This document shows positions 1 to 64,000 of a DNA stretch of 64,000 nt, one piece after another. This DNA comes from Candidatus Terraquivivens ruidianensis (GTDB lineage Archaea; Thermoproteota; Nitrososphaeria_A; Caldarchaeales; Wolframiiraptoraceae): positions 103,053-167,052 of the forward strand of contig JALNLA010000002.1 of the NCBI GenBank assembly GCA_023267975.1, read 5' to 3'. Under the pieces are notes generated by a model, which did not search any database, was not told where the DNA came from, and worked only from the letters and a program-made list of their open reading frames with translations. Positions within the stretch are counted from its first letter, which is position 1. Each line of letters starts with the position of its first letter. The translations under genes and the position numbers were made by a program.

Positions 1-363
1 TTTCCTAGCGGCGACGTTCGACTCCCTGACTTCCAGCCAAACCTCTCCTGCTCCTGCCTCCTTTACGTAGGATATTACCGCCTCCATTAACGCCTTGCCT
101 ATTCCGATATGCCTGAAGCCCTGCTCTACCGCGAGGTTTAAAATGTGACCGACCTTCTTACCGTGTCGCTCCTCGATGTCTACGACGACATAACCTACGA
201 GCCTTTCGTTTACTGTCGCTACCCTGATGCCCTTAGGGTTTTTCAGATAAATATACATGAAAGCGTGGCAGGGCCATGGGTCTTCGAAGGAGTCGTTTTC
301 AATCCTGCAGACGTCTTTTATGTCGGATAATCTGAACGCTCTTATCGTCGGTTCCAAGGTCAC
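1..363 (-). CDS. rimI: RimI-type N-acetyltransferase, C-terminus off the window
   Basis: GNAT acetyltransferase of the RimI/Ard1 type, expected to acetylate protein N-termini. Reading leftward from a GTG at 363, the first 121 residues begin VTLEPTIRAFRLSDI and include ENDSFEDPWP, typical of RimI, then the acetyl-CoA loop region QGFRHIGIGKALMEAV. The gene runs off the left edge, so the C-terminal strands are missing. GTG is chosen because no in-frame ATG lies upstream before the AT-rich promoter-like tract (about 385-395), and AAGGT just before it can serve as a weak ribosome site. It is divergent from the ferredoxin gene. Family assignment is firm; the exact substrate is inferred. Confidence 0.85.
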   Translation of the reverse strand, partial: MTLEPTIRAFRLSDIKDVCRIENDSFEDPWPCHAFMYIYLKNPKGIRVATVNERLVGYVVVDIEERHGKKVGHILNLAVEQGFRHIGIGKALMEAVISYVKEAGAGEVWLEVRESNVAARK

Positions 364-479
364 GATGCGACCTTTGCGCCGAAGAATTAAATATTTCCGA
401 TCATTGACTTTGTACACCAAGATGGTCTCTCGTCGCGGACAATACTAAGCAGCGATGAAATTCGTCAATTTGAGAAATC

Positions 480-490
480 TTTATATATAA
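480..490 (+). promoter_or_regulatory. TATA box of the zinc ferredoxin gene
   Basis: The run TTTATATATAA lies about 25-30 bases before the ATG at 513, the normal archaeal TATA-to-start distance for a leaderless or nearly leaderless transcript. This supports the ATG at 513 over the one at 498. Confidence 0.55.
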
Positions 491-512
491 TATAAAGATG
501 TTATATTTAATC

Positions 513-938
513 ATGGTCAGACCAGTCGACTTTAGGTCAAAACCTATAGACCCAGACTTCATGGCAAAATACCCTGTAACCGGAAAGCACCACGACCATG
601 AGGTCAGGGCTGAGGGTATGCAGAGGTTCGACGCAGACGGGAAACCCTACCCCACGAAGCTGGGAATACATGGCACGCAGGTTGCGGTCGACTGGGACGC
701 ATGCATAGCGGATGGAATATGCATGGACGTCTGTCCGGTGAACGTATATGAGTGGTTTTTAAACCCGGGCAAGAAGGGCACCAACAACGACAGGATAATA
801 GACCGTGAGAAAGATAAAGAGCTATGGGGAAACTATAGGACGGACAAGTCGGACCCCGTTAGGGAGAAGGATTGCATCTTTTGCATGGCTTGCGAGGCAG
901 CCTGTCCGGTACAGGCCATCAAAATAACGCCGCCGTAA
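513..938 (+). CDS. zfx: Zinc-containing 7Fe ferredoxin
   Basis: Dicluster ferredoxin of the Sulfolobus/Thermoplasma zinc type, a soluble electron carrier for 2-oxoacid oxidoreductases and similar enzymes. An N-terminal extension holds a His cluster (GKHHDHEV) and GIHGTQVAVDWDACIADG, the family's zinc-binding part. The first cluster motif is C-x2-D-x2-C-x3-CP (CIADGICMDVCP), where Asp replaces the second Cys and predicts a 3Fe-4S or labile 4Fe-4S site. The second is CIFCMACEAACP, a normal 4Fe-4S site. Length (141 aa from 513) is somewhat longer than the roughly 103 aa Sulfolobus protein because of a longer N-terminus and a charged insert between clusters. ATG 513 is preferred because of the TATA position. 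Confidence 0.9.
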   Translation: MVRPVDFRSKPIDPDFMAKYPVTGKHHDHEVRAEGMQRFDADGKPYPTKLGIHGTQVAVDWDACIADGICMDVCPVNVYEWFLNPGKKGTNNDRIIDREKDKELWGNYRTDKSDPVREKDCIFCMACEAACPVQAIKITPP

Positions 939-941
939 AAC

Positions 942-955
942 CCGAGGCACCTCGG
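942..955 (+). terminator. Short GC hairpin after ferredoxin gene
   Basis: CCGAGG-CA-CCTCGG forms a perfect short hairpin three bases after the ferredoxin stop codon. T-rich sequence follows further on. It may stabilise or end the transcript; the T-run is not immediately adjacent, so the call is weak. Confidence 0.3.
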
Positions 956-1163
956 TGCTACGGTATTCTATCAAATAGGACAGGAAATTTTCTTTATTCT
1001 CTTTTTGTAATTCTACATGTTACAATCTCTTTCTGTCCTATATCATTCTAATAATCTGGTTCGGAGTGACGAAACTTCACTGCGCAATAATTTAGCAGAG
1101 CCTAAAACCCCCACGAAAGTATTATTAAAGGTAAGAGGCTTTTAAGTAGCATGATCGTAGTCC

Positions 1164-2195
1164 GTGAAGAAGGAAAAAAAAGTCAACCTTAAGCCTAAGG
1201 GGTTCACCGAGGAAAAGGATCTTAGAAGACTGCTACTAGAAAACCTCAATATCATTCCGGTGGAGGATATTAGCGATGGCGAAGATGAGAATATCATCAC
1301 TTTAAGGGATGAATTTCCTATCACAGAAGGTTCTATAGATGTGCTAGCCTTAGGTGATGGAGGCGGTATATACATACTCGAGACTAAACTGTACAAAAAT
1401 CCTGATAAAAGGAAGGTTATTGCTCAAGTGTTAGACTATGCAACGGCCCTCTGGAAAGAATATGCCCAGAACTCAGAAAAATTCCTTGAAAAACTCCAAG
1501 AAAAGGAAGAAAGCGGACAGATATCTGAAGAAGAGTATGAAGAACTTTTAGAGAACGTAGAGCGCAACCTTAGCGAAGCTAGATACAACATTTTGATAGT
1601 CATAGATAGCGTTACGCCGCAAATGAAGGACTTAATAGAGTTCCTAAACAAACATACGAGCTTCAAGGTCTTAGCTTTACAAGTTAAACGCTATGTGGAC
1701 GACAAACTGGAGATAATAGTTCCGGAGGTGTACGGGACTGAGATATCTAAAGAAATCTCACCTTCTTCAGCGCCTTATTGGCACCCGGAAGAGCTGCGAG
1801 CTGTCTTTCAAAAAGTCACGAACCATGTATTACGGGACAGGTTGTTTAGGGTTCTGGAATGGTCGCTTGAGAAAAACCTGTTTGCAGTGTCTAAGGGTAA
1901 AGAACCTTTATTCGCTATAACAGGATCCCCAAATAAGGGAAGGATATTCGGATTCCGTATGGGCGGAGGCATATTCTGCGTGTTTGGATACAATGAGTCC
2001 GATAAGTATCCATCGGTCGAAGATAGATATCAACTTGTCAAAGAGTTAAAGGCTCTAGGCCTCTTACCACCAGAAGTAGACCCGGATAAGACCCCTTCTG
2101 GAAAGTACTTGGCAAAGCGCTTGGGCGAGCTGACAGACGAAGAGTTCAATAGGTTACTTAAAGCAATGGAGCGTCACCTCGTATCCCAACAATAG
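1164..2195 (+). CDS. PD-(D/E)XK nuclease-fold protein (DUF91/NucS-like)
   Basis: 343-residue protein starting at GTG. Residues about 54-90 carry a restriction-endonuclease-like core: EGSIDVLAL (Asp59), then IYILETK (Glu73-x-Lys75) and a conserved-looking Gln88 in VIAQVLDYAT, the order seen in DUF91/NucS-type nucleases. A charged helical stretch follows (about 98-140), then a C-terminal part of unknown fold ending in a small helical domain. It stands alone, with no methylase or helicase beside it, and is convergent with the RNase P RNA gene. It could be a housekeeping DNA-repair nuclease or a solitary defence nuclease. The fold is supported by the motif; the substrate is unknown. Confidence 0.75.
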   Translation: MKKEKKVNLKPKGFTEEKDLRRLLLENLNIIPVEDISDGEDENIITLRDEFPITEGSIDVLALGDGGGIYILETKLYKNPDKRKVIAQVLDYATALWKEYAQNSEKFLEKLQEKEESGQISEEEYEELLENVERNLSEARYNILIVIDSVTPQMKDLIEFLNKHTSFKVLALQVKRYVDDKLEIIVPEVYGTEISKEISPSSAPYWHPEELRAVFQKVTNHVLRDRLFRVLEWSLEKNLFAVSKGKEPLFAITGSPNKGRIFGFRMGGGIFCVFGYNESDKYPSVEDRYQLVKELKALGLLPPEVDPDKTPSGKYLAKRLGELTDEEFNRLLKAMERHLVSQQ

Positions 2196-2289
2196 CTTAA
2201 TCAAATAATGGTTCGGTTCACAACCAGCCGAGCGTCAACGAGGCGCGACCATGTATCCCATTATTTGAATGAAAGTAATCTCTACAGTT

Positions 2290-2590
2290 TGGGGCGAGTG
2301 GCCCGTAGTCCTCCTTCTGTTTTAGGCGGGATTTGTCTAATCGGTGCCCGAGGCCTCGCCGGAGCAGGCTCAAAGGCCCCTTGCCTTTCCCGCGCGGGTC
2401 GCCCGTTCCACCCAATCCCGACGCCTCGTCAGCGGCTTATCACCGCATCAAGCTCATCCGGCATCGGGAGGTCTCGTTTCTGGTGCGTTGCCAAGGGTCT
2501 CCCCTTAACGCCTCACGGCGTCGCGCGCCCTTACTTGGGGGAGGAACTTCCTCGGGAGTTCCCCGAGACCCGCCCAGCCACTCGCCCCAC
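2290..2590 (-). ncRNA. rnpB: RNase P RNA
   Basis: Catalytic RNA that removes 5' leaders from pre-tRNAs. On the minus strand the RNA starts with GGGGCGAGUGGC (2588-2577) and ends with its perfect complement GCCACUCGCCCC (2302-2291), giving a 12-bp P1 helix. Just inside lies GAGGAAGUUCCUCC (CR-I, about 2547-2560), and near the 3' end ACAGAAGGAGGACUAC (CR-V). These two pair as helix P4: AGU-U-CCUCC against GGAGGACU leaves the universally conserved bulged U. Length, about 300 nt, is normal for archaeal type A RNA. Long reading frames on either strand here are chance. Confidence 0.93.
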
Positions 2591-2698
2591 CGGACTATCT
2601 TAGGGATTGTTAATTAGGTTTTCCTTACCCATCGTAGAATTTTTCGCAAGCTGCTAGCTAATTTTATGCATAGAATTACCTTTTTTGCTAATTGGCCG

Positions 2699-2866
2699 AA
2701 AAGCCTTATTAAGAATTCTCAAGAATCGAACAATTGCTTTATGTAAAAGCTATCGTCCAAAGGACCGGTTAACTTGATGCGAGAGTAAATGAAGCTTATC
2801 GTGACTTTGCTTTAGGGTACGGGAATCCTCCGAACGGTGGCATCCAGGTAGGAGGAAAAGAAACCT
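2699..2866 (+). pseudogene. Internally deleted copy of the 23S rRNA promoter, leader and 5' region
   Basis: This stretch aligns with the 23S gene start in two blocks. Block 1, 2700-2726, matches the 23S promoter at 11618-11644 (about 23 of 27 identical, including AAAGCCTTAT). Block 2, about 2763-2866, matches the leader at 11686-11728 and then jumps to 11933-11997 inside the 23S sequence. The jump falls exactly at two copies of ACCGCGCT in the true gene (11727-11734 and 11933-11940), so a deletion between 8-base direct repeats explains it. Most substitutions are transitions that lower GC. Hairpins seem partly kept (GTCC-AAA-GGAC in place of CTGGT/ACCAG; TCCTCC/GGAGGA). It could be a dead duplicate or a still-transcribed small RNA. 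Confidence 0.75.
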
Positions 2867-3004
2867 CTCTAATCTTATTCTTCATCATAAACTTCTGATG
2901 CTCGTATTCCAATCCTAAATCTTACAGAGCCTATGGATATATGGACCCCTTATCCACTACACCCTTTGGCTTGTTTAAGCATACCTTACACCGCTGTGTT
3001 GGAT

Positions 3005-3035
3005 AATTTTAATAATTAAAAATTATAAATTTCTT
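3005..3035 (+). promoter_or_regulatory. Promoter-like AT-rich tract before the ABC ATPase genes
   Basis: The tract TAATTTTAATAATTAAAAATTATAAATTT contains TATA-like sequence about 65-90 bases before the TTG start at 3098. From 2880 to here no gene is visible. Confidence 0.35.
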
Positions 3036-3097
3036 TCACAGAAATTAAGAGCTAAGATTTATTAGCATCATTCATAACTCACTTAAAACGGAAGAAG

Positions 3098-4192
3098 TTG
3101 GTTACGGTGTATGTTGACAAAGTCTCAAAAAGTTTTAACAATCATAAAGTGTTAGACAACATCTCGTTTGAGGTAAAAGACAAGTCTTTAACATGCATCC
3201 TAGGTCCGGTAGGTTCTGGAAAGACGACGCTCCTAAGGATATTGGCAGGGGTTGAAAGCCCTGATACAGGCTCCATTTTCTTCGACGGTAGAGATGTAAC
3301 AAAAACTCATGCCAGAGAAAGGAATGTTGCTATGGTATTCCAAAGCTTTGCTCTTTATCCGCATATGAAGGTTTATGATAACGTTGCATCACCTTTAAAG
3401 ATAATGAAGATGAACACGGATGAGATAAAAAAGAGAGTAAATGATGTTGCGGAGGTCTTAAAGATAAACCATCTCCTTAATAGATTTCCTAATGAGTTAA
3501 GTGGTGGAGAGAGACAGCGTGTTGCGATTGCAAGGGCACTCGTAAAAAATGCTGATTTATGTCTCCTTGATGAGCCGCTTACGAACTTAGATTATAAGAT
3601 AAGGGAAGGGATGAGGAGCGAGCTTAGAAAAATTTTCCGAGAAAGAGGGTGCACGATAATACTTGCTACATCGGACCCTCTTGATGCATTTGCTATAGCA
3701 CAATATGTGATAGTTATGTATAAGGGTAAACTCCTCCAGATGGGTACCGTCCAGGAAGTATACACCAATCCCAGTAATGCCTTGGTTGGCAACATCTTAT
3801 CAAGACCACCGATGAACTTTTTGGATGCCTCACTTAGGAAGTCGGATGGCAATCTATTCCTTGAAATTCATGACGTATCTGTAGACGTTAGTCATTTTAG
3901 AGAGGCATTAAAAGAAGAAGAATATACGGTAGGGATATATCCTGATAGCTTATTTTTTGCAACGGAGCTACCAACCAAAAACGTAGTAAAATTAAGATCA
4001 AACGTAATACTTACAGAAGTAGAGGGTTCGGAGTCGATAATTCATATTGAATGGAAGGACAAAAGACTCGTCATGTACTATCCGCATATTAAACGGTTAA
4101 ATCCAGGAGATAGCGTGGAGGTTGCCTTCCGATTAAGTGATATGTACATATTTAGTAAGAAAAACGGGGAACTTGTTCTGAGATACAAGTAG
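3098..4192 (+). CDS. ABC importer ATPase 1 (GlpS/GlpT, UgpC-like)
   Basis: CUT1-type sugar/polyol ABC ATPase, 364 residues, cytoplasmic. Walker A GPVGSGKTT (36-44), Q-loop MVFQSFALYPHM, signature LSGGERQR (134-141) and Walker B LCLLDEP (154-160) are intact. The H-loop is not: the usual VTHD reads ATSDP, with Ser192 in place of the switch His. The C-terminal 120 residues form a TOBE-like regulatory domain. It is followed after 10 bases by a second ATPase. With ATPase 2, which keeps its H-loop but has a damaged signature, a heterodimer would have one complete and one degenerate ATP site. Start is TTG at 3098; a GTG at 3107 is possible. Confidence 0.88.
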   Translation: MVTVYVDKVSKSFNNHKVLDNISFEVKDKSLTCILGPVGSGKTTLLRILAGVESPDTGSIFFDGRDVTKTHARERNVAMVFQSFALYPHMKVYDNVASPLKIMKMNTDEIKKRVNDVAEVLKINHLLNRFPNELSGGERQRVAIARALVKNADLCLLDEPLTNLDYKIREGMRSELRKIFRERGCTIILATSDPLDAFAIAQYVIVMYKGKLLQMGTVQEVYTNPSNALVGNILSRPPMNFLDASLRKSDGNLFLEIHDVSVDVSHFREALKEEEYTVGIYPDSLFFATELPTKNVVKLRSNVILTEVEGSESIIHIEWKDKRLVMYYPHIKRLNPGDSVEVAFRLSDMYIFSKKNGELVLRYK

Positions 4193-4202
4193 GTCGAAAA
4201 CT

Positions 4203-5267
4203 ATGGTGAGGGTAACTCTAGAAAAAATTAGGCATGTTTACCCGGGCAATGTGGAGGCCGTAAAAGATGTCAATATTACGTTTGATATAACATTAAACAG
4301 TTTACTTGGTCCATCAGGTTGCGGTAAAACGACCTTGATGAAGATAATAGCTGGGTTGCTTAATCCTACAGAGGGTAGGGTGTATTTTGATAATGAAGAT
4401 GTGACAAGTCTTTCCCCTCAGGCAAGAAATATTGCAATGGTATTTCAGTTCCCAATCGTTTATGACATGAGCGTTTACGATAATATAGCCTTTCCTTTAA
4501 TGGTGCGTAAAGTTCCGACCCAAGAGATAAGAAAGAAGGTCCTCGAAGTGGCGGGACTCTTTGGTTTAAAAAATGTACTTACTATGAATGCCTATAAGTT
4601 GGACTTGAGCGCTAAACAGAGGGTAGCTATATGTAGGGCTTTAGTAAGGAATCCAAATGTGTTTATACTTGATGAACCTTTCACAAATATTGATCCAGAA
4701 AGTAGGCTTGCTTTGAGGGCTAAATTGAAGGAGATACAGAGAGGCTTTAACCAGACGATGATTTTTGTAACACATGACCAGTCAGAGGCACTTACGTTAT
4801 CGAACATGATTGCCATAATGAAGGACGGGAGAATATTACAATATGCCACACCCGAGGAGATTTATGAGAATCCGGAAAATACCTTTGTAGCATACTTTAT
4901 AGGTATGCCTGCTATGAACTTACTCAGCTGTAGTTTAGAAAAAGGGATGTTAAAGTTGGGTGAGCTATCCTTCGATGTGTCTAACATTAGGAACATTTTA
5001 GAGCCGCATGGAAGCGAATTCATATTTGGAATAAGGGCTGAGCATATAGAGTTAAGTAAAGTACCTTTAAGTTCTGACGAAATTCCTATGAAATGCGTCT
5101 TAGTGGAAAATCTTGGACCGATAAAAGTATTGTATTTAGAAGGAAACGGAATCTCATTGAAAGTAAAGACAAAGGTGGATGACATAGTTGAGGGAAATAC
5201 GGTGTACATTAAGATTTTAAAAAATAAAATTAGGATATTTAAAAAAACAGGAGAGAGATTGGTTTAG
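4203..5267 (+). CDS. ABC importer ATPase 2 (GlpS/GlpT, UgpC-like)
   Basis: Second CUT1-type ATPase, 354 residues, ATG start. Walker A GPSGCGKTT (36-44), Q-loop MVFQFPIVYDMS, Walker B VFILDEP (153-159) and H-loop VTHDQ (His191) are normal. The signature is LSAKQR (135-140) instead of LSGGQ, so this subunit's signature face is degenerate. A TOBE-like domain follows. Two different ATPase genes per importer is rare among CUT1 systems, but is the arrangement of the rhizobial glycerol importer GlpSTPQUV. The permease and binding-protein genes lie convergent on the other strand, so the two operons must be balanced separately. Confidence 0.88.
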   Translation: MVRVTLEKIRHVYPGNVEAVKDVNITFDITLNSLLGPSGCGKTTLMKIIAGLLNPTEGRVYFDNEDVTSLSPQARNIAMVFQFPIVYDMSVYDNIAFPLMVRKVPTQEIRKKVLEVAGLFGLKNVLTMNAYKLDLSAKQRVAICRALVRNPNVFILDEPFTNIDPESRLALRAKLKEIQRGFNQTMIFVTHDQSEALTLSNMIAIMKDGRILQYATPEEIYENPENTFVAYFIGMPAMNLLSCSLEKGMLKLGELSFDVSNIRNILEPHGSEFIFGIRAEHIELSKVPLSSDEIPMKCVLVENLGPIKVLYLEGNGISLKVKTKVDDIVEGNTVYIKILKNKIRIFKKTGERLV

Positions 5268-5275
5268 CATTTTTC

Positions 5276-5452
5276 TTAGCCATATTTGTATGTAATTGAG
5301 CCAATTACCCCACCAACTACTAACGCTAACCAAACAGATAAAGGATAGAGCGGCTCGATAAATCTTAACCAAAGGAGACACGCTACAAAGGTTAAGATCA
5401 CGCCTATAAAGATCCTTTCTCCCTTCGTAGTGTTTATAGGAAGAAAGCCCAT
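5276..5452 (-). CDS. DUF2160/GlpU-like small membrane protein
   Basis: 58-residue protein with two hydrophobic segments (about 16-31 and 40-52). It begins MGFLPINTTKGERIFIGVIL; the pattern GFLPI-x-TT-x-GERIFIG is recognised from DUF2160 proteins such as GlpU, encoded between permease and binding-protein genes in bacterial glycerol ABC operons. It ends seven bases before the ATPase 2 stop on the opposite strand and starts seven bases after the permease 2 stop, so it is the last gene of the importer operon. Its biochemical role is unknown; it probably sits with the permeases in the membrane. The family call is from memory of the motif. Confidence 0.7.
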   Translation of the reverse strand: MGFLPINTTKGERIFIGVILTFVACLLWLRFIEPLYPLSVWLALVVGGVIGSITYKYG

Positions 5453-5459
5453 TTATTGA

Positions 5460-6269
5460 TCACCTTATTGCTCCGAACGTTAGAGCCCTGGCTATATACT
5501 TTTGTAAGTAAAATATACCAACCAGCATGGGGATAATTGTTATTATTGTGAGGGCAGCTATCTCGCCCCAGTTTACCCATGTTTGGGCAAGATAATGAAG
5601 TAAACCACCTGACAAAGGCATAGCGGCTGGCGAAGTTGTGAAGAGCGATGCGAACAACATTTCACTCCAAGTGAAAACGAATATAAACAAGCCTAAAACA
5701 GCAAGGGCAGGTCTTAACATGGGTAGCAGTATCTTATACAACATTTGCCAGAAAGTATACCCATCTATGAATGCGGCCTCCTCTATATCTTTAGGTATCC
5801 CATCTACAAACCCCTTCAGCAACCATATTGTAAATGGAAGATTGGCAATGCTGTTAATTATTATCAGACCGTGAAGCGTGTCGAATAACTTTAGATATAC
5901 ATACATGCTATAATATGGTATAAGGAAGGATGCCGCCGGAGCCATTCGGTTTGTCAGGAGCCAGAAGAAGAAGTGGTTGTCAGCCTTGAACTTAAGCCTA
6001 GAAAAGGCATAAGCAGCAGGGATCGCTAGAGCTAAGCAGAACACGGCTTCAGCGATCGATATGATGAACGAATTCCTGATGTATGCTCCGTACACATCGA
6101 TAAAAAGAGGTCTGTAATAGTTATTGAGAGTTGGGTTACTGGGTAGTAAAGTAACGCCACCAATTATTTCAAGCCTGCTCTTGAATGAAGTCATTACTAG
6201 CCAATATAGCGGAAAAATTAGAAATACCATGTATGTGGCTATTAGTGCTATCGTGATTATCCTTTTCAA
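5460..6269 (-). CDS. ABC importer permease 2 (MalG/GlpQ-like)
   Basis: Binding-protein-dependent inner-membrane permease, 269 residues, with about six transmembrane helices. The N-terminus MKRIITIALIATYMVFLIFP is the first helix. The cytoplasmic EAA loop that docks on the ATPase reads EEAAFIDGYTFWQMLYKILL followed by PMLRPAL. The start overlaps the stop of permease 1 by four bases, indicating translational coupling. It pairs with permease 1 as the heterodimeric channel of the GlpSTPQUV-like importer. Confidence 0.9.
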   Translation of the reverse strand: MKRIITIALIATYMVFLIFPLYWLVMTSFKSRLEIIGGVTLLPSNPTLNNYYRPLFIDVYGAYIRNSFIISIAEAVFCLALAIPAAYAFSRLKFKADNHFFFWLLTNRMAPAASFLIPYYSMYVYLKLFDTLHGLIIINSIANLPFTIWLLKGFVDGIPKDIEEAAFIDGYTFWQMLYKILLPMLRPALAVLGLFIFVFTWSEMLFASLFTTSPAAMPLSGGLLHYLAQTWVNWGEIAALTIITIIPMLVGIFYLQKYIARALTFGAIR

Positions 6270-7126
6270 CTCGATGACCTCCTTCCAAACACTAGTTTTA
6301 ACATAACGAATGTTAAAATTATTATTATGAATAGAAAGAACAAAGATAATGCGGCACCATATCCGACGTTTAACTGACCAATCGCTGTCTTAACTATGTA
6401 TATGCTCATGAAGTTAGTGGCCTTATATGGGCCTTCTGATGTTAGTATCCAAACTTGGTCAAAAATCTTTAGAGAATCTATCATTCTTATCAACAACACT
6501 ACGACCAGCGCATACCTTAATCCAGGGAAAGTTATGTATCTAAATATGTGCCAGGACGATGCACCGTCGACCATTGCAGACTCATACTGCTCGGGTGAAA
6601 TGGAGGCTCTTGCAGCTACAAATACTAAAATTACAAAGGGCGTCCAATACCAAACATCCATAGCAACAACTGTGAAGAATGCATGAAATGGGTTACTACC
6701 AATATCGTATACTATCCCAAATTGATTTAGGAAGTTAGGAATCGGTCCAATGTCAGGCCTAGTCAGTAAGAGCCATACGGCTCCTACGGTGATGGGGGGC
6801 ATCAGAATAGGATAAGATATCAATGTTCTTATCACTCTATTTAGCTTTGATTCTTTAAACATCATCAGTGCCATAACAAGACCAAGGGGGATTTCAATTA
6901 CCAAACAAGTGACTACAAAGGCAGCCCCTGTAAGCAAAGAGCGCCAAACTGTTTCATCAAACATGAGCGCAGTAAAATTGTCATATCCGATGAATTTTGC
7001 CTCTATACCTGTCAAGTAAAACCTTTGAGTTGAAAGGTATGCGGCATATACGATGGGTAAGAAAGAGTTAAATCCCACAACGATAAATGCAGGCAAGAAA
7101 AGTAACCAAGGGTTTACCGCCCTCAT
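6266..7126 (-). CDS. ABC importer permease 1 (MalF/GlpP-like)
   Basis: Second permease, 286 residues, six or so transmembrane helices. The EAA loop is EQYESAMVDGASSWHIFRYI followed by TFPGLRYAL. It lies 36 bases downstream of the binding-protein gene and overlaps permease 2 by four bases. Length and topology fit a short MalF-type (CUT1) subunit without the large periplasmic loop of E. coli MalF. Confidence 0.9.
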   Translation of the reverse strand: MRAVNPWLLFLPAFIVVGFNSFLPIVYAAYLSTQRFYLTGIEAKFIGYDNFTALMFDETVWRSLLTGAAFVVTCLVIEIPLGLVMALMMFKESKLNRVIRTLISYPILMPPITVGAVWLLLTRPDIGPIPNFLNQFGIVYDIGSNPFHAFFTVVAMDVWYWTPFVILVFVAARASISPEQYESAMVDGASSWHIFRYITFPGLRYALVVVLLIRMIDSLKIFDQVWILTSEGPYKATNFMSIYIVKTAIGQLNVGYGAALSLFFLFIIIILTFVMLKLVFGRRSSS

Positions 7127-7162
7127 CGTTGTAGACCCTTAAATAAAAAATGATGGAAGTAT

Positions 7163-8746
7163 TTATTTGTAACCTAATTTCACAAGCTCTTCGTCGATGG
7201 CGCGTGCAAGCTCGTTAGCGCATTCTTTAGGAGTAAGTTCTCCAGCTACGGCCTTTGCTAATGTTGTGTAGAACACGTAAAGCAGAGGTGCATAATCCCC
7301 TATTTCGAGGGGCGTACCAACGAAGTACTTCCTCGCTATCGGGTCTCTGATAAGGGAAAATACGCCCCCGAACTTAGCGTCAAGCGGATCCAGCGCTGGA
7401 TTCGTAAGTACGGATGTCCTTACAGTGGTGTTTATTGCCTTTGCCCTTTCAAGTTCGTTCAGCGGTGAAATTACAAACTGTGCCCATAAGAATGCTGCCT
7501 CCGGATGGGGTGAACACCATGGTATTGTATATCCGCTTATGTCAGCGTACCCTATCGGCATGTATGGTCGCCAGTACTCGCGGTCGACTGGCGGAAGCGT
7601 AACTCTGAACTTTCCTGCAATTTTCGATAGTTCTGGATTGGCGTATGTTGATAAGAATTGTGTATATGTTATAGCTTGTGCTACCTTTCCGGCAGCCTGT
7701 TGCTCTCCAGACTCAACGTAAATCATGGCACGAACACCTGGTGGAGCATATGGTAACCACTTCAGGAAGGTCTCAATTGCTCTGACTGCCTGTGGGGAAT
7801 CAAGAGCTCCTCCATTCTCCATTCGAGAGCTCCAAGTTTTCGTGTTAATGCCCCATCCTGGTAGGAGGTCTCTTGGGTATGGGTCAAGCCCCTCGCCCGT
7901 TGCCCCACAAGATGGAAACCATGTTTCGAAGAAGTCGAAACCAAGTGCTTCATGGGCCTTGGCACCGTCTGCACCTATGAAACCATATAGGTCGGGCGGC
8001 CTAGTAAAGAACTCCGCTATGTCCAGCATCTCATCGTAATACCTTGGCGGGCGTAGCTCATAACCATATTTCTTCCTAAAATCTTCTTTCTCTTTTGGGC
8101 TCTCGAAGAGGTCTGTACGGTAGATATAGGTCTTAGGGAAGTACTCAGCAGGTATAGAGAGTATATGGCCTTTAGCATCTTTACAATATGGCAACGGAAA
8201 GATATCGTCTGGGTTAAAAGCCGGTTCTATTAGCTCAGGGTGCTCATCCATTAACTTGGTATAGTCATAAGTCCATCCTTTCCTAATCCATGTACCGACC
8301 ATATCCTGGTCGTCGTATGTGGATGAGTATATTCCAGTCCCTCTCTCCATATCAAGTATTTCTTTCTCCATGACCAATTCGTTAGAGGTTAGCTCCCAAT
8401 CGATCTTTATGCCCGTTAACTCTGTGAATTTCGGACCTACGACATCCCTTAGATAAAAGTTTGGTTCCCATGCTTGTGCCAGAACCTTGATCGTAGTCCC
8501 GCTGTAAGGCTTACTTGCCTCTTTCCACCATCTAATTAGCTCCTCTTCTGGTTTCGGGGGTGAACCGGTAACCGTCACAGTTTTCGTCTCAATCTTTTCT
8601 ACCGTAGTTGTGATCATCTTTTCTAAAACTTCTCTTGGCGTCGCAAAATATCCTGCAGCCGCACCCACAGCAAGTCCGCCTATGGCAGCGGCCACGGTTG
8701 CTATCCAGGTTCTTCTATCAACCTTTTTTTCAGACATGTCAAACAT
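7163..8746 (-). CDS. Extracellular solute-binding protein (GlpV-like), Tat-type anchor
   Basis: 527-residue substrate-binding protein of the importer. The N-terminus has VDRRTWIATVAAAIGGLAVG, a twin-arginine-like motif followed by a hydrophobic helix, so it is probably exported folded and kept as a membrane anchor. A Thr/Val-rich linker follows (about 45-60). The mature part opens with a WW-x-EASKPYSG motif and GIKIDWELTS, like the GlpV group of bacterial glycerol binding proteins rather than maltose-binding proteins. It is the first gene of the minus-strand operon (binding protein, two permeases, DUF2160). The ligand is not visible; a polyol or ketose is suggested by the kinase and epimerase nearby. 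ATGs at 8746 and 8737 are both possible starts. Confidence 0.85.
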   Translation of the reverse strand: MFDMSEKKVDRRTWIATVAAAIGGLAVGAAAGYFATPREVLEKMITTTVEKIETKTVTVTGSPPKPEEELIRWWKEASKPYSGTTIKVLAQAWEPNFYLRDVVGPKFTELTGIKIDWELTSNELVMEKEILDMERGTGIYSSTYDDQDMVGTWIRKGWTYDYTKLMDEHPELIEPAFNPDDIFPLPYCKDAKGHILSIPAEYFPKTYIYRTDLFESPKEKEDFRKKYGYELRPPRYYDEMLDIAEFFTRPPDLYGFIGADGAKAHEALGFDFFETWFPSCGATGEGLDPYPRDLLPGWGINTKTWSSRMENGGALDSPQAVRAIETFLKWLPYAPPGVRAMIYVESGEQQAAGKVAQAITYTQFLSTYANPELSKIAGKFRVTLPPVDREYWRPYMPIGYADISGYTIPWCSPHPEAAFLWAQFVISPLNELERAKAINTTVRTSVLTNPALDPLDAKFGGVFSLIRDPIARKYFVGTPLEIGDYAPLLYVFYTTLAKAVAGELTPKECANELARAIDEELVKLGYK

Positions 8747-8862
8747 AATTATATTTATAATTAAATATATTAATTTTTCGTAAAAATGTTATTTAAATAA
8801 AAGGATTAATTAATTTTAATGAGGCACCGCACTATAAATATCAGCCAAGATTTCATTAATTC
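8747..8862. promoter_or_regulatory. Divergent promoter region, binding protein / epimerase
   Basis: A very AT-rich 116-base gap separates the divergent genes. Rightward, CACTATAAATATC (about 8830-8842) sits 20-33 bases before the epimerase ATG at 8863. Leftward, TTATATTTATAATTAAATATA lies immediately upstream of the binding-protein gene. Shared control of the importer and the epimerase is likely. Confidence 0.55.
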
Positions 8863-9540
8863 ATGAAGAACCAAGTAAAAGTTGCTCCCTCCATAATCTC
8901 AGCGGATATGTTAAACCTATCAGATGAGGTGAGGTTACTTGAGGAAGCAGGGGCGGACATGATACACATCGATACATATCCCTTTATTGCTTTCGCCTTT
9001 GATTACAATGAACTTAGCAGATTAGTCATAGGCACGTTATTGCTAGATTTCCTCAGGAGAAGGACATCACTACCTCTGGATGTCCACCTCTCCGTTGAAA
9101 CCACGAGGGAGATGGTTGAGAGGTATATAGACCTTGGTGCCGACATTATCACATTCCATCCTGACGTTGCTTTTTACCCTGAAGAAATCATTCAATCGAT
9201 AAAAGATAGAGGGGTTGAACTGGGTTTAGCGACTACAATATCTTCAGACCTTTCTTACATAAGAAAGTTTTCTTATCATGCTGATGTAATTCTAGTCGTA
9301 ACCGCCAACATTAACTTTTCAGGCATGGTTAGAATAGATGAGGCCGAGCGAAGAATATTGGACGTTCAAAAAATTATAGGAGGGAGGGCGGAGGTTGCCG
9401 TGGATGGTGGTGTAGACCTTAAAACAGCCCCACACTTAGTTAAGGCTGGAGCAACAATCCTTGTCACGGGAAAATATTTGTTTAAGTCTTCGGATTATAA
9501 GGAGGCAATAACAAGGTTAAAGAATGTCTGCAAAGTTTAA
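8863..9540 (+). CDS. Divergent ribulose-phosphate 3-epimerase family protein
   Basis: 225-residue TIM-barrel protein related to ribulose-5-phosphate 3-epimerase. It keeps the opening VAPSIISADML and the metal and catalytic positions: His and Asp of MIHIDT, His of PLDVHLSV, and Asp of VAVDGGVD. The loop after the first Asp, normally VMDGHFVPN, is replaced by TYPFIAFAFDYNEL, and the phosphate-side loops also differ. An epimerase acting on a related ketose phosphate is therefore as likely as true Ru5P epimerase. Its neighbours, a pentulose-type kinase (convergent) and the importer (divergent), suggest it acts after uptake and phosphorylation. Confidence 0.75.
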   Translation: MKNQVKVAPSIISADMLNLSDEVRLLEEAGADMIHIDTYPFIAFAFDYNELSRLVIGTLLLDFLRRRTSLPLDVHLSVETTREMVERYIDLGADIITFHPDVAFYPEEIIQSIKDRGVELGLATTISSDLSYIRKFSYHADVILVVTANINFSGMVRIDEAERRILDVQKIIGGRAEVAVDGGVDLKTAPHLVKAGATILVTGKYLFKSSDYKEAITRLKNVCKV

Positions 9541-9559
9541 GTGTTAAACACTCGATAAG

Positions 9560-11098
9560 CTATTCTATTTCAGATGATAGCTTGTAGCAGTCCTTAAGAC
9601 TCTCCCTAATCTTCTTATATAGCGCGTAGTATTTTTCATAGATTTTAAAATTTGCCAAGTTAGGTTTAGTCACATGAAAATCTTGAACCCATTTATAGAT
9701 GTCCTCATATTTGAGAATCCCTACCCCTACACCAGCGAGTAGAGCATCACCTAAGGGTGCGCCCTGCGCCCCTGGAATGTATATGAAGTCCACACCTGTA
9801 ACATCCGCTATTATCTGTCGCCACAGAACTGATTTTGCACCTCCATCAACCAATAGAGCCTTTCTTAAGGGTATCCCTGCCTCCTTGGCGGCCTCAATGC
9901 TATCACGTATAGCATAAGCAACACCTTCGAGGAACGCTCTGAAGACATGGGCTGAGTGATGGTATAGCGTAAGACCATATAGGTAGCTCCTGAGGTGCGG
10001 CTCCCAATAAGGTGCCCTCTCACCAACTGACATATGCGGTGCAAATACCAGACCATTAGAGCCAGGCGGAACTCCTTCTGCCATCTTATCAAGTAAGCTA
10101 TAAGCTGATAAACCAGCCCTCTCGGCTACAAGCTTTTCATTGGGTGCGAATTCGTCTCTGAACCACCTAACTACAGCGCCAGCAGTGTTTATACCAGCGA
10201 ACGAGTATATCTTCTTCCTATCGTAGGCTACATAAGGAAAGTTTACAAACTTCTTCACGATACGCGGCTCATCTTGGATGAACCCATTACACATCGATGT
10301 TCCTATCATGGATGCTAGATCTCCATCCTCAAGAGCGGTTACGCTAAGGGCTGAAACTGCGGCGTCTATTCCGCCGGCGATGACTGGTATTCCTACACTC
10401 AAACCAGTTACCTTTGAACCTTCTTCCGTCACTTCACCAACAACATCCTTGGCTTCATGTATTTCCTCCGGAAAGAAAGTACGTGGTATGCCAAGCTCCT
10501 CCATCAAATCCTCTGCCCAACGCCTCTTATGAATGTCATATATGCCTCCTATGACGCCTGCGCTCGAATGATCCATACATACATTTCCCGTCAGCTTATA
10601 AACTACATAACCATAGGCTGTTACAAGTTGATGAATCTTCTCCCAAATATCAGGTTCATTCCTCTTTATCCAGAGAATTTTGGTGAAACCGTAATAAGGA
10701 TCGATGATATTCCCCGTTCTCCTAAAAATAAAATCTTCATCCATCTCTTTTTTAAGGATGTTGACCTCCTCGTTTGCCCTTCTGTCCATCCATATTATAG
10801 CTGGCCTTAAAGGATTAAAATTCCTATCTAGCGGAACACCTGAGCCTGTGTATAGGCCGCTGATGGCGATGCCAGCGATATGCTTTGGATTCACCTTCGA
10901 CTTTGTTATAACTTCTTTCACACTTTCTACGTATGCACGCCACCAAACGTCCGGCCACTGCTCAGCCCACCCTGGTTTCGGTATCGTTATGGTAGTCTCT
11001 ATGAAAGATTCCGCTAGCACTCTGCCTTGAGAGTTAACTATGAGGCTCTTGGTTCCAAAAGTTCCAATGTCGGTGCCTAACAGTAAGGGCTCATTCAC
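9560..11098 (-). CDS. FGGY carbohydrate kinase, xylulokinase-like
   Basis: 512-residue ATP-dependent sugar kinase of the FGGY family. The N-terminal domain begins LLLGTDIGTFGTKSLIVNSQ and contains GWAEQWPDVWW, the pattern of xylulokinase and ribulokinase rather than glycerol kinase. The C-terminal domain has the FGGY signature region DGGAKSVLWRQIIADVTG and a PLGDALLA nucleotide-side motif. It ends convergent with the epimerase gene (19-base gap). The predicted job is to phosphorylate the imported ketose or polyol. The exact substrate cannot be read from the sequence; xylulose, ribulose, erythrulose or similar are options. Confidence 0.85.
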   Translation of the reverse strand: MNEPLLLGTDIGTFGTKSLIVNSQGRVLAESFIETTITIPKPGWAEQWPDVWWRAYVESVKEVITKSKVNPKHIAGIAISGLYTGSGVPLDRNFNPLRPAIIWMDRRANEEVNILKKEMDEDFIFRRTGNIIDPYYGFTKILWIKRNEPDIWEKIHQLVTAYGYVVYKLTGNVCMDHSSAGVIGGIYDIHKRRWAEDLMEELGIPRTFFPEEIHEAKDVVGEVTEEGSKVTGLSVGIPVIAGGIDAAVSALSVTALEDGDLASMIGTSMCNGFIQDEPRIVKKFVNFPYVAYDRKKIYSFAGINTAGAVVRWFRDEFAPNEKLVAERAGLSAYSLLDKMAEGVPPGSNGLVFAPHMSVGERAPYWEPHLRSYLYGLTLYHHSAHVFRAFLEGVAYAIRDSIEAAKEAGIPLRKALLVDGGAKSVLWRQIIADVTGVDFIYIPGAQGAPLGDALLAGVGVGILKYEDIYKWVQDFHVTKPNLANFKIYEKYYALYKKIRESLKDCYKLSSEIE

Positions 11099-11293
11099 GA
11101 ATCTTTTTGCTAACGATATTCAGATAAATATTTTTGCCTCCTAGTATTGTAGGAAAATACGATTTTTTTTGAATCATCCAAAACAGCATTTCTTAGAAAT
11201 TACTAAAATTTTCTGGAATCATCAAAGGAGGTTCTGTTAACTTAAGCGTGTCCATCACCCTTCTATTGCTTTTGATTATTTTTATCGAGACTA

Positions 11294-11587
11294 TCAACTT
11301 AATAACGTCACCCATACCTTTATCCATCTCTTAAATTGTCTTATCCCTCGGATAATGCTTTCAACATACCTGCTGCCTCTTACCCATAATAGAGATTGTA
11401 TGACAACCAATTCAGCCGCCTTAACCAAGAAAAGTTTCTCAATGTGTTCTGATCTTAAGCATCGTCTGAAACATCTCAACCACATCTTAGAGTCTAAGCT
11501 TAACTTCTCATATGGAGATTCATCTAGCGATACACGTCTAGAAAGGTTTAGGCGGCCGGTCTGCGGCTTAAGATGTAGGACTTGCAA
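11294..11587 (-). CDS. Unrecognised 97-aa reading frame, doubtful gene
   Basis: The only sizeable reading frame between the kinase and the 23S promoter. It is basic, starts at TTG, and ends in RYVESIIRGIRQFKRWIKVW. Codon choice (AGA, ATA, TTA, AAG) looks like the local genes, but no family is recognised. A shifted 40-aa frame (MGDVIKLIVSIKIIKS...) follows directly and could be a frameshifted continuation, as in a decayed gene. From 11099 to 11290 nothing is supported. Confidence 0.2.
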   Translation of the reverse strand: MQVLHLKPQTGRLNLSRRVSLDESPYEKLSLDSKMWLRCFRRCLRSEHIEKLFLVKAAELVVIQSLLWVRGSRYVESIIRGIRQFKRWIKVWVTLLS

Positions 11588-11617
11588 TGCCGCCCTTATT
11601 TTTGGGCTATTATCTGT

Positions 11618-11640
11618 AAAGCCTTATAAAGAACTTTAAA
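11618..11640 (+). promoter_or_regulatory. 23S rRNA promoter
   Basis: AAAGCCTTATAAAGAACTTT has a TATA-like core (CTTATAAAG) about 100 bases before the processing stem. No 16S gene precedes it, so 23S is transcribed on its own. The same element, four differences in 27 bases, precedes the partial copy at 2700-2726. Confidence 0.6.
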
Positions 11641-11725
11641 GAATAGCTTTTTTGCGCTAAGGCTGATGAAGGCCGCTGGTATATTCACCAGTTGGCTTGA
11701 TGCGGGAGTAAGTAAAGCTTACCGT

Positions 11726-11751
11726 GACCGCGCTCAAAGGTTTGGAGACGT
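11726..11751 (+). repeat. 5' arm of the 23S processing stem
   Basis: GACCGCGCTCAAAGGTTTGG plus the next six bases is the perfect reverse complement of 14850-14875. The 26-bp helix brackets the whole 23S gene, as archaeal rRNA processing stems do. Just inside, CGCC can pair with GGCG, leaving AAA (14847-14849) unpaired, which resembles a bulge-helix-bulge for the splicing endonuclease. Confidence 0.85.
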
Positions 11752-14849
<3,098 letters not shown>

Positions 14850-14875
14850 ACGTCTCCAAACCTTTGAGCGCGGTC
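14850..14875 (+). repeat. 3' arm of the 23S processing stem
   Basis: Perfect complement of 11726-11751; see that entry. Cleavage and ligation here would release the pre-23S RNA. Confidence 0.85.
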
Positions 14876-14889
14876 ATAACCCGCACTTT

Positions 14890-15042
14890 TTAAGACCCCA
14901 CGTACCTCTTTGGGTCTTTCTCGAATGCTGCCTTACAGTGGGCAGAGCAGAAGTAATATGTATTGCCCATGTACTCAGCCTTGTGCTTAGCCTTCTCTAC
15001 GTCTACTTCCATCTTACAAACAGGGTCCTGTACCCTCGGCAT
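14890..15042 (-). CDS. YHS-domain metal-binding mini-protein
   Basis: 50-residue protein, too short for usual cut-offs. It reads MPRVQDPVCKMEVDVEKAKH, then YMGNTYYFCSAHCKAAFEKD and a short tail. The pattern DPVCKM...YYFCSAHCKAAFEKDP is the YHS domain, found alone or on heavy-metal ATPases and thought to bind copper or other soft metals through its Cys residues. It is divergent from a Cys-rich HTH gene, 113 bases away, which may control it. It ends 15 bases from the 23S processing stem. Confidence 0.85.
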   Translation of the reverse strand: MPRVQDPVCKMEVDVEKAKHKAEYMGNTYYFCSAHCKAAFEKDPKRYVGS

Positions 15043-15155
15043 GAAATAATTTCCGTCTCAATTGGTTTTTAATTTTTTGGTAGATCGTTATAACTCCGCT
15101 ACCGTTTAAATACTGCGCATCTACACATATCTCCCAGCAAAAACGGTGTTAAAGC

Positions 15156-15557
15156 TTGAAGCCGACTTGCGAGATAGTGGTCAAGTATTTTTTACCAGCC
15201 TTTAGGGCCATGGTAGCTAAGGAGCTTTGCGAGAAGTACGGGATGAAGCAGGAAGAGGCCGCGAGGAGGCTCGGAATCACGCAGGCAGCTATAAGCTACT
15301 ACCTATCCGGCATAAGGGGCGGTACTACAAGGAGACGGCTTGCCCTTCTAAAGGAAGACCCTAAAGTCAAAGAAATGGTGAGGGAGATAGCGAGCTCTAT
15401 TGCGGGCGGTAAGGCATCGACGCTTGACGCAATCGGACTTATATGCAAGACATGTACCTTGCTCAAGTTAAGCGGAGATGTATGTGCTTTTCATACAGAT
15501 GTAGTCCCTTCCTTAAGCAAGGGCTGCAGCTTATGCAAAAGCCTCTTCTCTAAGTGA
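15156..15557 (+). CDS. HTH regulator with Cys-rich C-terminus
   Basis: 133 residues, TTG start preceded by GGTG at 15145-15148. Residues about 20-60 form a helix-turn-helix: KYGMKQEEAARRLGITQAAI followed by SYYLSG. The C-terminal 45 residues hold a metal or Fe-S type Cys set: CKTC, then DVCAFH, then GCSLC. A redox- or metal-responsive regulator is plausible. The divergent YHS protein makes it a candidate copper or soft-metal sensor, but no ligand has been shown. It overlaps the convergent gene by eight bases. Confidence 0.7.
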   Translation: MKPTCEIVVKYFLPAFRAMVAKELCEKYGMKQEEAARRLGITQAAISYYLSGIRGGTTRRRLALLKEDPKVKEMVREIASSIAGGKASTLDAIGLICKTCTLLKLSGDVCAFHTDVVPSLSKGCSLCKSLFSK

Positions 15558-16365
15558 TTCCTTTCTTGTTAGCTAACCTTTCAATTTCTCTGAATACCTT
15601 TTGTATCTCTAACATAGAGTTGCTGAATGGTTGGATGACTAGCATGACGCGCCGCCTTCCAAGGTACTCCAGGATATAGGTATCGCTGTTTGTTAAAGAA
15701 AGCATGTATTCATCGATTGCGTGTTTTGTAAAGTCACCCTCGGAGTTATTAGCCACCACTCTCCTGGCGATGTAAGACTTAGCCGTGTCACTGAGGTTGT
15801 CCAAGATAACGGGCGTGTAGATCGCTATACTCCCCTCGCTAGAGAATGAAAGAAACTCATTCAGCCTACTCCTTCTATACAGATGGAACATCGTCATGCT
15901 AAAATGCTTTGATATACGGGCTGAGGCTTTTTCAAATTTCTCGCAACCTATGTACATCACCCCATCGTATATTTTCCTAATGGTTTTAGCATAATCCTCG
16001 ATTAGCTTTACGGAGTTCTTGCATAATTCGTATGGGGATAGATATGCTGGATTTCCAGGTACGAGACACGGCTGTAAGTTGTGGTAGCTCTGAACCATAT
16101 TAATGAGCTCCTTAATCCTGTTTTCCGCATCAGAACGCCTTACAGATATCGTTAACACTAACGTAACATTCCGCTGTTCCTCGAGCAGGGGGAAAAGGCT
16201 GGGTGGTGTAGGGTCCGTGCTAGCCCACTCGGCATCAATAAAGTGCATCTCAACACCGATGGAACTGAGCAGCCTGTTGATTTTGGAGAGCAAAAACAAC
16301 CTTCGGCCAGCATAGGGGGATAGGTGCGAGGGCTTAGTTGCCTTCGCCAGACGGAAGTCCCTCAC
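15550..16365 (-). CDS. Protein of unknown function, 271 aa
   Basis: Not recognised with confidence. Alternating strand/helix character (VTLVLTISVRR, GVMYIGCEKFEKA, YILEYLGRRRVMLVIQPF) suggests an alpha/beta, possibly TIM-barrel, fold, distantly like luciferase-type oxidoreductases. The start used is GTG at 16365. It overlaps the HTH gene by eight bases, tail to tail, so it is probably not in that operon. Confidence 0.5.
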   Translation of the reverse strand: MRDFRLAKATKPSHLSPYAGRRLFLLSKINRLLSSIGVEMHFIDAEWASTDPTPPSLFPLLEEQRNVTLVLTISVRRSDAENRIKELINMVQSYHNLQPCLVPGNPAYLSPYELCKNSVKLIEDYAKTIRKIYDGVMYIGCEKFEKASARISKHFSMTMFHLYRRSRLNEFLSFSSEGSIAIYTPVILDNLSDTAKSYIARRVVANNSEGDFTKHAIDEYMLSLTNSDTYILEYLGRRRVMLVIQPFSNSMLEIQKVFREIERLANKKGIT

Positions 16366-16471
16366 CTACTCGGAACCAATCCACCTCTCACCGCTAGAAT
16401 TTGTTTCAGATGTTGTTATCGCTGATATAAAAATTTAAATAAAATGGTGGGGTAGTTGTAAGAAGTTTGAT

Positions 16472-16921
16472 CTACTTTAAAGCCATGAGCCTTTTCAGTT
16501 CAGCTATATGTTCCTGTTCATCCATTATGACGTGCCTAACCTCATGCTCTAGCGTAAAATACTCGTACCGTAAGTTGTCCTTTTCCTGTACGATCTTCTT
16601 GAGTATCTCGGTGTAATAGTCTACTGCATCCTTCTCGTCCTTTAAATTCACTTCCAGAATCTCCTGCACCGTCTTGGCCGGCTTTGTCTCGGCTATTCCT
16701 GTAGAAGGAACACCACCCAAGTAATCACCTATAAGCGTCCTAAACTTTTCCTGATGCTTTGCCTCGTCGCTGGCTATCTCCTTCAGTCTTTCTATTATAG
16801 GCTCACAGTTTAACCCATCTACAATCTCCGCATGGCTTAGGTATTGTACGTAGGCGGCATGTTCTAACTCAAGAGCTTTGTTAAGCAACTTGATAAGTTC
16901 TTCCTTCGCTTTAGACGACAT
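16472..16921 (-). CDS. Ferritin-like diiron protein (bacterioferritin/Dps-like)
   Basis: 149-residue four-helix protein. The diiron ligand pattern is visible: ELEHAAYVQYL (helix A), SDEAKHQEKF (helix B, E-x2-H), LKDEKDAVDYY (helix C) and MDEQEHIAEL (helix D, E-x2-H). Such proteins oxidise and store iron or detoxify peroxide in the cytoplasm. It is a single gene with its own upstream AT-rich region. Confidence 0.85.
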   Translation of the reverse strand: MSSKAKEELIKLLNKALELEHAAYVQYLSHAEIVDGLNCEPIIERLKEIASDEAKHQEKFRTLIGDYLGGVPSTGIAETKPAKTVQEILEVNLKDEKDAVDYYTEILKKIVQEKDNLRYEYFTLEHEVRHVIMDEQEHIAELKRLMALK

Positions 16922-17042
16922 GTATATTCATCTATATTAAGAGGTATTTTAGTGTTTCGAAATCGATTGGACGTTTATGTCTCCCGATATTTAATTAAAA
17001 TAGCAAGACCGATTGGGTATTTGGTAAGGGTCGGGCCGCCGC

Positions 17043-18587
17043 ATGTTCGAGGTTATAGCCAAAGACCTTCTTGGAAGGATAGGCAGGATAGAGACAAAGT
17101 CTGGAAAGTTTGAAACACCTGCGTTCCTTCCAGTAATAAACCCAGTAAACCAAGTTATCTCCGCGAGCGAGATTTCCAAGAAGTTTGGATGCAAGGCTGT
17201 GATAACGAACGCCTACATAATTTACAGGAGACTTAGGAATGAGGGCATAGAAAGGGGCGTGCATGGTATCATATCGTTCGATGGCGTAGTTATGACGGAT
17301 TCTGGCGGATACCAGATGCTCGAGTACGGCGACGTAAAGGTCACGCCCAAGGAGATTGCAGCATTCCAAGAGGTGATACGTAGCGACATGGCCGTCCCGC
17401 TTGACGTGCCAACAGGGCTAGTAAGTTACGAGAAAGCTAAGGAGAGCGTAGAGAGGACGTTAGCAAATGTTGAGGAGACTCTCGAAATATTGGCTGATGG
17501 TAGGAAGGCTTTGTGGGCAGCACCAATACAGGGTGGTACGCATCTTCAAGTTTTAGAGCATTGTGCATCAAGATTGGTGGAGATGCCCTTCGACTTTTTT
17601 GTCCTTGGAAGTCCTACGCCCCTCATGGAAAGTTACATGTTCACCAAGTTATTTAAGATGATATCGACTGTCAAGCGTGTCATACCATCCGAGAAGCCGC
17701 TCCACCTATTCGGTGCTGGTCATCCCATGCTCATGCCGTTTGCCGTGGCAATGGGTTGCGACACTTTTGACTCTGCAGGCTACTATCTATATGCAAAGGA
17801 GGGAAGGTATATGAGCAGTTCAGGGACGCTGAGGCTCTCGATACTGGATTACTTTCCATGCGAGTGTGAGGTTTGCTCAAAATACTCTCCCGAGGAGTTA
17901 AGATCATTACCGGACGAGGAGAGGGTTATACTTTTATCGCTTCATAACCTAAGCGTTTGTTTTCGTGAAGTTATGGAGATAAAGCAGGCTATTAAGGATG
18001 GAAGGTTGATGGAGCTTCTTGAGATAAGAGCTAGGTCTCACCCAAAGCTCTATGCCGCTTTTAGGGCCATGCTTTCTGATAGGAAGCTTATAGAGCTTAT
18101 GGAGTTGCACACACCCGTATCGAAGCGGAGGGGCATGAATCTCTTTGACAGGCTCAGCCTACTGAGGCCGGAGGTATTTAGGGTGAGAAATAGGTTGGTG
18201 AAGTACGTTCCAACAAAAAAGTCTGACACGATAGTTTTAATACCCCAACTGGGAGGAAAGTGCAAGAGCTTAGAGGCTGCTGAACGCATAGTTAAGGAGA
18301 AGTTTCCCGAAGTTGTCGAAAAAGCATCTTACGGTTTCTTTCTAAACCCTTACGGCATCATCCCCGTAGAGCTTAAGTTTGTCTATCCCTTCTCGCAGAC
18401 GAACTTTAGCGTCTCCTTGCTGACGGATGTCAAAGAAGACATAGTTGATGTAACCGTAAGATACATAGTGGAACATGGTTACGAGCATGCTATTCTATTA
18501 GAGGTCCGAAGCCCATCGCTAAGGGAGTTGCTCATGCTCACCAAATCAAGGTTAGAAGAAAAAGGGATAAAAGTGACTGTGCTCTAG
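17043..18587 (+). CDS. tgtA: Archaeosine tRNA-guanine transglycosylase
   Basis: Exchanges guanine-15 in the tRNA D-loop for preQ0, the first step of archaeosine formation. Residues 1-350 form the TGT barrel: ISFDGVVMTDSGGYQMLEYG with the substrate-side Asp, GCDTFDSAGYYLYA with the nucleophile Asp, and a zinc site CECEVC plus SLHNLSV. The following 150 residues match the archaeosine-specific C1/C2 domains. At 514 aa it ends before the C-terminal PUA domain that brings Pyrococcus TgtA to about 580 aa; the PUA part may be absent or encoded elsewhere. Confidence 0.93.
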   Translation: MFEVIAKDLLGRIGRIETKSGKFETPAFLPVINPVNQVISASEISKKFGCKAVITNAYIIYRRLRNEGIERGVHGIISFDGVVMTDSGGYQMLEYGDVKVTPKEIAAFQEVIRSDMAVPLDVPTGLVSYEKAKESVERTLANVEETLEILADGRKALWAAPIQGGTHLQVLEHCASRLVEMPFDFFVLGSPTPLMESYMFTKLFKMISTVKRVIPSEKPLHLFGAGHPMLMPFAVAMGCDTFDSAGYYLYAKEGRYMSSSGTLRLSILDYFPCECEVCSKYSPEELRSLPDEERVILLSLHNLSVCFREVMEIKQAIKDGRLMELLEIRARSHPKLYAAFRAMLSDRKLIELMELHTPVSKRRGMNLFDRLSLLRPEVFRVRNRLVKYVPTKKSDTIVLIPQLGGKCKSLEAAERIVKEKFPEVVEKASYGFFLNPYGIIPVELKFVYPFSQTNFSVSLLTDVKEDIVDVTVRYIVEHGYEHAILLEVRSPSLRELLMLTKSRLEEKGIKVTVL

Positions 18588-18599
18588 GGTATCTCGACG

Positions 18600-19190
18600 C
18601 TAGCTTATCATGCGGCCGATAGGGTTCCCGTATGTGTTATAGTACGCAATCTCCTCAAGCATTTTTCGTTTTTTCCTTCCCTTCCTTGTAGGCTTTACTG
18701 GATAACCAAAAGGCGCAACAGTTATCAGCTTCCATTCTTTCGGGACATTGAGTATTTGCTTAACCCTTTCATCGTCGAAGTTTGTTATCCAGCAAGAGCC
18801 GACCCCGAGCGACCATGCCGCCAGCATCATGTCTTCCATGGCTCTGGCACCATCAACCTCGGGAAGCTTTGCGTTTTCTGTAAACAATGCGATGGCAAAT
18901 GCGGCGTTCGCTATATGCGCCCCTGTCGGTGTTGTTTTGCTTAACAAAGATAATTTCTCTCTATCATCGATGATTATGAAGCGCCAAGGTTGCGTGTTCT
19001 TAGAGCTGTGCGCAAGGCGTCCTGCCTCCAGAATCTTGAGTATCATATCGGGTGGGACTTTCTCTGGCCTAAACTCTCTCACAGCTAGGTTTGTCCTTAT
19101 AGCTTCCATCACTTCCATGCTCTCAGCCCAAGATTTCACGTATTGCCTTGGATTTAAGACTAACCTCTTGGAAACATTTATGAGTTGCAT
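18600..19190 (-). CDS. Nitroreductase-family flavoprotein
   Basis: FMN-dependent oxidoreductase. The core begins MEAIRTNLAVREFRPEKVPP and has SSKNTQPWRFIII, AAWSLGVGSCWIT and APFGYP, the usual FMN and dimer motifs. The first 24 residues lie before the usual family start, so ATG at 19118 or 19109 may be the true beginning. Convergent with tgtA. The substrate is unknown; a paralogue lies at 58480-59016. Confidence 0.85.
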   Translation of the reverse strand: MQLINVSKRLVLNPRQYVKSWAESMEVMEAIRTNLAVREFRPEKVPPDMILKILEAGRLAHSSKNTQPWRFIIIDDREKLSLLSKTTPTGAHIANAAFAIALFTENAKLPEVDGARAMEDMMLAAWSLGVGSCWITNFDDERVKQILNVPKEWKLITVAPFGYPVKPTRKGRKKRKMLEEIAYYNTYGNPIGRMIS

Positions 19191-19260
19191 TAAAACAAAT
19201 AAACGGTAAAGACAAGGTTACTCATATGGCATACGGGCCTTCTGAAGAACGGTGTCGGTC

Positions 19261-20514
19261 ATGGAAATAACTTTTCTGGGTTCCGTAGGCGAGGTAGGTA
19301 AATCAGCAATACTCATAAAGGCCGGCGGAGCAAGGATTCTGCTAGATTACGGTATCAAGCCGAATGATGAACCGGGGTTTCCTGCTCACGTAGCACCCAA
19401 GGATCTGGATGCTGTCATAATTACTCACGCCCACTTGGACCATTCAGGAGCGGTACCGTTGCTATACATGGATGAAGGGCCGAAGCTTTACGCCACGAGT
19501 ATGTCCCTTGAAACTTGTGAGATACTCCTCGAGGACTTCCTCAGGTTATCCGGTTACTACATCCCGTACGAATACTTGGAGGTGGAATACATGCTGGAGA
19601 GAGCAAAGAGAGTTTACTATAGGGAGCCGATAAGGGTTAAGGACGTCGAGATAGAGCTGTTGGATGCAGGCCACATACCGGGGAGCGCCCAAGTCGTGAT
19701 AAATGCGGACAAGCGCGTCCTCTTCACGGGAGATATGAACCCAATAAAAACTAGGTTGCTGAGTGGTGCCGACACTGGCCAGACTGATGTGGACGCCGTC
19801 ATCACGGAGTCCACCTATGCCAAGGAGATGCATGAGGATAGGCAGGAGCTTGAAAAGCGCTTCGTTGAAGAATGCAACAGGGTGGTTAAGGATGGCGGTA
19901 TAGTTTTAGTGCCAGCATTCTCCGTCGGTCGCTCACAAGAGATTTTATGCGTCCTGACAGCCCAAAACTTTAAACACTCTCTCTCAACGGACGGTATGGC
20001 AGTCAAGCTATTAGACCTATATCTAAATAACAGAGAATTCATCGCAGACTATAATTTACTCGAAAAAGCTAGCAGGAGGGTTAACATCGTCAGCGGTAAA
20101 AGGGAAAGAAAGAGGGTACTCGAGCAGCCTGGCGTCATAGTCTGTCCGGCTGGTATGCTTAAGGGCGGGCCTGCAGCTTACTACGCTCAGCACATAGCCG
20201 AGGACGAGGTCTCAGCGATATTCCTAGTTAGCTACCAGATACCAGGAACGCCAGGGGCCTCGTTAATATCGGAAAAGAAGCTGATAGTTAACGGTAAGGA
20301 GAGGCCTGTCAAGGCTATGGTCAAGCACTTTCTATTCTCGAGCCATGCAGGCCAAAAAGAGCTTCACTCCTTCCTAAGGTCTTTTAACCCCGGAACCAAA
20401 GTTTTCACGGTTCACGGCGATGCTGATAGTTGTGAAGTCCTCGCCAAATGGGCCAAAGAGAATTGCTCGCTGGATGCCATAGCACCATCCTTAGGAATGA
20501 GCTATGAGCTCTAA
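19261..20514 (+). CDS. Metallo-beta-lactamase/beta-CASP ribonuclease
   Basis: RNA-processing nuclease of the CPSF/archaeal aCPSF2 type without KH domains. It has EITFLGSVGEVGKSAILI, the zinc motif THAHLDHSG, DAGHIPGSAQ, FTGDMN, and beta-CASP elements VPAFSVGRSQEI, FLFSSHAGQKEL and VFTVHGDADSC. About 417 residues. ATG at 19261 is preferred because GGTG at 19251-19254 forms a ribosome site just before it; that same GTG could itself be misread as the start. It probably processes or degrades mRNA 5'-to-3'. Confidence 0.9.
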   Translation: MEITFLGSVGEVGKSAILIKAGGARILLDYGIKPNDEPGFPAHVAPKDLDAVIITHAHLDHSGAVPLLYMDEGPKLYATSMSLETCEILLEDFLRLSGYYIPYEYLEVEYMLERAKRVYYREPIRVKDVEIELLDAGHIPGSAQVVINADKRVLFTGDMNPIKTRLLSGADTGQTDVDAVITESTYAKEMHEDRQELEKRFVEECNRVVKDGGIVLVPAFSVGRSQEILCVLTAQNFKHSLSTDGMAVKLLDLYLNNREFIADYNLLEKASRRVNIVSGKRERKRVLEQPGVIVCPAGMLKGGPAAYYAQHIAEDEVSAIFLVSYQIPGTPGASLISEKKLIVNGKERPVKAMVKHFLFSSHAGQKELHSFLRSFNPGTKVFTVHGDADSCEVLAKWAKENCSLDAIAPSLGMSYEL

Positions 20515-21683
20515 CTGACCCGATGTAGCCTAAATCTTAAGACTAATAATGCTACGGCTGATATAGCTGAGAGAGTAGCTCCATAGAGAAACGTGGCATA
20601 TGTGCCAAAAGCCTCCCACAGCCACCCTGCAATTAGGCTTGAGAGGAGCGTGGCAATGCTCGCTAACGCATGGAAGACCCCAAATGCAGCACCTCTTGCG
20701 CTGCTTGGTGATAGGTCTGACACCATGGCCCTCTGGTTTCCGTCAAAAAGTGCATACGATAGCCCGTATGCGATAAAAAGAACGAATAACCACATCGTGC
20801 CTTCCAAAACCGAGAAACCTAAACACGTTAGGCTGAATAGGAGATAGCCTAAGAAAAGGACGGGCACCCTTCCTAGCTTGTCGGAAACGATTCCAAAAGG
20901 AAAGGCAGACACGGCATAGGAAACGTTGAATATTACGTAAAGGATTAGGGACAGCAGCTCAGCGTCAACTCCTCTGGCTGCTCTTAGGATAAAGAACATA
21001 TAGCTGAAGTTCGATAGCGTGAAGAGCGAGGCTATGAATATGAACGCTTTGAGGCTGGACGGCAACCCCTTCAACTGAAGGCTTATTTTGCTGGTTTTTG
21101 TCTGCGTAGACCTTTCAACGATTGCTGGGAATGGTGTGAGCGCTAGGAACGCTAAAAGGACAGCTATGAGGAAGATGTAGTTATACGGTATCTTGAAAAT
21201 CCACGCCGTAACGAATGCCAACGCAGAACCGAGTACAGCTCCCGACGTGTCCATGGCCCTATGGAGCCCGAAACCCCAACCCCTTCTTTTCGATGACATG
21301 GATGCCGAAAGCAGAGCATCCCTAGGAGCCGTCCTTATCCCCTTTCCAGCTCTGTCAATAACCCTATAAACCAGAACGTGCTGCCATGCGGACGCCACCA
21401 CAAGCAAACCCTTGGCTACAGCTGATGCCGCATACCCAGAGAACGTCAGAGGCTTCTTCTTTCCTAAAACATCGGAGTAAACCCCGGAGAGGAGATTCCC
21501 TAAGCTGGTTAGCATATCCCCTATACCGCCGATCAGGCCGATGATAATACTTCCTGCACCTATGCCGACGAGGAAGAGGGGTAGTACCGCATGCACCATC
21601 TCGCTGCTTACATCCTGAAGGAAGCTAACGATTCCAAGAAGTATGATGTTTCTGAAAAGAACGTCGCCAGCTCTATTAGCCAA
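20511..21683 (-). CDS. MFS transporter
   Basis: 390-residue major facilitator with about 12 transmembrane helices. The loop RAGKGIRTAPRDALLSASMS and GFGLHRAMDTSGAVLGSALA recur in diverged form in the second MFS gene at 52865-54064, so the two are paralogous families within the genome. It overlaps the beta-CASP stop by four bases tail to tail. Substrate unknown. Confidence 0.85.
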   Translation of the reverse strand: MANRAGDVLFRNIILLGIVSFLQDVSSEMVHAVLPLFLVGIGAGSIIIGLIGGIGDMLTSLGNLLSGVYSDVLGKKKPLTFSGYAASAVAKGLLVVASAWQHVLVYRVIDRAGKGIRTAPRDALLSASMSSKRRGWGFGLHRAMDTSGAVLGSALAFVTAWIFKIPYNYIFLIAVLLAFLALTPFPAIVERSTQTKTSKISLQLKGLPSSLKAFIFIASLFTLSNFSYMFFILRAARGVDAELLSLILYVIFNVSYAVSAFPFGIVSDKLGRVPVLFLGYLLFSLTCLGFSVLEGTMWLFVLFIAYGLSYALFDGNQRAMVSDLSPSSARGAAFGVFHALASIATLLSSLIAGWLWEAFGTYATFLYGATLSAISAVALLVLRFRLHRVS

Positions 21684-21727
21684 CTTGACCCTCTGCCATG
21701 AGGTTTTTTATTAATTAAACTTTTCTT

Positions 21728-21912
21728 TTAGTCAGAAACAATCTTAACTAGCATGTCGGGCGGAACCTCAAAGCTTCCTTCGTTTCTAACCCTCCTCTAA
21801 TTCGATCGCTGTAATCTGCGACCTTGACTGTAAGATATTTTCCGCCTAAGTATCTAGTGTAGGCAAATCTTCGATTTGTCAAGATTAATTGACCCTTCAA
21901 TGCTTGCCCCAT
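21728..21912 (-). pseudogene. Frameshifted PH-like domain remnant
   Basis: A 54-aa frame (21912 to 21748) reads MGQALKGQLILTNRRFAYTR, then YLGGKYLTVKVADYSDRI; the LILTNRRFAY style is like bacterial PH/GRAM domains. A second frame continues it as EGSFEVPPDMLVKIVSD and a stop at 21728. One indel near 21778 would join them. It looks like a small gene broken recently, or an unrecognised short gene. Confidence 0.35.
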
Positions 21913-21951
21913 GCCATTGCTTTTCCTTAGGGTAGAATCTCCCGGAGGTAC

Positions 21952-22041
21952 TGGTGCGGCCGCCGGGATTTGAACCCGGGACCTTGGGGCTTACCCCTCA
22001 CGACGGGGCCCCCACGTCCTACCAGCCTAGACTACGGCCGC
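21952..22041 (-). tRNA. tRNA-Gly(CCC) with 13-nt intron
   Basis: Acceptor GCGGCCG/CGGCCGC, discriminator A and an encoded CCA (21952-21954); T-arm CCGGGTTCAAATCCCGG. The anticodon stem TGGGG/CCCCA is interrupted at 37/38 by a 13-base intron (21991-22003). The splice site folds as a bulge-helix-bulge: helix GCCC/GGGU, bulges CGU and AAG. Splicing gives loop GCCCCGG, so anticodon CCC. Position 33 is then C rather than the near-universal U. Confidence 0.85.
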
Positions 22042-22131
22042 ATCTGCCCGGACAACACACCTCGATAATATCGTACGATAGAAAGGAATAAATGTTATGC
22101 GAGCAAATTTGATAACGTTAATTAACTCGGA

Positions 22132-22857
22132 ATGATGTCTAACGTTAGAAAAGGGATGCTCGAGACGGATGTTGTTTTTGAAGAGGGGTTAGAAAAATTT
22201 TACTCCGAAGACACAGTATTAATAGAGGGCCTGCCAGGCGTTGGTTTAGTGGCAAAGGCTGCCGTTTCCTACTTTTTGACCAAGCTGGACGCGAAGAGGG
22301 TATGCCGACTCTATTCGCCTTACTTTCCGAACATCAGCTTCATAAGGGATGGCAGGCTTGTATTCAGCTTTGGCGACATTTATCTCGCCAAGTCACCCAG
22401 ACCTTTGCTGATGCTTTATGGAAACGCGCAACCCACGACAAGCTACGGACAGTATGAATTCTGCGAGAAAGTTTTAGACGTTGCACGCAAATTTGGATGC
22501 AAATTTGTCGTGACGCTAGGAGGTTATGGTAAGGAAGTTGTATCGGATAAAAGAATAGTTTACTGTTCATCGACTGACGGAAGAGCACTCGAGAGATGGG
22601 TTAAGAAGATTGGAGGACTGAGATATTCAGGACAGATAATAGGAGCAGCAGGTCTATTGGTCACGCTGGCCACCATGAGGAATATGAGTGGCCTTTCGAT
22701 ACTTATAGAAACGAACGGGATGGCACCAGATTTCTTCGGGGCTATGCGTGCCATAGAGTCCATAAACAAGCTCCTCGATATGAATGTTGGACCAAAAGAT
22801 GTTGAAGAGCTCTCTAGCATCTATACGCTTGCAGAAATCGAATACGAGCGCATTTAA
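22132..22857 (+). CDS. PAC2-family proteasome-assembly chaperone-like protein
   Basis: 241-residue PAC2-domain protein. Diagnostic segments are LIEGLPGVGLVAKAAVSYFL, the central VVTLGGYGKEV and GQIIGAAGLLVTLATM. Archaeal PAC2 proteins (PbaA/PbaB) assist assembly of the 20S proteasome. A second PAC2 gene lies at 27097-27906 next to the proteasome beta subunit. Confidence 0.85.
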   Translation: MMSNVRKGMLETDVVFEEGLEKFYSEDTVLIEGLPGVGLVAKAAVSYFLTKLDAKRVCRLYSPYFPNISFIRDGRLVFSFGDIYLAKSPRPLLMLYGNAQPTTSYGQYEFCEKVLDVARKFGCKFVVTLGGYGKEVVSDKRIVYCSSTDGRALERWVKKIGGLRYSGQIIGAAGLLVTLATMRNMSGLSILIETNGMAPDFFGAMRAIESINKLLDMNVGPKDVEELSSIYTLAEIEYERI

Positions 22858-22912
22858 TAAACTAAGATAAATATCGCTAGCTATGAATCTTTAAATTTAA
22901 TCCCCACCTCAA

Positions 22913-23335
22913 TCACTTTGTTTCCTCTCTTACGAATTCCTCAAAGACTTTTTGGACACGCTCAGCGGCAGGTCCAGAGCCCTCGACCACGCCATTCTTT
23001 GTCACCCTAATCCTATCCATGACCAGTATGACATCCGCCTCTTTGATGTACTTGACCATGCTTGGGAAAACACGATTAAGCCTCTCCGCTAACTTCTGCA
23101 TATCTATTCCTGCTTCTATAACCTCAAGCATCAGTATGTTGTTGCCAGACAAAAACACTTTCGGAAAGATGTTGCCGCTCTCATTTTTTGCATCCGCGAG
23201 CCATATGCTGTAGTCTGAAGGGTTGTAGGCTAAGAGCTTTCCCTCCAGCTTTATACCCTGAACCGTTGACACCCTAATGACCTTATCAACAAGCATCGCA
23301 AACTCATCGACAAACCTTTTGGACGGAAGCGCCAT
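22913..23335 (-). CDS. Sm/Lsm-like RNA-binding protein with C-terminal extension
   Basis: The N-terminal half is an Sm fold: FVDEFAMLVDKVIRVSTVQG, IKLEGKLLAYNPSDYSIWLA and a second motif FLSGNNILMLEVIE. A C-terminal helical extension of about 60 residues follows. Single-domain archaeal Lsm proteins are about 75 aa, so this is an extended form (Sm3-like). ATG 23335 is chosen because GAGGTT lies eight bases upstream; an upstream TTG at 23392 is less likely. It follows the KaiC-like gene by 18 bases or more on the same strand. Confidence 0.75.
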   Translation of the reverse strand: MALPSKRFVDEFAMLVDKVIRVSTVQGIKLEGKLLAYNPSDYSIWLADAKNESGNIFPKVFLSGNNILMLEVIEAGIDMQKLAERLNRVFPSMVKYIKEADVILVMDRIRVTKNGVVEGSGPAAERVQKVFEEFVREETK

Positions 23336-23410
23336 GAGCCTAACCTCGTCAGTTTTATTACTAAGGCTTAGATAAAAGCATAAAATACGCAAAGAAGGGT
23401 GTACTGCCTA

Positions 23411-24190
23411 CTAAGACGGTGAGGCTTCGTTATCCTCAACGTCTTCCGTTTCGACTTCTGGCGTCGTTGTTTTACCGATCAGGGAATCGATGGGTTGCTT
23501 GATTACTATACCAGCGCCAGACCGTATGTCGAAGGTGTAAATTGTGGGGTCCATTTGTGACCACCTCATCTTCCTCACGTATAATGTCCTGACAAGCCTA
23601 CCATCCAGCCTCGTTATACTCATCACTATCACGCCCGATGCAAGGAACTCTTCATAGCCGAATCTACTCAGCCTAGTGGAGCCCGTAGGTATATCGGTAA
23701 TGAGTAGGGTCGTGGCGTTGCACTTCTCTTCTAGGTAGTTTATGATTTCTCTCAGATACTCTCTGACGTAAAACTCCTCCTTGGCTCCTGTAGCAAGGGC
23801 AGAAACGGGGTCCAGCACGATTCTTGATATAGGCCCTCCTCTGGTTACCCTCCTGATTGCCTCGATGAATGCCTTGCTTTCCTTTCCGTACTTCCTAACC
23901 TCTGCGGCTTCAAGCCTTATCTCGAATGGGTAAAAAAGGCCACTGTTGATATAGGGCCAAAAGTTCCAGCCTAAGGTTTCGACGCCCGAGAGGACGTTGC
24001 CGACCCTTTCGTCCAGCGATACGTAAACACATGGCTCGTTACGCGAGAGTCCTTCCCTTAAAAACTGTAAGGCAAGTATCGTCTTGCCAGCACCTGTCTC
24101 GCCAGCAACGAGATATGTTCGTCCTTGGATGAGCCCACCTCCAAGTATTTTGTCAAGCTTTGGTATACCCGTCGAAACTCTTTGCAACAA
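23411..24190 (-). CDS. KaiC-like RecA-fold ATPase
   Basis: 259-residue single-domain member of the KaiC/RadB group. It opens VSTGIPKLDKILGGGLIQGR, with Walker A AGETGAGKT and Walker B ISRIVLDPVSAL. The C-terminus is acidic and low-complexity (ETEDVEDNEASPS). Such archaeal proteins are common and of unclear role, often linked to signalling. Upstream of and co-directional with the Sm-like gene. Confidence 0.85.
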   Translation of the reverse strand: MLQRVSTGIPKLDKILGGGLIQGRTYLVAGETGAGKTILALQFLREGLSRNEPCVYVSLDERVGNVLSGVETLGWNFWPYINSGLFYPFEIRLEAAEVRKYGKESKAFIEAIRRVTRGGPISRIVLDPVSALATGAKEEFYVREYLREIINYLEEKCNATTLLITDIPTGSTRLSRFGYEEFLASGVIVMSITRLDGRLVRTLYVRKMRWSQMDPTIYTFDIRSGAGIVIKQPIDSLIGKTTTPEVETEDVEDNEASPS

Positions 24191-24236
24191 ATGTGGTCAA
24201 TATATTTGACTATACTCATCTTATAAATATTCTCAC

Positions 24237-25472
24237 TTACGATCGTCGACTAAGTAAATATGCAAAAAGATTCCTGACAAGCTCTGGGTTAGGCATGACG
24301 TCTATTGACTCTAAGCCCTTAATCAACTCAGGACTCGGGTCTTTTAGCATGCTTCCCGTGCAGATGCAAACTATCGTGTCATTAGCATCCATATCTCCAC
24401 TCTCTATGAGTTTCTTAACACCTGCCACGGAGGCTGCAGCCGCAGGCTCCACTCCGATGCCCTCGAGGCTGGCCAGCATTCTTTGAGCTTCGATTATTTC
24501 ATTGTCCGAGACCTTTGCGACGAGACCATCAGATTCCTTCACGGCTAACAGCGCTTTTTTCCAGTTTACCGGTCTTCCTATCCTTATGGCGGATGCTATC
24601 GTGCTCGGTTTTTCGACAGGTTTTAATGTCGCAAGTCCTTCCTTAACCAAATCCACAAACGGTGAGGCGCCTTCAGACTGGATGCCGACCATTGACGGTC
24701 TCTCGTTTATGAGACCTACCGCCTCCATCTCCCTAAATCCCTTCCAAGCCGCTGCTATGTTTCCGCAGTTTCCAACAGGAAGGGCGACGTATCCCGGCAC
24801 TCTGCCAAGCTGGTCTACCGTCTCAAAGGCTACCGTCTTCTGCCCCTCGAGTCTCCATGGGTTGATTGAGTTGAGCAAGTACGCTCCAACCTCTTCAGCA
24901 ACCTTCCATACTAAGTTTAGGGCCTCATCGAAAGTTCCCTCTAACCTAACCACCTTGGCACCATACAACATGGCTTGAAACAATTTGCCGAGAGCAACAG
25001 CTTGCTTTGGTACCATCACGATACATGGAATTCCAGCCTTAGCCGAGTACGCTGCTAGGGATGCAGCCGTGTTGCCCGTAGATGCACATGCAACGCCCTT
25101 TGCTCCGAGTTTTAACGCTTTGGTTATACCAATGCACATCCCTCTGTCCTTAAAGCTACCCGTGGGGTTCATGCCCTCGTATTTGACGTAAAGGTCCCTG
25201 GCGCCCAACCAGTCGGCAAGCTTCTCACACTTGTACAGGGGCGTTCCACCCTCGTCCAGCGATACTACCCGATTGTATCCTTCGAACGGAAGTAGCTCGA
25301 AGTATCTCCAAACGTTAAACTTCCTAGACCTAAATTTGTCCCAAGAAACATCGCCCAAACTTTCTAAGTCCATGCGAACTTCTAATAGGCCACCACAATC
25401 GCATCTATACTTGATGATGTCTGCGTAGTATGTCGAATGGCACTCTATGCACTCTTGCCAAACCTTTTTCAT
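24237..25472 (-). CDS. thrC: Threonine synthase
   Basis: PLP enzyme converting O-phosphohomoserine to threonine. It has an N-terminal zinc ribbon (CIECHSTY...YRCDCGG), the PLP lysine motif GSFKDRGM, a glycine-rich phosphate loop PVGNCGNIAAAW and a C-terminal ICTGSMLKDP. The other threonine-branch genes, homoserine dehydrogenase and aspartate kinase, are at 42.4-44.9 kb. 411 aa is a normal length. Confidence 0.93.
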   Translation of the reverse strand: MKKVWQECIECHSTYYADIIKYRCDCGGLLEVRMDLESLGDVSWDKFRSRKFNVWRYFELLPFEGYNRVVSLDEGGTPLYKCEKLADWLGARDLYVKYEGMNPTGSFKDRGMCIGITKALKLGAKGVACASTGNTAASLAAYSAKAGIPCIVMVPKQAVALGKLFQAMLYGAKVVRLEGTFDEALNLVWKVAEEVGAYLLNSINPWRLEGQKTVAFETVDQLGRVPGYVALPVGNCGNIAAAWKGFREMEAVGLINERPSMVGIQSEGASPFVDLVKEGLATLKPVEKPSTIASAIRIGRPVNWKKALLAVKESDGLVAKVSDNEIIEAQRMLASLEGIGVEPAAAASVAGVKKLIESGDMDANDTIVCICTGSMLKDPSPELIKGLESIDVMPNPELVRNLFAYLLSRRS

Positions 25473-25504
25473 AACTTTTCCCGTTCAACTTATGCGCTAA
25501 TTAT

Positions 25505-26221
25505 TTAAACATTGCTTGTGCCTAAAAGGTTATTGAAGAAGAAAGTCGGTTGGAGGCTGACAGTCAGCCTAACCTTATCACCGTCCTTAAGGCCATACTT
25601 CTCCCTCAGGTTGTAAGGCGACACCACTTCCACTACAGATACATCATGATGGGTCCTTTCTATGAAGAATATGGCGCACTCATCTATATCATTAAAAGCA
25701 GCCTTTATGCACTTCGCACCGCCGTAGCTCCTTTTCTCATCCTTGAAACCCTCTATCACTATGTCTGCAGCTTTCTCCAGCAAAAGCCTTCCTTCTATCG
25801 CTGCGCTTGATGAGAGCCTCACATTGAGTGTGCCCAAGAAAGGCTCAAAACCCAGTCTTTCCTTAATCTGGCTATAATAGCCCGGTAGGCTGATATAGTA
25901 AGCACCCTCACCAAGACCAGAAAATACCCTTCCCTCTAAAGTTATCTTCACAGGCCTTTCAAATATTCCCCTCAACCTAACGTGCAAGTCTATTAACTCG
26001 TTTACCCCTCTCTCCGTTAGCTTCACGTAAGTCTCTTTTCCAACAATTCTTCGCGTTATGTAGCCGTCCTTCTCCAGCTGAATGAGCAACCTGGAGGCTG
26101 TCTGCTGCGAAATGTCAAGCTGCTTTGCGAGCATCGATGTGGTTATCTTGACCTCACGAGCAAAAGCGGCGTATTCTGCCAAGAATATCAGTATGTTCTC
26201 CCTTCCCTTTAGTAGACTCAT
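25505..26221 (-). CDS. ribK: CTP-dependent riboflavin kinase with N-terminal winged helix
   Basis: The N-terminal 90 residues are a winged helix (TTSMLAKQLDISQQTASRLL). The C-terminal DUF120/RibK domain has RVFSGLGEGAYYISLPGYY, PFLGTLNVRL, and YGGAKCIKAAF. RibK makes FMN using CTP in archaea. The fused HTH suggests autoregulation by flavin, as proposed for related archaeal fusions. Confidence 0.9.
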   Translation of the reverse strand: MSLLKGRENILIFLAEYAAFAREVKITTSMLAKQLDISQQTASRLLIQLEKDGYITRRIVGKETYVKLTERGVNELIDLHVRLRGIFERPVKITLEGRVFSGLGEGAYYISLPGYYSQIKERLGFEPFLGTLNVRLSSSAAIEGRLLLEKAADIVIEGFKDEKRSYGGAKCIKAAFNDIDECAIFFIERTHHDVSVVEVVSPYNLREKYGLKDGDKVRLTVSLQPTFFFNNLLGTSNV

Positions 26222-26288
26222 ACAAATTGCCGTCCCGAGTGTTGACCTAAGTAATTAATGCCCAATTCCTTACCATCAGAAACGCTCC

Positions 26289-26894
26289 TCATAAATTTAT
26301 GGTTTCGTTAATCGTCAGACCTTTCTCGGTAAAGATGAGTACGTCTATACCGTTCCCACTCGCAGCATCCCTGGCTATTGACGCTTTGATTGCCTTTATG
26401 GACAAATCGTAAAGCTCCTTTGGCGTCATATCCTCCCTGTAATCGCTTTCAACTATTCCTATCGCTATCTCAGCGCCGGAACCTACGACGGCATAATCGT
26501 CCTCTATCATAGAGCCCAGCGGGTCTAGCACTATAACGTGCGCCCCGCTCTCGTCGAAACCTCCGACCACGCTCTCTGTCAAGTAAGGGAAGAACCTGCT
26601 GCTGAATAGATAGTTGGAGAGAACCTTAGCCACCGTCTGGACTTTTGGCTCAGTGCGGTTCTCGATTCTGTAGAGGTTTATCACGGCCGTTGCATCTCTT
26701 ATGAGCATCTGCATGTCGGCGACAAACCCTGCGCACGCGGCGCCTATTTTGGGAGTTATCTGGAAGACCTTCCTGACGGATTTGCTCATGACGAAGTAGC
26801 CATATGAAAGCCTTTTCTCGGAGGCCAGAGCAACAGCGCTCTTGCTCCTAATGCCCAATGTAGTCGCACCCGGATATGGAAACTGAGCGCTCAA
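26289..26894 (-). CDS. psmB: Proteasome beta subunit
   Basis: Proteolytic subunit of the 20S proteasome, 201 aa. The propeptide is only ten residues (MSAQFPYPGA), followed by the catalytic Thr in TTLGIRSKSAVALASEKR. GSGAEIAIGIVESDY and the C-terminal region are typical. The start is TTG at 26894, with GGTGA about eight bases upstream. It lies head-to-head with a PAC2 chaperone gene. Confidence 0.95.
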   Translation of the reverse strand: MSAQFPYPGATTLGIRSKSAVALASEKRLSYGYFVMSKSVRKVFQITPKIGAACAGFVADMQMLIRDATAVINLYRIENRTEPKVQTVAKVLSNYLFSSRFFPYLTESVVGGFDESGAHVIVLDPLGSMIEDDYAVVGSGAEIAIGIVESDYREDMTPKELYDLSIKAIKASIARDAASGNGIDVLIFTEKGLTINETINL

Positions 26895-26991
26895 ATTCCA
26901 TTCACCGAATTGTCCCGATTAATCGTATTTTAAGCGGCATACTTAAATGTTCACCATCTCATAAGGTTTTCCTCTTTTTCACATAAAGTCT

Positions 26992-27030
26992 GGGTCGAGG
27001 AGCTTAGTCTCTATTACTCTTCTTCGACCC
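26992..27030. other. Stem-loop between psmB and PAC2 gene
   Basis: GGGTCGA (26992-26998) and TCGACCC (27024-27030) form a perfect 7-bp stem around a purine/pyrimidine loop that can extend the helix. It could be a small structured RNA element or a regulatory inverted repeat between the divergent genes. Confidence 0.35.
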
Positions 27031-27096
27031 TATTATTCAGTTTGCCAGCTTTATGGTTGCTGAGTTAAATAGTGGAACGACAATCCAATAAAAGGG

Positions 27097-27906
27097 ATGG
27101 AGGAAACCATTCGATTTTACGACTCGCCACCTCTAAAGGAGCCGTATCTAGTCGCAGGCTTCTATGGCTGGTCTGACGGTGGAAGGGTATCGAGCATGAC
27201 GCTTCTCTACTTACTAACGAAGCTCCCGTCAAAGCTCCTTGCCGAGATTAACCCAGAACCCTTCTACGATTTCACGGTAAGGAGACCTTACGTCTCTTAT
27301 AAATCGGGCGCAATAGTCAGCTACACCATGCCAAAGAACGAGTTTTGGTACGTTGAGGAAGTAGGAGGTCGTTCGCTCGTGCTTCTCCTTGGCGAGGAGC
27401 CAAATTTAAACTGGTTAAAGTACGTTAACGCCATAATGTACGTTATTAAAAAATTCGGAATAAAGAGGGTTTATACTGTAGGCGGTCTCTTAGACAGGAT
27501 ACCTCACACTGTTGAACCCATGATCAGCTTCTTTATCAACAACGAAAACCTCAGAAAAGAAGTATGGATGCTTGGTGGGGAGCTCACAAACTACGAGGGG
27601 CCGAGCAGCATCCACAGCCTCATACTTTATGCATGTATGAACGAGGGCATAGAGGCCATAAGTATATGGGGCCATTCGCCCATTTACCTTCCATTTCCAG
27701 ACGTTCAGACCACATACCATCTAACAAAGAAGCTTGTGGAGCTTCTTAACATAGAGTTGGACCTGAGCGGCTTCGAGGCCGAGAGTAAGGAGTTCAGGGC
27801 TAGGCTCGATATTGAAGTGCAGAGCCAGCCCGAGCTAAGAAGGTTGGTTTTAGAGCTAGAGGACGAGTACTATAGGACACGAAGAAAGTTTGGATATATA
27901 TCTTAA
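27097..27906 (+). CDS. PAC2-family proteasome-assembly chaperone-like protein
   Basis: 269-residue PAC2 protein: PYLVAGFYGWSDGGRVSSMT at the start, VYTVGGLLDRIPHT and WMLGGELTNYEGPSSIHSLI in the core, acidic helical C-terminus. Its divergent position beside psmB supports a role in proteasome assembly. It is a distant paralogue of the 22132-22857 product; the two could form a PbaA/PbaB-like pair. Confidence 0.88.
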   Translation: MEETIRFYDSPPLKEPYLVAGFYGWSDGGRVSSMTLLYLLTKLPSKLLAEINPEPFYDFTVRRPYVSYKSGAIVSYTMPKNEFWYVEEVGGRSLVLLLGEEPNLNWLKYVNAIMYVIKKFGIKRVYTVGGLLDRIPHTVEPMISFFINNENLRKEVWMLGGELTNYEGPSSIHSLILYACMNEGIEAISIWGHSPIYLPFPDVQTTYHLTKKLVELLNIELDLSGFEAESKEFRARLDIEVQSQPELRRLVLELEDEYYRTRRKFGYIS

Positions 27907-27934
27907 ATGCTATAGTGGATACATGTGAAAAGAT

Positions 27935-29029
27935 TTGAGCATAAAATATCTGATAGAGCTTGACGGCTCTATAGGCGAGGGTGGAGGACAGATACTGAGG
28001 GTAGCCATAGCCCTATCTGCCGTGATGCTGAAGCCCATCAGGGTATACAACGTCAGGGCCAAGAGGTCACCCCCAGGTCTTAGACCACAACACTTGACGG
28101 CAGTGAAGGCCGTGGCTTGGTTAGCGGACGCTGAGGTTAAGGGGTTAAACATAGGCTCTAGCGAGGTCGTTTTCATGCCAAGAAGGCTGAGGGATGGAAA
28201 GATGGTGTTTGACGCAGGAACAGCTGGCAGCACCACGCTAATCCTCCAATCTCTGATGCCAGCTATGGCTTTCGCAGAAGAGCGTGTAGAAGCCGAGATA
28301 AGAGGTGGAACCAACAACCCCATGGCGCCTACGTTTGAGTATCTCTCTTACGTGCTTCTACCCATACTCAGGCGCATGGGTTGTAATTTCTCGCTTGAGC
28401 TGATGAGGCGCGGATTTTATCCAAGGGGTCAGGGAGTAGTCAGGGTTAAGTCGGAGCCCGTGGATTATCTGAGGCCGATTAGGCTGACAGAATTTTCGGG
28501 CATAGAGAAGATATCGGGAATTAGCTATAGCTGTAGATTACCAAGCCACATAGCCGAGCGTATGGCTAGGAGCGCATCTAAGTTTTTGGGCGAGAATGGT
28601 TACGAAAACGTGAACATATCGCTGGAGGTGTTACAACAGGGCATGCCGAAATGCTCCGCGGACCCAGGCTGCGGTATCATCTTATTCGCTAGGACAAAGG
28701 ACGGTCACATAATCGCATCAGATAGTCTCGGAAGGTTGGGCGTTCCTGCTGAGAAGGTAGGTGAAGAGGCTGCGGCAGACTTAGTAAAACAACTAAACGC
28801 TAAAGCACCTGTTGACAAGCATCTTGGCGACCAGTTGGTTATGTGGGTAGCGATTGCCGAAGGGCACTCTGAGTACAGGGTTACAGAGTTAACGTTGCAT
28901 ACGCTTACAAGCATGGAGGTCTGCAAGAGGCTGGCGGGTGCGGAGTTCGTGGTTAACGGTGTGCTTGGTGAACCTGCCACGATATCTTGCAAGGGAATAA
29001 GCTTGATGCGAAAGGGTAGACGGGATTAG
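27935..29029 (+). CDS. rtcA: RNA 3'-terminal phosphate cyclase
   Basis: Makes 2',3'-cyclic phosphate RNA ends with ATP. It has ELDGSIGEGGGQILRVAIAL, AKRSPPGLRPQHLTAV and RGFYPRGQGVV, with the catalytic His region near the C-terminus (VDKHLGDQLVMW). 364 aa is slightly longer than usual. TTG start at 27935; an ATG nearby (27923) is followed at once by a stop. It follows the PAC2 gene by 28 bases. Confidence 0.93.
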   Translation: MSIKYLIELDGSIGEGGGQILRVAIALSAVMLKPIRVYNVRAKRSPPGLRPQHLTAVKAVAWLADAEVKGLNIGSSEVVFMPRRLRDGKMVFDAGTAGSTTLILQSLMPAMAFAEERVEAEIRGGTNNPMAPTFEYLSYVLLPILRRMGCNFSLELMRRGFYPRGQGVVRVKSEPVDYLRPIRLTEFSGIEKISGISYSCRLPSHIAERMARSASKFLGENGYENVNISLEVLQQGMPKCSADPGCGIILFARTKDGHIIASDSLGRLGVPAEKVGEEAAADLVKQLNAKAPVDKHLGDQLVMWVAIAEGHSEYRVTELTLHTLTSMEVCKRLAGAEFVVNGVLGEPATISCKGISLMRKGRRD

Positions 29030-29050
29030 ACATTTAAAAATAGCGCACTT

Positions 29051-29833
29051 TCAAGCCCGAAACTTTGCGGCTCTGTTAGCTATCAGTGCAGCAACGACAC
29101 CCGCTGGAACGCCACAAGAATGTATATTTACCACACTTATCCCAAGAGAGCACGATTGAAGCATAGCCATCAACGCCGTCTTGCCCCTGCCACCATACCC
29201 ATAACCAGACGAGGTCGGTACGGCGATGATAGGCACATCCACGAGACTCCCGACAACGGTCGGAAGGGCACCTTCCCTTCCCGCTACGACCACTATCACG
29301 TCTGCGTCCCACTCTAGTAAGGCTTTAAGCGGCTCGAAAAGCCTGTGAAGGCCAGCGGCTCCGACGTCGTGAAAGGCTTTCACCGTGCAACCCATCTCTT
29401 CGGCAATCACTAGAGCTTCTTCGGCTACTGGAATGTCCTGTGTCCCAGCCGTGAGTATGCCAACCCTTCCACCAGTGTTAGGCTTAGAAAAGCCTTTTCT
29501 CCTTATGACAAGCAACCTGGCCAGTTTGTTATACTGAAACTCGCGATCTTTCGGTAAGCGTGGTAAGAGTCGCTTGTATCTTTCCTCTTGAAGCCTAGTT
29601 ATTATAACCCTATCGGCAACCCTCAGGAAGCTATGTATTATCTCTAAAAGTTGCTCGTCCATTTTGCCTTCGGCCAGTATAAGTTCCAGTATGCCCTTTC
29701 TTAACTCTCTGCCAACATCTAGCCTGGCAAAGTTCGAGACATCTTGGATTGTAAGAAGCTTAATGAGCTTCTCAGCTTCCTCAACGCTTAATTGGCCTTT
29801 AGAGAGTTTACTGAGTATCTCGCGTAGGCTCAT
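29051..29833 (-). CDS. larB: LarB, pyridinium dicarboxylate (NPN precursor) synthase
   Basis: Carboxylates and hydrolyses nicotinate adenine dinucleotide in synthesis of the nickel-pincer cofactor of lactate racemase-type enzymes. The C-terminal PurE-like domain has GILTAGTQDIPVAEEA, DVGAAGLHRL, VVVVAGREGALPTVVGSLV and PTSSGYGYGGRG. Overlaps larE by four bases (ATGA-type junction), so the two are co-translated. larC and a LarA racemase are not in the window. Confidence 0.92.
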   Translation of the reverse strand: MSLREILSKLSKGQLSVEEAEKLIKLLTIQDVSNFARLDVGRELRKGILELILAEGKMDEQLLEIIHSFLRVADRVIITRLQEERYKRLLPRLPKDREFQYNKLARLLVIRRKGFSKPNTGGRVGILTAGTQDIPVAEEALVIAEEMGCTVKAFHDVGAAGLHRLFEPLKALLEWDADVIVVVAGREGALPTVVGSLVDVPIIAVPTSSGYGYGGRGKTALMAMLQSCSLGISVVNIHSCGVPAGVVAALIANRAAKFRA

Positions 29834-30678
29834 GTAAGATTTTCCGTAAGAGTACCCTTATTTGTCTTTTGAAGAGACTCTAGAAAGCTTCCTTGTCTAT
29901 ATCCCTCTAAGTCTAGCGTTACAAAAGTGAAGCCGAGACCCTTGATGTAGTCCACTATCTTATCCATGAGGTTGACGTCGAACAGCAAGTGCCTCTCATC
30001 CCTGCCTAACTCTATCCTGACGAGGTCACCGTGGACCCTGGCGCGGAGGGTCTTCGGGTTAACGTGTATCCTTATGAAGGCCTCAGCCATAGCGACTTTT
30101 CTAAGGAGCTCAGCGGTTATTGGATGACCGTACGCTATCCTTGATGCAAGACATGGGGAAGAAGGCTTAAGCGATGTAGGGAGGTCGAGTAATTTTGAGA
30201 TTTCCCTCACAAGCTCTTTCCCTATTCTTAGCTCAGCCAAAGGGCTCCTAACACCGAACTTTCTAGCCGCCTCGATACCCGGCCTATAGTCTCCTAAATC
30301 GTCGAAGTTTGTTCCATCTACTATCTGCTCAATACCTAAGCTGGCAGCGAGCTCCGAGAGCTTGCTGTACAACTCCTCTTTACAAAAGTAACATCTGTTC
30401 GGCATGTTTTTTGCATATTCTGGCTTAGTCGTCTCATCAACGTCCACAAAAACATGCTTAATGCCTATAAGTTTAGCTATGTCTACCGCCTCTTTTAACT
30501 CCCAGCTTGGGACCGATGGTGAACGGGCCGTGACCGCACAAGCCTTATCGCCTAAGACCATGTGAGCAACTTTGGCGACTAGTGTGCTGTCGACACCTCC
30601 CGAGAAAGCGACCAACACGCTGTTGAATTTCTTAAACCAAGCTATGAGTTCTGAGAGTTTTGAGCTTACGTCCTCCAT
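29830..30678 (-). CDS. larE: LarE, sulfur transferase for nickel-pincer cofactor
   Basis: PP-loop ATPase: VLVAFSGGVDSTLVAKVAH is the pyrophosphatase motif. NRCYFCKEELY gives a C-x2-C pair and SLKPSSPCLASRI a third Cys at the position of the sacrificial Cys of Lactobacillus LarE. Three such cysteines are the pattern proposed for LarE that binds an Fe-S cluster and transfers sulfur catalytically. ATG 30678 is used; an in-frame TTG at 30717 would add 13 residues. Confidence 0.9.
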   Translation of the reverse strand: MEDVSSKLSELIAWFKKFNSVLVAFSGGVDSTLVAKVAHMVLGDKACAVTARSPSVPSWELKEAVDIAKLIGIKHVFVDVDETTKPEYAKNMPNRCYFCKEELYSKLSELAASLGIEQIVDGTNFDDLGDYRPGIEAARKFGVRSPLAELRIGKELVREISKLLDLPTSLKPSSPCLASRIAYGHPITAELLRKVAMAEAFIRIHVNPKTLRARVHGDLVRIELGRDERHLLFDVNLMDKIVDYIKGLGFTFVTLDLEGYRQGSFLESLQKTNKGTLTENLT

Positions 30679-30856
30679 ACGAGTTATTTTAATCGCTTCT
30701 AAGTTAAAAGTTTTCAAAGGGTGTTAGTGTGCTAGATGGTGATGGAGGGCTCTTGACTGTAACCTGCTTAACATCCATTCAGCAGTTAAGACCTATGCGC
30801 TCTAAATGTTTCGTCTTTGGAAAAGTCTTTTTGTCGCCAGATTCCTTTAACGTCTT

Positions 30857-31594
30857 GTGTCAGGACTAGGGAAGGACTGGTGGAGGGTCGTCAAGGCACT
30901 CGATAAGCTCTCGTGCTTCTACGATGACCTAAATTCGGTAATATCGCTCGGTAGGGATAAAGTGCTTAGAAGGGTTACAGCCAGAAATTTGGGAAAAATA
31001 GATGGCGTGGTGCTGGACGCTGGTGCTGGGAACGGAGCGATGACGAAAGCAGTGCTGTTAGAGAATCCAAACGTGAACCTTGTCGTTATGTTAGATTTCT
31101 TACCGGAAATGCTGAAGAAGGCGAACGTAGAGCACTCGGTTTGCGAGAAGGTTATCGGGGTGTTCGAAGCGATACCGATAAGGAATGGTTCAGTCAACGG
31201 CGTGGTCATGGCGTTCTCTCTGCGCGATGCCTATGACATGGAGGCTGCTCTACAGAATGTCAGGAGGGTCATGAAGAACGGTGGAAAGCTCGCGATTCTA
31301 GAACTTGGTAAGCCCGATTGTATGTTTAAGCGCTTTCTTGTCTCTTTATATTGGAAACTCATATCGCCCATGCTAGCGTTTCTGAAGCTAGGAAGTAAGG
31401 GTTTACTGGCATACGAGATATACCCGACATATACGAAGATGCCCGAGAACAGGGTACTCATTGAGACGATAAAAGTGTTTTTTGAAAACGTGAAAGCTGA
31501 GAAAAAGATGCTGGATGGTGTGTTGCTAATAAATGCTTCAGCACCTCGCACGGTTAAATACACCCGTCAGCCATCTGTTGATGGTCTATCTTGA
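30857..31594 (+). CDS. UbiE/MenG-like SAM methyltransferase
   Basis: 245-residue class I methyltransferase: VVLDAGAGNGAMTKAV (motif I), VVMLDFLPEMLKKA, and AIPIRNGSVNGVVMAFSLRD, where the SLRD motif resembles the UbiE/MenG signature for quinone C-methylation. GTG start. The stop overlaps the TTG start of the next gene (TTGA), so translation is coupled. A quinone substrate is inferred, consistent with the quinone-linked FixCX genes. Confidence 0.78.
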   Translation: MSGLGKDWWRVVKALDKLSCFYDDLNSVISLGRDKVLRRVTARNLGKIDGVVLDAGAGNGAMTKAVLLENPNVNLVVMLDFLPEMLKKANVEHSVCEKVIGVFEAIPIRNGSVNGVVMAFSLRDAYDMEAALQNVRRVMKNGGKLAILELGKPDCMFKRFLVSLYWKLISPMLAFLKLGSKGLLAYEIYPTYTKMPENRVLIETIKVFFENVKAEKKMLDGVLLINASAPRTVKYTRQPSVDGLS

Positions 31595-32121
31595 GGAGGG
31601 CATTATTCGTAGGCAGGTTTCAGCCAATACATATAGGTCATGTTGAGGCAATAAAGCACATGCTATCCGAGAACGACGAGATCATAGTTGCCGTAGGGAG
31701 TGCACAGTACAGCCACACGTTCGATAACCCTTTCACGGCTGGCGAAAGAATCGAGATGGTCAGGATGGCCTTAGAAGAGGCAGGCATAGAGCTTAGGAGG
31801 GTTCTGACCATACCAATACCCGATTTAGGTTCCCACTCTATGTGGGTTGCGCATGTTAAATCGTTAACGCCTAGCTTCCAAACAGTGTACACTAACAACC
31901 CGCTGGTCACGCAGCTATTCAGGGAGGCAGGTTACGAAGTGAAACCCGTCGAGATGTTCAGGAGAAGCGAGCTTATAGCAACGAGGATAAGGAGGATGAT
32001 GATAGAGGACGACGAGTGGAGGCCGCTCGTGCCAAAGTCCGTAGCGCAGTTCATCGACAAGATAGATGGTGTGAAACGGCTTAAGACGGTCGTTAGCACG
32101 GACTCGCCTGCTCACGTCTAA
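31591..32121 (+). CDS. Archaeal nicotinamide-nucleotide adenylyltransferase
   Basis: Forms NAD from NMN and ATP. It begins MRRALFVGRFQPIHIGH, the archaeal NMNAT nucleotidyl-transfer motif (GRFQP-x-H-x-GH), with FTAGERIEMVRMAL and a C-terminal RRSELIATRIRRMM (ISTTxxR-like). TTG start inside the stop codon of the methyltransferase gene. Its last 29 bases overlap the convergent SAM hydrolase gene. Confidence 0.93.
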   Translation: MRRALFVGRFQPIHIGHVEAIKHMLSENDEIIVAVGSAQYSHTFDNPFTAGERIEMVRMALEEAGIELRRVLTIPIPDLGSHSMWVAHVKSLTPSFQTVYTNNPLVTQLFREAGYEVKPVEMFRRSELIATRIRRMMIEDDEWRPLVPKSVAQFIDKIDGVKRLKTVVSTDSPAHV

Positions 32122-32914
32122 TGCGTATTCTTTCGCCGACCTTAGCCTTAGTAACCTCCGCAGCATTACCTCTATTCACAGCGATTTCTAAGAAGTCCGT
32201 GCCACCAAATACCATGAGCATGGAACCCACAGGTACCTCTCCGTAAGTTTTGCAGAGAGGAAGCGTATAGCAACGGTTGCCCAGCTCAACTTCGTACTTC
32301 TCGGTCGTAGGTCCGAGCATTGTGAGGGACTCTTTAGATACGTTGGTTATGAGGTTACCGAACTTGTCTACATGCATCAGTTCCGCGCTCAACCAGCCGT
32401 CAGAGAGTGTAGGCTCAAAAAGCTCTATCTTTGTCATGTAGTCAACCTTTTTGCCCAACCTTGTAGGTTTGATGCCTATCGCAAGCTTTGCGGCTACATA
32501 GGCGAACACGTCCCTTCCATGGAAGGTCTCGCTGATCCTCGGCGGTAGCTTCGATTGGTCTATTTCATAGATACTGACGATGCCCGCCGCATTCGCTGCA
32601 GGCCACATGAGACCAGTATCTGGACCAACGAAAACATGTCCGAGTTTCGTGACAATAATTACCCCCCTCCTCTCAGTCCCAACCCTTGGGTCAACTACGC
32701 ATACATGAACTGTGCCCCTCGGAAAATGCTTCGTGGCCGTTAGAAGGATGAACGCCCCTCGCTTTTCGTCAAAGCTAGGTACCGTGTGCACTATGTCAAC
32801 TATATATGCATCATAAGCAACGGAAAGGATTTTCGCTTTAACTTCCGCGACGTATGGGTCTTCCAAGCCATAGTCTGTAGTAAGCGTTATAATCGGTCTC
32901 CTTCTCACAAGCAT
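32093..32914 (-). CDS. SAM hydrolase (DUF62/SAM hydroxide adenosyltransferase)
   Basis: Member of the fluorinase/chlorinase superfamily; archaeal members hydrolyse SAM to adenosine and methionine. It has PIITLTTDYGLEDPYVAEVK, FPRGTVHVCVVDPRVGTERR, FVGPDTGL, ETFHGRDVFAYVAA and HVDKFGNLITNV. ATG 32914 (MLVRRRPIITL) is chosen because the family starts here; a longer frame to 33079 would overlap the divergent Pth2 gene. Confidence 0.9.
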   Translation of the reverse strand: MLVRRRPIITLTTDYGLEDPYVAEVKAKILSVAYDAYIVDIVHTVPSFDEKRGAFILLTATKHFPRGTVHVCVVDPRVGTERRGVIIVTKLGHVFVGPDTGLMWPAANAAGIVSIYEIDQSKLPPRISETFHGRDVFAYVAAKLAIGIKPTRLGKKVDYMTKIELFEPTLSDGWLSAELMHVDKFGNLITNVSKESLTMLGPTTEKYEVELGNRCYTLPLCKTYGEVPVGSMLMVFGGTDFLEIAVNRGNAAEVTKAKVGERIRIRREQASPC

Positions 32915-32992
32915 TAAAAAATCTAGCCTTTCGATAAAGCTTTCTTGAAGATTTTTTAAGCTGCTTGGTTTAATAGATGGTGCTGCTAGAAG

Positions 32993-33355
32993 ATGAGCGA
33001 TTTTCGATATAAGCAGGTAATCGTGGTAAGGACTGACCTTAACATGAGCGTTGGGAAGCTTGCAGCTCAAGTAGGGCATGCTGCGGTATCAGCGGCAGAA
33101 GAGTGCAGAAGGCTCAGGCCCAAATGGCTGGATGAGTGGATGGAAGAAAGCCAGAAGAAAGTGGTCATCAAGGTAAAGTCTGAGGATGAACTCAAGGAGT
33201 TAAAGAGGAAGGCTGATGCGCTCGGTATACCCAACGCTCTCATATCCGACGCTGGTCTAACGGAGCTTGAGCCTGGAACGGTAACGGCCCTCGGAATAGG
33301 GCCAGCCCCATCCGAGCTGGTCGATAAGGTAACGGGCAACCTGTCTTTGCTATAA
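32993..33355 (+). CDS. pth: Peptidyl-tRNA hydrolase, Pth2 type
   Basis: 120 aa, full length. Recycles peptidyl-tRNA. [20 protein letters not shown] followed by QVGHAAVSA, then the [20 protein letters not shown] motif and [18 protein letters not shown] are characteristic of archaeal/eukaryotic Pth2. It leads a run of RNA-processing genes (truD, trmI). Confidence 0.95.
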
Positions 33356-33377
33356 AATCATTAGGTGAAGGTGTATA

Positions 33378-34760
33378 ATGCTGAACAAACTCTGCCCAGA
33401 AGATGTTGAGCGCTTCGTCGGCATAGAGGGTTACACGAGTAAGTCAGAAGGTATTGGAGGGGTAGTTAAGGAAAGCCCAGAAGATTTCATGGTGTGGGAG
33501 ATTCTGAGGGACGGAAGCGATGCAAAAAGAATGTTCGAGACGGGTTTTTTAACTGAGAAGCATGGAAAGTTCTCATTATGTATACTCCATAAGGTTAATG
33601 TCGATACGATATCGGCGATATCCTTAATATCCAAGCAACTTGGTGTTAGACAAGAAGACGTAGGTATTTGTGGGATAAAGGACAGAAGGACCCGTTCATG
33701 GCAATTCGTCACAATACCCAATAAAGGTAGCTTAGCTTTAAACAACACCGTACAGCTTACGGAGCGGATATGGTTACGTCGGGTATCCACGAGAGATTTT
33801 AAACTTTCATCTGCTGAACTGTACAGGAACATGTTCGAAATCAAAATTTCAAGGTTGCGATTTGATGCACAGTCGGCAACAACTCTAATAGAGAGGGCTA
33901 TCGATGAGCTGAAACTGAGGGGCGTACCAAACTTTTTTGGATACCAAAGGTTTGGTGCATCCAGACCGATAACGCATATCGTAGGAAAGCTGATAGTGAA
34001 AGGCATGCTAAGAGAGGCGGTTGAGGAGTTTCTTATGGACTGGACGTGGTTTGAGCCAAAAGCTGTAAGGGAGGCTAGGAGTAAGTTGGCGAAATCTTGG
34101 AACCTTGAGAAGGCTGTTGAGTACCTACCAAAGCACCTTTCTTATGAAAGAGCGATGGTCGAGCATCTAGCAAAAAATCCGCACGACTATGCGGGCGCGC
34201 TTAGAAGGTTGCCTTTGAGGCTCAGGAGACTATTCGTGGAAGCCTATTCATCGTACATTTTCAACAAATGCCTCTCAAAGTTACTGGAAAAGAATGCCGA
34301 ATTATTGGTACCGAGTACGGGAGATTTGGTCATTGAATATGATGCTCAAGGTTCATTCATTCGCAAGCCTTTCCTTTTACGTCCTGGTGCCGTACCGCGT
34401 GCTTTATCCATTGCACAGGCTGGCAGGTTATCCGTCCTCCTTCCTGCACCAGGATGGAAGGTCAAACTACCTGCTAACGAGAAGAGAGATGTCTTGGAAA
34501 AAATTCTGGAAGAGGAGGGTGTGGAACTTGAGGATTTTATATCTAAGGCTTTACCAGAGGCGGCGACCGCAGGAAGCTACAGGCCGATTGCCGTACCGTC
34601 TTGGGAATTCAGGGTCTCTAGTATAGGAGACGGCTATGTATGGGTCAGCCTCTCTTTTCCAAGCGGATGCTATGCGACATCGTTGTTAAGGGAACTTATG
34701 AAGCCAGCAAACGCTCTTTGCTTCGAAGGCTATCCAGATAAATATTCCGGCCAAATGTGA
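33378..34760 (+). CDS. truD: tRNA pseudouridine synthase D
   Basis: 460 aa; forms pseudouridine at tRNA position 13. KESPEDFMVWEIL is the N-terminal motif, GICGIKDRRTRSWQFVTI contains the catalytic Asp, and GVPNFFGYQRFGASRPITH is the TruD signature. Two co-directional RNA genes flank it (pth 22 bases upstream, trmI seven bases downstream). Confidence 0.93.
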   Translation: MLNKLCPEDVERFVGIEGYTSKSEGIGGVVKESPEDFMVWEILRDGSDAKRMFETGFLTEKHGKFSLCILHKVNVDTISAISLISKQLGVRQEDVGICGIKDRRTRSWQFVTIPNKGSLALNNTVQLTERIWLRRVSTRDFKLSSAELYRNMFEIKISRLRFDAQSATTLIERAIDELKLRGVPNFFGYQRFGASRPITHIVGKLIVKGMLREAVEEFLMDWTWFEPKAVREARSKLAKSWNLEKAVEYLPKHLSYERAMVEHLAKNPHDYAGALRRLPLRLRRLFVEAYSSYIFNKCLSKLLEKNAELLVPSTGDLVIEYDAQGSFIRKPFLLRPGAVPRALSIAQAGRLSVLLPAPGWKVKLPANEKRDVLEKILEEEGVELEDFISKALPEAATAGSYRPIAVPSWEFRVSSIGDGYVWVSLSFPSGCYATSLLRELMKPANALCFEGYPDKYSGQM

Positions 34761-34767
34761 ATTAGGG

Positions 34768-35574
34768 ATGGTATCGGGGGAGTGTCGCTTGGAAGAAGTA
34801 ATACAGGAGGGTTCTAGGGTTCTGCTGCTGACCGAACGACGGAAGCGTTACTTAGTTAAGGTTAAGCCTGGAGTAAGGTTCCATACCAGCGAGGGATACG
34901 TAGACCTATCCAATCTCGTCGGTAAAAGATACGGCACAAGGCTTACGAGCAACACCGGCTCCGTTTGGTTTGCTCTAAAGCCCACGATTTTGGACATAGT
35001 TATGAAGATGCCAAGACCTACCCAGATAGTCTATCCCAAAGACTTAGGCACCGTGATATTTTTTGGAAACATTAGACCAGGCTCGAGGGTCGTTGAGGCT
35101 GGAACTGGTAGTGGCGTTTTGACCGCCGTGATGGCATCCTACGTTATGCCGTACGGTGTAGTTTACAGCTACGACGTCTTAGAGGAACACCTGGAAAACG
35201 CAAGAAAGCAGTTGGACGCACTAGGTCTTCTACCCTACGTAAGGCTAAAGCAGGGCGACGTTACCGTAGCGATCGAAGAAAGGGATTTGGATACCGTCGT
35301 TTTAGATATACCTACGCCTTGGCTGGCTGTGCCGAACGCATACAAAGCCCTATCCAACGGAGGGGTTTTGGTATCCCTAAGCCCTACGATCGATCAGGTC
35401 ATGGAGACCGTCGAGGCACTTAATTCGAGCGGTTTCGTCGATATAACCACCATTGAGCTATTGATGAGGACGTTAAGGGTTAAGAGGGGGATGACCAGGC
35501 CTGACCACATGATGAGGGCGCACACAACCTACATCACGATAGCCAAGAAGGCCTACCAAGACGGCCAAACCTAA
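34768..35574 (+). CDS. trmI: tRNA (adenine-N1) methyltransferase, position 57/58
   Basis: Makes m1A in the T-loop of tRNA, a thermostability modification. An N-terminal beta domain (RVLLLTERRKRYLVKVKPG) precedes the Rossmann part: MPRPTQIVYPKDLGTVIFF, GSRVVEAGTGSGVLTAVMA, and DTVVLDIPTPW as the catalytic-side motif. 268 aa, last gene of the pth-truD-trmI cluster. Confidence 0.92.
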   Translation: MVSGECRLEEVIQEGSRVLLLTERRKRYLVKVKPGVRFHTSEGYVDLSNLVGKRYGTRLTSNTGSVWFALKPTILDIVMKMPRPTQIVYPKDLGTVIFFGNIRPGSRVVEAGTGSGVLTAVMASYVMPYGVVYSYDVLEEHLENARKQLDALGLLPYVRLKQGDVTVAIEERDLDTVVLDIPTPWLAVPNAYKALSNGGVLVSLSPTIDQVMETVEALNSSGFVDITTIELLMRTLRVKRGMTRPDHMMRAHTTYITIAKKAYQDGQT

Positions 35575-35594
35575 CTTGGAACTCCAAGATAACT

Positions 35595-35789
35595 TTACGG
35601 AGTTGCTTCCTGCCCCTCGCCTGTTACAGCCCCTGTCGCAGGTCTCTCTTCTGTTACAGTCTCCGTCGCAGGCTTCTCTTCAGCTGGTGGAGGTGCTACC
35701 CTCTTTACCTTCCTGGCTGGTGCTTTCTTCTTAGCCCTCTTTTTTGTAACCTTTCCTTTCTTCTTTCCTGCTCTTCTTCTCTTAGCCAT
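35595..35789 (-). CDS. Lys/Arg-rich low-complexity small protein
   Basis: 64 residues. The first 30 are almost all Lys, Arg and Ala (AKRRRAGKKKGKVTKKRAKK), then an acidic Pro/Thr tail with an imperfect repeat (EEKPATETVTEERPATGAVT). It resembles small basic nucleic-acid-binding tails of some archaea and could compact DNA or bind RNA. An ATG with an AT-rich upstream region supports a gene, but low complexity makes homology uninformative. Confidence 0.55.
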   Translation of the reverse strand: MAKRRRAGKKKGKVTKKRAKKKAPARKVKRVAPPPAEEKPATETVTEERPATGAVTGEGQEATP

Positions 35790-35888
35790 GTGCTTTCCTT
35801 ATGTGTCCTCTCACAACTCCTTAATATTTATTTAGTCGGATACGAGTGAATACGCCTGTACATCACGGTAAACTAAACAAAGGTGACA

Positions 35889-36086
35889 ATGGTCTTGAGA
35901 AATATCATGAAGAGCTTCGTACTCGTTGTACTTGCAATATTAATCGGTTTCTCTGCAGTATTTGGCTACATATCTGAGAAATTGTTGAACATGCAGCCAC
36001 CCACGGGTACGGCCGTGGCCCTCCTCACGATGGTTATAGGTACGATTGCAACCATCGTGCTATTTTGGAAGGAGAGAACTACGTAG
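35889..36086 (+). CDS. Two-TM small membrane protein
   Basis: 65 residues: hydrophobic segments FVLVVLAILIGFSAVFGYIS and GTAVALLTMVIGTIATIVLF separated by a short loop, ending WKERTT. No family recognised. ATG 35889 is preferred because AGGTGA (35881-35886) is a good ribosome site just before it. Tail overlaps the convergent adenylate kinase gene by eight bases. Confidence 0.6.
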   Translation: MVLRNIMKSFVLVVLAILIGFSAVFGYISEKLLNMQPPTGTAVALLTMVIGTIATIVLFWKERTT

Positions 36087-36699
36087 CGATGCCTTTTTGT
36101 TGTAGTACGTATCTTACTAGGTTTGCAATCTCCTTGGCACCCTCTATTGCATGCTGAAAGGGATACTCCTGGGGGTGGTAATACCTAAGAAGCTTTAAAT
36201 GACATTTTGCCTCGTTTGCCGCTGCTATGGCAAACATCCTGCTAACGTTTTGGTGTTCTTCTATCTTCTCTATGCTATCCAACTCTCTCTTTCTTACAGA
36301 CTCCCGATCCCTCTCCCTTCTTGCAAGTATATCTTCCGGCCTAAATTCTAAGACGACTATTAAATCAACGCTTAACGTCCTAACCACTTCTGGCGGTAAT
36401 CCTGGATAGTAGCCATAAGGTGTGCTTATAGCAGCATGGGTGTCCACAACAACGGCTTCGTCATCCCGGCTTGCTATGGTCTCCGCAGCACGTAGCTGAA
36501 GGTTCCTGTAATCCTCGAGGACAATCTTTTTTCTCATCTCATCCCTATCCATTAAACCGAATATCTTCGAGGCCTCCTCCAGCATTAGGTCGCCAAAATT
36601 TATGACAGAGATTGAGGGCATGATTTCTTTGAGCTTTTTGAGGATAGTGGTCTTCCCAGCGCCTGGTACTGCGACAACAACCACTACTGCTTTACCCAT
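36079..36699 (-). CDS. adkA: Archaeal adenylate kinase
   Basis: 206 aa, AMP + ATP to 2 ADP. VVVVVAVPGAGKTTILKKL is the P-loop, SVINFGDLMLEEA and AVVVDTHAAISTPYGYYPGL followed by PPEV match the archaeal AdkA family, and RRERDRESVRKRELDSIEKI the lid. About ten residues longer at the C-terminus than methanococcal enzymes. Confidence 0.9.
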   Translation of the reverse strand: MGKAVVVVVAVPGAGKTTILKKLKEIMPSISVINFGDLMLEEASKIFGLMDRDEMRKKIVLEDYRNLQLRAAETIASRDDEAVVVDTHAAISTPYGYYPGLPPEVVRTLSVDLIVVLEFRPEDILARRERDRESVRKRELDSIEKIEEHQNVSRMFAIAAANEAKCHLKLLRYYHPQEYPFQHAIEGAKEIANLVRYVLQQKGIAT

Positions 36700-36733
36700 G
36701 AAGGGCCACGATGGAATATGCGCTTTTTATATA

Positions 36734-37510
36734 TCAAAACTGCATTTCTAATTGTTTTTCGAGTCTCTGTTTTTGGGCCAAGTACTCGTCCTCTTTAAGT
36801 TCGCCGATTTTGTACCTCAGCTCCAGCTTATTAAGTTCATGCTTTATTTTTCTATGCTGCTCCATCAGAACATTCACGTTTTCAAGCACCTTACTGAGGT
36901 CATTTATTACGAGTTCGATCAACTCATCGCTCATGTTGAGTTTTTTGCCTGAACTTTTGATACTCTCTACCCTTGAGCGAATTGATTCCTCGAATGCCGG
37001 CAGGTCTGCAAGCCTTACGTCGAAGGGATTCTGGAGAAGCCCGAGCTTAGGTCTTAGCTTCGAGAGTTCCTTATCTATTTCTAGCTTCGACATGATGTAC
37101 TGTCTATCCGGTATCTCGCCGACTTCATGCCTGACCTTAAGCTGGTTAAGCTTTGTCGTTAGCTCGCCTATCCTCTCTTCTATCTTTACCTTCTCTTCTT
37201 GTAGCTTGCTTTCCAGCGTCGCACCCCTCTCGTGGTATTCTCTGTATACTTCCTCAAAGATGTCTATGTCGGTACCGCCTTCCAAGAAGACGTCTATGAG
37301 CTTAAACCTCCATTTATGAATGTTTGCGAGCTGTTCGATGAGTTTTCTTTCTTCGGCCATCTCTTCAGGCTTAGGAGCCTCCACGCTCGGTATCTGTGGA
37401 GCGGCTTGCGGCTCAGAGACGGACTCTAGCTCCTTTCCGCAGTACATGCAAAACCTCCCCTTAACCGTTAGCTTTCCGCATTGTGGACACGTAACCCTCT
37501 CTACGCTCAT
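36734..37510 (-). CDS. Zinc-ribbon plus coiled-coil protein (CdvA-like coil)
   Basis: About 258 residues: an N-terminal zinc ribbon CPQCGK...CMYCGKELE, a Pro-rich linker, then two long coiled-coil stretches (roughly 90-135 and 205-255) with KVRHEVGEIPDRQYI and the repeat-like ELRYKIGELKEDEYL. The repeated Y/H-x-I/V-G-E-(I/L) pattern suggests an internal duplication. Similar proteins are labelled CdvA-like in thaumarchaea, but no PRC barrel is present, so a cell-division role is not shown. ATG 37510 is preferred because GTGAG lies upstream; GTG 37519 is the alternative. Confidence 0.65.
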   Translation of the reverse strand: MSVERVTCPQCGKLTVKGRFCMYCGKELESVSEPQAAPQIPSVEAPKPEEMAEERKLIEQLANIHKWRFKLIDVFLEGGTDIDIFEEVYREYHERGATLESKLQEEKVKIEERIGELTTKLNQLKVRHEVGEIPDRQYIMSKLEIDKELSKLRPKLGLLQNPFDVRLADLPAFEESIRSRVESIKSSGKKLNMSDELIELVINDLSKVLENVNVLMEQHRKIKHELNKLELRYKIGELKEDEYLAQKQRLEKQLEMQF

Positions 37511-37742
37511 AAAGCTCACGATTTTCGCCTAAAACAATCGTTCCTATGATTTAAAACTTTTTTACGTGAGGATAAGGGCTGGGTTATCGGGGTATAAATT
37601 GCATGTTTTTCCAGTAATTTACTGGAGAATTTCTTGTTTGCCTGTTTAAAAGCTAGTTTAAAAAGCAAAATAAAGGGTTTTTTAGCCTTTAGAAAGATTA
37701 TATAGGAGAAATAAGCCATATTTTCCGTAAAGAGGGTTGTTC

Positions 37743-37976
37743 ATGGTCCAGAGCGAGCTTTCTTCAGCTCCAATTCACAGAATAATAAAGAAGGCGGGTG
37801 CTGCTAGGGTAAGTGAGGATGCGGCCGAGGAACTCAAGCGTGTGCTGGAAGAGGTTGGTCTTGCGGTTGCGAAGGAGGCGCTGGGTTTAGCAAGCTATGC
37901 GGGCAGGAGGACCGTTAAGCGCGAGGATATAGAGAGAGCGGCAAGAACTTTACTTAAGGGAATTTTCGCGCCGTAA
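37743..37976 (+). CDS. Archaeal histone
   Basis: 77-residue single histone fold: SSAPIHRIIKKAGAARVSED, AAEELKRVLEEVGLAVAKEA and RRTVKREDIERAARTLL, with the paired R-T/D elements of the fold. No N-terminal tail. ATG 37743 is preceded by GAGGG; a TATA-like GATTATATAGG lies about 40 bases upstream. Wraps DNA as dimers/polymers. Confidence 0.95.
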   Translation: MVQSELSSAPIHRIIKKAGAARVSEDAAEELKRVLEEVGLAVAKEALGLASYAGRRTVKREDIERAARTLLKGIFAP

Positions 37977-38081
37977 AGCCTGAAGATAGGTTTTGGGCCC
38001 ACCAAGGATTCAGTTTTAATCAAAACTTTTATAAGAAGATAATAAAAGAAAAACCAGCTGCTAAAGAAGAGGGCACAGTAT

Positions 38082-38933
38082 ATGAGAGCCGCTAAGGCTG
38101 CCCTTTTTGTTTTGCTGTTTTTGGTTTTCCAACCAATTGCCCTTTCCGAAAGCCCGTACGCCGTTGATGAGGCAACTTTGGCAGTCTTTACGGATGGTGT
38201 CGTCCAAGTTACCGTTACAATCAAGGTTAACGAAGCAGAAGCATTCATCACCCTTCCACTTTTATCCCCTCAAGCGCATATGTTCAACTTAATTGTTCTT
38301 GATGAAAATGGAGCGCCGCTCGATTACGATTTTGGAGAGAGAAACATAACGATTTATTCCCTCGGTGCCAGCAGTATCTTACTAGAGTATGATACGGACG
38401 CTTTAACACGTAAAGAGGCAGGAGTGTGGACGTTGACCCTTGACGTACCTTTTGAGCTAACGGTGCTGTTCCCCGAAAATTCTATGCTGATATACATGAA
38501 TGCTCCACCTTCGCTTATAAGCTCCGATGAAGGGAGGCTTAAGCTCGTCCTTTATCCTGGGTATTGGGAAATAAGCTATGAGATACTTCGTCCACAAACG
38601 ACGACCCAGACGAAAGCGTCCGTGGAGTTTATACCTATGTCAAGTAATTACATTTTAGCCGTGGGCATCATCACTGTCCTCGCGGTTGGGTTAATGATCG
38701 CTCTGATACTAACCAAACGTAGAAGAAGGTTCGGAGAACTCAAAGCGGAGGAGGCAGAAATCGTTCGTTTCTTGGAGGAAAACAACGGGAGAGCATTGGA
38801 GGCGGAGCTGAGGGAAGCATTCCCAAACATTCCTAGGACGACCATGTGGAGGCTTGTTAAAAGGTTAGAAAAGAAAGGAGTTCTCAGGGTCAGGAAGGTT
38901 GGACTCCAGAACGTGGTTGAACTCATCCGATAA
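38082..38933 (+). CDS. Membrane-anchored winged-helix regulator
   Basis: 283 aa. Signal-peptide-like start (MRAAKAALFVLLFLVFQPIA), an extracellular beta-rich domain of about 160 residues, one transmembrane helix (ILAVGIITVLAVGLMIALIL), then a cytoplasmic winged helix (LREAFPNIPRTTMWRLVKRL followed by EKKGVLRVRKVG). The layout is a one-component sensor: outside domain, DNA-binding domain inside. The target is unknown; the convergent exported protein at 38936-40213 is an obvious candidate partner. Confidence 0.78.
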   Translation: MRAAKAALFVLLFLVFQPIALSESPYAVDEATLAVFTDGVVQVTVTIKVNEAEAFITLPLLSPQAHMFNLIVLDENGAPLDYDFGERNITIYSLGASSILLEYDTDALTRKEAGVWTLTLDVPFELTVLFPENSMLIYMNAPPSLISSDEGRLKLVLYPGYWEISYEILRPQTTTQTKASVEFIPMSSNYILAVGIITVLAVGLMIALILTKRRRRFGELKAEEAEIVRFLEENNGRALEAELREAFPNIPRTTMWRLVKRLEKKGVLRVRKVGLQNVVELIR

Positions 38934-38935
38934 AA

Positions 38936-40213
38936 TTATGGTAAAGTGAATTCAACCGTAGCTTCGAGCGGCTGCTTGCCCTTTTCGTAAATTCCTTGCA
39001 CTCGGACTCTGTACTCTCCTGGTTGAGGTTGCTTAAGTTTCACGACAACGTGCGCGGTTTGTCCTGGCTCCAAGAAGACTATGACTTGAGCAGATATGGG
39101 TGAGTAGTAAAGCTCCCATGTCCCATCTTCACTCTTCCGCTCTATTGTTAAACCATAGACAGAGTTTTGGAACTGTAACTCTACGTCTCCGACATTCTTC
39201 ACCACAACATCCAGAAAGACAAACTTGAGATCGCCGACGACCCTTTTTGCATCAATTCCGACATACAGCGCGGGTATGCCCTCGACTTTAGAGGGAACAA
39301 CAATCGTGGCGATGGTTGACTCGGTCTTCTTTTCGAGCTTACTGAGCCCGTTTGCTAAGAGCATCAGCTGACCCATCAGACCTTTGGCATTTTTCGGTCC
39401 AACGGCCTTAATAGCTTCCTTTAAACGGAGCGCGCTTTCCCGAAATTCGTTTGTGTTCTTAAGACCCGTTTCGTTCAAGAGCTCTGTGACATTCACGCCC
39501 GCCGTCTGTAATTTATACATGAGCGCCTCATATTTCTCTTGAAGCTTTTCCGTGAAGCGCTCCATTCTTTTAAACATCGCCTCCTTAGCTATCGAATTTA
39601 ACGCTTGGCAAATGAGCTTGTTGGCCTCGGCAATCCTGTGAGCAGCCTCGGACATGTTCCCCTCCCGAAGGAGCTCGGTTATCTTATCCACGTTCAGAAG
39701 GCTTTTGGCGGTCTCCAAGGCCGCTTGAGCCTCGGATAGTGATTTCTCTAGGCGTACTATTCTCTCCAGGGTTCGATTGGCTGCCATTAGCAGTCCTTGG
39801 GCCTTAACGAACTTATCTTCCTCAACCTCGGTCCACTTAAGGATCAGCGCTAACCCCATACGGACCTCCCGAAACCTCTCCATCGCTCTTATGGCTAAGC
39901 GCATCGCATCGCCGTAATTCTGCTCCTGAATCGCTACCTCGGCTTGTTTAAGTAGAGCCTTCCCTTCCTCGTAAAGCTTTTCAGCCTCTCTTAGGTCAGG
40001 GTTCACAGTGGTCGTTTTAGCTTCGTTTATAAGAGATTCGATGCGAAGAAGGGCCTTCTTTGCTACCTCGACGAGAGCCTCGGCCCGTTCAGCCTCGTCA
40101 GGCGGGACTGCAGCGGTAACAACAAACACCGAAAGCTGGGCGAACGTTATAGCAAGCACCAATATCATGCTTACTAAAGGAATAAGGGCTCTTTTCTTCA
40201 CGCCCGTTTTCAC
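38936..40213 (-). CDS. Exported coiled-coil protein with C-terminal Ig-like domain
   Basis: 425 aa. N-terminal signal peptide (LIPLVSMILVLAITFAQLSV), then about 280 residues of alpha-helical/coiled-coil sequence rich in Ala, Glu, Lys (TPR-like periodicity), then a beta-rich C-terminus (FVFLDVVVKNVGDVELQFQN ... ATVEFTLP), like a surface Ig/CARDB-type domain. Probably extracellular or S-layer-associated. Convergent with the membrane regulator, two bases between stops. Confidence 0.6.
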   Translation of the reverse strand: MKTGVKKRALIPLVSMILVLAITFAQLSVFVVTAAVPPDEAERAEALVEVAKKALLRIESLINEAKTTTVNPDLREAEKLYEEGKALLKQAEVAIQEQNYGDAMRLAIRAMERFREVRMGLALILKWTEVEEDKFVKAQGLLMAANRTLERIVRLEKSLSEAQAALETAKSLLNVDKITELLREGNMSEAAHRIAEANKLICQALNSIAKEAMFKRMERFTEKLQEKYEALMYKLQTAGVNVTELLNETGLKNTNEFRESALRLKEAIKAVGPKNAKGLMGQLMLLANGLSKLEKKTESTIATIVVPSKVEGIPALYVGIDAKRVVGDLKFVFLDVVVKNVGDVELQFQNSVYGLTIERKSEDGTWELYYSPISAQVIVFLEPGQTAHVVVKLKQPQPGEYRVRVQGIYEKGKQPLEATVEFTLP

Positions 40214-40299
40214 CGCATAAATCCTAACGGAGCGTAGAGATAAGGGATGCTATGAAACGCCACGTTTCACTCAAATGAAACGCTAAAATAATGAGATGA

Positions 40300-40391
40300 T
40301 GCTCCGGCCGGGATTTGAACCCGGGTCACCGGCTCGAAAGGCCGGTATACTTGACCGTTCTAGTGCAACCGCATGGCTATACTACCGGAGC
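40300..40391 (-). tRNA. tRNA-Glu(TTC) with 17-nt D-loop intron
   Basis: Acceptor GCTCCGG/CCGGAGC, discriminator A, no encoded CCA; anticodon loop CTTTCGA in stem CCGGC/GCCGG. The D-arm carries an extra ATGCGGTTGCACTAGAA (40358-40374); removing it restores the normal TAGTATAGCC-CGGTCAAGTAT. The site folds as a relaxed bulge-helix-bulge: bulges CCA and AAC, inner helix TGC/GCA, three-pair central helix TAG/CTA. Confidence 0.85.
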
Positions 40392-40439
40392 CACGGCTAT
40401 CGGGTGTTCAACGGAGAATATGTATGTTTTTCCGCTACC

Positions 40440-40922
40440 CTATTCCTTGGCCTCTATAGCGTAATTGCTCATTATGCCCCTGAATCCTAGCTTGTTATAG
40501 AACCTCACCGCTATCTCGTTCAAAGTCGGGAACTCCGCGGTTATCATGTCTACCTTATTTTTCAGCCTCTCGATTACGGTCTCTATCAATTGCCTTCCGA
40601 GCTCTTTTCGCCTGAACTCTGGAAGGACGTACAGCTCCCTTATTCTGCCCTCTATCCTTGGCTCGTAAAATATCCTATCCACGATGTCGGCTTTCACGAC
40701 GCCTATGATCTTGCCCCTCCGCTCAGCAACCATGATGACGGAATCGTCGGAGCCTAAGGCAGACTCGACGTACTTCTTAGTGTGTACGGCTATGTCGTCC
40801 CTGATCTTAAATAGCGGGTCAAACTCTTCGTTTAACCTTTTTAACCTTATGACAAGCTCTACGATGCTGTTGATATCCTCAGGCCTCGCATTCCTTATTA
40901 CTATCTCCTGCATGCTTCCCAT
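40440..40922 (-). CDS. GNAT acetyltransferase
   Basis: About 160 aa. IVIRNARPEDINSIVELVIR starts the fold; ELYVLPEFRRKELGRQLIETV contains the acetyl-CoA loop (R-x2-E-L-G-x2-L); FYNKLGFRG is the C-terminal motif. Substrate unknown. ATG 40922 (or 40913) is preferred over the upstream TTG 40937. Three bases or so separate it from the malic enzyme stop region, so it is probably the second gene of that transcript. Confidence 0.8.
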   Translation of the reverse strand: MGSMQEIVIRNARPEDINSIVELVIRLKRLNEEFDPLFKIRDDIAVHTKKYVESALGSDDSVIMVAERRGKIIGVVKADIVDRIFYEPRIEGRIRELYVLPEFRRKELGRQLIETVIERLKNKVDMITAEFPTLNEIAVRFYNKLGFRGIMSNYAIEAKE

Positions 40923-40939
40923 TATAATCAACCCCAACC

Positions 40940-42274
40940 TTATTCTGGCGGCGATGGTATGAAGCCTCTCTCCATCAGGAGTTTGGTCTGATCCCTAGCA
41001 ACCTTTATCTTTCTATAAGCTTCGTCGTAGATCTCGTCCCTGCTCTTCTTTATACGCGCAACCCCTTGCTCCATTGCCTTCATGGCTACGACCGTTGCCT
41101 CCCTTGGATAGACTTCCCAGTCCTCCATGGTTGGGAGAATATAATCCTCATTTAATCCCCTCTCCTCTGCAACCTTTGCCAGCTCTGTGGCTGCCGCTAA
41201 GCACATCTCGTCCGTAATCGTGTAAGCCCTAACGTCTAAAGCTCCTCTGAATATTCCCGGAAAGCCTAAGGAGTTGTTCACCTGGTTCGGGAAGTCCGAC
41301 CTTCCCGTTGCGATTATCTTGGCTCCTGCCTCCTTAGCCTCCCAAGGCCATATCTCGGGTATGGGGTTGGCACATGCAAAAACTATGCTATCGTTGGCCA
41401 TCGCCGCAACCCACTCCTTATGTATGACGCCTGGGCCTGGTTTGGACATGGCTATACATACGTCAGCGCCCTTTAACGACTCAGGTATGCCGCCGACAAC
41501 CCTGTCTTTATTCGTCTTGATTGCCATCTCATACTTCCATCTATCTTGGAACTGAAGCTTGTCAACATCATCCCTCTCAGCATGCAGTACTCCTTTGGAG
41601 TCAACTAGCCTAAAGTTTCCGGGTGGTACGCCGTAGGCCATGAGAAGCCTAGCTATTGCGATGTTAGCCGCACCAGCTCCTATCAAAGTCACGATAACAT
41701 CATTTATACGCTTTCCTACAAATTTTACGGCATTTATGAAAGCGGCCACAGTAACGGTCGCCGTGCCCTGTTGGTCGTCGTGCCATACTGGAATGCGCAT
41801 CTCATGCCGAAGTTTCTCGAGTATATAGAAGCACTTTGGCTTCTCAATATCCTCGAGGTTTATGCCTCCAAAGGAAGGCTCCATCGCTTTGACGACCTCT
41901 ATTATCTTTTCTGCATCTTTCGTCGCCAACATTATGGGAAAGGCATCAACACCACCAAGGTACTTGAATAAGAGTGCCTTTCCTTCCATGACGGGCAAAC
42001 CAGCCTCGGGTCCGATGTTGCCGAGTCCCAATACCCTTGTTCCGTCCGATATTATGGCTACGGTGTTGGCCCTATTCGTATACTCAAAAACCAAGTCTGC
42101 GTCCTTCTGTATCGCCTTGCACGGCTCGGCCACACCAGGCGTGTACCAGATTGCGAAATCATCGTACGACCTAACGGGGCACTTTAGGACCGTCTGTATT
42201 TTACCCTTATAAAATGGATGATATTTCATTGCTAAAATACCAGGATGGGCTGCTCTCTCTTCGAGAGATACCAT
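40940..42274 (-). CDS. NAD(P)-dependent malic enzyme
   Basis: 444 aa; oxidative decarboxylation of malate to pyruvate. DFAIWYTPGVAEPCKAIQKD, the catalytic Lys/Asp region MEGKALLFKYLGGVDAFPI, metal site NLEDIEKPKCFYI and VWHDDQQGTATVTVAAFINA, then Rossmann GAGAANIAIARLL and ATGRSDFPNQVNNSLGFPGI. Short MaeB-like form without the phosphotransacetylase domain, as usual in archaea. Confidence 0.93.
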   Translation of the reverse strand: MVSLEERAAHPGILAMKYHPFYKGKIQTVLKCPVRSYDDFAIWYTPGVAEPCKAIQKDADLVFEYTNRANTVAIISDGTRVLGLGNIGPEAGLPVMEGKALLFKYLGGVDAFPIMLATKDAEKIIEVVKAMEPSFGGINLEDIEKPKCFYILEKLRHEMRIPVWHDDQQGTATVTVAAFINAVKFVGKRINDVIVTLIGAGAANIAIARLLMAYGVPPGNFRLVDSKGVLHAERDDVDKLQFQDRWKYEMAIKTNKDRVVGGIPESLKGADVCIAMSKPGPGVIHKEWVAAMANDSIVFACANPIPEIWPWEAKEAGAKIIATGRSDFPNQVNNSLGFPGIFRGALDVRAYTITDEMCLAAATELAKVAEERGLNEDYILPTMEDWEVYPREATVVAMKAMEQGVARIKKSRDEIYDEAYRKIKVARDQTKLLMERGFIPSPPE

Positions 42275-42409
42275 ATCGTTGTAACATGTAAATCAGTATA
42301 TAAATTTATACCTTGCCGCCCATTTTATATAAGCCCTGTATGATGTTTGGACTGTTTAACGTTTTTAGCATAAAGCTTACCCACGCTTAGCAACTGGACG
42401 GGGACTTTC

Positions 42410-43423
42410 ATGAATATAATAATCGTCGGCTTTGGTACGGTTGGACAAAGCTTAGCACAGTTGCTAGCAGGCTATAGAGGTTTTCTAAAGAAAGCTTACG
42501 GGATGGTCGTGAAAGTCGTGGCGATTGTTGACAGCAAGGGCGCTGCCATATCTCAGAGAGGGTTAGACCTAAGTCTAGTTGTAAGGTACAAAAGAGAACA
42601 TGGAACAGTTGCAAAAGTACCATCCATAGGTTCCGAGATGAATGCCCTTGAAGTTGCTCGGAGTGTCGAGGCCGACGTTCTCATTGAGGCGAGTCCTACG
42701 AATCTGATGGACGGTGAGCCTGCTATGACGCATATAATTAATGCTCTACGGCTCGGTCTTAACGTCGTGACGGTAAACAAGGGACCGCTTGCGCTTGCCA
42801 TGCCGATGTTAAAAGAAATGGCTGAGCATAGAAAGCTCGCGTTAAAGTTTAGCGGAACTGTTGGAGGTGGCTTACCCGTCTTAGCGTTCGCAAAAGAATG
42901 CACAAAAGGAGATAGGGTGGTCAAGGTAGAGGGCGTGCTGAACGGAACAACGAACTACATACTCACGAGGATGGAGGATGGGCTAAGGTTTGAAGAAGCT
43001 TTGGCGGAGGCGCAAGAGAAGGGTTACGCAGAGCGTGACCCGACACTCGACATAAGCGGCATGGATACTGCCTGCAAGCTCGTAATACTCGCCAACGAGG
43101 TTCTGGGAAAGAGGGTGACTCTTAGGGATGTAAGGATCGAGGGTATAACAGGCATCAAACCTGAAGATATTAGGATGGCAAGGAGTGCAGAAAAAGCAGT
43201 CAGGCTGATAGGTGTGGCCGAAGAATCAGGTGTTTTCGTGAAACCCTTAACTGTAGACCAATCGGACCCGCTTGCAGTTAAGTATACCTACAACGCTGTT
43301 ACGTTGACCCTCGAGAATTCCGGTAGACATACCATAACCGGCAAAGGTGCGGGTGGAAGGGAAACTGCAACCGCTATAATAAGAGACCTCATCTCTATAA
43401 AGGAGCGCATTGTTAGGGTATAA
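42410..43423 (+). CDS. hom: Homoserine dehydrogenase
   Basis: 337 aa, no ACT domain. Rossmann start MNIIIVGFGTVGQSLAQLL, VVTVNKGPLALAM, and the signature GVLNGTTNYILTRMEDGLRF followed by EEALAEAQEKGYAERDPTLD. Makes homoserine for threonine synthesis. Followed 58 bases later by aspartate kinase, so probably one operon. Confidence 0.95.
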   Translation: MNIIIVGFGTVGQSLAQLLAGYRGFLKKAYGMVVKVVAIVDSKGAAISQRGLDLSLVVRYKREHGTVAKVPSIGSEMNALEVARSVEADVLIEASPTNLMDGEPAMTHIINALRLGLNVVTVNKGPLALAMPMLKEMAEHRKLALKFSGTVGGGLPVLAFAKECTKGDRVVKVEGVLNGTTNYILTRMEDGLRFEEALAEAQEKGYAERDPTLDISGMDTACKLVILANEVLGKRVTLRDVRIEGITGIKPEDIRMARSAEKAVRLIGVAEESGVFVKPLTVDQSDPLAVKYTYNAVTLTLENSGRHTITGKGAGGRETATAIIRDLISIKERIVRV

Positions 43424-43481
43424 AATAGTTTAAATAATTATATTCAACCGTTTTTCTCAAATTTCTGCCTTGAGGTTAGTG

Positions 43482-44873
43482 ATGAAGTTCGGTGGCACGT
43501 CGCTTGGTGATGGTAGAAGAATTAGGAACGTAGCTAGCCTCATAAAAAGGTACCTCAAAGGAAATGAATTGGTTGTGGTTACCTCAGCGATGTCGAACGT
43601 TACGGATGAGCTCATCAAGCTCACATCCATCTCAGAGAGTGGGATGGAAGGTGATGTTGACGAACTCTTGGATAAACTCAGCTCCCAGCATGAGGATGCG
43701 GTAGGGGATGCTATCAAAGACGAGAAGATATCTGCGGAGGTATGGAGATACGTGCAAAGAGATTTGGATGGTTTAAGAAGGGCAGTTAAAGGTGTATGCT
43801 ACATCATGGAGGCAACACCAAGGACGAAGGACCTCATACTCTCATTCGGCGAGAGGCTCTCCACAAGGATTCTATGGGGGGCCATGTTAGATTTTGACAT
43901 ACCTGCCGTATACCTAACAGGGAAGGATGCGGGCATAGTCACAGACTCGAACTTTGGCGAAGCCGTGCCGCTTATCGAGACAACCTGCTTAAACTTATCC
44001 TCTAGACTAAGCGGACTCATATCAGAGGGAAAGATACCGGTAGTGACGGGTTTTATAGCCGCGGACACCTATGGCGTGATTACAACGCTTGGCAGGGGCG
44101 GCTCAGACTACACTGCCACACTAATAGGAAGCGCCATAGATGCGGATGAGATTTGGCTTTGGAGCGACGTTGACGGTCTAATGACCGCTAACCCTAAGCT
44201 GGTTCCGAACGCCAAGGTCCTTCCAGAAATTTCGTATGCCGAAGCAATAGAGATGGCTATGTTCGGTGCGAAAGGACTGCATCCCAGAGCATTTGAACCG
44301 ACAATCGAGAAGGGCATACCCGTTAGGATAAGAAACACGTTCGACCCAGAGAAGCCTGGTACCCTCATAACGAAATCCAGAGTCGTATCGGGTAATGTGG
44401 TCAAGGCAGTGCTCTTGGTTGAGAACGTTGGCATGGTATCAGTCAGGGGCATGAGCATCGTTGGAAGACCTGGGACTGCGGCGAAGATTCTGGATGCCAT
44501 AGCAAGACGCTCGATCAACATTATGATGATTTCACAGAGCGTCTCAGAGTCCAGCATATCCCTCATCGTGAAAAAGGATGCGTTGGAAAAAGCTATTGCA
44601 GCAATTGAAACATCGCTCCTAAGCTCGGGCATCGCGAAGGACGTCGAGGTTGACGAGGACGTAGCGGTGGTCGCGGTTGTTGGGGAGGGAATGAGGGGCA
44701 CACCCGGTATAGCAGCCAGGGTCTTCAAAGCAGTTGCTAGCAAGGGCATAAACGTGAAAATGATTTCTCAAGGTGCATCCGAGCTTAACATATCCTTCAT
44801 CGTGAAAGGTGCGGAAGCTACAGACGCCGTCAGGGCGGTGCATGATGAGTTCAACTTAGGAGCAGAAAGCTAA
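43482..44873 (+). CDS. lysC: Aspartate kinase
   Basis: 463 aa: KFGGTSLGDGRRI at the start, SFGERLSTRILW, GRGGSDYTATLIGSAIDADE, then two ACT domains at the C-terminus (VGMVSVRGMSIVGRPGTAAK; GEGMRGTPGIAARVFKAVAS). ACT domains predict feedback control by lysine or threonine. ATG 43482 is preferred because GAGGTTAGTG sits directly upstream; the in-frame TTG at 43470 would include that site. Confidence 0.95.
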   Translation: MKFGGTSLGDGRRIRNVASLIKRYLKGNELVVVTSAMSNVTDELIKLTSISESGMEGDVDELLDKLSSQHEDAVGDAIKDEKISAEVWRYVQRDLDGLRRAVKGVCYIMEATPRTKDLILSFGERLSTRILWGAMLDFDIPAVYLTGKDAGIVTDSNFGEAVPLIETTCLNLSSRLSGLISEGKIPVVTGFIAADTYGVITTLGRGGSDYTATLIGSAIDADEIWLWSDVDGLMTANPKLVPNAKVLPEISYAEAIEMAMFGAKGLHPRAFEPTIEKGIPVRIRNTFDPEKPGTLITKSRVVSGNVVKAVLLVENVGMVSVRGMSIVGRPGTAAKILDAIARRSINIMMISQSVSESSISLIVKKDALEKAIAAIETSLLSSGIAKDVEVDEDVAVVAVVGEGMRGTPGIAARVFKAVASKGINVKMISQGASELNISFIVKGAEATDAVRAVHDEFNLGAES

Positions 44874-44924
44874 GTGATTTTAAAGTAAAATAATAAAAAG
44901 AGGGGAATTTTCAGAAGGGCTGTT

Positions 44925-45512
44925 CTATATTATTACGCCTCCCGGGAATATCATCAGGAGGAACGTCATTACTCCTGACCAGAGGCAGATAACGCCGCCA
45001 AACTTTGGTGCCTTACCGTGCGTTGCCAAGTAGAAGCCAAGGGCTGCCAGCGCGTACGTTAACAGGGCTACTTGGATTATTGTATTGTTTAGGTCGTAGA
45101 CACCGTTGATTAGGTAGTGGAAGATTCCCATGAAGATGAACTGGTAGATGCATACAAAGAGAGCCATGTTGCCGAGGTATCTTCCGTCCCATCCGAACCA
45201 TGTGACGATAACGGCCGTTAACCATAGGAAGGCATACATCAGCGGTGTGATGCTGAACAGCTGCGTTGCCGCTACGCCTACAGGGCCTGCAGCAGCCGGA
45301 TTAACCGCAGCCGGCGAGGCAGTAATCTGGTGAATGGCCATGATGAAAAGCGATAGGAAGGCAGATAGTGCACCAATGGTGGCAACGGTCTTTCCTGGGT
45401 CAGGTGCGCCCTCCTTTAATGGCTTTGCCTCGAATCCAAGGAGATATAGGCCGTACATGAAGAGGCCGAAGGTCAGCCCCAACATGCCAAACGCAACAGG
45501 AGCTAAACCCAT
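44925..45512 (-). CDS. Six-TM small-solute channel/transporter (AmiS/UreI- or AceTr-like)
   Basis: 195-residue integral membrane protein with six hydrophobic helices. The pattern YAFLWLTAVIVTWFGWDGRY and the HYL after helix 4 resemble the AmiS/UreI urea/short-amide channels; the acetate-uptake (GPR1/FUN34/SatP) family is the alternative of the same size. Family call is tentative. It lies downstream of the glycerol-dehydrogenase-like gene on the same strand, 153 bases away. Confidence 0.6.
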   Translation of the reverse strand: MGLAPVAFGMLGLTFGLFMYGLYLLGFEAKPLKEGAPDPGKTVATIGALSAFLSLFIMAIHQITASPAAVNPAAAGPVGVAATQLFSITPLMYAFLWLTAVIVTWFGWDGRYLGNMALFVCIYQFIFMGIFHYLINGVYDLNNTIIQVALLTYALAALGFYLATHGKAPKFGGVICLWSGVMTFLLMIFPGGVII

Positions 45513-45665
45513 GCATTTTTCACCTTTTTGGTATCTTTAGATTATCTAATTTAGGTAATTAAGCTTTTCGGATGACATTCTGATTTTTTAAAAACTTTTT
45601 AAAAATTAGAATCTGCAGAACTTTAACACTTTAGAAATAAAAAATAATAAAAATTGTTTGAAGCT

Positions 45666-46934
45666 TTAGTGTTTTACGTACTTGCCGATGTCATAAGGCG
45701 TCCAGACCGCCTCATAAGGAATCCTCGGAACCTGCGATGTAATCCTTTTGCCCATCTCGTCGGCTGCCTTCATCGAGTAGAATACGTGCTCAACCTGATC
45801 TACGACGTTCTTATAGGGGCCTATCTCCTTAGCCGCCATGTTCATGTAGAATTCGGTATGAATAGTAGAGCCTGGGTCGAGTGTCGCCTTCTCGGCAGCC
45901 TTCCATAACATCTCGTCATCCGGCTCGCCTGGCTTGAATCCCATCTCCTCGAAAGTCAGAGGCAATCCAACCTTGTGGCCCCACGTTGCATACTCAAGTA
46001 TCTCGCCCATGGGTGCGTCCTCGGATATCAGCTGGACAAAGCCTCCCCAGAATACTAGCTCTCCATGCGTCGGGAACTTCTCAGGCGGAATGTATTTTTC
46101 TATCACCGTCAATCCGTAATAAACGCCGTGTGCTGCGCCTAATCCTGCACTCTCGAACCCAAGACCACTGAACAGTATGTTTGTCTCTATGATCGCCTCG
46201 AGCTGCGGCGAAACTATCTTCCTCCTAATGGCATCCATGGCTGCCTCTCCATACGTCTTTAGCCTTTCCCACTGGTTCTCGCAGATTAGGAATGCAAGGT
46301 CTGGGCCTGCTCCCAGCCATTCTGGCTTTATTGCAAGGTTCTTCGCGCCCGTCCTATAGCATGCCCTTCCCTCGAACTTCTTGGATGCCGCATCTCCCAT
46401 ACCCGAGGCAAGCCATCTAGCAGGAGACTCGGCAATTACTTTGGAATCCACTAGGACGAGGGCTGGGTTAAGGTTGAAGAACACTACCTCCTTGAATATA
46501 TGATCCGGTGTGTACGAAACGGATAATGCGCTTGTTGGTGCATCCGTCGCGGCAATGGTTGGTATAATTATCGTCTCACCACCAAGCCTATCGGCTACGA
46601 TCTTACCAGTGTCCAAAGCCTTCCCTCCACCAGCCACTATAACCCCATCGCATCCATGATCCTTCCCTATCTTCGTTAGTCTTTCAACCTCAGGATCGCA
46701 GCATTCAGGCCCGTACGGAACCCCCTCTCCGAACACTACCTCAACGAACTTTATACCTTCCTTCTCAAGGCCTGCTTGGAACCCCCTCTTCTTGCATGCT
46801 TCTAATGCCCTCTTTCCTCCCATTAGTAAAGGTCTCTTTACGTATATCTTCGTTAGCTTAGGAGCTATCTTCAAAGCATCTGGACCCATGACGAACCTTC
46901 TCGGGAATATCATCATCTTGAGTCCTGGCAACAT
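45666..46934 (-). CDS. Glycerol dehydrogenase-like metal alcohol dehydrogenase
   Basis: 422 aa, GldA group of iron/zinc alcohol dehydrogenases. NAD site VIVAGGGKALDTGKIVAD, GldA-type IIPTIAATDAPTSALSVSYT, and metal ligands Asp (ASGMGDAASKKFE), His (GLGAAHGVYYG) and His (FPTHGELV). About 50 residues longer than bacterial GldA. Substrate may be glycerol or another vicinal diol or amino-alcohol. TATA-like AACTATATT about 25 bases before the ATG suggests its own leaderless promoter. Confidence 0.85.
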   Translation of the reverse strand: MLPGLKMMIFPRRFVMGPDALKIAPKLTKIYVKRPLLMGGKRALEACKKRGFQAGLEKEGIKFVEVVFGEGVPYGPECCDPEVERLTKIGKDHGCDGVIVAGGGKALDTGKIVADRLGGETIIIPTIAATDAPTSALSVSYTPDHIFKEVVFFNLNPALVLVDSKVIAESPARWLASGMGDAASKKFEGRACYRTGAKNLAIKPEWLGAGPDLAFLICENQWERLKTYGEAAMDAIRRKIVSPQLEAIIETNILFSGLGFESAGLGAAHGVYYGLTVIEKYIPPEKFPTHGELVFWGGFVQLISEDAPMGEILEYATWGHKVGLPLTFEEMGFKPGEPDDEMLWKAAEKATLDPGSTIHTEFYMNMAAKEIGPYKNVVDQVEHVFYSMKAADEMGKRITSQVPRIPYEAVWTPYDIGKYVKH

Positions 46935-47069
46935 TTTTACATCACAAGGAATATAGTTGAATTGATTGGGTAAATAAGACTTTCGGAAAATTTTATAGAA
47001 AAGTCTCTTTTAATCACGTAAAGGAATTAAATAGGACTAAGGTTTAAAAATTAAGTTTTTATTAACCCC

Positions 47070-47990
47070 TCATCCCCCGATTTTGACGTATAGTCCAGCT
47101 CCTTCAAGCTTTTCTTTTATATAATTTAATTTTTCTTTTGATGGAGCCTCATGGCCCCTCATCCTGTATTCCATGCCCAGCCTATCGTACTTTTCGCTTA
47201 CGTCGTGAAAGGGCAATAGGTCAACCTCGTTTATTCCTTTTAATTTCGAAACAAGAACCAAAAGCTCGTTTAGATTCTTTTCCGTATCCGTTATTCTAGG
47301 TATTACAGGAAAACGTAAGATTACAGAGCTCCCCCTACCTTTCTCTACAAGGGTCGCTAAGTTTTTCTTTATAAGCTCGTTCGAAACGCCTGTATATTTT
47401 TTGTGCTCCTCATCACCTAATAATTTTAGGTCATAAAGGAATAAATCAACGCTATCCACAAACGATTCGAATATTTCTGGTGGTGCGTATCCCGTGGTGT
47501 CTAACGCTGAATGTATGCCCATTTTTTTACACTCTTTCAGAACTTCTTTTAAAAATAATGGTTGAAAGAGTGGCTCTCCGCCTGAAAAAGTAACTCCACC
47601 CCCAGAGCGATCGTAAAGGAGGATGTCTTTCTCAATTTCCTTTATCAGTTCATATACGGTGATCTCGTATCCGACAAGCTTTAAAGCACCCGTAGGACAG
47701 TGCTCGGTGCATATACCACACTTTGAACAAGATACTCGATTGATAGTTTGCTTTTCACCGTCGAATGATATGGCCTTTGTCGGACATACGTTCACGCATG
47801 TTTTGCAGCGAATGCATTTATACTCAAAATACATTAAGTTCTTAGAAAGCTCTATTCCTTCTGGGTTGTGGCACCACCAACATTTAAGTGGACAGCCCTT
47901 CATGAATACAGTCGTTCTAATACCAGGACCATCATGAATTGCGTACCTCTCTATGTCAAACATGATTCCTTTAATTAAATGGTTCGACAT
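47070..47990 (-). CDS. Glycyl radical enzyme activase (radical SAM)
   Basis: Generates the glycyl radical on the upstream enzyme using SAM and a 4Fe-4S cluster. GCPLKCWWCHNPEG is the CxxxCxxC motif; two extra ferredoxin clusters follow (CIRCKTCVNVCP and CSKCGICTEHCP), then GGGVTFSGGEPLFQP. This is the long activase class that serves GREs other than pyruvate formate-lyase. ATG 47990 is preferred; a TTG at 48023 would begin 11 bases after the GRE stop. Confidence 0.92.
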   Translation of the reverse strand: MSNHLIKGIMFDIERYAIHDGPGIRTTVFMKGCPLKCWWCHNPEGIELSKNLMYFEYKCIRCKTCVNVCPTKAISFDGEKQTINRVSCSKCGICTEHCPTGALKLVGYEITVYELIKEIEKDILLYDRSGGGVTFSGGEPLFQPLFLKEVLKECKKMGIHSALDTTGYAPPEIFESFVDSVDLFLYDLKLLGDEEHKKYTGVSNELIKKNLATLVEKGRGSSVILRFPVIPRITDTEKNLNELLVLVSKLKGINEVDLLPFHDVSEKYDRLGMEYRMRGHEAPSKEKLNYIKEKLEGAGLYVKIGG

Positions 47991-48034
47991 TTTTGTGTGT
48001 TTTTTAGGAATAACAACCGACAATCCAGTTCATC

Positions 48035-50467
48035 TTATAGTGCTTTTTGTTCGGTTCTTGCGATAATCTCATCTTGAAGTCCTTTTGGGAGGTTTACAAA
48101 GTAATCGCTGTAGCCTGCGACCCTGACCATCAGGTCTTGGAAGTCTTGAGGACGTTTTTGTGCCTCTCTCAGTAATTCTGCGCTAACAACGTTAAATTGT
48201 ACATGGTGTCCTCCTAGCATGAAAAACGTTCTTATGAGTTGAGCCATCTTCTTGAGGTTTTCTGCGTCAAGCAAAAGGTCCGGAGTGAGTTTCTGGTTAA
48301 GCAGCGCTCCCCCTGTTTTGTCCCAATCAATCTTCGCTACAGACCTAAAAACCGCTACTATACCTTTTCTATCCATTCCTTGTACAGGGGACACGCCCTC
48401 GGAAAGCGGCTCACCAGCCTTCCTTCCGTCGGGGGTTGCACCAGTTACTTTTCCAAAGTATATGTGCGCAGTCGTTGGGAGGAAGTAAACTCTACGCGAG
48501 GCTTTCCTTACCGACGTTGGAGGAATCCCCTCTATAATTTCTACAATCACGTCCACTACCCTTTTTGCAATTTCGTCAGCGTAATCATCATCATTTCCAT
48601 ACTTTGGTGTCTTATTGAGGAACACCTGTCTCATAATTTCGTATCCATCGTAGTTTCTGCTTAGAGCGTTAAGAATCTCATCCATTGTGAAAAGTTTTCT
48701 TTCGAACACGTTGTACTTTAAGGATGCTAACGAATCAGTGAGGCTCCCTAGTCCGACGATTTGGATGTAACTGGTGTTATACCTCGCTCCACCGGCATTA
48801 TAATCCTTCGCGTTTTTTACACAGTCTTCGATCCAGAGTGATAAGAATGGTACCGGGAGGTACTTCGCATAGAGCATCTCTATGATGTCGTTTCCCTTAC
48901 ATTTGATGGGTATAAAATGCTTCAACTGCTTTACAAAAGCCTCAAACAGTTCTTCAAAAGTTTTGAATTTTTTCGGATCGCCCGTTTCTATTCCTACCTT
49001 CTTACCCGTTCTGGGATCTACCCCGTTGTTTAACGTAACCTCTAAAATCTTAGGAAGGTTCAAATATCCAGTTAAAATGTACGCCTCCTTCCCGAAGACT
49101 CCCGTTTCGACACAACCACTGACTCCACACGTGCGCGCATCTTCTAAGCTTTTTCCTTGCCTTAGCATTTTAATTAATGCACCATCAAAATTGAAGAGCG
49201 GGGGCTCTCCAAATCCTTGGGATACGACTTCTAAGGATTTCATGATAAAGCGGTCTGGATTCTTGTTGCTCACCAAAACGGCCGTGTTTGGTTGCATCGT
49301 TTGCATCTCTTTTAGCACTTCCAAAATCAAGTATGAAAGCTCATTAACGGCATTCGACCCGTTCTCTTTTAGCCCTCCAACGTTAATTTTTGAGAAGTCG
49401 TTGTACGTGAAACTTTCCTCCAACGTTACGCCGACCTTAGGGACTGCTGGTTGGTTGTTGAACTTTATCCAAAAAACCTCTAAAAGTTCTTTCGCTCGCT
49501 CCCTTGTAAGCCTTCTTTCCTCTATATCCCGCTCATAAAATGGATAGAGATGCTGGTCTAATCGTCCCGGAGTGAATGAGTCCCATGGGTTTGTTTCGTA
49601 GGTTATGCCAACATGAATGAACCAATAATGCTGGAGCGCTTCCCAAAACGTTCTCGGTGGATGAGCTGGAACCCAACGGCATATCTCCACCATCTGCTTC
49701 AGTTCTTCTCTTCTTCCATCGTTTTCTTCCTCTGTGGCCATTCTCTCTAACTTTTCAGCATACCGCTCCGCATACGTCACGATAGCGTCTGCCACAATTT
49801 CCATCGCTTTCAACTCTTCCAATTTGTCAAAATATTCTGGGTCGCTTGGGTCTATTTCCTCCATTTTGTTCTTAAGTTCTTTCCTTATATCTAAGATTCC
49901 CATCTTGAATATTCTGTCCCCTCCGGCAGTATGTCCTGGCGCTCTTTGCTCCATGAATTCGGTCCATATACCAGCCTCGTATGCATCTTTCCATTCTTTT
50001 GGGAGGTGGTTAAAGATAATATCTCTCATCGAGGTGCCTTTCCAGAATGGAATAATTTCACGCTCGTAAAGCTCCTTAGTCTTTTCATCGACCTTATAGG
50101 GCATGTTTTTTCTCGAAGTTAGGAGCTCTAAGTCCTTGACGGTATGGACGCATATCTCAGGATACGTTGGGACTTCTTTTGGCCCCGATCCCCTTATACC
50201 AACAATAAGCTGGCCATCCTCGACTGGAATGCTCACGTGCTCCATTAGATATTTAAACATCAAAGCACGTTGAACTGGGATAGATTTTCCTTTAACGGCG
50301 CTACTCCTATAGAACCCGGTCACCAGCCTTGCTCTCTCAGCAGAAACCTTAACCTCAGCGTTAACGCTCTCATCCCTAAGCTTTGCGATTCTCTCATTCA
50401 TAGGTTTGACGTAGGACCTCCTCCGCTGTAGCTCCGCGCTTAATTTTACATGCGAAATATCAGACAT
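48035..50467 (-). CDS. Glycyl radical enzyme, HypD (4-hydroxyproline dehydratase) type
   Basis: 810 aa, anaerobic radical enzyme. The active-site loop is CGVSGCVETGVFGKEAY (Cys452, Glu454) and the radical loop RVAGYSDYF holds Gly785. GCVE marks dehydratases/lyases rather than pyruvate formate-lyase. The following AYILTGYLNLPKILEVTLNN, then NAGGARYNTSYIQ and NKTPKYGNDDDYADE, are the sequence style of trans-4-hydroxyproline dehydratase HypD and its close relatives. HypD yields pyrroline-5-carboxylate; a P5C-dehydrogenase-like gene is upstream (50981-52537). Glycerol or diol dehydration cannot be excluded. A TATA-like GGATATAAAGCG about 35 bases upstream suggests a promoter. Confidence 0.85.
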   Translation of the reverse strand: MSDISHVKLSAELQRRRSYVKPMNERIAKLRDESVNAEVKVSAERARLVTGFYRSSAVKGKSIPVQRALMFKYLMEHVSIPVEDGQLIVGIRGSGPKEVPTYPEICVHTVKDLELLTSRKNMPYKVDEKTKELYEREIIPFWKGTSMRDIIFNHLPKEWKDAYEAGIWTEFMEQRAPGHTAGGDRIFKMGILDIRKELKNKMEEIDPSDPEYFDKLEELKAMEIVADAIVTYAERYAEKLERMATEEENDGRREELKQMVEICRWVPAHPPRTFWEALQHYWFIHVGITYETNPWDSFTPGRLDQHLYPFYERDIEERRLTRERAKELLEVFWIKFNNQPAVPKVGVTLEESFTYNDFSKINVGGLKENGSNAVNELSYLILEVLKEMQTMQPNTAVLVSNKNPDRFIMKSLEVVSQGFGEPPLFNFDGALIKMLRQGKSLEDARTCGVSGCVETGVFGKEAYILTGYLNLPKILEVTLNNGVDPRTGKKVGIETGDPKKFKTFEELFEAFVKQLKHFIPIKCKGNDIIEMLYAKYLPVPFLSLWIEDCVKNAKDYNAGGARYNTSYIQIVGLGSLTDSLASLKYNVFERKLFTMDEILNALSRNYDGYEIMRQVFLNKTPKYGNDDDYADEIAKRVVDVIVEIIEGIPPTSVRKASRRVYFLPTTAHIYFGKVTGATPDGRKAGEPLSEGVSPVQGMDRKGIVAVFRSVAKIDWDKTGGALLNQKLTPDLLLDAENLKKMAQLIRTFFMLGGHHVQFNVVSAELLREAQKRPQDFQDLMVRVAGYSDYFVNLPKGLQDEIIARTEQKAL

Positions 50468-50721
50468 AGTATCCCTTCTTCCATGAAAAATTCTAATATC
50501 GCTTTATATCCTTTTATCCCCACATTCGTTGTCGGCCTTAAAATTGCTGGTCTATCTGAGTACCTTATCACTTTTCGATGAGGTTATCTCATGGAGAGTT
50601 TAAATTACTGTAGAAGGTACTCTCGCTTTCTACAAAAAATAAAAAGCGAGTTTTTTATAGTAACATCGATGATTAATAGAAAGTATGCCCAATTTTCACA
50701 TAAAAGCAAAAATATCGAAGG

Positions 50722-50842
50722 TGGTCCCGCGGGCAGGATTTGAACCTGCGACACTCCGGTTTCTGTGCGCCCGGTAGGCTGAGGAGGCCTGCCTTTGGCA
50801 GACCCTACAGCCGGAAGCTCTACCAGGCTGAGCTACCGCGGG
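50722..50842 (-). tRNA. tRNA-Tyr(GTA) with 44-nt intron
   Basis: Acceptor CCCGCGG/CCGCGGG, discriminator A, CCA encoded (50722-50724). Anticodon stem TCCGG/CCGGA; after CTGTAG a 44-base intron (50761-50804) precedes the last loop base. Canonical bulge-helix-bulge at 37/38: CTGT pairs with ACAG, bulges AGG and AAA. Intron contains hairpin TGCC-AAA-GGCA. The flanking gaps 50468-50721 and 50843-50980 show no gene. Confidence 0.95.
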
Positions 50843-50980
50843 TCCATTTCCTATCATTATTCGGGAAATTATAAGTTTTAATGCGAAATATCCTAAGAGC
50901 TAAATTCCTTTAAAAAATTAAAGGTTGGCGGTTTATAGATGCGCTGCCTTTGCATCCATCGTTCGAAACGGTAAGATACT

Positions 50981-52537
50981 TCACTCGTAGGTTGACTGGC
51001 TCTGTTCCCTCATGAATTGGTATAGATAGTAAACACCGCCCGCACCTTTTCCGGTTGACCCACTCCGTTTCCAACCGCCGAAAGCTTGAACGCCAACGAC
51101 CGCGCCCGTTGTCGAACCGACCGTTCTATTTGCATAAACTACACCAGCCTGTATCTTGTTGAAGAACATCTTAATCTCCTCCTTGTTTTCTGAGAAGATG
51201 CCGGCGGTCAAGCCATAGGCCGAGCCGTTCGCTATCTCTATCGCCTCTTCTAGCGTGTCAAATTCTTCGACCAAGAGGATTGGCACGAATAGCTCCTCTC
51301 TCCAGAGTCTGTGCTCTCTTGGCAGACCTTCGACGACCGTGGGCTCAACGTAGAACCCGTTGGCAAGCTCTCCTTCTTTGAGAACCCTGCCGCCGTAGAG
51401 TATGCGGCCATCCTTCTTCGCCAGATCCACGTACTCCATGTAGCTTTTCAGCGCTCTCTCATTTATCAAAGGTCCCATGAAAACGTCTCTTTTCCTCGGG
51501 TCGCCTACCTTGAACTCTGGTAGCCTTTCCAAGAGTCTCTTGAGGAATCTCTCCTTAATATTTCTATGAATCAAAAGCCTTGATGTCGCGCTGCACTTCT
51601 GGCCTCCGTAACTGAACGCTCCTCTTATTACGCCTTCTACGGCTTTCTCGATGTTCGCACTTTCCGTAACTACCGTTGCGTTCTTACCACCCATCTCTGC
51701 TATGAAGGGTCTAGGAGCTTTAGAGCTGAAGCGAGTATACAACATCGAGCCGACATCCCAAGAGCCGGTGAATGCTATACCCATCAGGTCTTCGTTCTCC
51801 AAGAACCCGTCCTGTAGATCTCTTCCAGAACCCGTTACGTAGTTCACGGCATCTTTCGGTACTCCAGCCTTCATCAAAATCTCGTAATACTTTAACGCGA
51901 TGTAGGGTGTATCGCTCGCAGGCTTTAGGATGACTGTGTTGCCGGTTACGAGAGCACCGCTACTCATACCTACGAGTATTGCCAAGGGAAAGTTAAACGG
52001 CGATATGATTGCCCATACACCGTAGGGTTTCATCACACTTACCGCATGCTCGCCAGGGTAGACCGAGCCCATCTTCTTTACGAAGCCGTCGTTGGACTCC
52101 ACGAGATGGGCATAGTACCTTAGATAGTCTATGGCCTCGTCGACGTCCGCCATCGCCTCAAACCTGTTCTTGCCGTTCTCAAGAGTCATGATGGCCGCCA
52201 AGAGAAACTTTTCCTTTGACATGATATCGGTCGCCCTTCTCATAACCTCGACTCTTTTTCTCCAATCCAAGTAGCCCCAGCGTTCAAAACCTTCCTTAGC
52301 AGATTCTATAGCCCTATTAACGTGCTCCCTTTGAGCTTTTTGAAAATAGCCTATGATTATTCGCGTATCTACGGGCGACCTGTCGACAAACTCGCCTACA
52401 TCAGAATAAACCGGCTCGCCGCCTATGTAGATAGGGTGGTGCTGTCCCAGCTGAGAGTTGGCATCATCCAAGGCCCTTTCGTAATTTCTATGAAAATCCT
52501 CGATGAGAGCAGACTGGGACATCCTTAACCATGTCAT
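50981..52537 (-). CDS. 1-pyrroline-5-carboxylate dehydrogenase-like ALDH
   Basis: Aldehyde dehydrogenase superfamily. WAIISPFNFPLAILVGM, the catalytic Glu region PFIAEMGGKNATVV, and Cys of FSYGGQKCSATSRLL are intact. The C-terminal TTGAVVGVQAFGGWKRSGST followed by GKGAGGVYYL is the P5CDH (RocA-like) anchor loop, so glutamate semialdehyde is the likely substrate and glutamate the product. ATG 52537 is chosen because TATA-like ACTATATTTTT (about 52566-52575) sits roughly 30 bases upstream; frames extending to 52681 pass through that promoter. Confidence 0.85.
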   Translation of the reverse strand: MTWLRMSQSALIEDFHRNYERALDDANSQLGQHHPIYIGGEPVYSDVGEFVDRSPVDTRIIIGYFQKAQREHVNRAIESAKEGFERWGYLDWRKRVEVMRRATDIMSKEKFLLAAIMTLENGKNRFEAMADVDEAIDYLRYYAHLVESNDGFVKKMGSVYPGEHAVSVMKPYGVWAIISPFNFPLAILVGMSSGALVTGNTVILKPASDTPYIALKYYEILMKAGVPKDAVNYVTGSGRDLQDGFLENEDLMGIAFTGSWDVGSMLYTRFSSKAPRPFIAEMGGKNATVVTESANIEKAVEGVIRGAFSYGGQKCSATSRLLIHRNIKERFLKRLLERLPEFKVGDPRKRDVFMGPLINERALKSYMEYVDLAKKDGRILYGGRVLKEGELANGFYVEPTVVEGLPREHRLWREELFVPILLVEEFDTLEEAIEIANGSAYGLTAGIFSENKEEIKMFFNKIQAGVVYANRTVGSTTGAVVGVQAFGGWKRSGSTGKGAGGVYYLYQFMREQSQSTYE

Positions 52538-52864
52538 CTCGTTGACAAAAGCCCTCTGCATAAAAATATAGTAAGATAACGTGACGTTAAAAAAGTTATC
52601 TGAAAACGTCCGTTTCTCCGTAGAGATTTTATCATCGATAAAAACGCACCCACGCCCCCGGGAAAAGGAGTTTATGGGCAATACCTATGCCTGAGACATG
52701 CGCGATTTAGCGTGCCGTTTATTCGTGCTTTTGTATCCCAACTCTGCTGCTATCTAGGTTTACGATATTATAAAAAACGTTTTAAATAATTCTCACCTTT
52801 GATAGCACGTATAACGTTGGGCTCGTTGCACACTATGGCATTAAAAGACACTTGGTGATAAAGG

Positions 52865-54064
52865 ATGGGTTTTCGCACTTTAGAGAAAGAACTCCTCACA
52901 GTCTTCATCTTGCTTTCATTAGTTTCGCTATTCGCGGATATGACGTACGAGGGTGCTAGGTCAGTTTTCGGCTCTTACATGAAGCTCTTGGGTGCGACAG
53001 CGCTTTTCGCAAGCCTAGCGAGCATAGGTGAATTTTTAGGTTACATTACGAGGTTACTCAGCGGCACATTAGCAGGCTATTGGAGATCTAGCAAAGTTTA
53101 CTGGTCGTTGGTCTTCATTGGATACGTGCTGAACCTGGTTACATGTCCGCTTCTGGCCTTATCCGGGTACTGGCAGCTAGCGATTCTTCTCATATTCTTG
53201 GAGAGGATAGGTAAGGGTCTAAGAACCCCAGTGAGGGACGTCATAATAGCTGAGGTGACGGAAAAGGCAGGCAAGGGCAAGGCCTTCGGCCTTCACGAAG
53301 CACTGGATCAAGCAGGAGCGGTCCTAGGCCCCCTGATGGTTTCTATAACACTGTACACGACTAACAACTCCTATCTTATAACATTCTCGTTACTAGCCTT
53401 ACCCGCAGCCATATCCATAGCACTCCTCCTCAACGCATACAGTAGATATCCTAGGATGAAATCTGCTGAAGCTTCCATCCCCATCCTAAAAAGTAGAGCT
53501 GTGCTTGGCAAAGCATTTTGGCTATATACGGCCTCCATGTCCCTAATCGCCTTGGGCTTCATGCCTTGGGTCAACGTCTCGTACTACCTTAGGGCTGAGG
53601 GCTTAGCAGATTACATGATAGCTATGATGTATCTTGTAGCCATGCTCGTCGACGGATTCCTTGCTTTCCCGATGGGAATGATGTACGATAGGGTCGGCTT
53701 AGCCTCGCTCGTAGTGGCGCCCGTGCTATCGGCTTTAATCGTTCCAACACTCGTTATGGGCGATCCTAGTTTGGTTCTACTGTCCAGCGTGTTTTGGGGA
53801 GCAGCGATGGGAATCTACGAGAGCACTGCGCGTGCAGCAATAGCAGACATAGTGCCCATAGAAGGCAGAGCATACGGATACGGTATGTTCGGAGCTTTCT
53901 TCGGAATGGCATGGATGGTTGGTTCGATGGTTTACGGATACCTATATCAACACGGCCTCGTGACTCTTATGGTGCTGTTTGCTATAGCGACAGAATCTGT
54001 GGCAATCATCGGCTTGCTTACGAGTATAAAAATCAGGAGAACCACTCAGCGAAGCGTAACCTAA
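52865..54064 (+). CDS. MFS transporter
   Basis: 399-residue major facilitator, about 12 helices. ERIGKGLRTPVRDVIIAEVT and GKAFGLHEALDQAGAVLGPL match, in diverged form, the loop of the 20511-21683 transporter. Substrate unknown. The 327 bases before it (52538-52864) hold only the ALDH promoter and a TATA-like stretch for this gene. Confidence 0.85.
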   Translation: MGFRTLEKELLTVFILLSLVSLFADMTYEGARSVFGSYMKLLGATALFASLASIGEFLGYITRLLSGTLAGYWRSSKVYWSLVFIGYVLNLVTCPLLALSGYWQLAILLIFLERIGKGLRTPVRDVIIAEVTEKAGKGKAFGLHEALDQAGAVLGPLMVSITLYTTNNSYLITFSLLALPAAISIALLLNAYSRYPRMKSAEASIPILKSRAVLGKAFWLYTASMSLIALGFMPWVNVSYYLRAEGLADYMIAMMYLVAMLVDGFLAFPMGMMYDRVGLASLVVAPVLSALIVPTLVMGDPSLVLLSSVFWGAAMGIYESTARAAIADIVPIEGRAYGYGMFGAFFGMAWMVGSMVYGYLYQHGLVTLMVLFAIATESVAIIGLLTSIKIRRTTQRSVT

Positions 54065-54141
54065 AACCGCACAAAATATAAGATGCAAGTGTGTAAATTT
54101 ATTAAAAGGAGAAAATCTTCTATCAGCTTGGGTAAAACAAG

Positions 54142-54226
54142 GCGGGGGTTGCCAAGCCTGGTCAACGGCGCAGGACTGAGGCTCCTGTCCCGTAGGGGTT
54201 CGTGGGTTCAAATCCCACCCCCCGCA
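54142..54226 (+). tRNA. tRNA-Leu(GAG)
   Basis: Class II tRNA: acceptor GCGGGGG/CCCCCGC, discriminator A, anticodon arm CAGGA-CTGAGGC-TCCTG, variable arm TCCCGTAGGGGTTC, T-arm GTGGGTTCAAATCCCAC. No intron; the only intron-free tRNA in the window. CCA not encoded. Its 3' end borders an accessory region. Confidence 0.95.
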
Positions 54227-54353
54227 TAGTCGTGCCCCTCAAGAATTGAGAGCTAAGAATGTTTTGGCATTTTTCTCCCTTTAGCCTTCTAATTGCCTCT
54301 CTCAAGACATTTTCAGAGACCTTTGAGATGTTAAGTCCTAACTCCTTGGCTTC
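54162..54353 (-). pseudogene. Truncated CcdA-like antitoxin reading into tRNA-Leu
   Basis: After a stop at 54354-54356 the frame reads EAKELGLNISKVSENVLREA followed by IRRLKGEK, the DNA-binding-linker style of archaeal CcdA-type antitoxins. The N-terminus is missing. Downstream the frame continues antisense through the tRNA-Leu gene, ending at 54162. A gene truncated against a tRNA 3' end is typical of a tRNA-targeted integrated element. Confidence 0.45.
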
Positions 54354-54517
54354 TTAGAATCATGGACAATATCCCAACAATTGGCTTAAATTTGAATTAG
54401 AAGTAAAAGTTTAATTCATCATTTTCTGTTTGATTACTCTTAGAATACAATAGTGTCAAGATAAGCTTCCTGACGGTCTGTTTGTTATACTGTGACACAA
54501 AGGATTCTGTATGTTTT

Positions 54518-54655
54518 CTAGGCATACTCTCTATAAGGGGAATATGTTACAGGATGTTCTGTCCTATCCTTTAGGGTTCTGAAGAACCTCTCAACTCTAT
54601 TCCTCACACCGAATCTTTGATACTCATATTCTAATCTGACAAGTTTGCTGACACC
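54518..54655 (-). pseudogene. DDE transposase remnant (IS6-like C-terminal part)
   Basis: Between stops the frame reads GVSKLVRLEYEYQRFGVRNR and then VERFFRTLKDRTEHPV. The block FGVRNRVERFFRTLKDRT matches the final catalytic-Glu region of IS6/IS240-type archaeal transposases. No intact upstream domain or terminal repeats were found, so it is a fossil. Other sequence from 54227 to 54756 holds nothing else supported. Confidence 0.6.
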
Positions 54656-54756
54656 TTATTCGGGATAGCCGTATAATGAACCTATTGTGTAGTGGTATGT
54701 AAGTCGAACGCGCCGGGTTCTTGTCTCGTGCAGGTTCGAACCCAAGAAGCACCGTG

Positions 54757-55179
54757 CTAGTATTCTCCTATGTGTTTTATTAATGGTGAGGATGTTTTTT
54801 GGACGACCTCAGCATCGGCTGTGTAATATTTCGAGTTGAGCCGGAGCGCGAGCGCGACATATGCTGAGTCATATATGCTCAGACCAAATCTATACGCTTG
54901 TTCAACCGTCAGCTCCGCAAGGTCTGCTTCGAGAGGATAGAGGGTGAGCTGCATGTCCTCTAGGTCGCGGACGGCTCTTCTGAGTTCGTTTGAACCGAAC
55001 GCGGGGTTGTAGCGTAAGGCATTTACCACCTCATATATCAGTAGGTGGGGTGCGACAATATCTACCTCACCAGCCTCATACCTGGACTTAATTGCCCGTG
55101 CCTGGTTGCTGTACTCCTCTTTGGAGAACCACTTTACGACTACTGATGCGTCCAAAACTATCTTCTCAACTTGCGCCAT
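54757..55179 (-). CDS. vapC: VapC toxin, PIN-domain ribonuclease
   Basis: 140 aa. PIN acidic residues: Asp in VLDASVVVKWF, Glu in LLIYEVVNALRY, Asp in SIYDSAYVALALRL, Asp in YYTADAEVV. Cleaves RNA when unopposed. Overlaps the upstream antitoxin gene by 22 bases, the usual VapBC arrangement. Confidence 0.92.
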   Translation of the reverse strand: MAQVEKIVLDASVVVKWFSKEEYSNQARAIKSRYEAGEVDIVAPHLLIYEVVNALRYNPAFGSNELRRAVRDLEDMQLTLYPLEADLAELTVEQAYRFGLSIYDSAYVALALRLNSKYYTADAEVVQKTSSPLIKHIGEY

Positions 55180-55412
55180 TTTATAACAACCTCAGAACCA
55201 TTCCAGTCAGGCCCGCTCAGCTCACGCAGAGCATCTATGTCCCTTGAGGCTTTACCTAGACGAACGAGGTCTTTCTTAGACCCCCTCCTCTCCTCCTCAG
55301 CCTCCAACACTCTCAGTACGTAGGACCTCAGAATCTGGCTCCAGTTAAGCTCTCGAAGCCTGTCCATTCTCCTTTTGACTTCCCGAGTCACTCGAAACGA
55401 TACAGTTGCCAT
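55158..55412 (-). CDS. vapB: VapB antitoxin, ribbon-helix-helix
   Basis: 84 aa. N-terminal ATVSFRVTREVKRRMDRLRE is a ribbon-helix-helix DNA-binding motif; the C-terminal half would wrap the toxin. First gene of the VapBC pair; it likely autorepresses from the short gap between it and tRNA-Lys. Confidence 0.88.
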   Translation of the reverse strand: MATVSFRVTREVKRRMDRLRELNWSQILRSYVLRVLEAEEERRGSKKDLVRLGKASRDIDALRELSGPDWNGSEVVIKWRKLRR

Positions 55413-55511
55413 GTAAGAAATTTATTACTAGATGAATATAAGTATTACATAATGGACATAATGGCGCCATAGGCTTATCTCTCTTGTGGCCTTTCTTAGC
55501 CCTTAATTTTA

Positions 55512-55607
55512 CGGGCCCGGCGGGATTCGGACCCGCGACCCCCGGGTTAAAAGCCTCACCGAGACTTTCATCTCACCGGTGCTCTATCCTGGCTGAGCTA
55601 CGGGCCC
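55512..55607 (-). tRNA. tRNA-Lys(TTT) with intron in the anticodon stem
   Basis: Acceptor GGGCCCG/CGGGCCC, discriminator G, no CCA; T-arm GCGGGTCCGAATCCCGC. The 5' strand of the anticodon stem is broken after position 30 by a 21-base intron (55555-55575). Textbook bulge-helix-bulge: central helix CACC/GGTG, bulges GGT and AGG, inner helix GAGA/TCTC. Splicing restores CCGGG-CTTTTAA-CCCGG with anticodon TTT. T-loop has TCC instead of TTC. Confidence 0.93.
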
Positions 55608-55801
55608 ATTCAAAGCTCAATCTATCATATTTATATTTAACCTTGTTTCTATTCTTTTTCTAACTGCGTTAGTTATATCATCATTTGACTCTTAGTAAAC
55701 CGTCATCATATCTCCTTTTGCACTAATAATAAATCCTTTCATAGCACGGCCTTTTTTGATACTTAATGGTCCAGAATACACTATTCCGGGTTAATTGTTA
55801 T

Positions 55802-56830
55802 TTACTCTGATTCCCTTTCTTCGAAGATCTCTTCCTTTAAGGATATAACTTTCTCCTTTATAGGGCTTCCCCCTTCTAGATCATCAACCCAGCATATAAT
55901 ATAGTCGCATCCACTTATATCATGACCATGTTGAATGAATGTTGAAGATCTATATTCAAATTCTATGCGACAGTAGTTTCCTTCTTCGTCAAGTGCTATC
56001 ATATCTGGAAACGTTTGTTGGACCTTTATTATGTAGGGGAATCCAAGTTCTCTATGATACATTCCAAAGAGGAGGACAACGCCCAACTCGTTGACGGGTT
56101 CATATAGGAGAGGGATCTTGCCGAGGGGTCCTCCAGTTTTCTCAACTGGTTGCGGGAAAGGCACTAATTCTCTAAACAGTCGCGCTATGGCGAGTGTATC
56201 CCAGTCTTTTGGTAATACGTCTTTAAGTGATTTTAGTATCAGTTCATTATATAGTTCGAACTTCTTGCCCACAGAAAGAGCATTAAGATCTTCATCATGC
56301 CTTTTTCTACTTTCAAGCTTAGCCTCTTCAAATAATCCAAGCCAGTTTAACTGCATCTCTAATATATCGGTCTTGAATGTTGGCATAACTTGATCAGGAT
56401 AATATATGAACAATAATTTCTTTACATAATGCTTATCCCCTCCCCATCCTTTTAATTCAAGCCAACGTTCGTCATCTATTTTCTCATGAATTAGTTTTTC
56501 ATCGTTCACAAGAAGTTTGAGAAGTTGCTTGAATAAATCAATCTTCTCACATGCTTCACGCCAAGGTAAATCGCTAGGAACACGAATACGTCCTACCCGC
56601 TTTAACTTAAATTCAAAGAAATAGAAGAACCAATCACGTGGACCGCCAGGATTATAAAGACTTTTGGGAGTTAATTTATCTATCATTTCAGGGTTTTTTC
56701 TGAATGGAAAATAATCCAGCATCTCCTTTAACGCCTCCCTATCTTTTCTGACTTCTTCATGAAACTCTGAGCTAGTAGAGAGCTGCTTTACTTTTTGTAA
56801 GACGTCATTTTTTATCTGTGTTAGAAGCAC
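55802..56830 (-). CDS. Restriction-like nuclease-fold protein, unknown role
   Basis: 342 aa. The C-terminal 100 residues resemble a PD-(D/E)XK core: Glu248 in PVNELG, FPDMIAL (Asp276), then CRIEFEYRSSTFIQHGHDIS followed by GCDYIICWVDD, with E290-x-E292 where ExK is usual. Similar RIEFE..S..F..HGHD..GCD..I.CW blocks occur in scattered bacterial and archaeal proteins of unknown, possibly defence, function. The N-terminal 230 residues are mostly helical. Its AT-rich flanks and the VapBC, transposase and tRNA neighbours mark it as accessory. Confidence 0.6.
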   Translation of the reverse strand: MLLTQIKNDVLQKVKQLSTSSEFHEEVRKDREALKEMLDYFPFRKNPEMIDKLTPKSLYNPGGPRDWFFYFFEFKLKRVGRIRVPSDLPWREACEKIDLFKQLLKLLVNDEKLIHEKIDDERWLELKGWGGDKHYVKKLLFIYYPDQVMPTFKTDILEMQLNWLGLFEEAKLESRKRHDEDLNALSVGKKFELYNELILKSLKDVLPKDWDTLAIARLFRELVPFPQPVEKTGGPLGKIPLLYEPVNELGVVLLFGMYHRELGFPYIIKVQQTFPDMIALDEEGNYCRIEFEYRSSTFIQHGHDISGCDYIICWVDDLEGGSPIKEKVISLKEEIFEERESE

Positions 56831-57386
56831 AATGATTAGGTTTTTTGATAGATTATAAAGTTTATCGGTTCTATTCTATATTGACATACATCTCAAGACC
56901 GTTTTCATACTTGTTTACATACACATCATCTAAGCTTGCTTAATATAAGATGATCAAAAGAATTTTTCGTTACGTACATTTAGGATTTGTTTTTACAAAT
57001 TGGTCTTCAAGCTTCTTACTTAGATATCTCCCCATCTTTGCTCTAATCTTTGTTTGTTTAAAGATTGATAAATTTTACGATAACTGGTCCTGAGAAATGA
57101 ACTCATAAGTTAAAAAGGGTTGCACATATATTGTCGCCCCATAACATATAAGAGAGAATTGTAAGCCATAGTTGATGACTTAACATAAGGGCAATCATTA
57201 ACCTATTTATCAGGGCCATGGTTTTCTTAAAGCGTTATATTATAGGAGCGTTCTTAGCCGTAGACAAATCGATGCTGAGCATGATCCTCAATAAACTTGC
57301 CGGATTTTCTCGCCCTATATTCTCTACATGGATGGACAGCATAATGATGTCAAGCTTTATTAGTGAACCCTCCATTTTGTTAAATG
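56831..57386. other. AT-rich gap with no supported gene
   Basis: About 555 bases of low-GC sequence. Only short overlapping frames are present on both strands (for example a 60-aa frame from 57218), without recognisable motifs. It separates the nuclease-like gene from two possible small genes. Confidence 0.5.
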
Positions 57387-57572
57387 TGGATGAGGCCTAG
57401 GATTGATGTAGCTACACTCGTACTCGGCGAAACTGGGGAGAGGAGGTTTAACGAGTTCAATGAGGAGACTGAGTTCGGCTTTAGGGTCCGTCTCGACAAA
57501 CTTCTGACTGAGGGCTTGAAAGAGGTTAAGTGGGTCTCTGAGAACCTAGACGTAGTGGAGATCATTGAGTGA
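57387..57572 (+). CDS. Possible small gene, 61 aa
   Basis: Reads MRPRIDVATLVLGETGERRF, then acidic/amphipathic sequence ending SENLDVVEIIE. Composition is protein-like and charged, unlike the surrounding AT-rich DNA. No family recognised. Its stop overlaps the TTG of a following 45-aa frame, as in coupled gene pairs. Could be a gene remnant. Confidence 0.35.
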   Translation, partial: WMRPRIDVATLVLGETGERRFNEFNEETEFGFRVRLDKLLTEGLKEVKWVSENLDVVEIIE

Positions 57573-57702
57573 GGAGTTTAAGCCGGACACGTTATCAAAC
57601 GAGTTAATCGATTTACTCAGAGACATCTTACATGAAAAATTCCAGAAAAACTTGACACTCCATAAATTAAACATCATCGCAGGTCCCAATAAACCCTTTT
57701 AA
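57565..57702 (+). CDS. Possible small gene, 45 aa, coupled to previous
   Basis: TTG start inside the end of the preceding frame (ATTGAGTGA). It reads LSEEFKPDTLSNELIDLLRD followed by ILHEKFQKNLTLHKLN, helical and charged. Not recognised. The two-gene overlap is like small toxin-antitoxin pairs, but nothing more supports that. Confidence 0.3.
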   Translation: MSEEFKPDTLSNELIDLLRDILHEKFQKNLTLHKLNIIAGPNKPF

Positions 57703-57728
57703 ACCACTAATCCTATAAAAAACGTTAA

Positions 57729-58163
57729 GTGGTGAGTGTAGTGGTACATCCTGGCCGTATTCTTGGAGTTGTTATGGGTCTAGTTATCTTGGCCTCAATA
57801 TTCATGTTACCATTCATCAATGAACCGCCTACAACCCTTTACGCAATTGCTAGACCTTTGCTCGAAAACATAGGCCTCATACCTAGCATGGGAGACCAGA
57901 CGACCGTCGCGTACGCTTACATCATAGTCATCTCCTTCATCCTTCTGGTGGTTGCGGGCGTTGTAGGCGTCTTTCCCCTCGGCACAGGGGTCTTAGGAAT
58001 TATAGGAATGGGCTTCATCACCCTCGCGCCATTCTTCCTAACACCTTTTGGAATACTCCAACCGGTCTGGGGCCTAGGCTTCTATGCTATATGGTTTGCA
58101 TCGATAATCTCTTTGGGAGCATCTTTCTGGCACGGTAGACCGAGAAAGCAATCCAGCCAATAG
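57729..58163 (+). CDS. Four-TM membrane protein of unknown function
   Basis: 144 aa with hydrophobic helices around 10-28, 60-85, 87-105 and 113-132, and a basic tail (HGRPRKQSSQ). No family recognised. Several GTG starts (57729, 57732, 57741) are close together. Confidence 0.65.
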   Translation: MVSVVVHPGRILGVVMGLVILASIFMLPFINEPPTTLYAIARPLLENIGLIPSMGDQTTVAYAYIIVISFILLVVAGVVGVFPLGTGVLGIIGMGFITLAPFFLTPFGILQPVWGLGFYAIWFASIISLGASFWHGRPRKQSSQ

Positions 58164-58202
58164 CAAAATTCAAGACTTCTACTGTCTACTTACCGTCTTA
58201 CG

Positions 58203-58508
58203 TCACCTTGTAGACGGTACTTCTCTGATTATCCTCGAAACTTTTAGGACAAGATCGTCTAGCAGCTTTAGGAACTCCGCCTCTTCTCTTATGACGCTGA
58301 ACTTCCTTTCTCGTATAGTTTCCCTTATCTCCCTCAACCTATCGTTAACCTTTCCCATTTTGTCCATCAAGTCTATCAACCTTTCGGCAGCGTCTATCAG
58401 CCTAAGCGGTCCGTAGAGCTGAGGCTCGTCAACACAACCTCTTGCACTGACTATCAGGAAAGTCAGAAGCTTAAAGTGCTCATCCTCTATAATGCTTTCC
58501 GTAACCAT
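58203..58508 (-). CDS. DUF6092-like helical protein
   Basis: 101 aa, all-helical. The block FLIVSARGCVDEPQLYGPLR followed by LIDAAERLIDLM is the pattern I associate with DUF6092 (SARGL-x-DEP-x-x-YGP-x-RL). Start overlaps the nitroreductase stop by 29 bases, so the two are likely co-expressed. Function unknown. Confidence 0.7.
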   Translation of the reverse strand: MVTESIIEDEHFKLLTFLIVSARGCVDEPQLYGPLRLIDAAERLIDLMDKMGKVNDRLREIRETIRERKFSVIREEAEFLKLLDDLVLKVSRIIREVPSTR

Positions 58509-59016
58509 CTACGTAGACCACCTCGCTGAGAGGTCTCCTCTCTGGAGGATGTGGCCATTCTTCAGGATAGCCTAAGCTGACAATTATTACGGGCTCTAAA
58601 TTCTCCGGAAGCTCAAGGATTTCCCTTACTGCCAGCTTGTTGAAGGAGACTATCGGACATGACCCTATGCCGAGGCCGTATGCCATGAGCATCATGTTCT
58701 GGGTTGCCATAGACGCATCCATGATTGACATAGTATAGCCTATCTTTCCAGCTTTTTCGTACCTGTCCCTATCGACGCATACCACGACCAAAGCATCCGG
58801 GTTTCCGAACAGCCCCGGCGACACGAGCTTTATCTTCTTTATCAAGCCCGAATCCCTAACGAGGACGAACTGCCAAGGCTGTATGTTGCTTCCACTCGGA
58901 GCCCATATGCCAGCTTCCATTGTTAGCCTTAGATGATCCTCCGGAATCTTCTTCTCCAAGAACTTTCTGATGGACCTCCTTCCTTTTATTATGCTCAGAA
59001 GCTCCTTTGGTTCCAT
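58480..59016 (-). CDS. Nitroreductase-family flavoprotein
   Basis: 178 aa. LLSIIKGRRSIRKFLEKKIP, the FMN segment APSGSNIQPWQFVLVRDSG, and YGLGIGSCPIVSF and SLGYPEEWPHPPERR are typical. A paralogue of 18600-19190. Coupled to the DUF6092-like gene downstream. Confidence 0.9.
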   Translation of the reverse strand: MEPKELLSIIKGRRSIRKFLEKKIPEDHLRLTMEAGIWAPSGSNIQPWQFVLVRDSGLIKKIKLVSPGLFGNPDALVVVCVDRDRYEKAGKIGYTMSIMDASMATQNMMLMAYGLGIGSCPIVSFNKLAVREILELPENLEPVIIVSLGYPEEWPHPPERRPLSEVVYVDGYGKHYRG

Positions 59017-59149
59017 ACCACCAACGGTCTTTTGGTCGGATAAAACCGTTGCTGAGTGACTGAAGCGCCAATGTTCTATTAACGCCTCACGCTTCAGAAA
59101 AACTTTAAGAATTGCTTTTAAGAAATTTTTCTCTGCCCTGGAAAGGACT

Positions 59150-59271
59150 GCCCTAGCCCGATGGGCGGCAAGGGTAGTATAGTCCGGTCTAGTATCGGCG
59201 GCTGTCGCCCGCCGGACCCGGGTTCAAATCCCGGCCATGGGAAGGGTTGAAACCCTGCCCGCCGAGGGGCG
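59150..59271 (+). tRNA. tRNA-Asp(GTC) with two acceptor-stem introns
   Basis: Core: D-arm from TAGTATAGTCC, anticodon stem GGCGG/CCGCC with loop CTGTCGC (anticodon GTC), T-arm CCGGGTTCAAATCCCGG. The acceptor stem appears only after removing two introns. Intron 1, 59155-59172 (18 nt), between positions 5 and 6: helix TGCC/GGCA, bulges CTA and AGG, inner helix GCCC/GGGC. Intron 2, 59238-59266 (29 nt), between 68 and 69: helix CGGC/GCCG, bulges CAT and AGG, inner helix GGG/CCC. Spliced ends GCCCTGG and CCAGGGC are perfectly complementary; discriminator G fits Asp. Promoter-like TTTAAGAAATTTTT (about 59117-59130) precedes it. Confidence 0.9.
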
Positions 59272-59379
59272 CTAAAAATTTTTGAACCCGGGGAAAAGTA
59301 ACATAATTATTAAGAAAAAATTAAAATTAAGAAATTCATTTTATAAGGAACCTGTTTTTTAAAGAGCATAAGAATAGAC

Positions 59380-60669
59380 ATGGATCCTCCTAGTGCAACT
59401 AAGTTTGATGTGGCTATTGTTGGTGCCGGTCCTGCAGGTGCGTCAGCCGCGTATACGCTAGCAAGGAAGGGTTTTAAAGTTGTTGTACTCGAAAGGGGTA
59501 GAACACCTGGCTCCAAGAACCTTTTTGGCGGTAGAGTATATTCCCACCCGCTCGAGCTAATATTTGAAGGGTTTAAGAATGAGGCACCTATCGAGCGATG
59601 GACGAAGCGCGAAGTGTTAAGCTTCGTGACGGAAGAGGGTATTGTGTCCGTTGAATATGCATCAGGTAGCTCCACGAGCTTCACTGCATACCTTTCTAAA
59701 TTGAGTGCATGGATGGCATCGAAGGCAGAGTCTGCCGGCGCCATACTTGTTACAGACGTTAGAGTAGATGACATTCTGATGGAAAACGGTAAGGCGGTGG
59801 GCATAGTTTCTGGCGGAGATAGGCTTTATGCAGACGTTGTCGTAATAGCGGAGGGGGTAAACAGGCTTCTTTGCGAAAGGAGGAACATTACTCCACAGCT
59901 TTCCCCTGAAGAAGTAGCTCTTGGTGTAAAACACGTGATAAGGCTTGGAACAGATAAGATTAACGATAGGTTTGGATTGGACTCAAACGAAGGCCTTGCA
60001 TGGTTTCTCATCGGTAAGGTAACCGACTATCTACCCGGTGGTGCATTCCTATACACCAACTCAACAACGGTCAGCCTCGGTATTGTTGTCTTCCTATCGC
60101 ATGCTATGAAAAAGGTCAAGAGGCATATATATGAGGTTCTTGAAGATCTGAGAACCTCTCCGCCTTTTACACGACTTTTAGAGGGTGGGAGTCTTGTTGA
60201 GTATGGTTCCCACTTAACGCCCGAGGCTGGCCTAAAGATGATGCCCAAGAAACTTTACGGCGATGGTTTTCTCATAGTAGGCGATGCAGCCGGTCTTCTA
60301 ATCAACCTCGGTTATACGGTAAGGGGTGTAGACCTGGCAGCGTTCAGCGGCTACCTTGCGGCTGAGGCCATAGAGGAGGCTCACTCTTTGGGAAGCTATA
60401 CCTCGCATAACTTATCGTGCTATGAGCGGAAGTTAAACGATAGTTTTGTGATGAAAGAAATGAAAAGGCACGACTCGGTGCAGAAGCTTATGAGCAAAAG
60501 CCATATTTTCGAGCTCTATCCACAAGTACTTGTGGGTACGACAAAAAGACTTTTTGAGTTCGAGGAGGCTTCGCCAAAGTTATTAGAGGCGGCGAAGGAA
60601 TCATTAAAAGGCAAAGGGTCTAAATTTAAGATGCTTCTAGATGCTATTACTTTGATGAGGGGGCCTTAA
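59380..60669 (+). CDS. fixC: FixC-like ETF:quinone oxidoreductase
   Basis: 429 aa FAD protein. KFDVAIVGAGPAGASAAYTL is the dinucleotide motif, GSKNLFGGRVYSHPLE the FixC-type loop, and GFLIVGDAAGLLINLGYTVR the second FAD motif. Receives electrons from FixAB and passes them to quinone through FixX. First gene of the fixCXAB operon (next start two bases on). Confidence 0.93.
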   Translation: MDPPSATKFDVAIVGAGPAGASAAYTLARKGFKVVVLERGRTPGSKNLFGGRVYSHPLELIFEGFKNEAPIERWTKREVLSFVTEEGIVSVEYASGSSTSFTAYLSKLSAWMASKAESAGAILVTDVRVDDILMENGKAVGIVSGGDRLYADVVVIAEGVNRLLCERRNITPQLSPEEVALGVKHVIRLGTDKINDRFGLDSNEGLAWFLIGKVTDYLPGGAFLYTNSTTVSLGIVVFLSHAMKKVKRHIYEVLEDLRTSPPFTRLLEGGSLVEYGSHLTPEAGLKMMPKKLYGDGFLIVGDAAGLLINLGYTVRGVDLAAFSGYLAAEAIEEAHSLGSYTSHNLSCYERKLNDSFVMKEMKRHDSVQKLMSKSHIFELYPQVLVGTTKRLFEFEEASPKLLEAAKESLKGKGSKFKMLLDAITLMRGP

Positions 60670-60670
60670 C

Positions 60671-60979
60671 ATGACTCAGCAGACTGCTACAAAACAAAGA
60701 ATCAAAAGAATAAGGCTTGAGGATGCATTAAACGCTAACGTTTGGGATGTAGATGCCAAGCCGCATATAATCGTAGATAGTGAAAAGTGCGTAGGTTGTA
60801 CTAACAGCGCATGCACGTACTTATGTCCAGGAGGATGCTTTACGCTCTTGGCGGGCAAACTATTATACAGCTACGAGGGGTGCCTTGAATGCGGCACATG
60901 TAGGGTCGTATGTCCAAAGGATGCCGTAACATGGAATTACCCGTTAAGCGGAAGAGGTGTTCAATATAGATTTGGGTGA
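60671..60979 (+). CDS. fixX: FixX-like ferredoxin
   Basis: 102 aa. KCVGCTNSACTYLCPGGCF and GCLECGTCRVVCPKDAV; the second motif binds a 4Fe-4S cluster, and the C-terminal VTWNYPLSGRGVQYRFG is the FixX/ETF-QO tail. Works with FixC at the membrane. Stop overlaps the fixA ATG. Confidence 0.93.
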   Translation: MTQQTATKQRIKRIRLEDALNANVWDVDAKPHIIVDSEKCVGCTNSACTYLCPGGCFTLLAGKLLYSYEGCLECGTCRVVCPKDAVTWNYPLSGRGVQYRFG

Positions 60980-61794
60980 TGTCCATGCCGCTAGATATCG
61001 TGGTTTGCGTTAAGTGGGTTCCGAACACTCAAATTGTCAATATAGACCCTCGTACTGGTACGTTAATTCGTGAGGGCGTGCCCAGCATCATTAACCCTCA
61101 TGACCTCAACGCCGTAGAGTTCGGACTTACGCTTAAGGATTCGTACGGCGGCAGGCTTACCGCTATAGCCATGTCACCACCTAGCGCCAAGGCCGGGCTT
61201 GAATTTCTTATAGGCATGGGTGTTGATAGAGCCATACTGATAACTGATAGGGTTTTCGCTGGTGCAGACACTCTGGCGACATCTTATGTATTGGCTAAGG
61301 CAATCGAAAGGTTAATGCCCACGGACCTGATAATCTTTGGCCAAGAGACCATCGATAGCTCTACGGCCCACATTTGTGCCCAAACGGCTTCTTGGCTCAA
61401 GCTTCCATACATATATTATGTCATTGATGCGAGGCTCGAGGACGGGAAAAAGAACATAGTGGTCAAAAGGGTTCTTGAGAGGAAGATAGAGGTCTTCGAG
61501 CTTCCACTACCATGCTTAATGGCAATTGCTATGAAAAGCAATGTGCCAAGGCCTGTAACCCTAAGCAATAAGATAAAGGCGAAAATGGAAAACCTGATAG
61601 AAGTATGGAACAACGAGATGCTTAAGCTTAACATAAATTGCGTAGGATTGAAAGGTTCCCCGACCGTCGTCTCGAAAAGTATTCCGACACCGGTCGTTCC
61701 GAGAAAGAAGCTAAAGTTTGAGGGAACTGACCCTATCGAAGCAGCAAGGTGGCTTTTAGATAGGTTGGCAGAGGAAGGTGTAAGGGTGATATAA
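60979..61794 (+). CDS. fixA: Electron transfer flavoprotein beta subunit (FixA)
   Basis: 271 aa. DIVVCVKWVPNTQIVNIDPR, PSIINPHDLNAVEFGL, and GADTLATSYVLAKAI, DLIIFGQETIDSSTAH are ETF-beta motifs. The C-terminus has FEGTDPIEAARWLLDRL. Forms the FixAB heterodimer; in bifurcating Etfs this subunit holds the FAD that splits electrons. Whether this pair bifurcates cannot be decided from sequence by eye. Confidence 0.93.
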   Translation: MSMPLDIVVCVKWVPNTQIVNIDPRTGTLIREGVPSIINPHDLNAVEFGLTLKDSYGGRLTAIAMSPPSAKAGLEFLIGMGVDRAILITDRVFAGADTLATSYVLAKAIERLMPTDLIIFGQETIDSSTAHICAQTASWLKLPYIYYVIDARLEDGKKNIVVKRVLERKIEVFELPLPCLMAIAMKSNVPRPVTLSNKIKAKMENLIEVWNNEMLKLNINCVGLKGSPTVVSKSIPTPVVPRKKLKFEGTDPIEAARWLLDRLAEEGVRVI

Positions 61795-61795
61795 C

Positions 61796-62842
61796 ATGTC
61801 GGCAGTTCAGCAAATTTGCCCAGAATGGGAACAAAACGTCAATAAGGAAGAGTTCAAGGGCATATGGGTTTTTGTTGAGTGTTTTGAGGGTTTGGTGAAT
61901 GAGGCCTCGCTACAGTTAATAACACCAGCCAAGAAGATTGCCGAGAAGCTTAACGCCAGCATTACCGCAATCATGCTGGGACATAGGATAGAAATGATGC
62001 TCAATGAACCGGTTTACTATGGTGCAGATAGCGTGATTTACGTGGATGATGAGGATCTGGCTACGTATTATCCAAATGTTTACGGTGACGTCCTAGTTAA
62101 CCTTGTCAAGAAATACAAGCCCGAACTCCTCCTCATAGCTGGAACGCTTAGTGGTAGAGAGATGGCACCATACGTTGCTAACTGTCTGAGGACGGGTATC
62201 ACGGCTGACTGTACGGATTTTGACGTAGATGAAACAACAATGGACGTACTCCAGATAAGACCACCGTTTGGTGCAACCTTGCTCGCATACATAAGGACGC
62301 CACACAATAGGCCACAAATTGCAACGGTTAGACCAAACGTCTTCAATTTACCAAATAAGGACGTTTCTAGAAAAACCAGCTCAGTAATCAGGGAACATGT
62401 TGAGATACCGAGGCCGAACGTCCGTCTGCTTAGCTCGGAAAAAGTCGAGAAGGAGGCTGCTATAATAGAGAAAGCCGACGTCATAGTTTCTGGAGGAAAG
62501 GGTTTAGGTTCTCCAGAAGGATTTAGATTATTGGAGGAACTTGCGCGTGAATTTGGCGGCGTCGTGGCAGGTTCTAGAAAAGCAGTTGATGCGGGCTGGA
62601 TACCTCATGAGAAGCAGGTAGGCCAAACGGGTAAGAGCGTAAAAGCTTCCTTGTATATTGCCGTAGGTATATCTGGCGCTGCCCAGCATCTGTTCGGCAT
62701 AAGGGAGGTAAAAACTGTCGTGGCGATAAACACGGACCCAGAAGCTCCAATATTCGACAACGCCGATTACGGGATAGTTGGTGACTATAGACAGATAATA
62801 CCTGCAATAATAGAGGAGGTAAAGAGGCGAAGGCGTGGCTAG
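61796..62842 (+). CDS. fixB: Electron transfer flavoprotein alpha subunit (FixB)
   Basis: 348 aa. The C-terminal FAD domain is clear: IVSGGKGLGSPEGFRLLEEL, VVAGSRKAVDAGWIPHEKQV, GISGAAQHLFGI and AINTDPEAPIFDNADYGIVG followed by DYRQIIPAI. Last gene of fixCXAB; its stop overlaps the convergent FrhB-like stop by four bases. Confidence 0.95.
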   Translation: MSAVQQICPEWEQNVNKEEFKGIWVFVECFEGLVNEASLQLITPAKKIAEKLNASITAIMLGHRIEMMLNEPVYYGADSVIYVDDEDLATYYPNVYGDVLVNLVKKYKPELLLIAGTLSGREMAPYVANCLRTGITADCTDFDVDETTMDVLQIRPPFGATLLAYIRTPHNRPQIATVRPNVFNLPNKDVSRKTSSVIREHVEIPRPNVRLLSSEKVEKEAAIIEKADVIVSGGKGLGSPEGFRLLEELAREFGGVVAGSRKAVDAGWIPHEKQVGQTGKSVKASLYIAVGISGAAQHLFGIREVKTVVAINTDPEAPIFDNADYGIVGDYRQIIPAIIEEVKRRRRG

Positions 62843-64000
62843 CCAAACTTCCTTACGTATATGCCCTCCAGCTCAGACTCCTTCTCTAAAACCTTCTTAA
62901 TCAAATTATGAAGTTTTCCTGCCTCTATTCGTAGAACGGTTGATGGTCTAGTGGGCACGTAATACCCTTCATGTTTAATCAGCCATCCTTTTTCACTAAG
63001 TCTCGTAAGAATCGTATCTAGCTCCGTTTCACCAATGTTGGCTGCCTTTGATAGCTCCGCGGCATTAGCCCCCCCTAACGTCAGCAGGACAAAGTACACG
63101 CGTATGTCCTCCGACGGTATACCAAGCTCAGAGAAGTACTGATACAGCAAATCGCTAACCTTCTCCCGCCTCTCGGCCTTCTTTTGTGCCTCTTTCATTA
63201 TAACATTTATAGCATTTCCACCTTCAACTATCCTTAGCTTTCCAGCTTTCACTAAGTCATCTAAGACCTCCATGGCTTTCTTAGACCTAACTATCGCCAT
63301 GCTCCAGTTAATGTCCGTGACACCAGCGTTACCGACGGATAAGTCTGCTAACCTTCCCGTGAAGTCCGTGCAAGAGGAACATGACGGCCAAGAGTATTTG
63401 CTGAGGTCCTTTACCTGTAAGCCTACTTGCTTATTTTCTTGGGTAAACACCGTGAACTTGCCCTTCCATATATCCAACTTTCTTATTTCGGATGGGTCAA
63501 TATTCAGCATCTTCTTCACAGTCTCTAAAAGAAGTCCCTCATAAGAGAAATTTCTGTGACAAAATAGCCCGATTATAAATTCGATCTTTCCATTCTCGAC
63601 CGGAACCATGGACTCCATCTGTAGCTTTCTTGCGGCTCTGACCTGGCATGGAAGGCCTACGACGGCAACTCTCTTAACCGTCGGGTCATCAATTACATTG
63701 CGGTACGCCCACATGCTTGGACACATAAAATACTTTGAGCCCGCTGCCTTCTTTATTTCCTCAGGAGTTCTAGCAAGGATAGGCTTCGGCATCCAATTTT
63801 TGTCTGCTGTCGTTAGAATGGCACCATCGATCAGCCCGGTCTCTAAAGCGTAAATCAGCAGCGTGGTTACCAAACCCCCGTTTTGTGCTATGGAGAGTAT
63901 ATTATCATCGGTGCTCTGCGCCAGTATGCATTTTTCATAATAACCCAAAGACTCTTCTTTGTTTGTCCCAATGAACAACTTCTTCTCAAATTCTTTCACG
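62839..64000 (-). CDS. FrhB/FdhB-like F420- or quinone-linked flavoprotein, N-terminus off the window
   Basis: At least 386 residues. The FrhB core has SIAQNGGLVTTLLIYALETG, GSKYFMCPSM, VAVVGLPCQVRAARKL, and the Fe-S Cys region WPSCSSCTDFTGRLADLSVG. Homologues carry an N-terminal ferredoxin domain before this point, so the gene probably continues past 64000; the GTG at 63999 is likely internal. The C-terminal 110 residues add a winged helix (GANAAELSKAANIGETELDT), unusual for FrhB. Convergent with fixB; a redox partner role is inferred. Confidence 0.8.
   Translation of the reverse strand, partial: VKEFEKKLFIGTNKEESLGYYEKCILAQSTDDNILSIAQNGGLVTTLLIYALETGLIDGAILTTADKNWMPKPILARTPEEIKKAAGSKYFMCPSMWAYRNVIDDPTVKRVAVVGLPCQVRAARKLQMESMVPVENGKIEFIIGLFCHRNFSYEGLLLETVKKMLNIDPSEIRKLDIWKGKFTVFTQENKQVGLQVKDLSKYSWPSCSSCTDFTGRLADLSVGNAGVTDINWSMAIVRSKKAMEVLDDLVKAGKLRIVEGGNAINVIMKEAQKKAERREKVSDLLYQYFSELGIPSEDIRVYFVLLTLGGANAAELSKAANIGETELDTILTRLSEKGWLIKHEGYYVPTRPSTVLRIEAGKLHNLIKKVLEKESELEGIYVRKFG

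Follow-up and report, generated by a model that had tools for sequence, protein, structure and literature searches.

A tRNA-Asp gene with putative introns in both strands of the acceptor stem and a conserved trailer complementary to its T arm in Candidatus Terraquivivens

Results

The tRNA-Asp gene and its surroundings

The window analyzed (the whole 64,000-nt stretch of DNA) derives from a hot-spring Candidatus Terraquivivens species (Caldarchaeales, "Aigarchaeota") with a 1.30-Mb genome that is 97% complete. A tRNA-Asp(GUC) gene occupies positions 59150-59271 and is laid out as exon 1, intron 1, exon 2, intron 2, and exon 3 (GCCCT / agcccgatgggcggcaag / GGTAG...CCCGGCCA / tgggaagggttgaaaccctgcccgccgag / GGGCG; Table 1). 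The terminal exons are only 5 nt each. All exons stand in normal order on one strand and are contiguous within 122 nt; hence, this is not a split gene, the pieces of which would be transcribed separately from different loci. The joined exons form a 75-mer that ARAGORN calls as tRNA-Asp(gtc), with a perfect 7-bp acceptor stem and a discriminator G; the spliced acceptor strands (GCCCTGG...CCAGGGCG) pair without a mismatch. In the unspliced DNA, ARAGORN and Rfam also detect a tRNA, but its ends are displaced and its acceptor stem is weak (Rfam score, 36 bits). The first-pass annotation had proposed that a second, intact tRNA-Asp gene, coupled with no spliced product from this locus, would suggest a dead gene; a search of the 97%-complete genome turned up no further tRNA-Asp gene.

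Table 1. Coordinates of features at the tRNA-Asp locus (window numbering)
Feature	Coordinates	Strand	Basis or remark
TATA-like region (TTTAAG, 59104-59109; TTTTAAG, 59116-59122)	59104..59122	+	probable promoter
Second GCCCTGG (copy of 5' acceptor strand) in leader	59135..59141	+	seen in sequence
Leader -3 to -1 (ACT): outer helix AC/GT and first core pair of intron 1 BHB	59147..59149	+	BHB scan
Exon 1, tRNA positions 1-5 (GCCCT)	59150..59154	+	contiguous with GG in congeners
Intron 1, 18 nt, position 5/6	59155..59172	+	BHB scan; missing from five congeners
Exon 2, tRNA positions 6-68 (anticodon GTC, 59204-59206)	59173..59237	+	identical in genus over aligned part
T arm 5' strand and loop (CCCGGGTTCAAA), trailer partner	59217..59228	+	
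Intron 2, 29 nt, position 68/69	59238..59266	+	BHB scan; 6/6 in genus, 0/24 outside
Exon 3, tRNA positions 69-73 (GGGC and discriminator G)	59267..59271	+	
Trailer element (TTTGAACCCGGG)	59281..59292	+	exact complement of 59217-59228; identical in six species

Upstream of five of the six tRNA-Asp orthologues in the genus, ACTTTAAGAATT is found at a similar distance from the gene. Together with T59134, the leader copy of the acceptor strand makes a second donor-like TGCCCT, and the two TGCCCT sequences are 15 bases apart. At the corresponding site, four congeners lack GCCCTGG; their (T)GCC or ACC continues into a different sequence. An intron at position 7/8 or 6/7 that would use the leader GCCCTGG was ruled out, as it has no bulge-helix-bulge (BHB) motif. 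A match to the Rfam STAXI RNA at 59008-59180 was under the gathering score and was judged to be due to chance.

Two bulge-helix-bulge motifs

In the canonical archaeal BHB, the 5' exon pairs over 4 bp with the 3' part of the intron; a 3-base bulge flanks this core on either side, and each bulge is cut after its second base. Positions 59100-59330 were scanned for BHBs whose 4-bp core is entirely Watson-Crick and whose intron does not exceed 60 nt, and exactly two were returned. That of intron 1 is TGCC[CT/A]GCCC-gat-GGGC-GGCA[AG/G]GT (bulges bracketed, cuts marked by slashes). Its core is composed of leader T(-1), G1, C2, and C3 with GGCA close to the intron end; the bulges are CT/A and AG/G, GCCC and GGGC form the inner helix, and leader A(-3)C(-2) with G7 T8 forms an outer helix of only 2 bp. 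The motif of intron 2 is CC-CGGC[CA/T]GGG...CCC-GCCG[AG/G]GG, in which C63 G64 G65 C66 (CGGC, 59232-59235) pair with GCCG (59261-59264). The bulges are CA/T and AG/G, the inner helix is GGG with CCC, and the outer helix (C61 C62 with G70 G71) is likewise only 2 bp. Splicing at 67/68 instead would give CCGGGGC and create a T-G pair; ARAGORN accepts this tRNA, yet the cut breaks the BHB rule, which 68/69 fits.

From the sequence, it had been proposed that excising introns of 18 nt at 5/6 and 29 nt at 68/69 leaves exactly complementary GCCCTGG and CCAGGGC strands; the coordinates and the product both agree with ARAGORN and with the orthologues. The description of the BHBs as "perfect" holds for their fully Watson-Crick cores, but not for the 2-bp outer exon helices. 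Similarly, the introns "face" each other in that they interrupt opposite strands of the acceptor stem, but they are offset by one base pair (position 5 pairs with 68).

The motifs alone are not significant and could arise by chance, because dinucleotide shuffles yield an expected 0.46 BHB motifs per 231 nt. Chance is excluded because both cuts restore an acceptor sequence that is uninterrupted in other genera, and GCCCTGG is contiguous in the congeners. In ViennaRNA calculations, an 8-bp hairpin (ACTGCCCT/AGGGTAGT) was favored over the 5' BHB by ca. 12 kcal/mol at 37° C, and the 3' BHB, when enforced, was rare in the predicted ensemble. We speculate that the 5' BHB could avoid the competing hairpin by forming first during transcription.

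Distribution of the introns among relatives

The comparison set comprised six Terraquivivens species, i.e. that of the window and five congeners (among them Ca. T. yellowstonensis, G002, and Ca. T. tengchongensis, G005), and 24 orthologues from other genera and families. Every one of the six Terraquivivens species has the 3' intron, which none of the 24 outside orthologues shares; the 5' intron occurs in the window species only (1/6). The outside orthologues have neither intron, and those from the same family mostly feature an uninterrupted GCCCTGG...CCAGGGCG. In four congeners, an uninterrupted GCCCTGG is followed by TAGTATAG. The remaining congener (G004) also has an uninterrupted 5' strand and carries an insertion of ca. 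30 nt after GTATAG in the D region, with GTATAG on both sides. Given this distribution (6/6 and 0/24 vs. 1/6), the 3' intron is ancestral to the genus, having been gained before its radiation, and the 5' intron, which is seen in a single genome, was gained in the lineage of the window species. The comparison with relatives suggested in the first-pass annotation thus upheld both introns in the window gene but found only the 3' one to be old, the 5' one being species-specific. The series (no intron outside the genus, the 3' intron in all of its members, the 5' intron in one and a D-region insertion in another) documents recent, stepwise gain of tRNA introns.

A donor tRNA copy of the 18-nt intron was sought, and the best matches had 4 mismatches (own-genome loci compared) and 5 mismatches (rest of the window). 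Copying of this intron from another tRNA gene was therefore rejected, as no donor was seen among these sequences. On contig C34 of G004 (L036/L077), a tRNA-Asp-like 5' fragment (GCCCTGGTGGTATCGAGCTTGCATACGG) lies directly upstream of tRNA-Asp, and a transposase-like frame is located ca. 1 kb upstream.

A trailer element complementary to the T arm

Downstream of tRNA-Asp in all six species of the genus is TTTGAACCCGGG, the exact complement of CCCGGGTTCAAA in the T arm, a feature that was not part of the first-pass annotation. The complement is 12 nt long (13 nt in two species); the longest such complement elsewhere, i.e. in 30 other tRNA genes of the host genome and the 24 outside orthologues, is 8 nt. 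Other occurrences of TTTGAACCCGGG in each genome read as T-arm complements, and all of those in the window genome could be assigned to tRNA coordinates. The conserved stretch goes no further than the complement, and the flanking bases diverge between species. The gene that follows is fixC-like in three species (the window species, G003, and G004); in the other three it is a different gene on the opposite strand. Among 398 Thermoproteota genomes, a T arm with a downstream complement at this spacing was found in all six Terraquivivens species and in no other Caldarchaeales. A few genomes outside the genus had trailer-type hits; two at this spacing (G161 and G233) are reciprocal, which is typical of convergent tRNA pairs, and some of the others are suspected from their sequence to be such pairs as well.

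Inclusion of the trailer lowered the predicted folding energy by ca. 4-14 kcal/mol, and the 12-bp pairing was present in the minimum of all six species. In most species it also increased the predicted share of the 3' BHB (by as much as 300-fold at 37° C), although G003 at 70° C was an exception. The T arm is invariant, which puts the pairing beyond a covariation test. A short T-run precedes the element and could terminate transcription ahead of it.

Splicing and processing machinery

Two subunits of the EndA family of splicing endonucleases are encoded in the host genome. One matches an archaeal catalytic chain of the kind found in Aeropyrum pernix (E 3.6e-50; best PDB chains 3p1z and 3ajv, which we take to be the A. 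pernix splicing endonuclease), and the other has diverged, a combination that fits the heteromeric endonuclease type. K41 of the matching subunit aligns with residue 44 of the A. pernix chain; this lysine, K44, belongs to the loop responsible for broad specificity (PMC6379350). RtcB and RNase P RNA are also present in the genome.

Discussion

On sequence grounds, we consider it highly probable that this locus is a functional, and probably the only, tRNA-Asp(GUC) gene of its host and that it carries two acceptor-stem BHB introns gained stepwise. We propose that it matures as follows. A single transcript containing the leader and the trailer would be made. The trailer (TTTGAACCCGGG) would then anneal over 12 bp to the T arm's 5' half and block closure of that arm, leaving its 3' strand (61-65) free for the BHB of the 3' intron and also masking the minihelix read by RNase Z. 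The heteromeric endonuclease would cut both BHBs and RtcB would ligate the exons, presumably ahead of RNase P cleavage, given that the 5' BHB needs leader positions -1 to -3. The tRNA would finally refold with GCCCTGG paired to CCAGGGC, after which RNase P and RNase Z would trim the ends and CCA would be added.

The acceptor stem is normally read by RNase P and RNase Z. Because both of its strands are interrupted here and five bases are left at each end, the precursor RNA is almost certainly spliced before its ends are trimmed, an order that the first-pass annotation had judged probable. At the 5' end, this order is backed by anatomy: the BHB of intron 1 uses leader position -1 in its core and -2 and -3 in its outer helix, and RNase P removes these bases, so splicing should precede RNase P. 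For the 3' end, we infer the same order from the arrangement of the gene; an RNase Z acting first could read a false stem ending in CCATGGGA, which was also picked by the tRNA programs. The accompanying claim that the acceptor stem cannot form prior to splicing applies to the full stem, which is interrupted, but a partial one could form across the introns through pairing of G1-C4 with G69-C72 and of G6-G7 with C66-C67.

Other accounts of the gene were weighed. It might be dead or dying, with tRNA-Asp destroyed by the insertions and the tRNA supplied by another gene. The low score of the unspliced gene (36 bits) is in keeping with this, and another copy could be missing from a genome that is 97% complete; however, the tRNA body (exon 2), invariant in the genus over the aligned part, is identical to that of the congeners, the inserts are bounded precisely by the BHB cuts that rebuild the stem, and the search revealed no further Asp gene, all of which makes this account extremely improbable. 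Somewhat less so, but still very unlikely, is that the 5' exon is the GCCCT copy in the leader (59135-59139), followed by a 33-nt intron (59140-59172) and yielding the same mature tRNA. Although the leader TGCCCT pairs with the same GGCA and is a possible alternative donor, it has no proper inner or outer helix and was absent from the BHB scan, whereas the 18-nt motif is complete; moreover, it is the second GCCCT copy whose spacing from the promoter-like element agrees with that in the congeners. The least credible account is an assembly error. The 18-nt insert does occur in one genome only, but it makes up a full BHB, and cutting this motif regenerates the sequence of the orthologues, an outcome that errors would not produce.

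The role of the trailer is less certain than that of the introns. Its potential to pair and its conservation are observed, and we lean slightly toward a function in the RNA. The trailer can pair with and open the T arm, and the 3' BHB needs the 3' strand of this arm; sequestering the 5' strand of the T stem would thus be a sensible function. It may also hide the T arm from RNase Z. A more specific proposal, which we hold only tentatively and at slightly less than even confidence, is a dedicated cis antisense folding switch that takes apart the T arm of the precursor carrying it, such that the acceptor introns are spliced before trimming, and is then discarded. The element could instead act on DNA or on the neighboring gene as a promoter or terminator, its match to the T arm being incidental. 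Its position after a T-run and the fixC-like gene downstream in three of the six species (window, G003, and G004) would suit such a role. However, it is an exact 12-nt complement of its own gene in 6/6 species, the downstream genes differ, it is unique apart from T arms, and its conservation stops with the complement; a DNA element therefore seems rather unlikely. If the folding switch is real, it would amount to a chaperone for tRNA splicing encoded in the trailer, a kind that we did not find described, and the conserved trailer offers a testable means of holding a precursor unfolded until it is spliced.

Archaeal tRNAs are known to be interrupted by introns at a wide range of positions, among them 3/4 and, more generally, the acceptor stem (PMC4090602, PMC6379350, PMC12397907), and multi-intron tRNAs are known in Caldiarchaeum (PMC3293823). 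Acceptor-stem introns are thus familiar, as the first-pass annotation had stated, but the portions of these sources consulted do not mention precisely 5/6 or 68/69. The gene resembles the non-canonical BHB systems of Thermoproteales and Caldiarchaeum (PMC4090602, PMC3293823, PMC6379350) in its short introns, strict BHBs, 4-bp cores, 3-nt bulges, heteromeric endonuclease with the specific-loop lysine, and several introns per gene. It differs from them in being broken on both strands of one acceptor stem (5/6 and 68/69), in its 5-nt terminal exons, and in its conserved trailer complementary to the T arm. The 3/4 introns of certain Thermoproteales tRNAs also lie in the 5' acceptor strand and follow a very short first exon; their position differs, and no matching intron in the 3' strand is described in the available portion of that report (PMC4090602). 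The split tRNA-Asp(GUC) of Aeropyrum and Thermosphaera (PMC3218864) shares the isotype, joining at a BHB, and complementary segments outside the tRNA that unite its parts, but it is split at 37/38 into two transcripts, whereas the present gene is contiguous and is interrupted in the acceptor stem. Caldiarchaeum tRNA-Thr(GGU) (PMC3293823) belongs to the same broad lineage and likewise shows introns gained recently and 5' fragments of tRNAs close to tRNA genes; its introns are located at 24/25 and 45/46 and are associated with a recombinase element. No mobile element was seen at the tRNA-Asp locus within the window.

In the portions of the literature covered by our search, outside of which lay the key survey (Sugahara 2008) and a figure of all known positions, no report was found of both acceptor strands being interrupted, nor one of a trailer complementary to the T arm. 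With both acceptor strands broken, the gene is an apparent extreme of tRNA gene disruption, and for this reason the order of splicing and trimming is directly testable on one short RNA.

Observations were also made on other tRNA genes. Only 37 tRNA matches were obtained in the whole genome of the window species, and several isotypes may be masked by introns or splits. The tRNA-Glu(TTC) gene of the window (40301-40374, - strand) has an apparent D-loop intron of ca. 18 nt (..GTATAGCC/ATGCGGTTGCACTAGAAC/GGTCAAG..). In the tRNA-His genes of the genus (L083-L088), an intron of ca. 20 nt is located near position 10 in five species and is lacking in Ca. T. tengchongensis. The tRNA-His leader has the acceptor strand in tandem (GGCCGCGGTT GGCCGCGGTG) in all six species, with one base different in Ca. 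T. tengchongensis.
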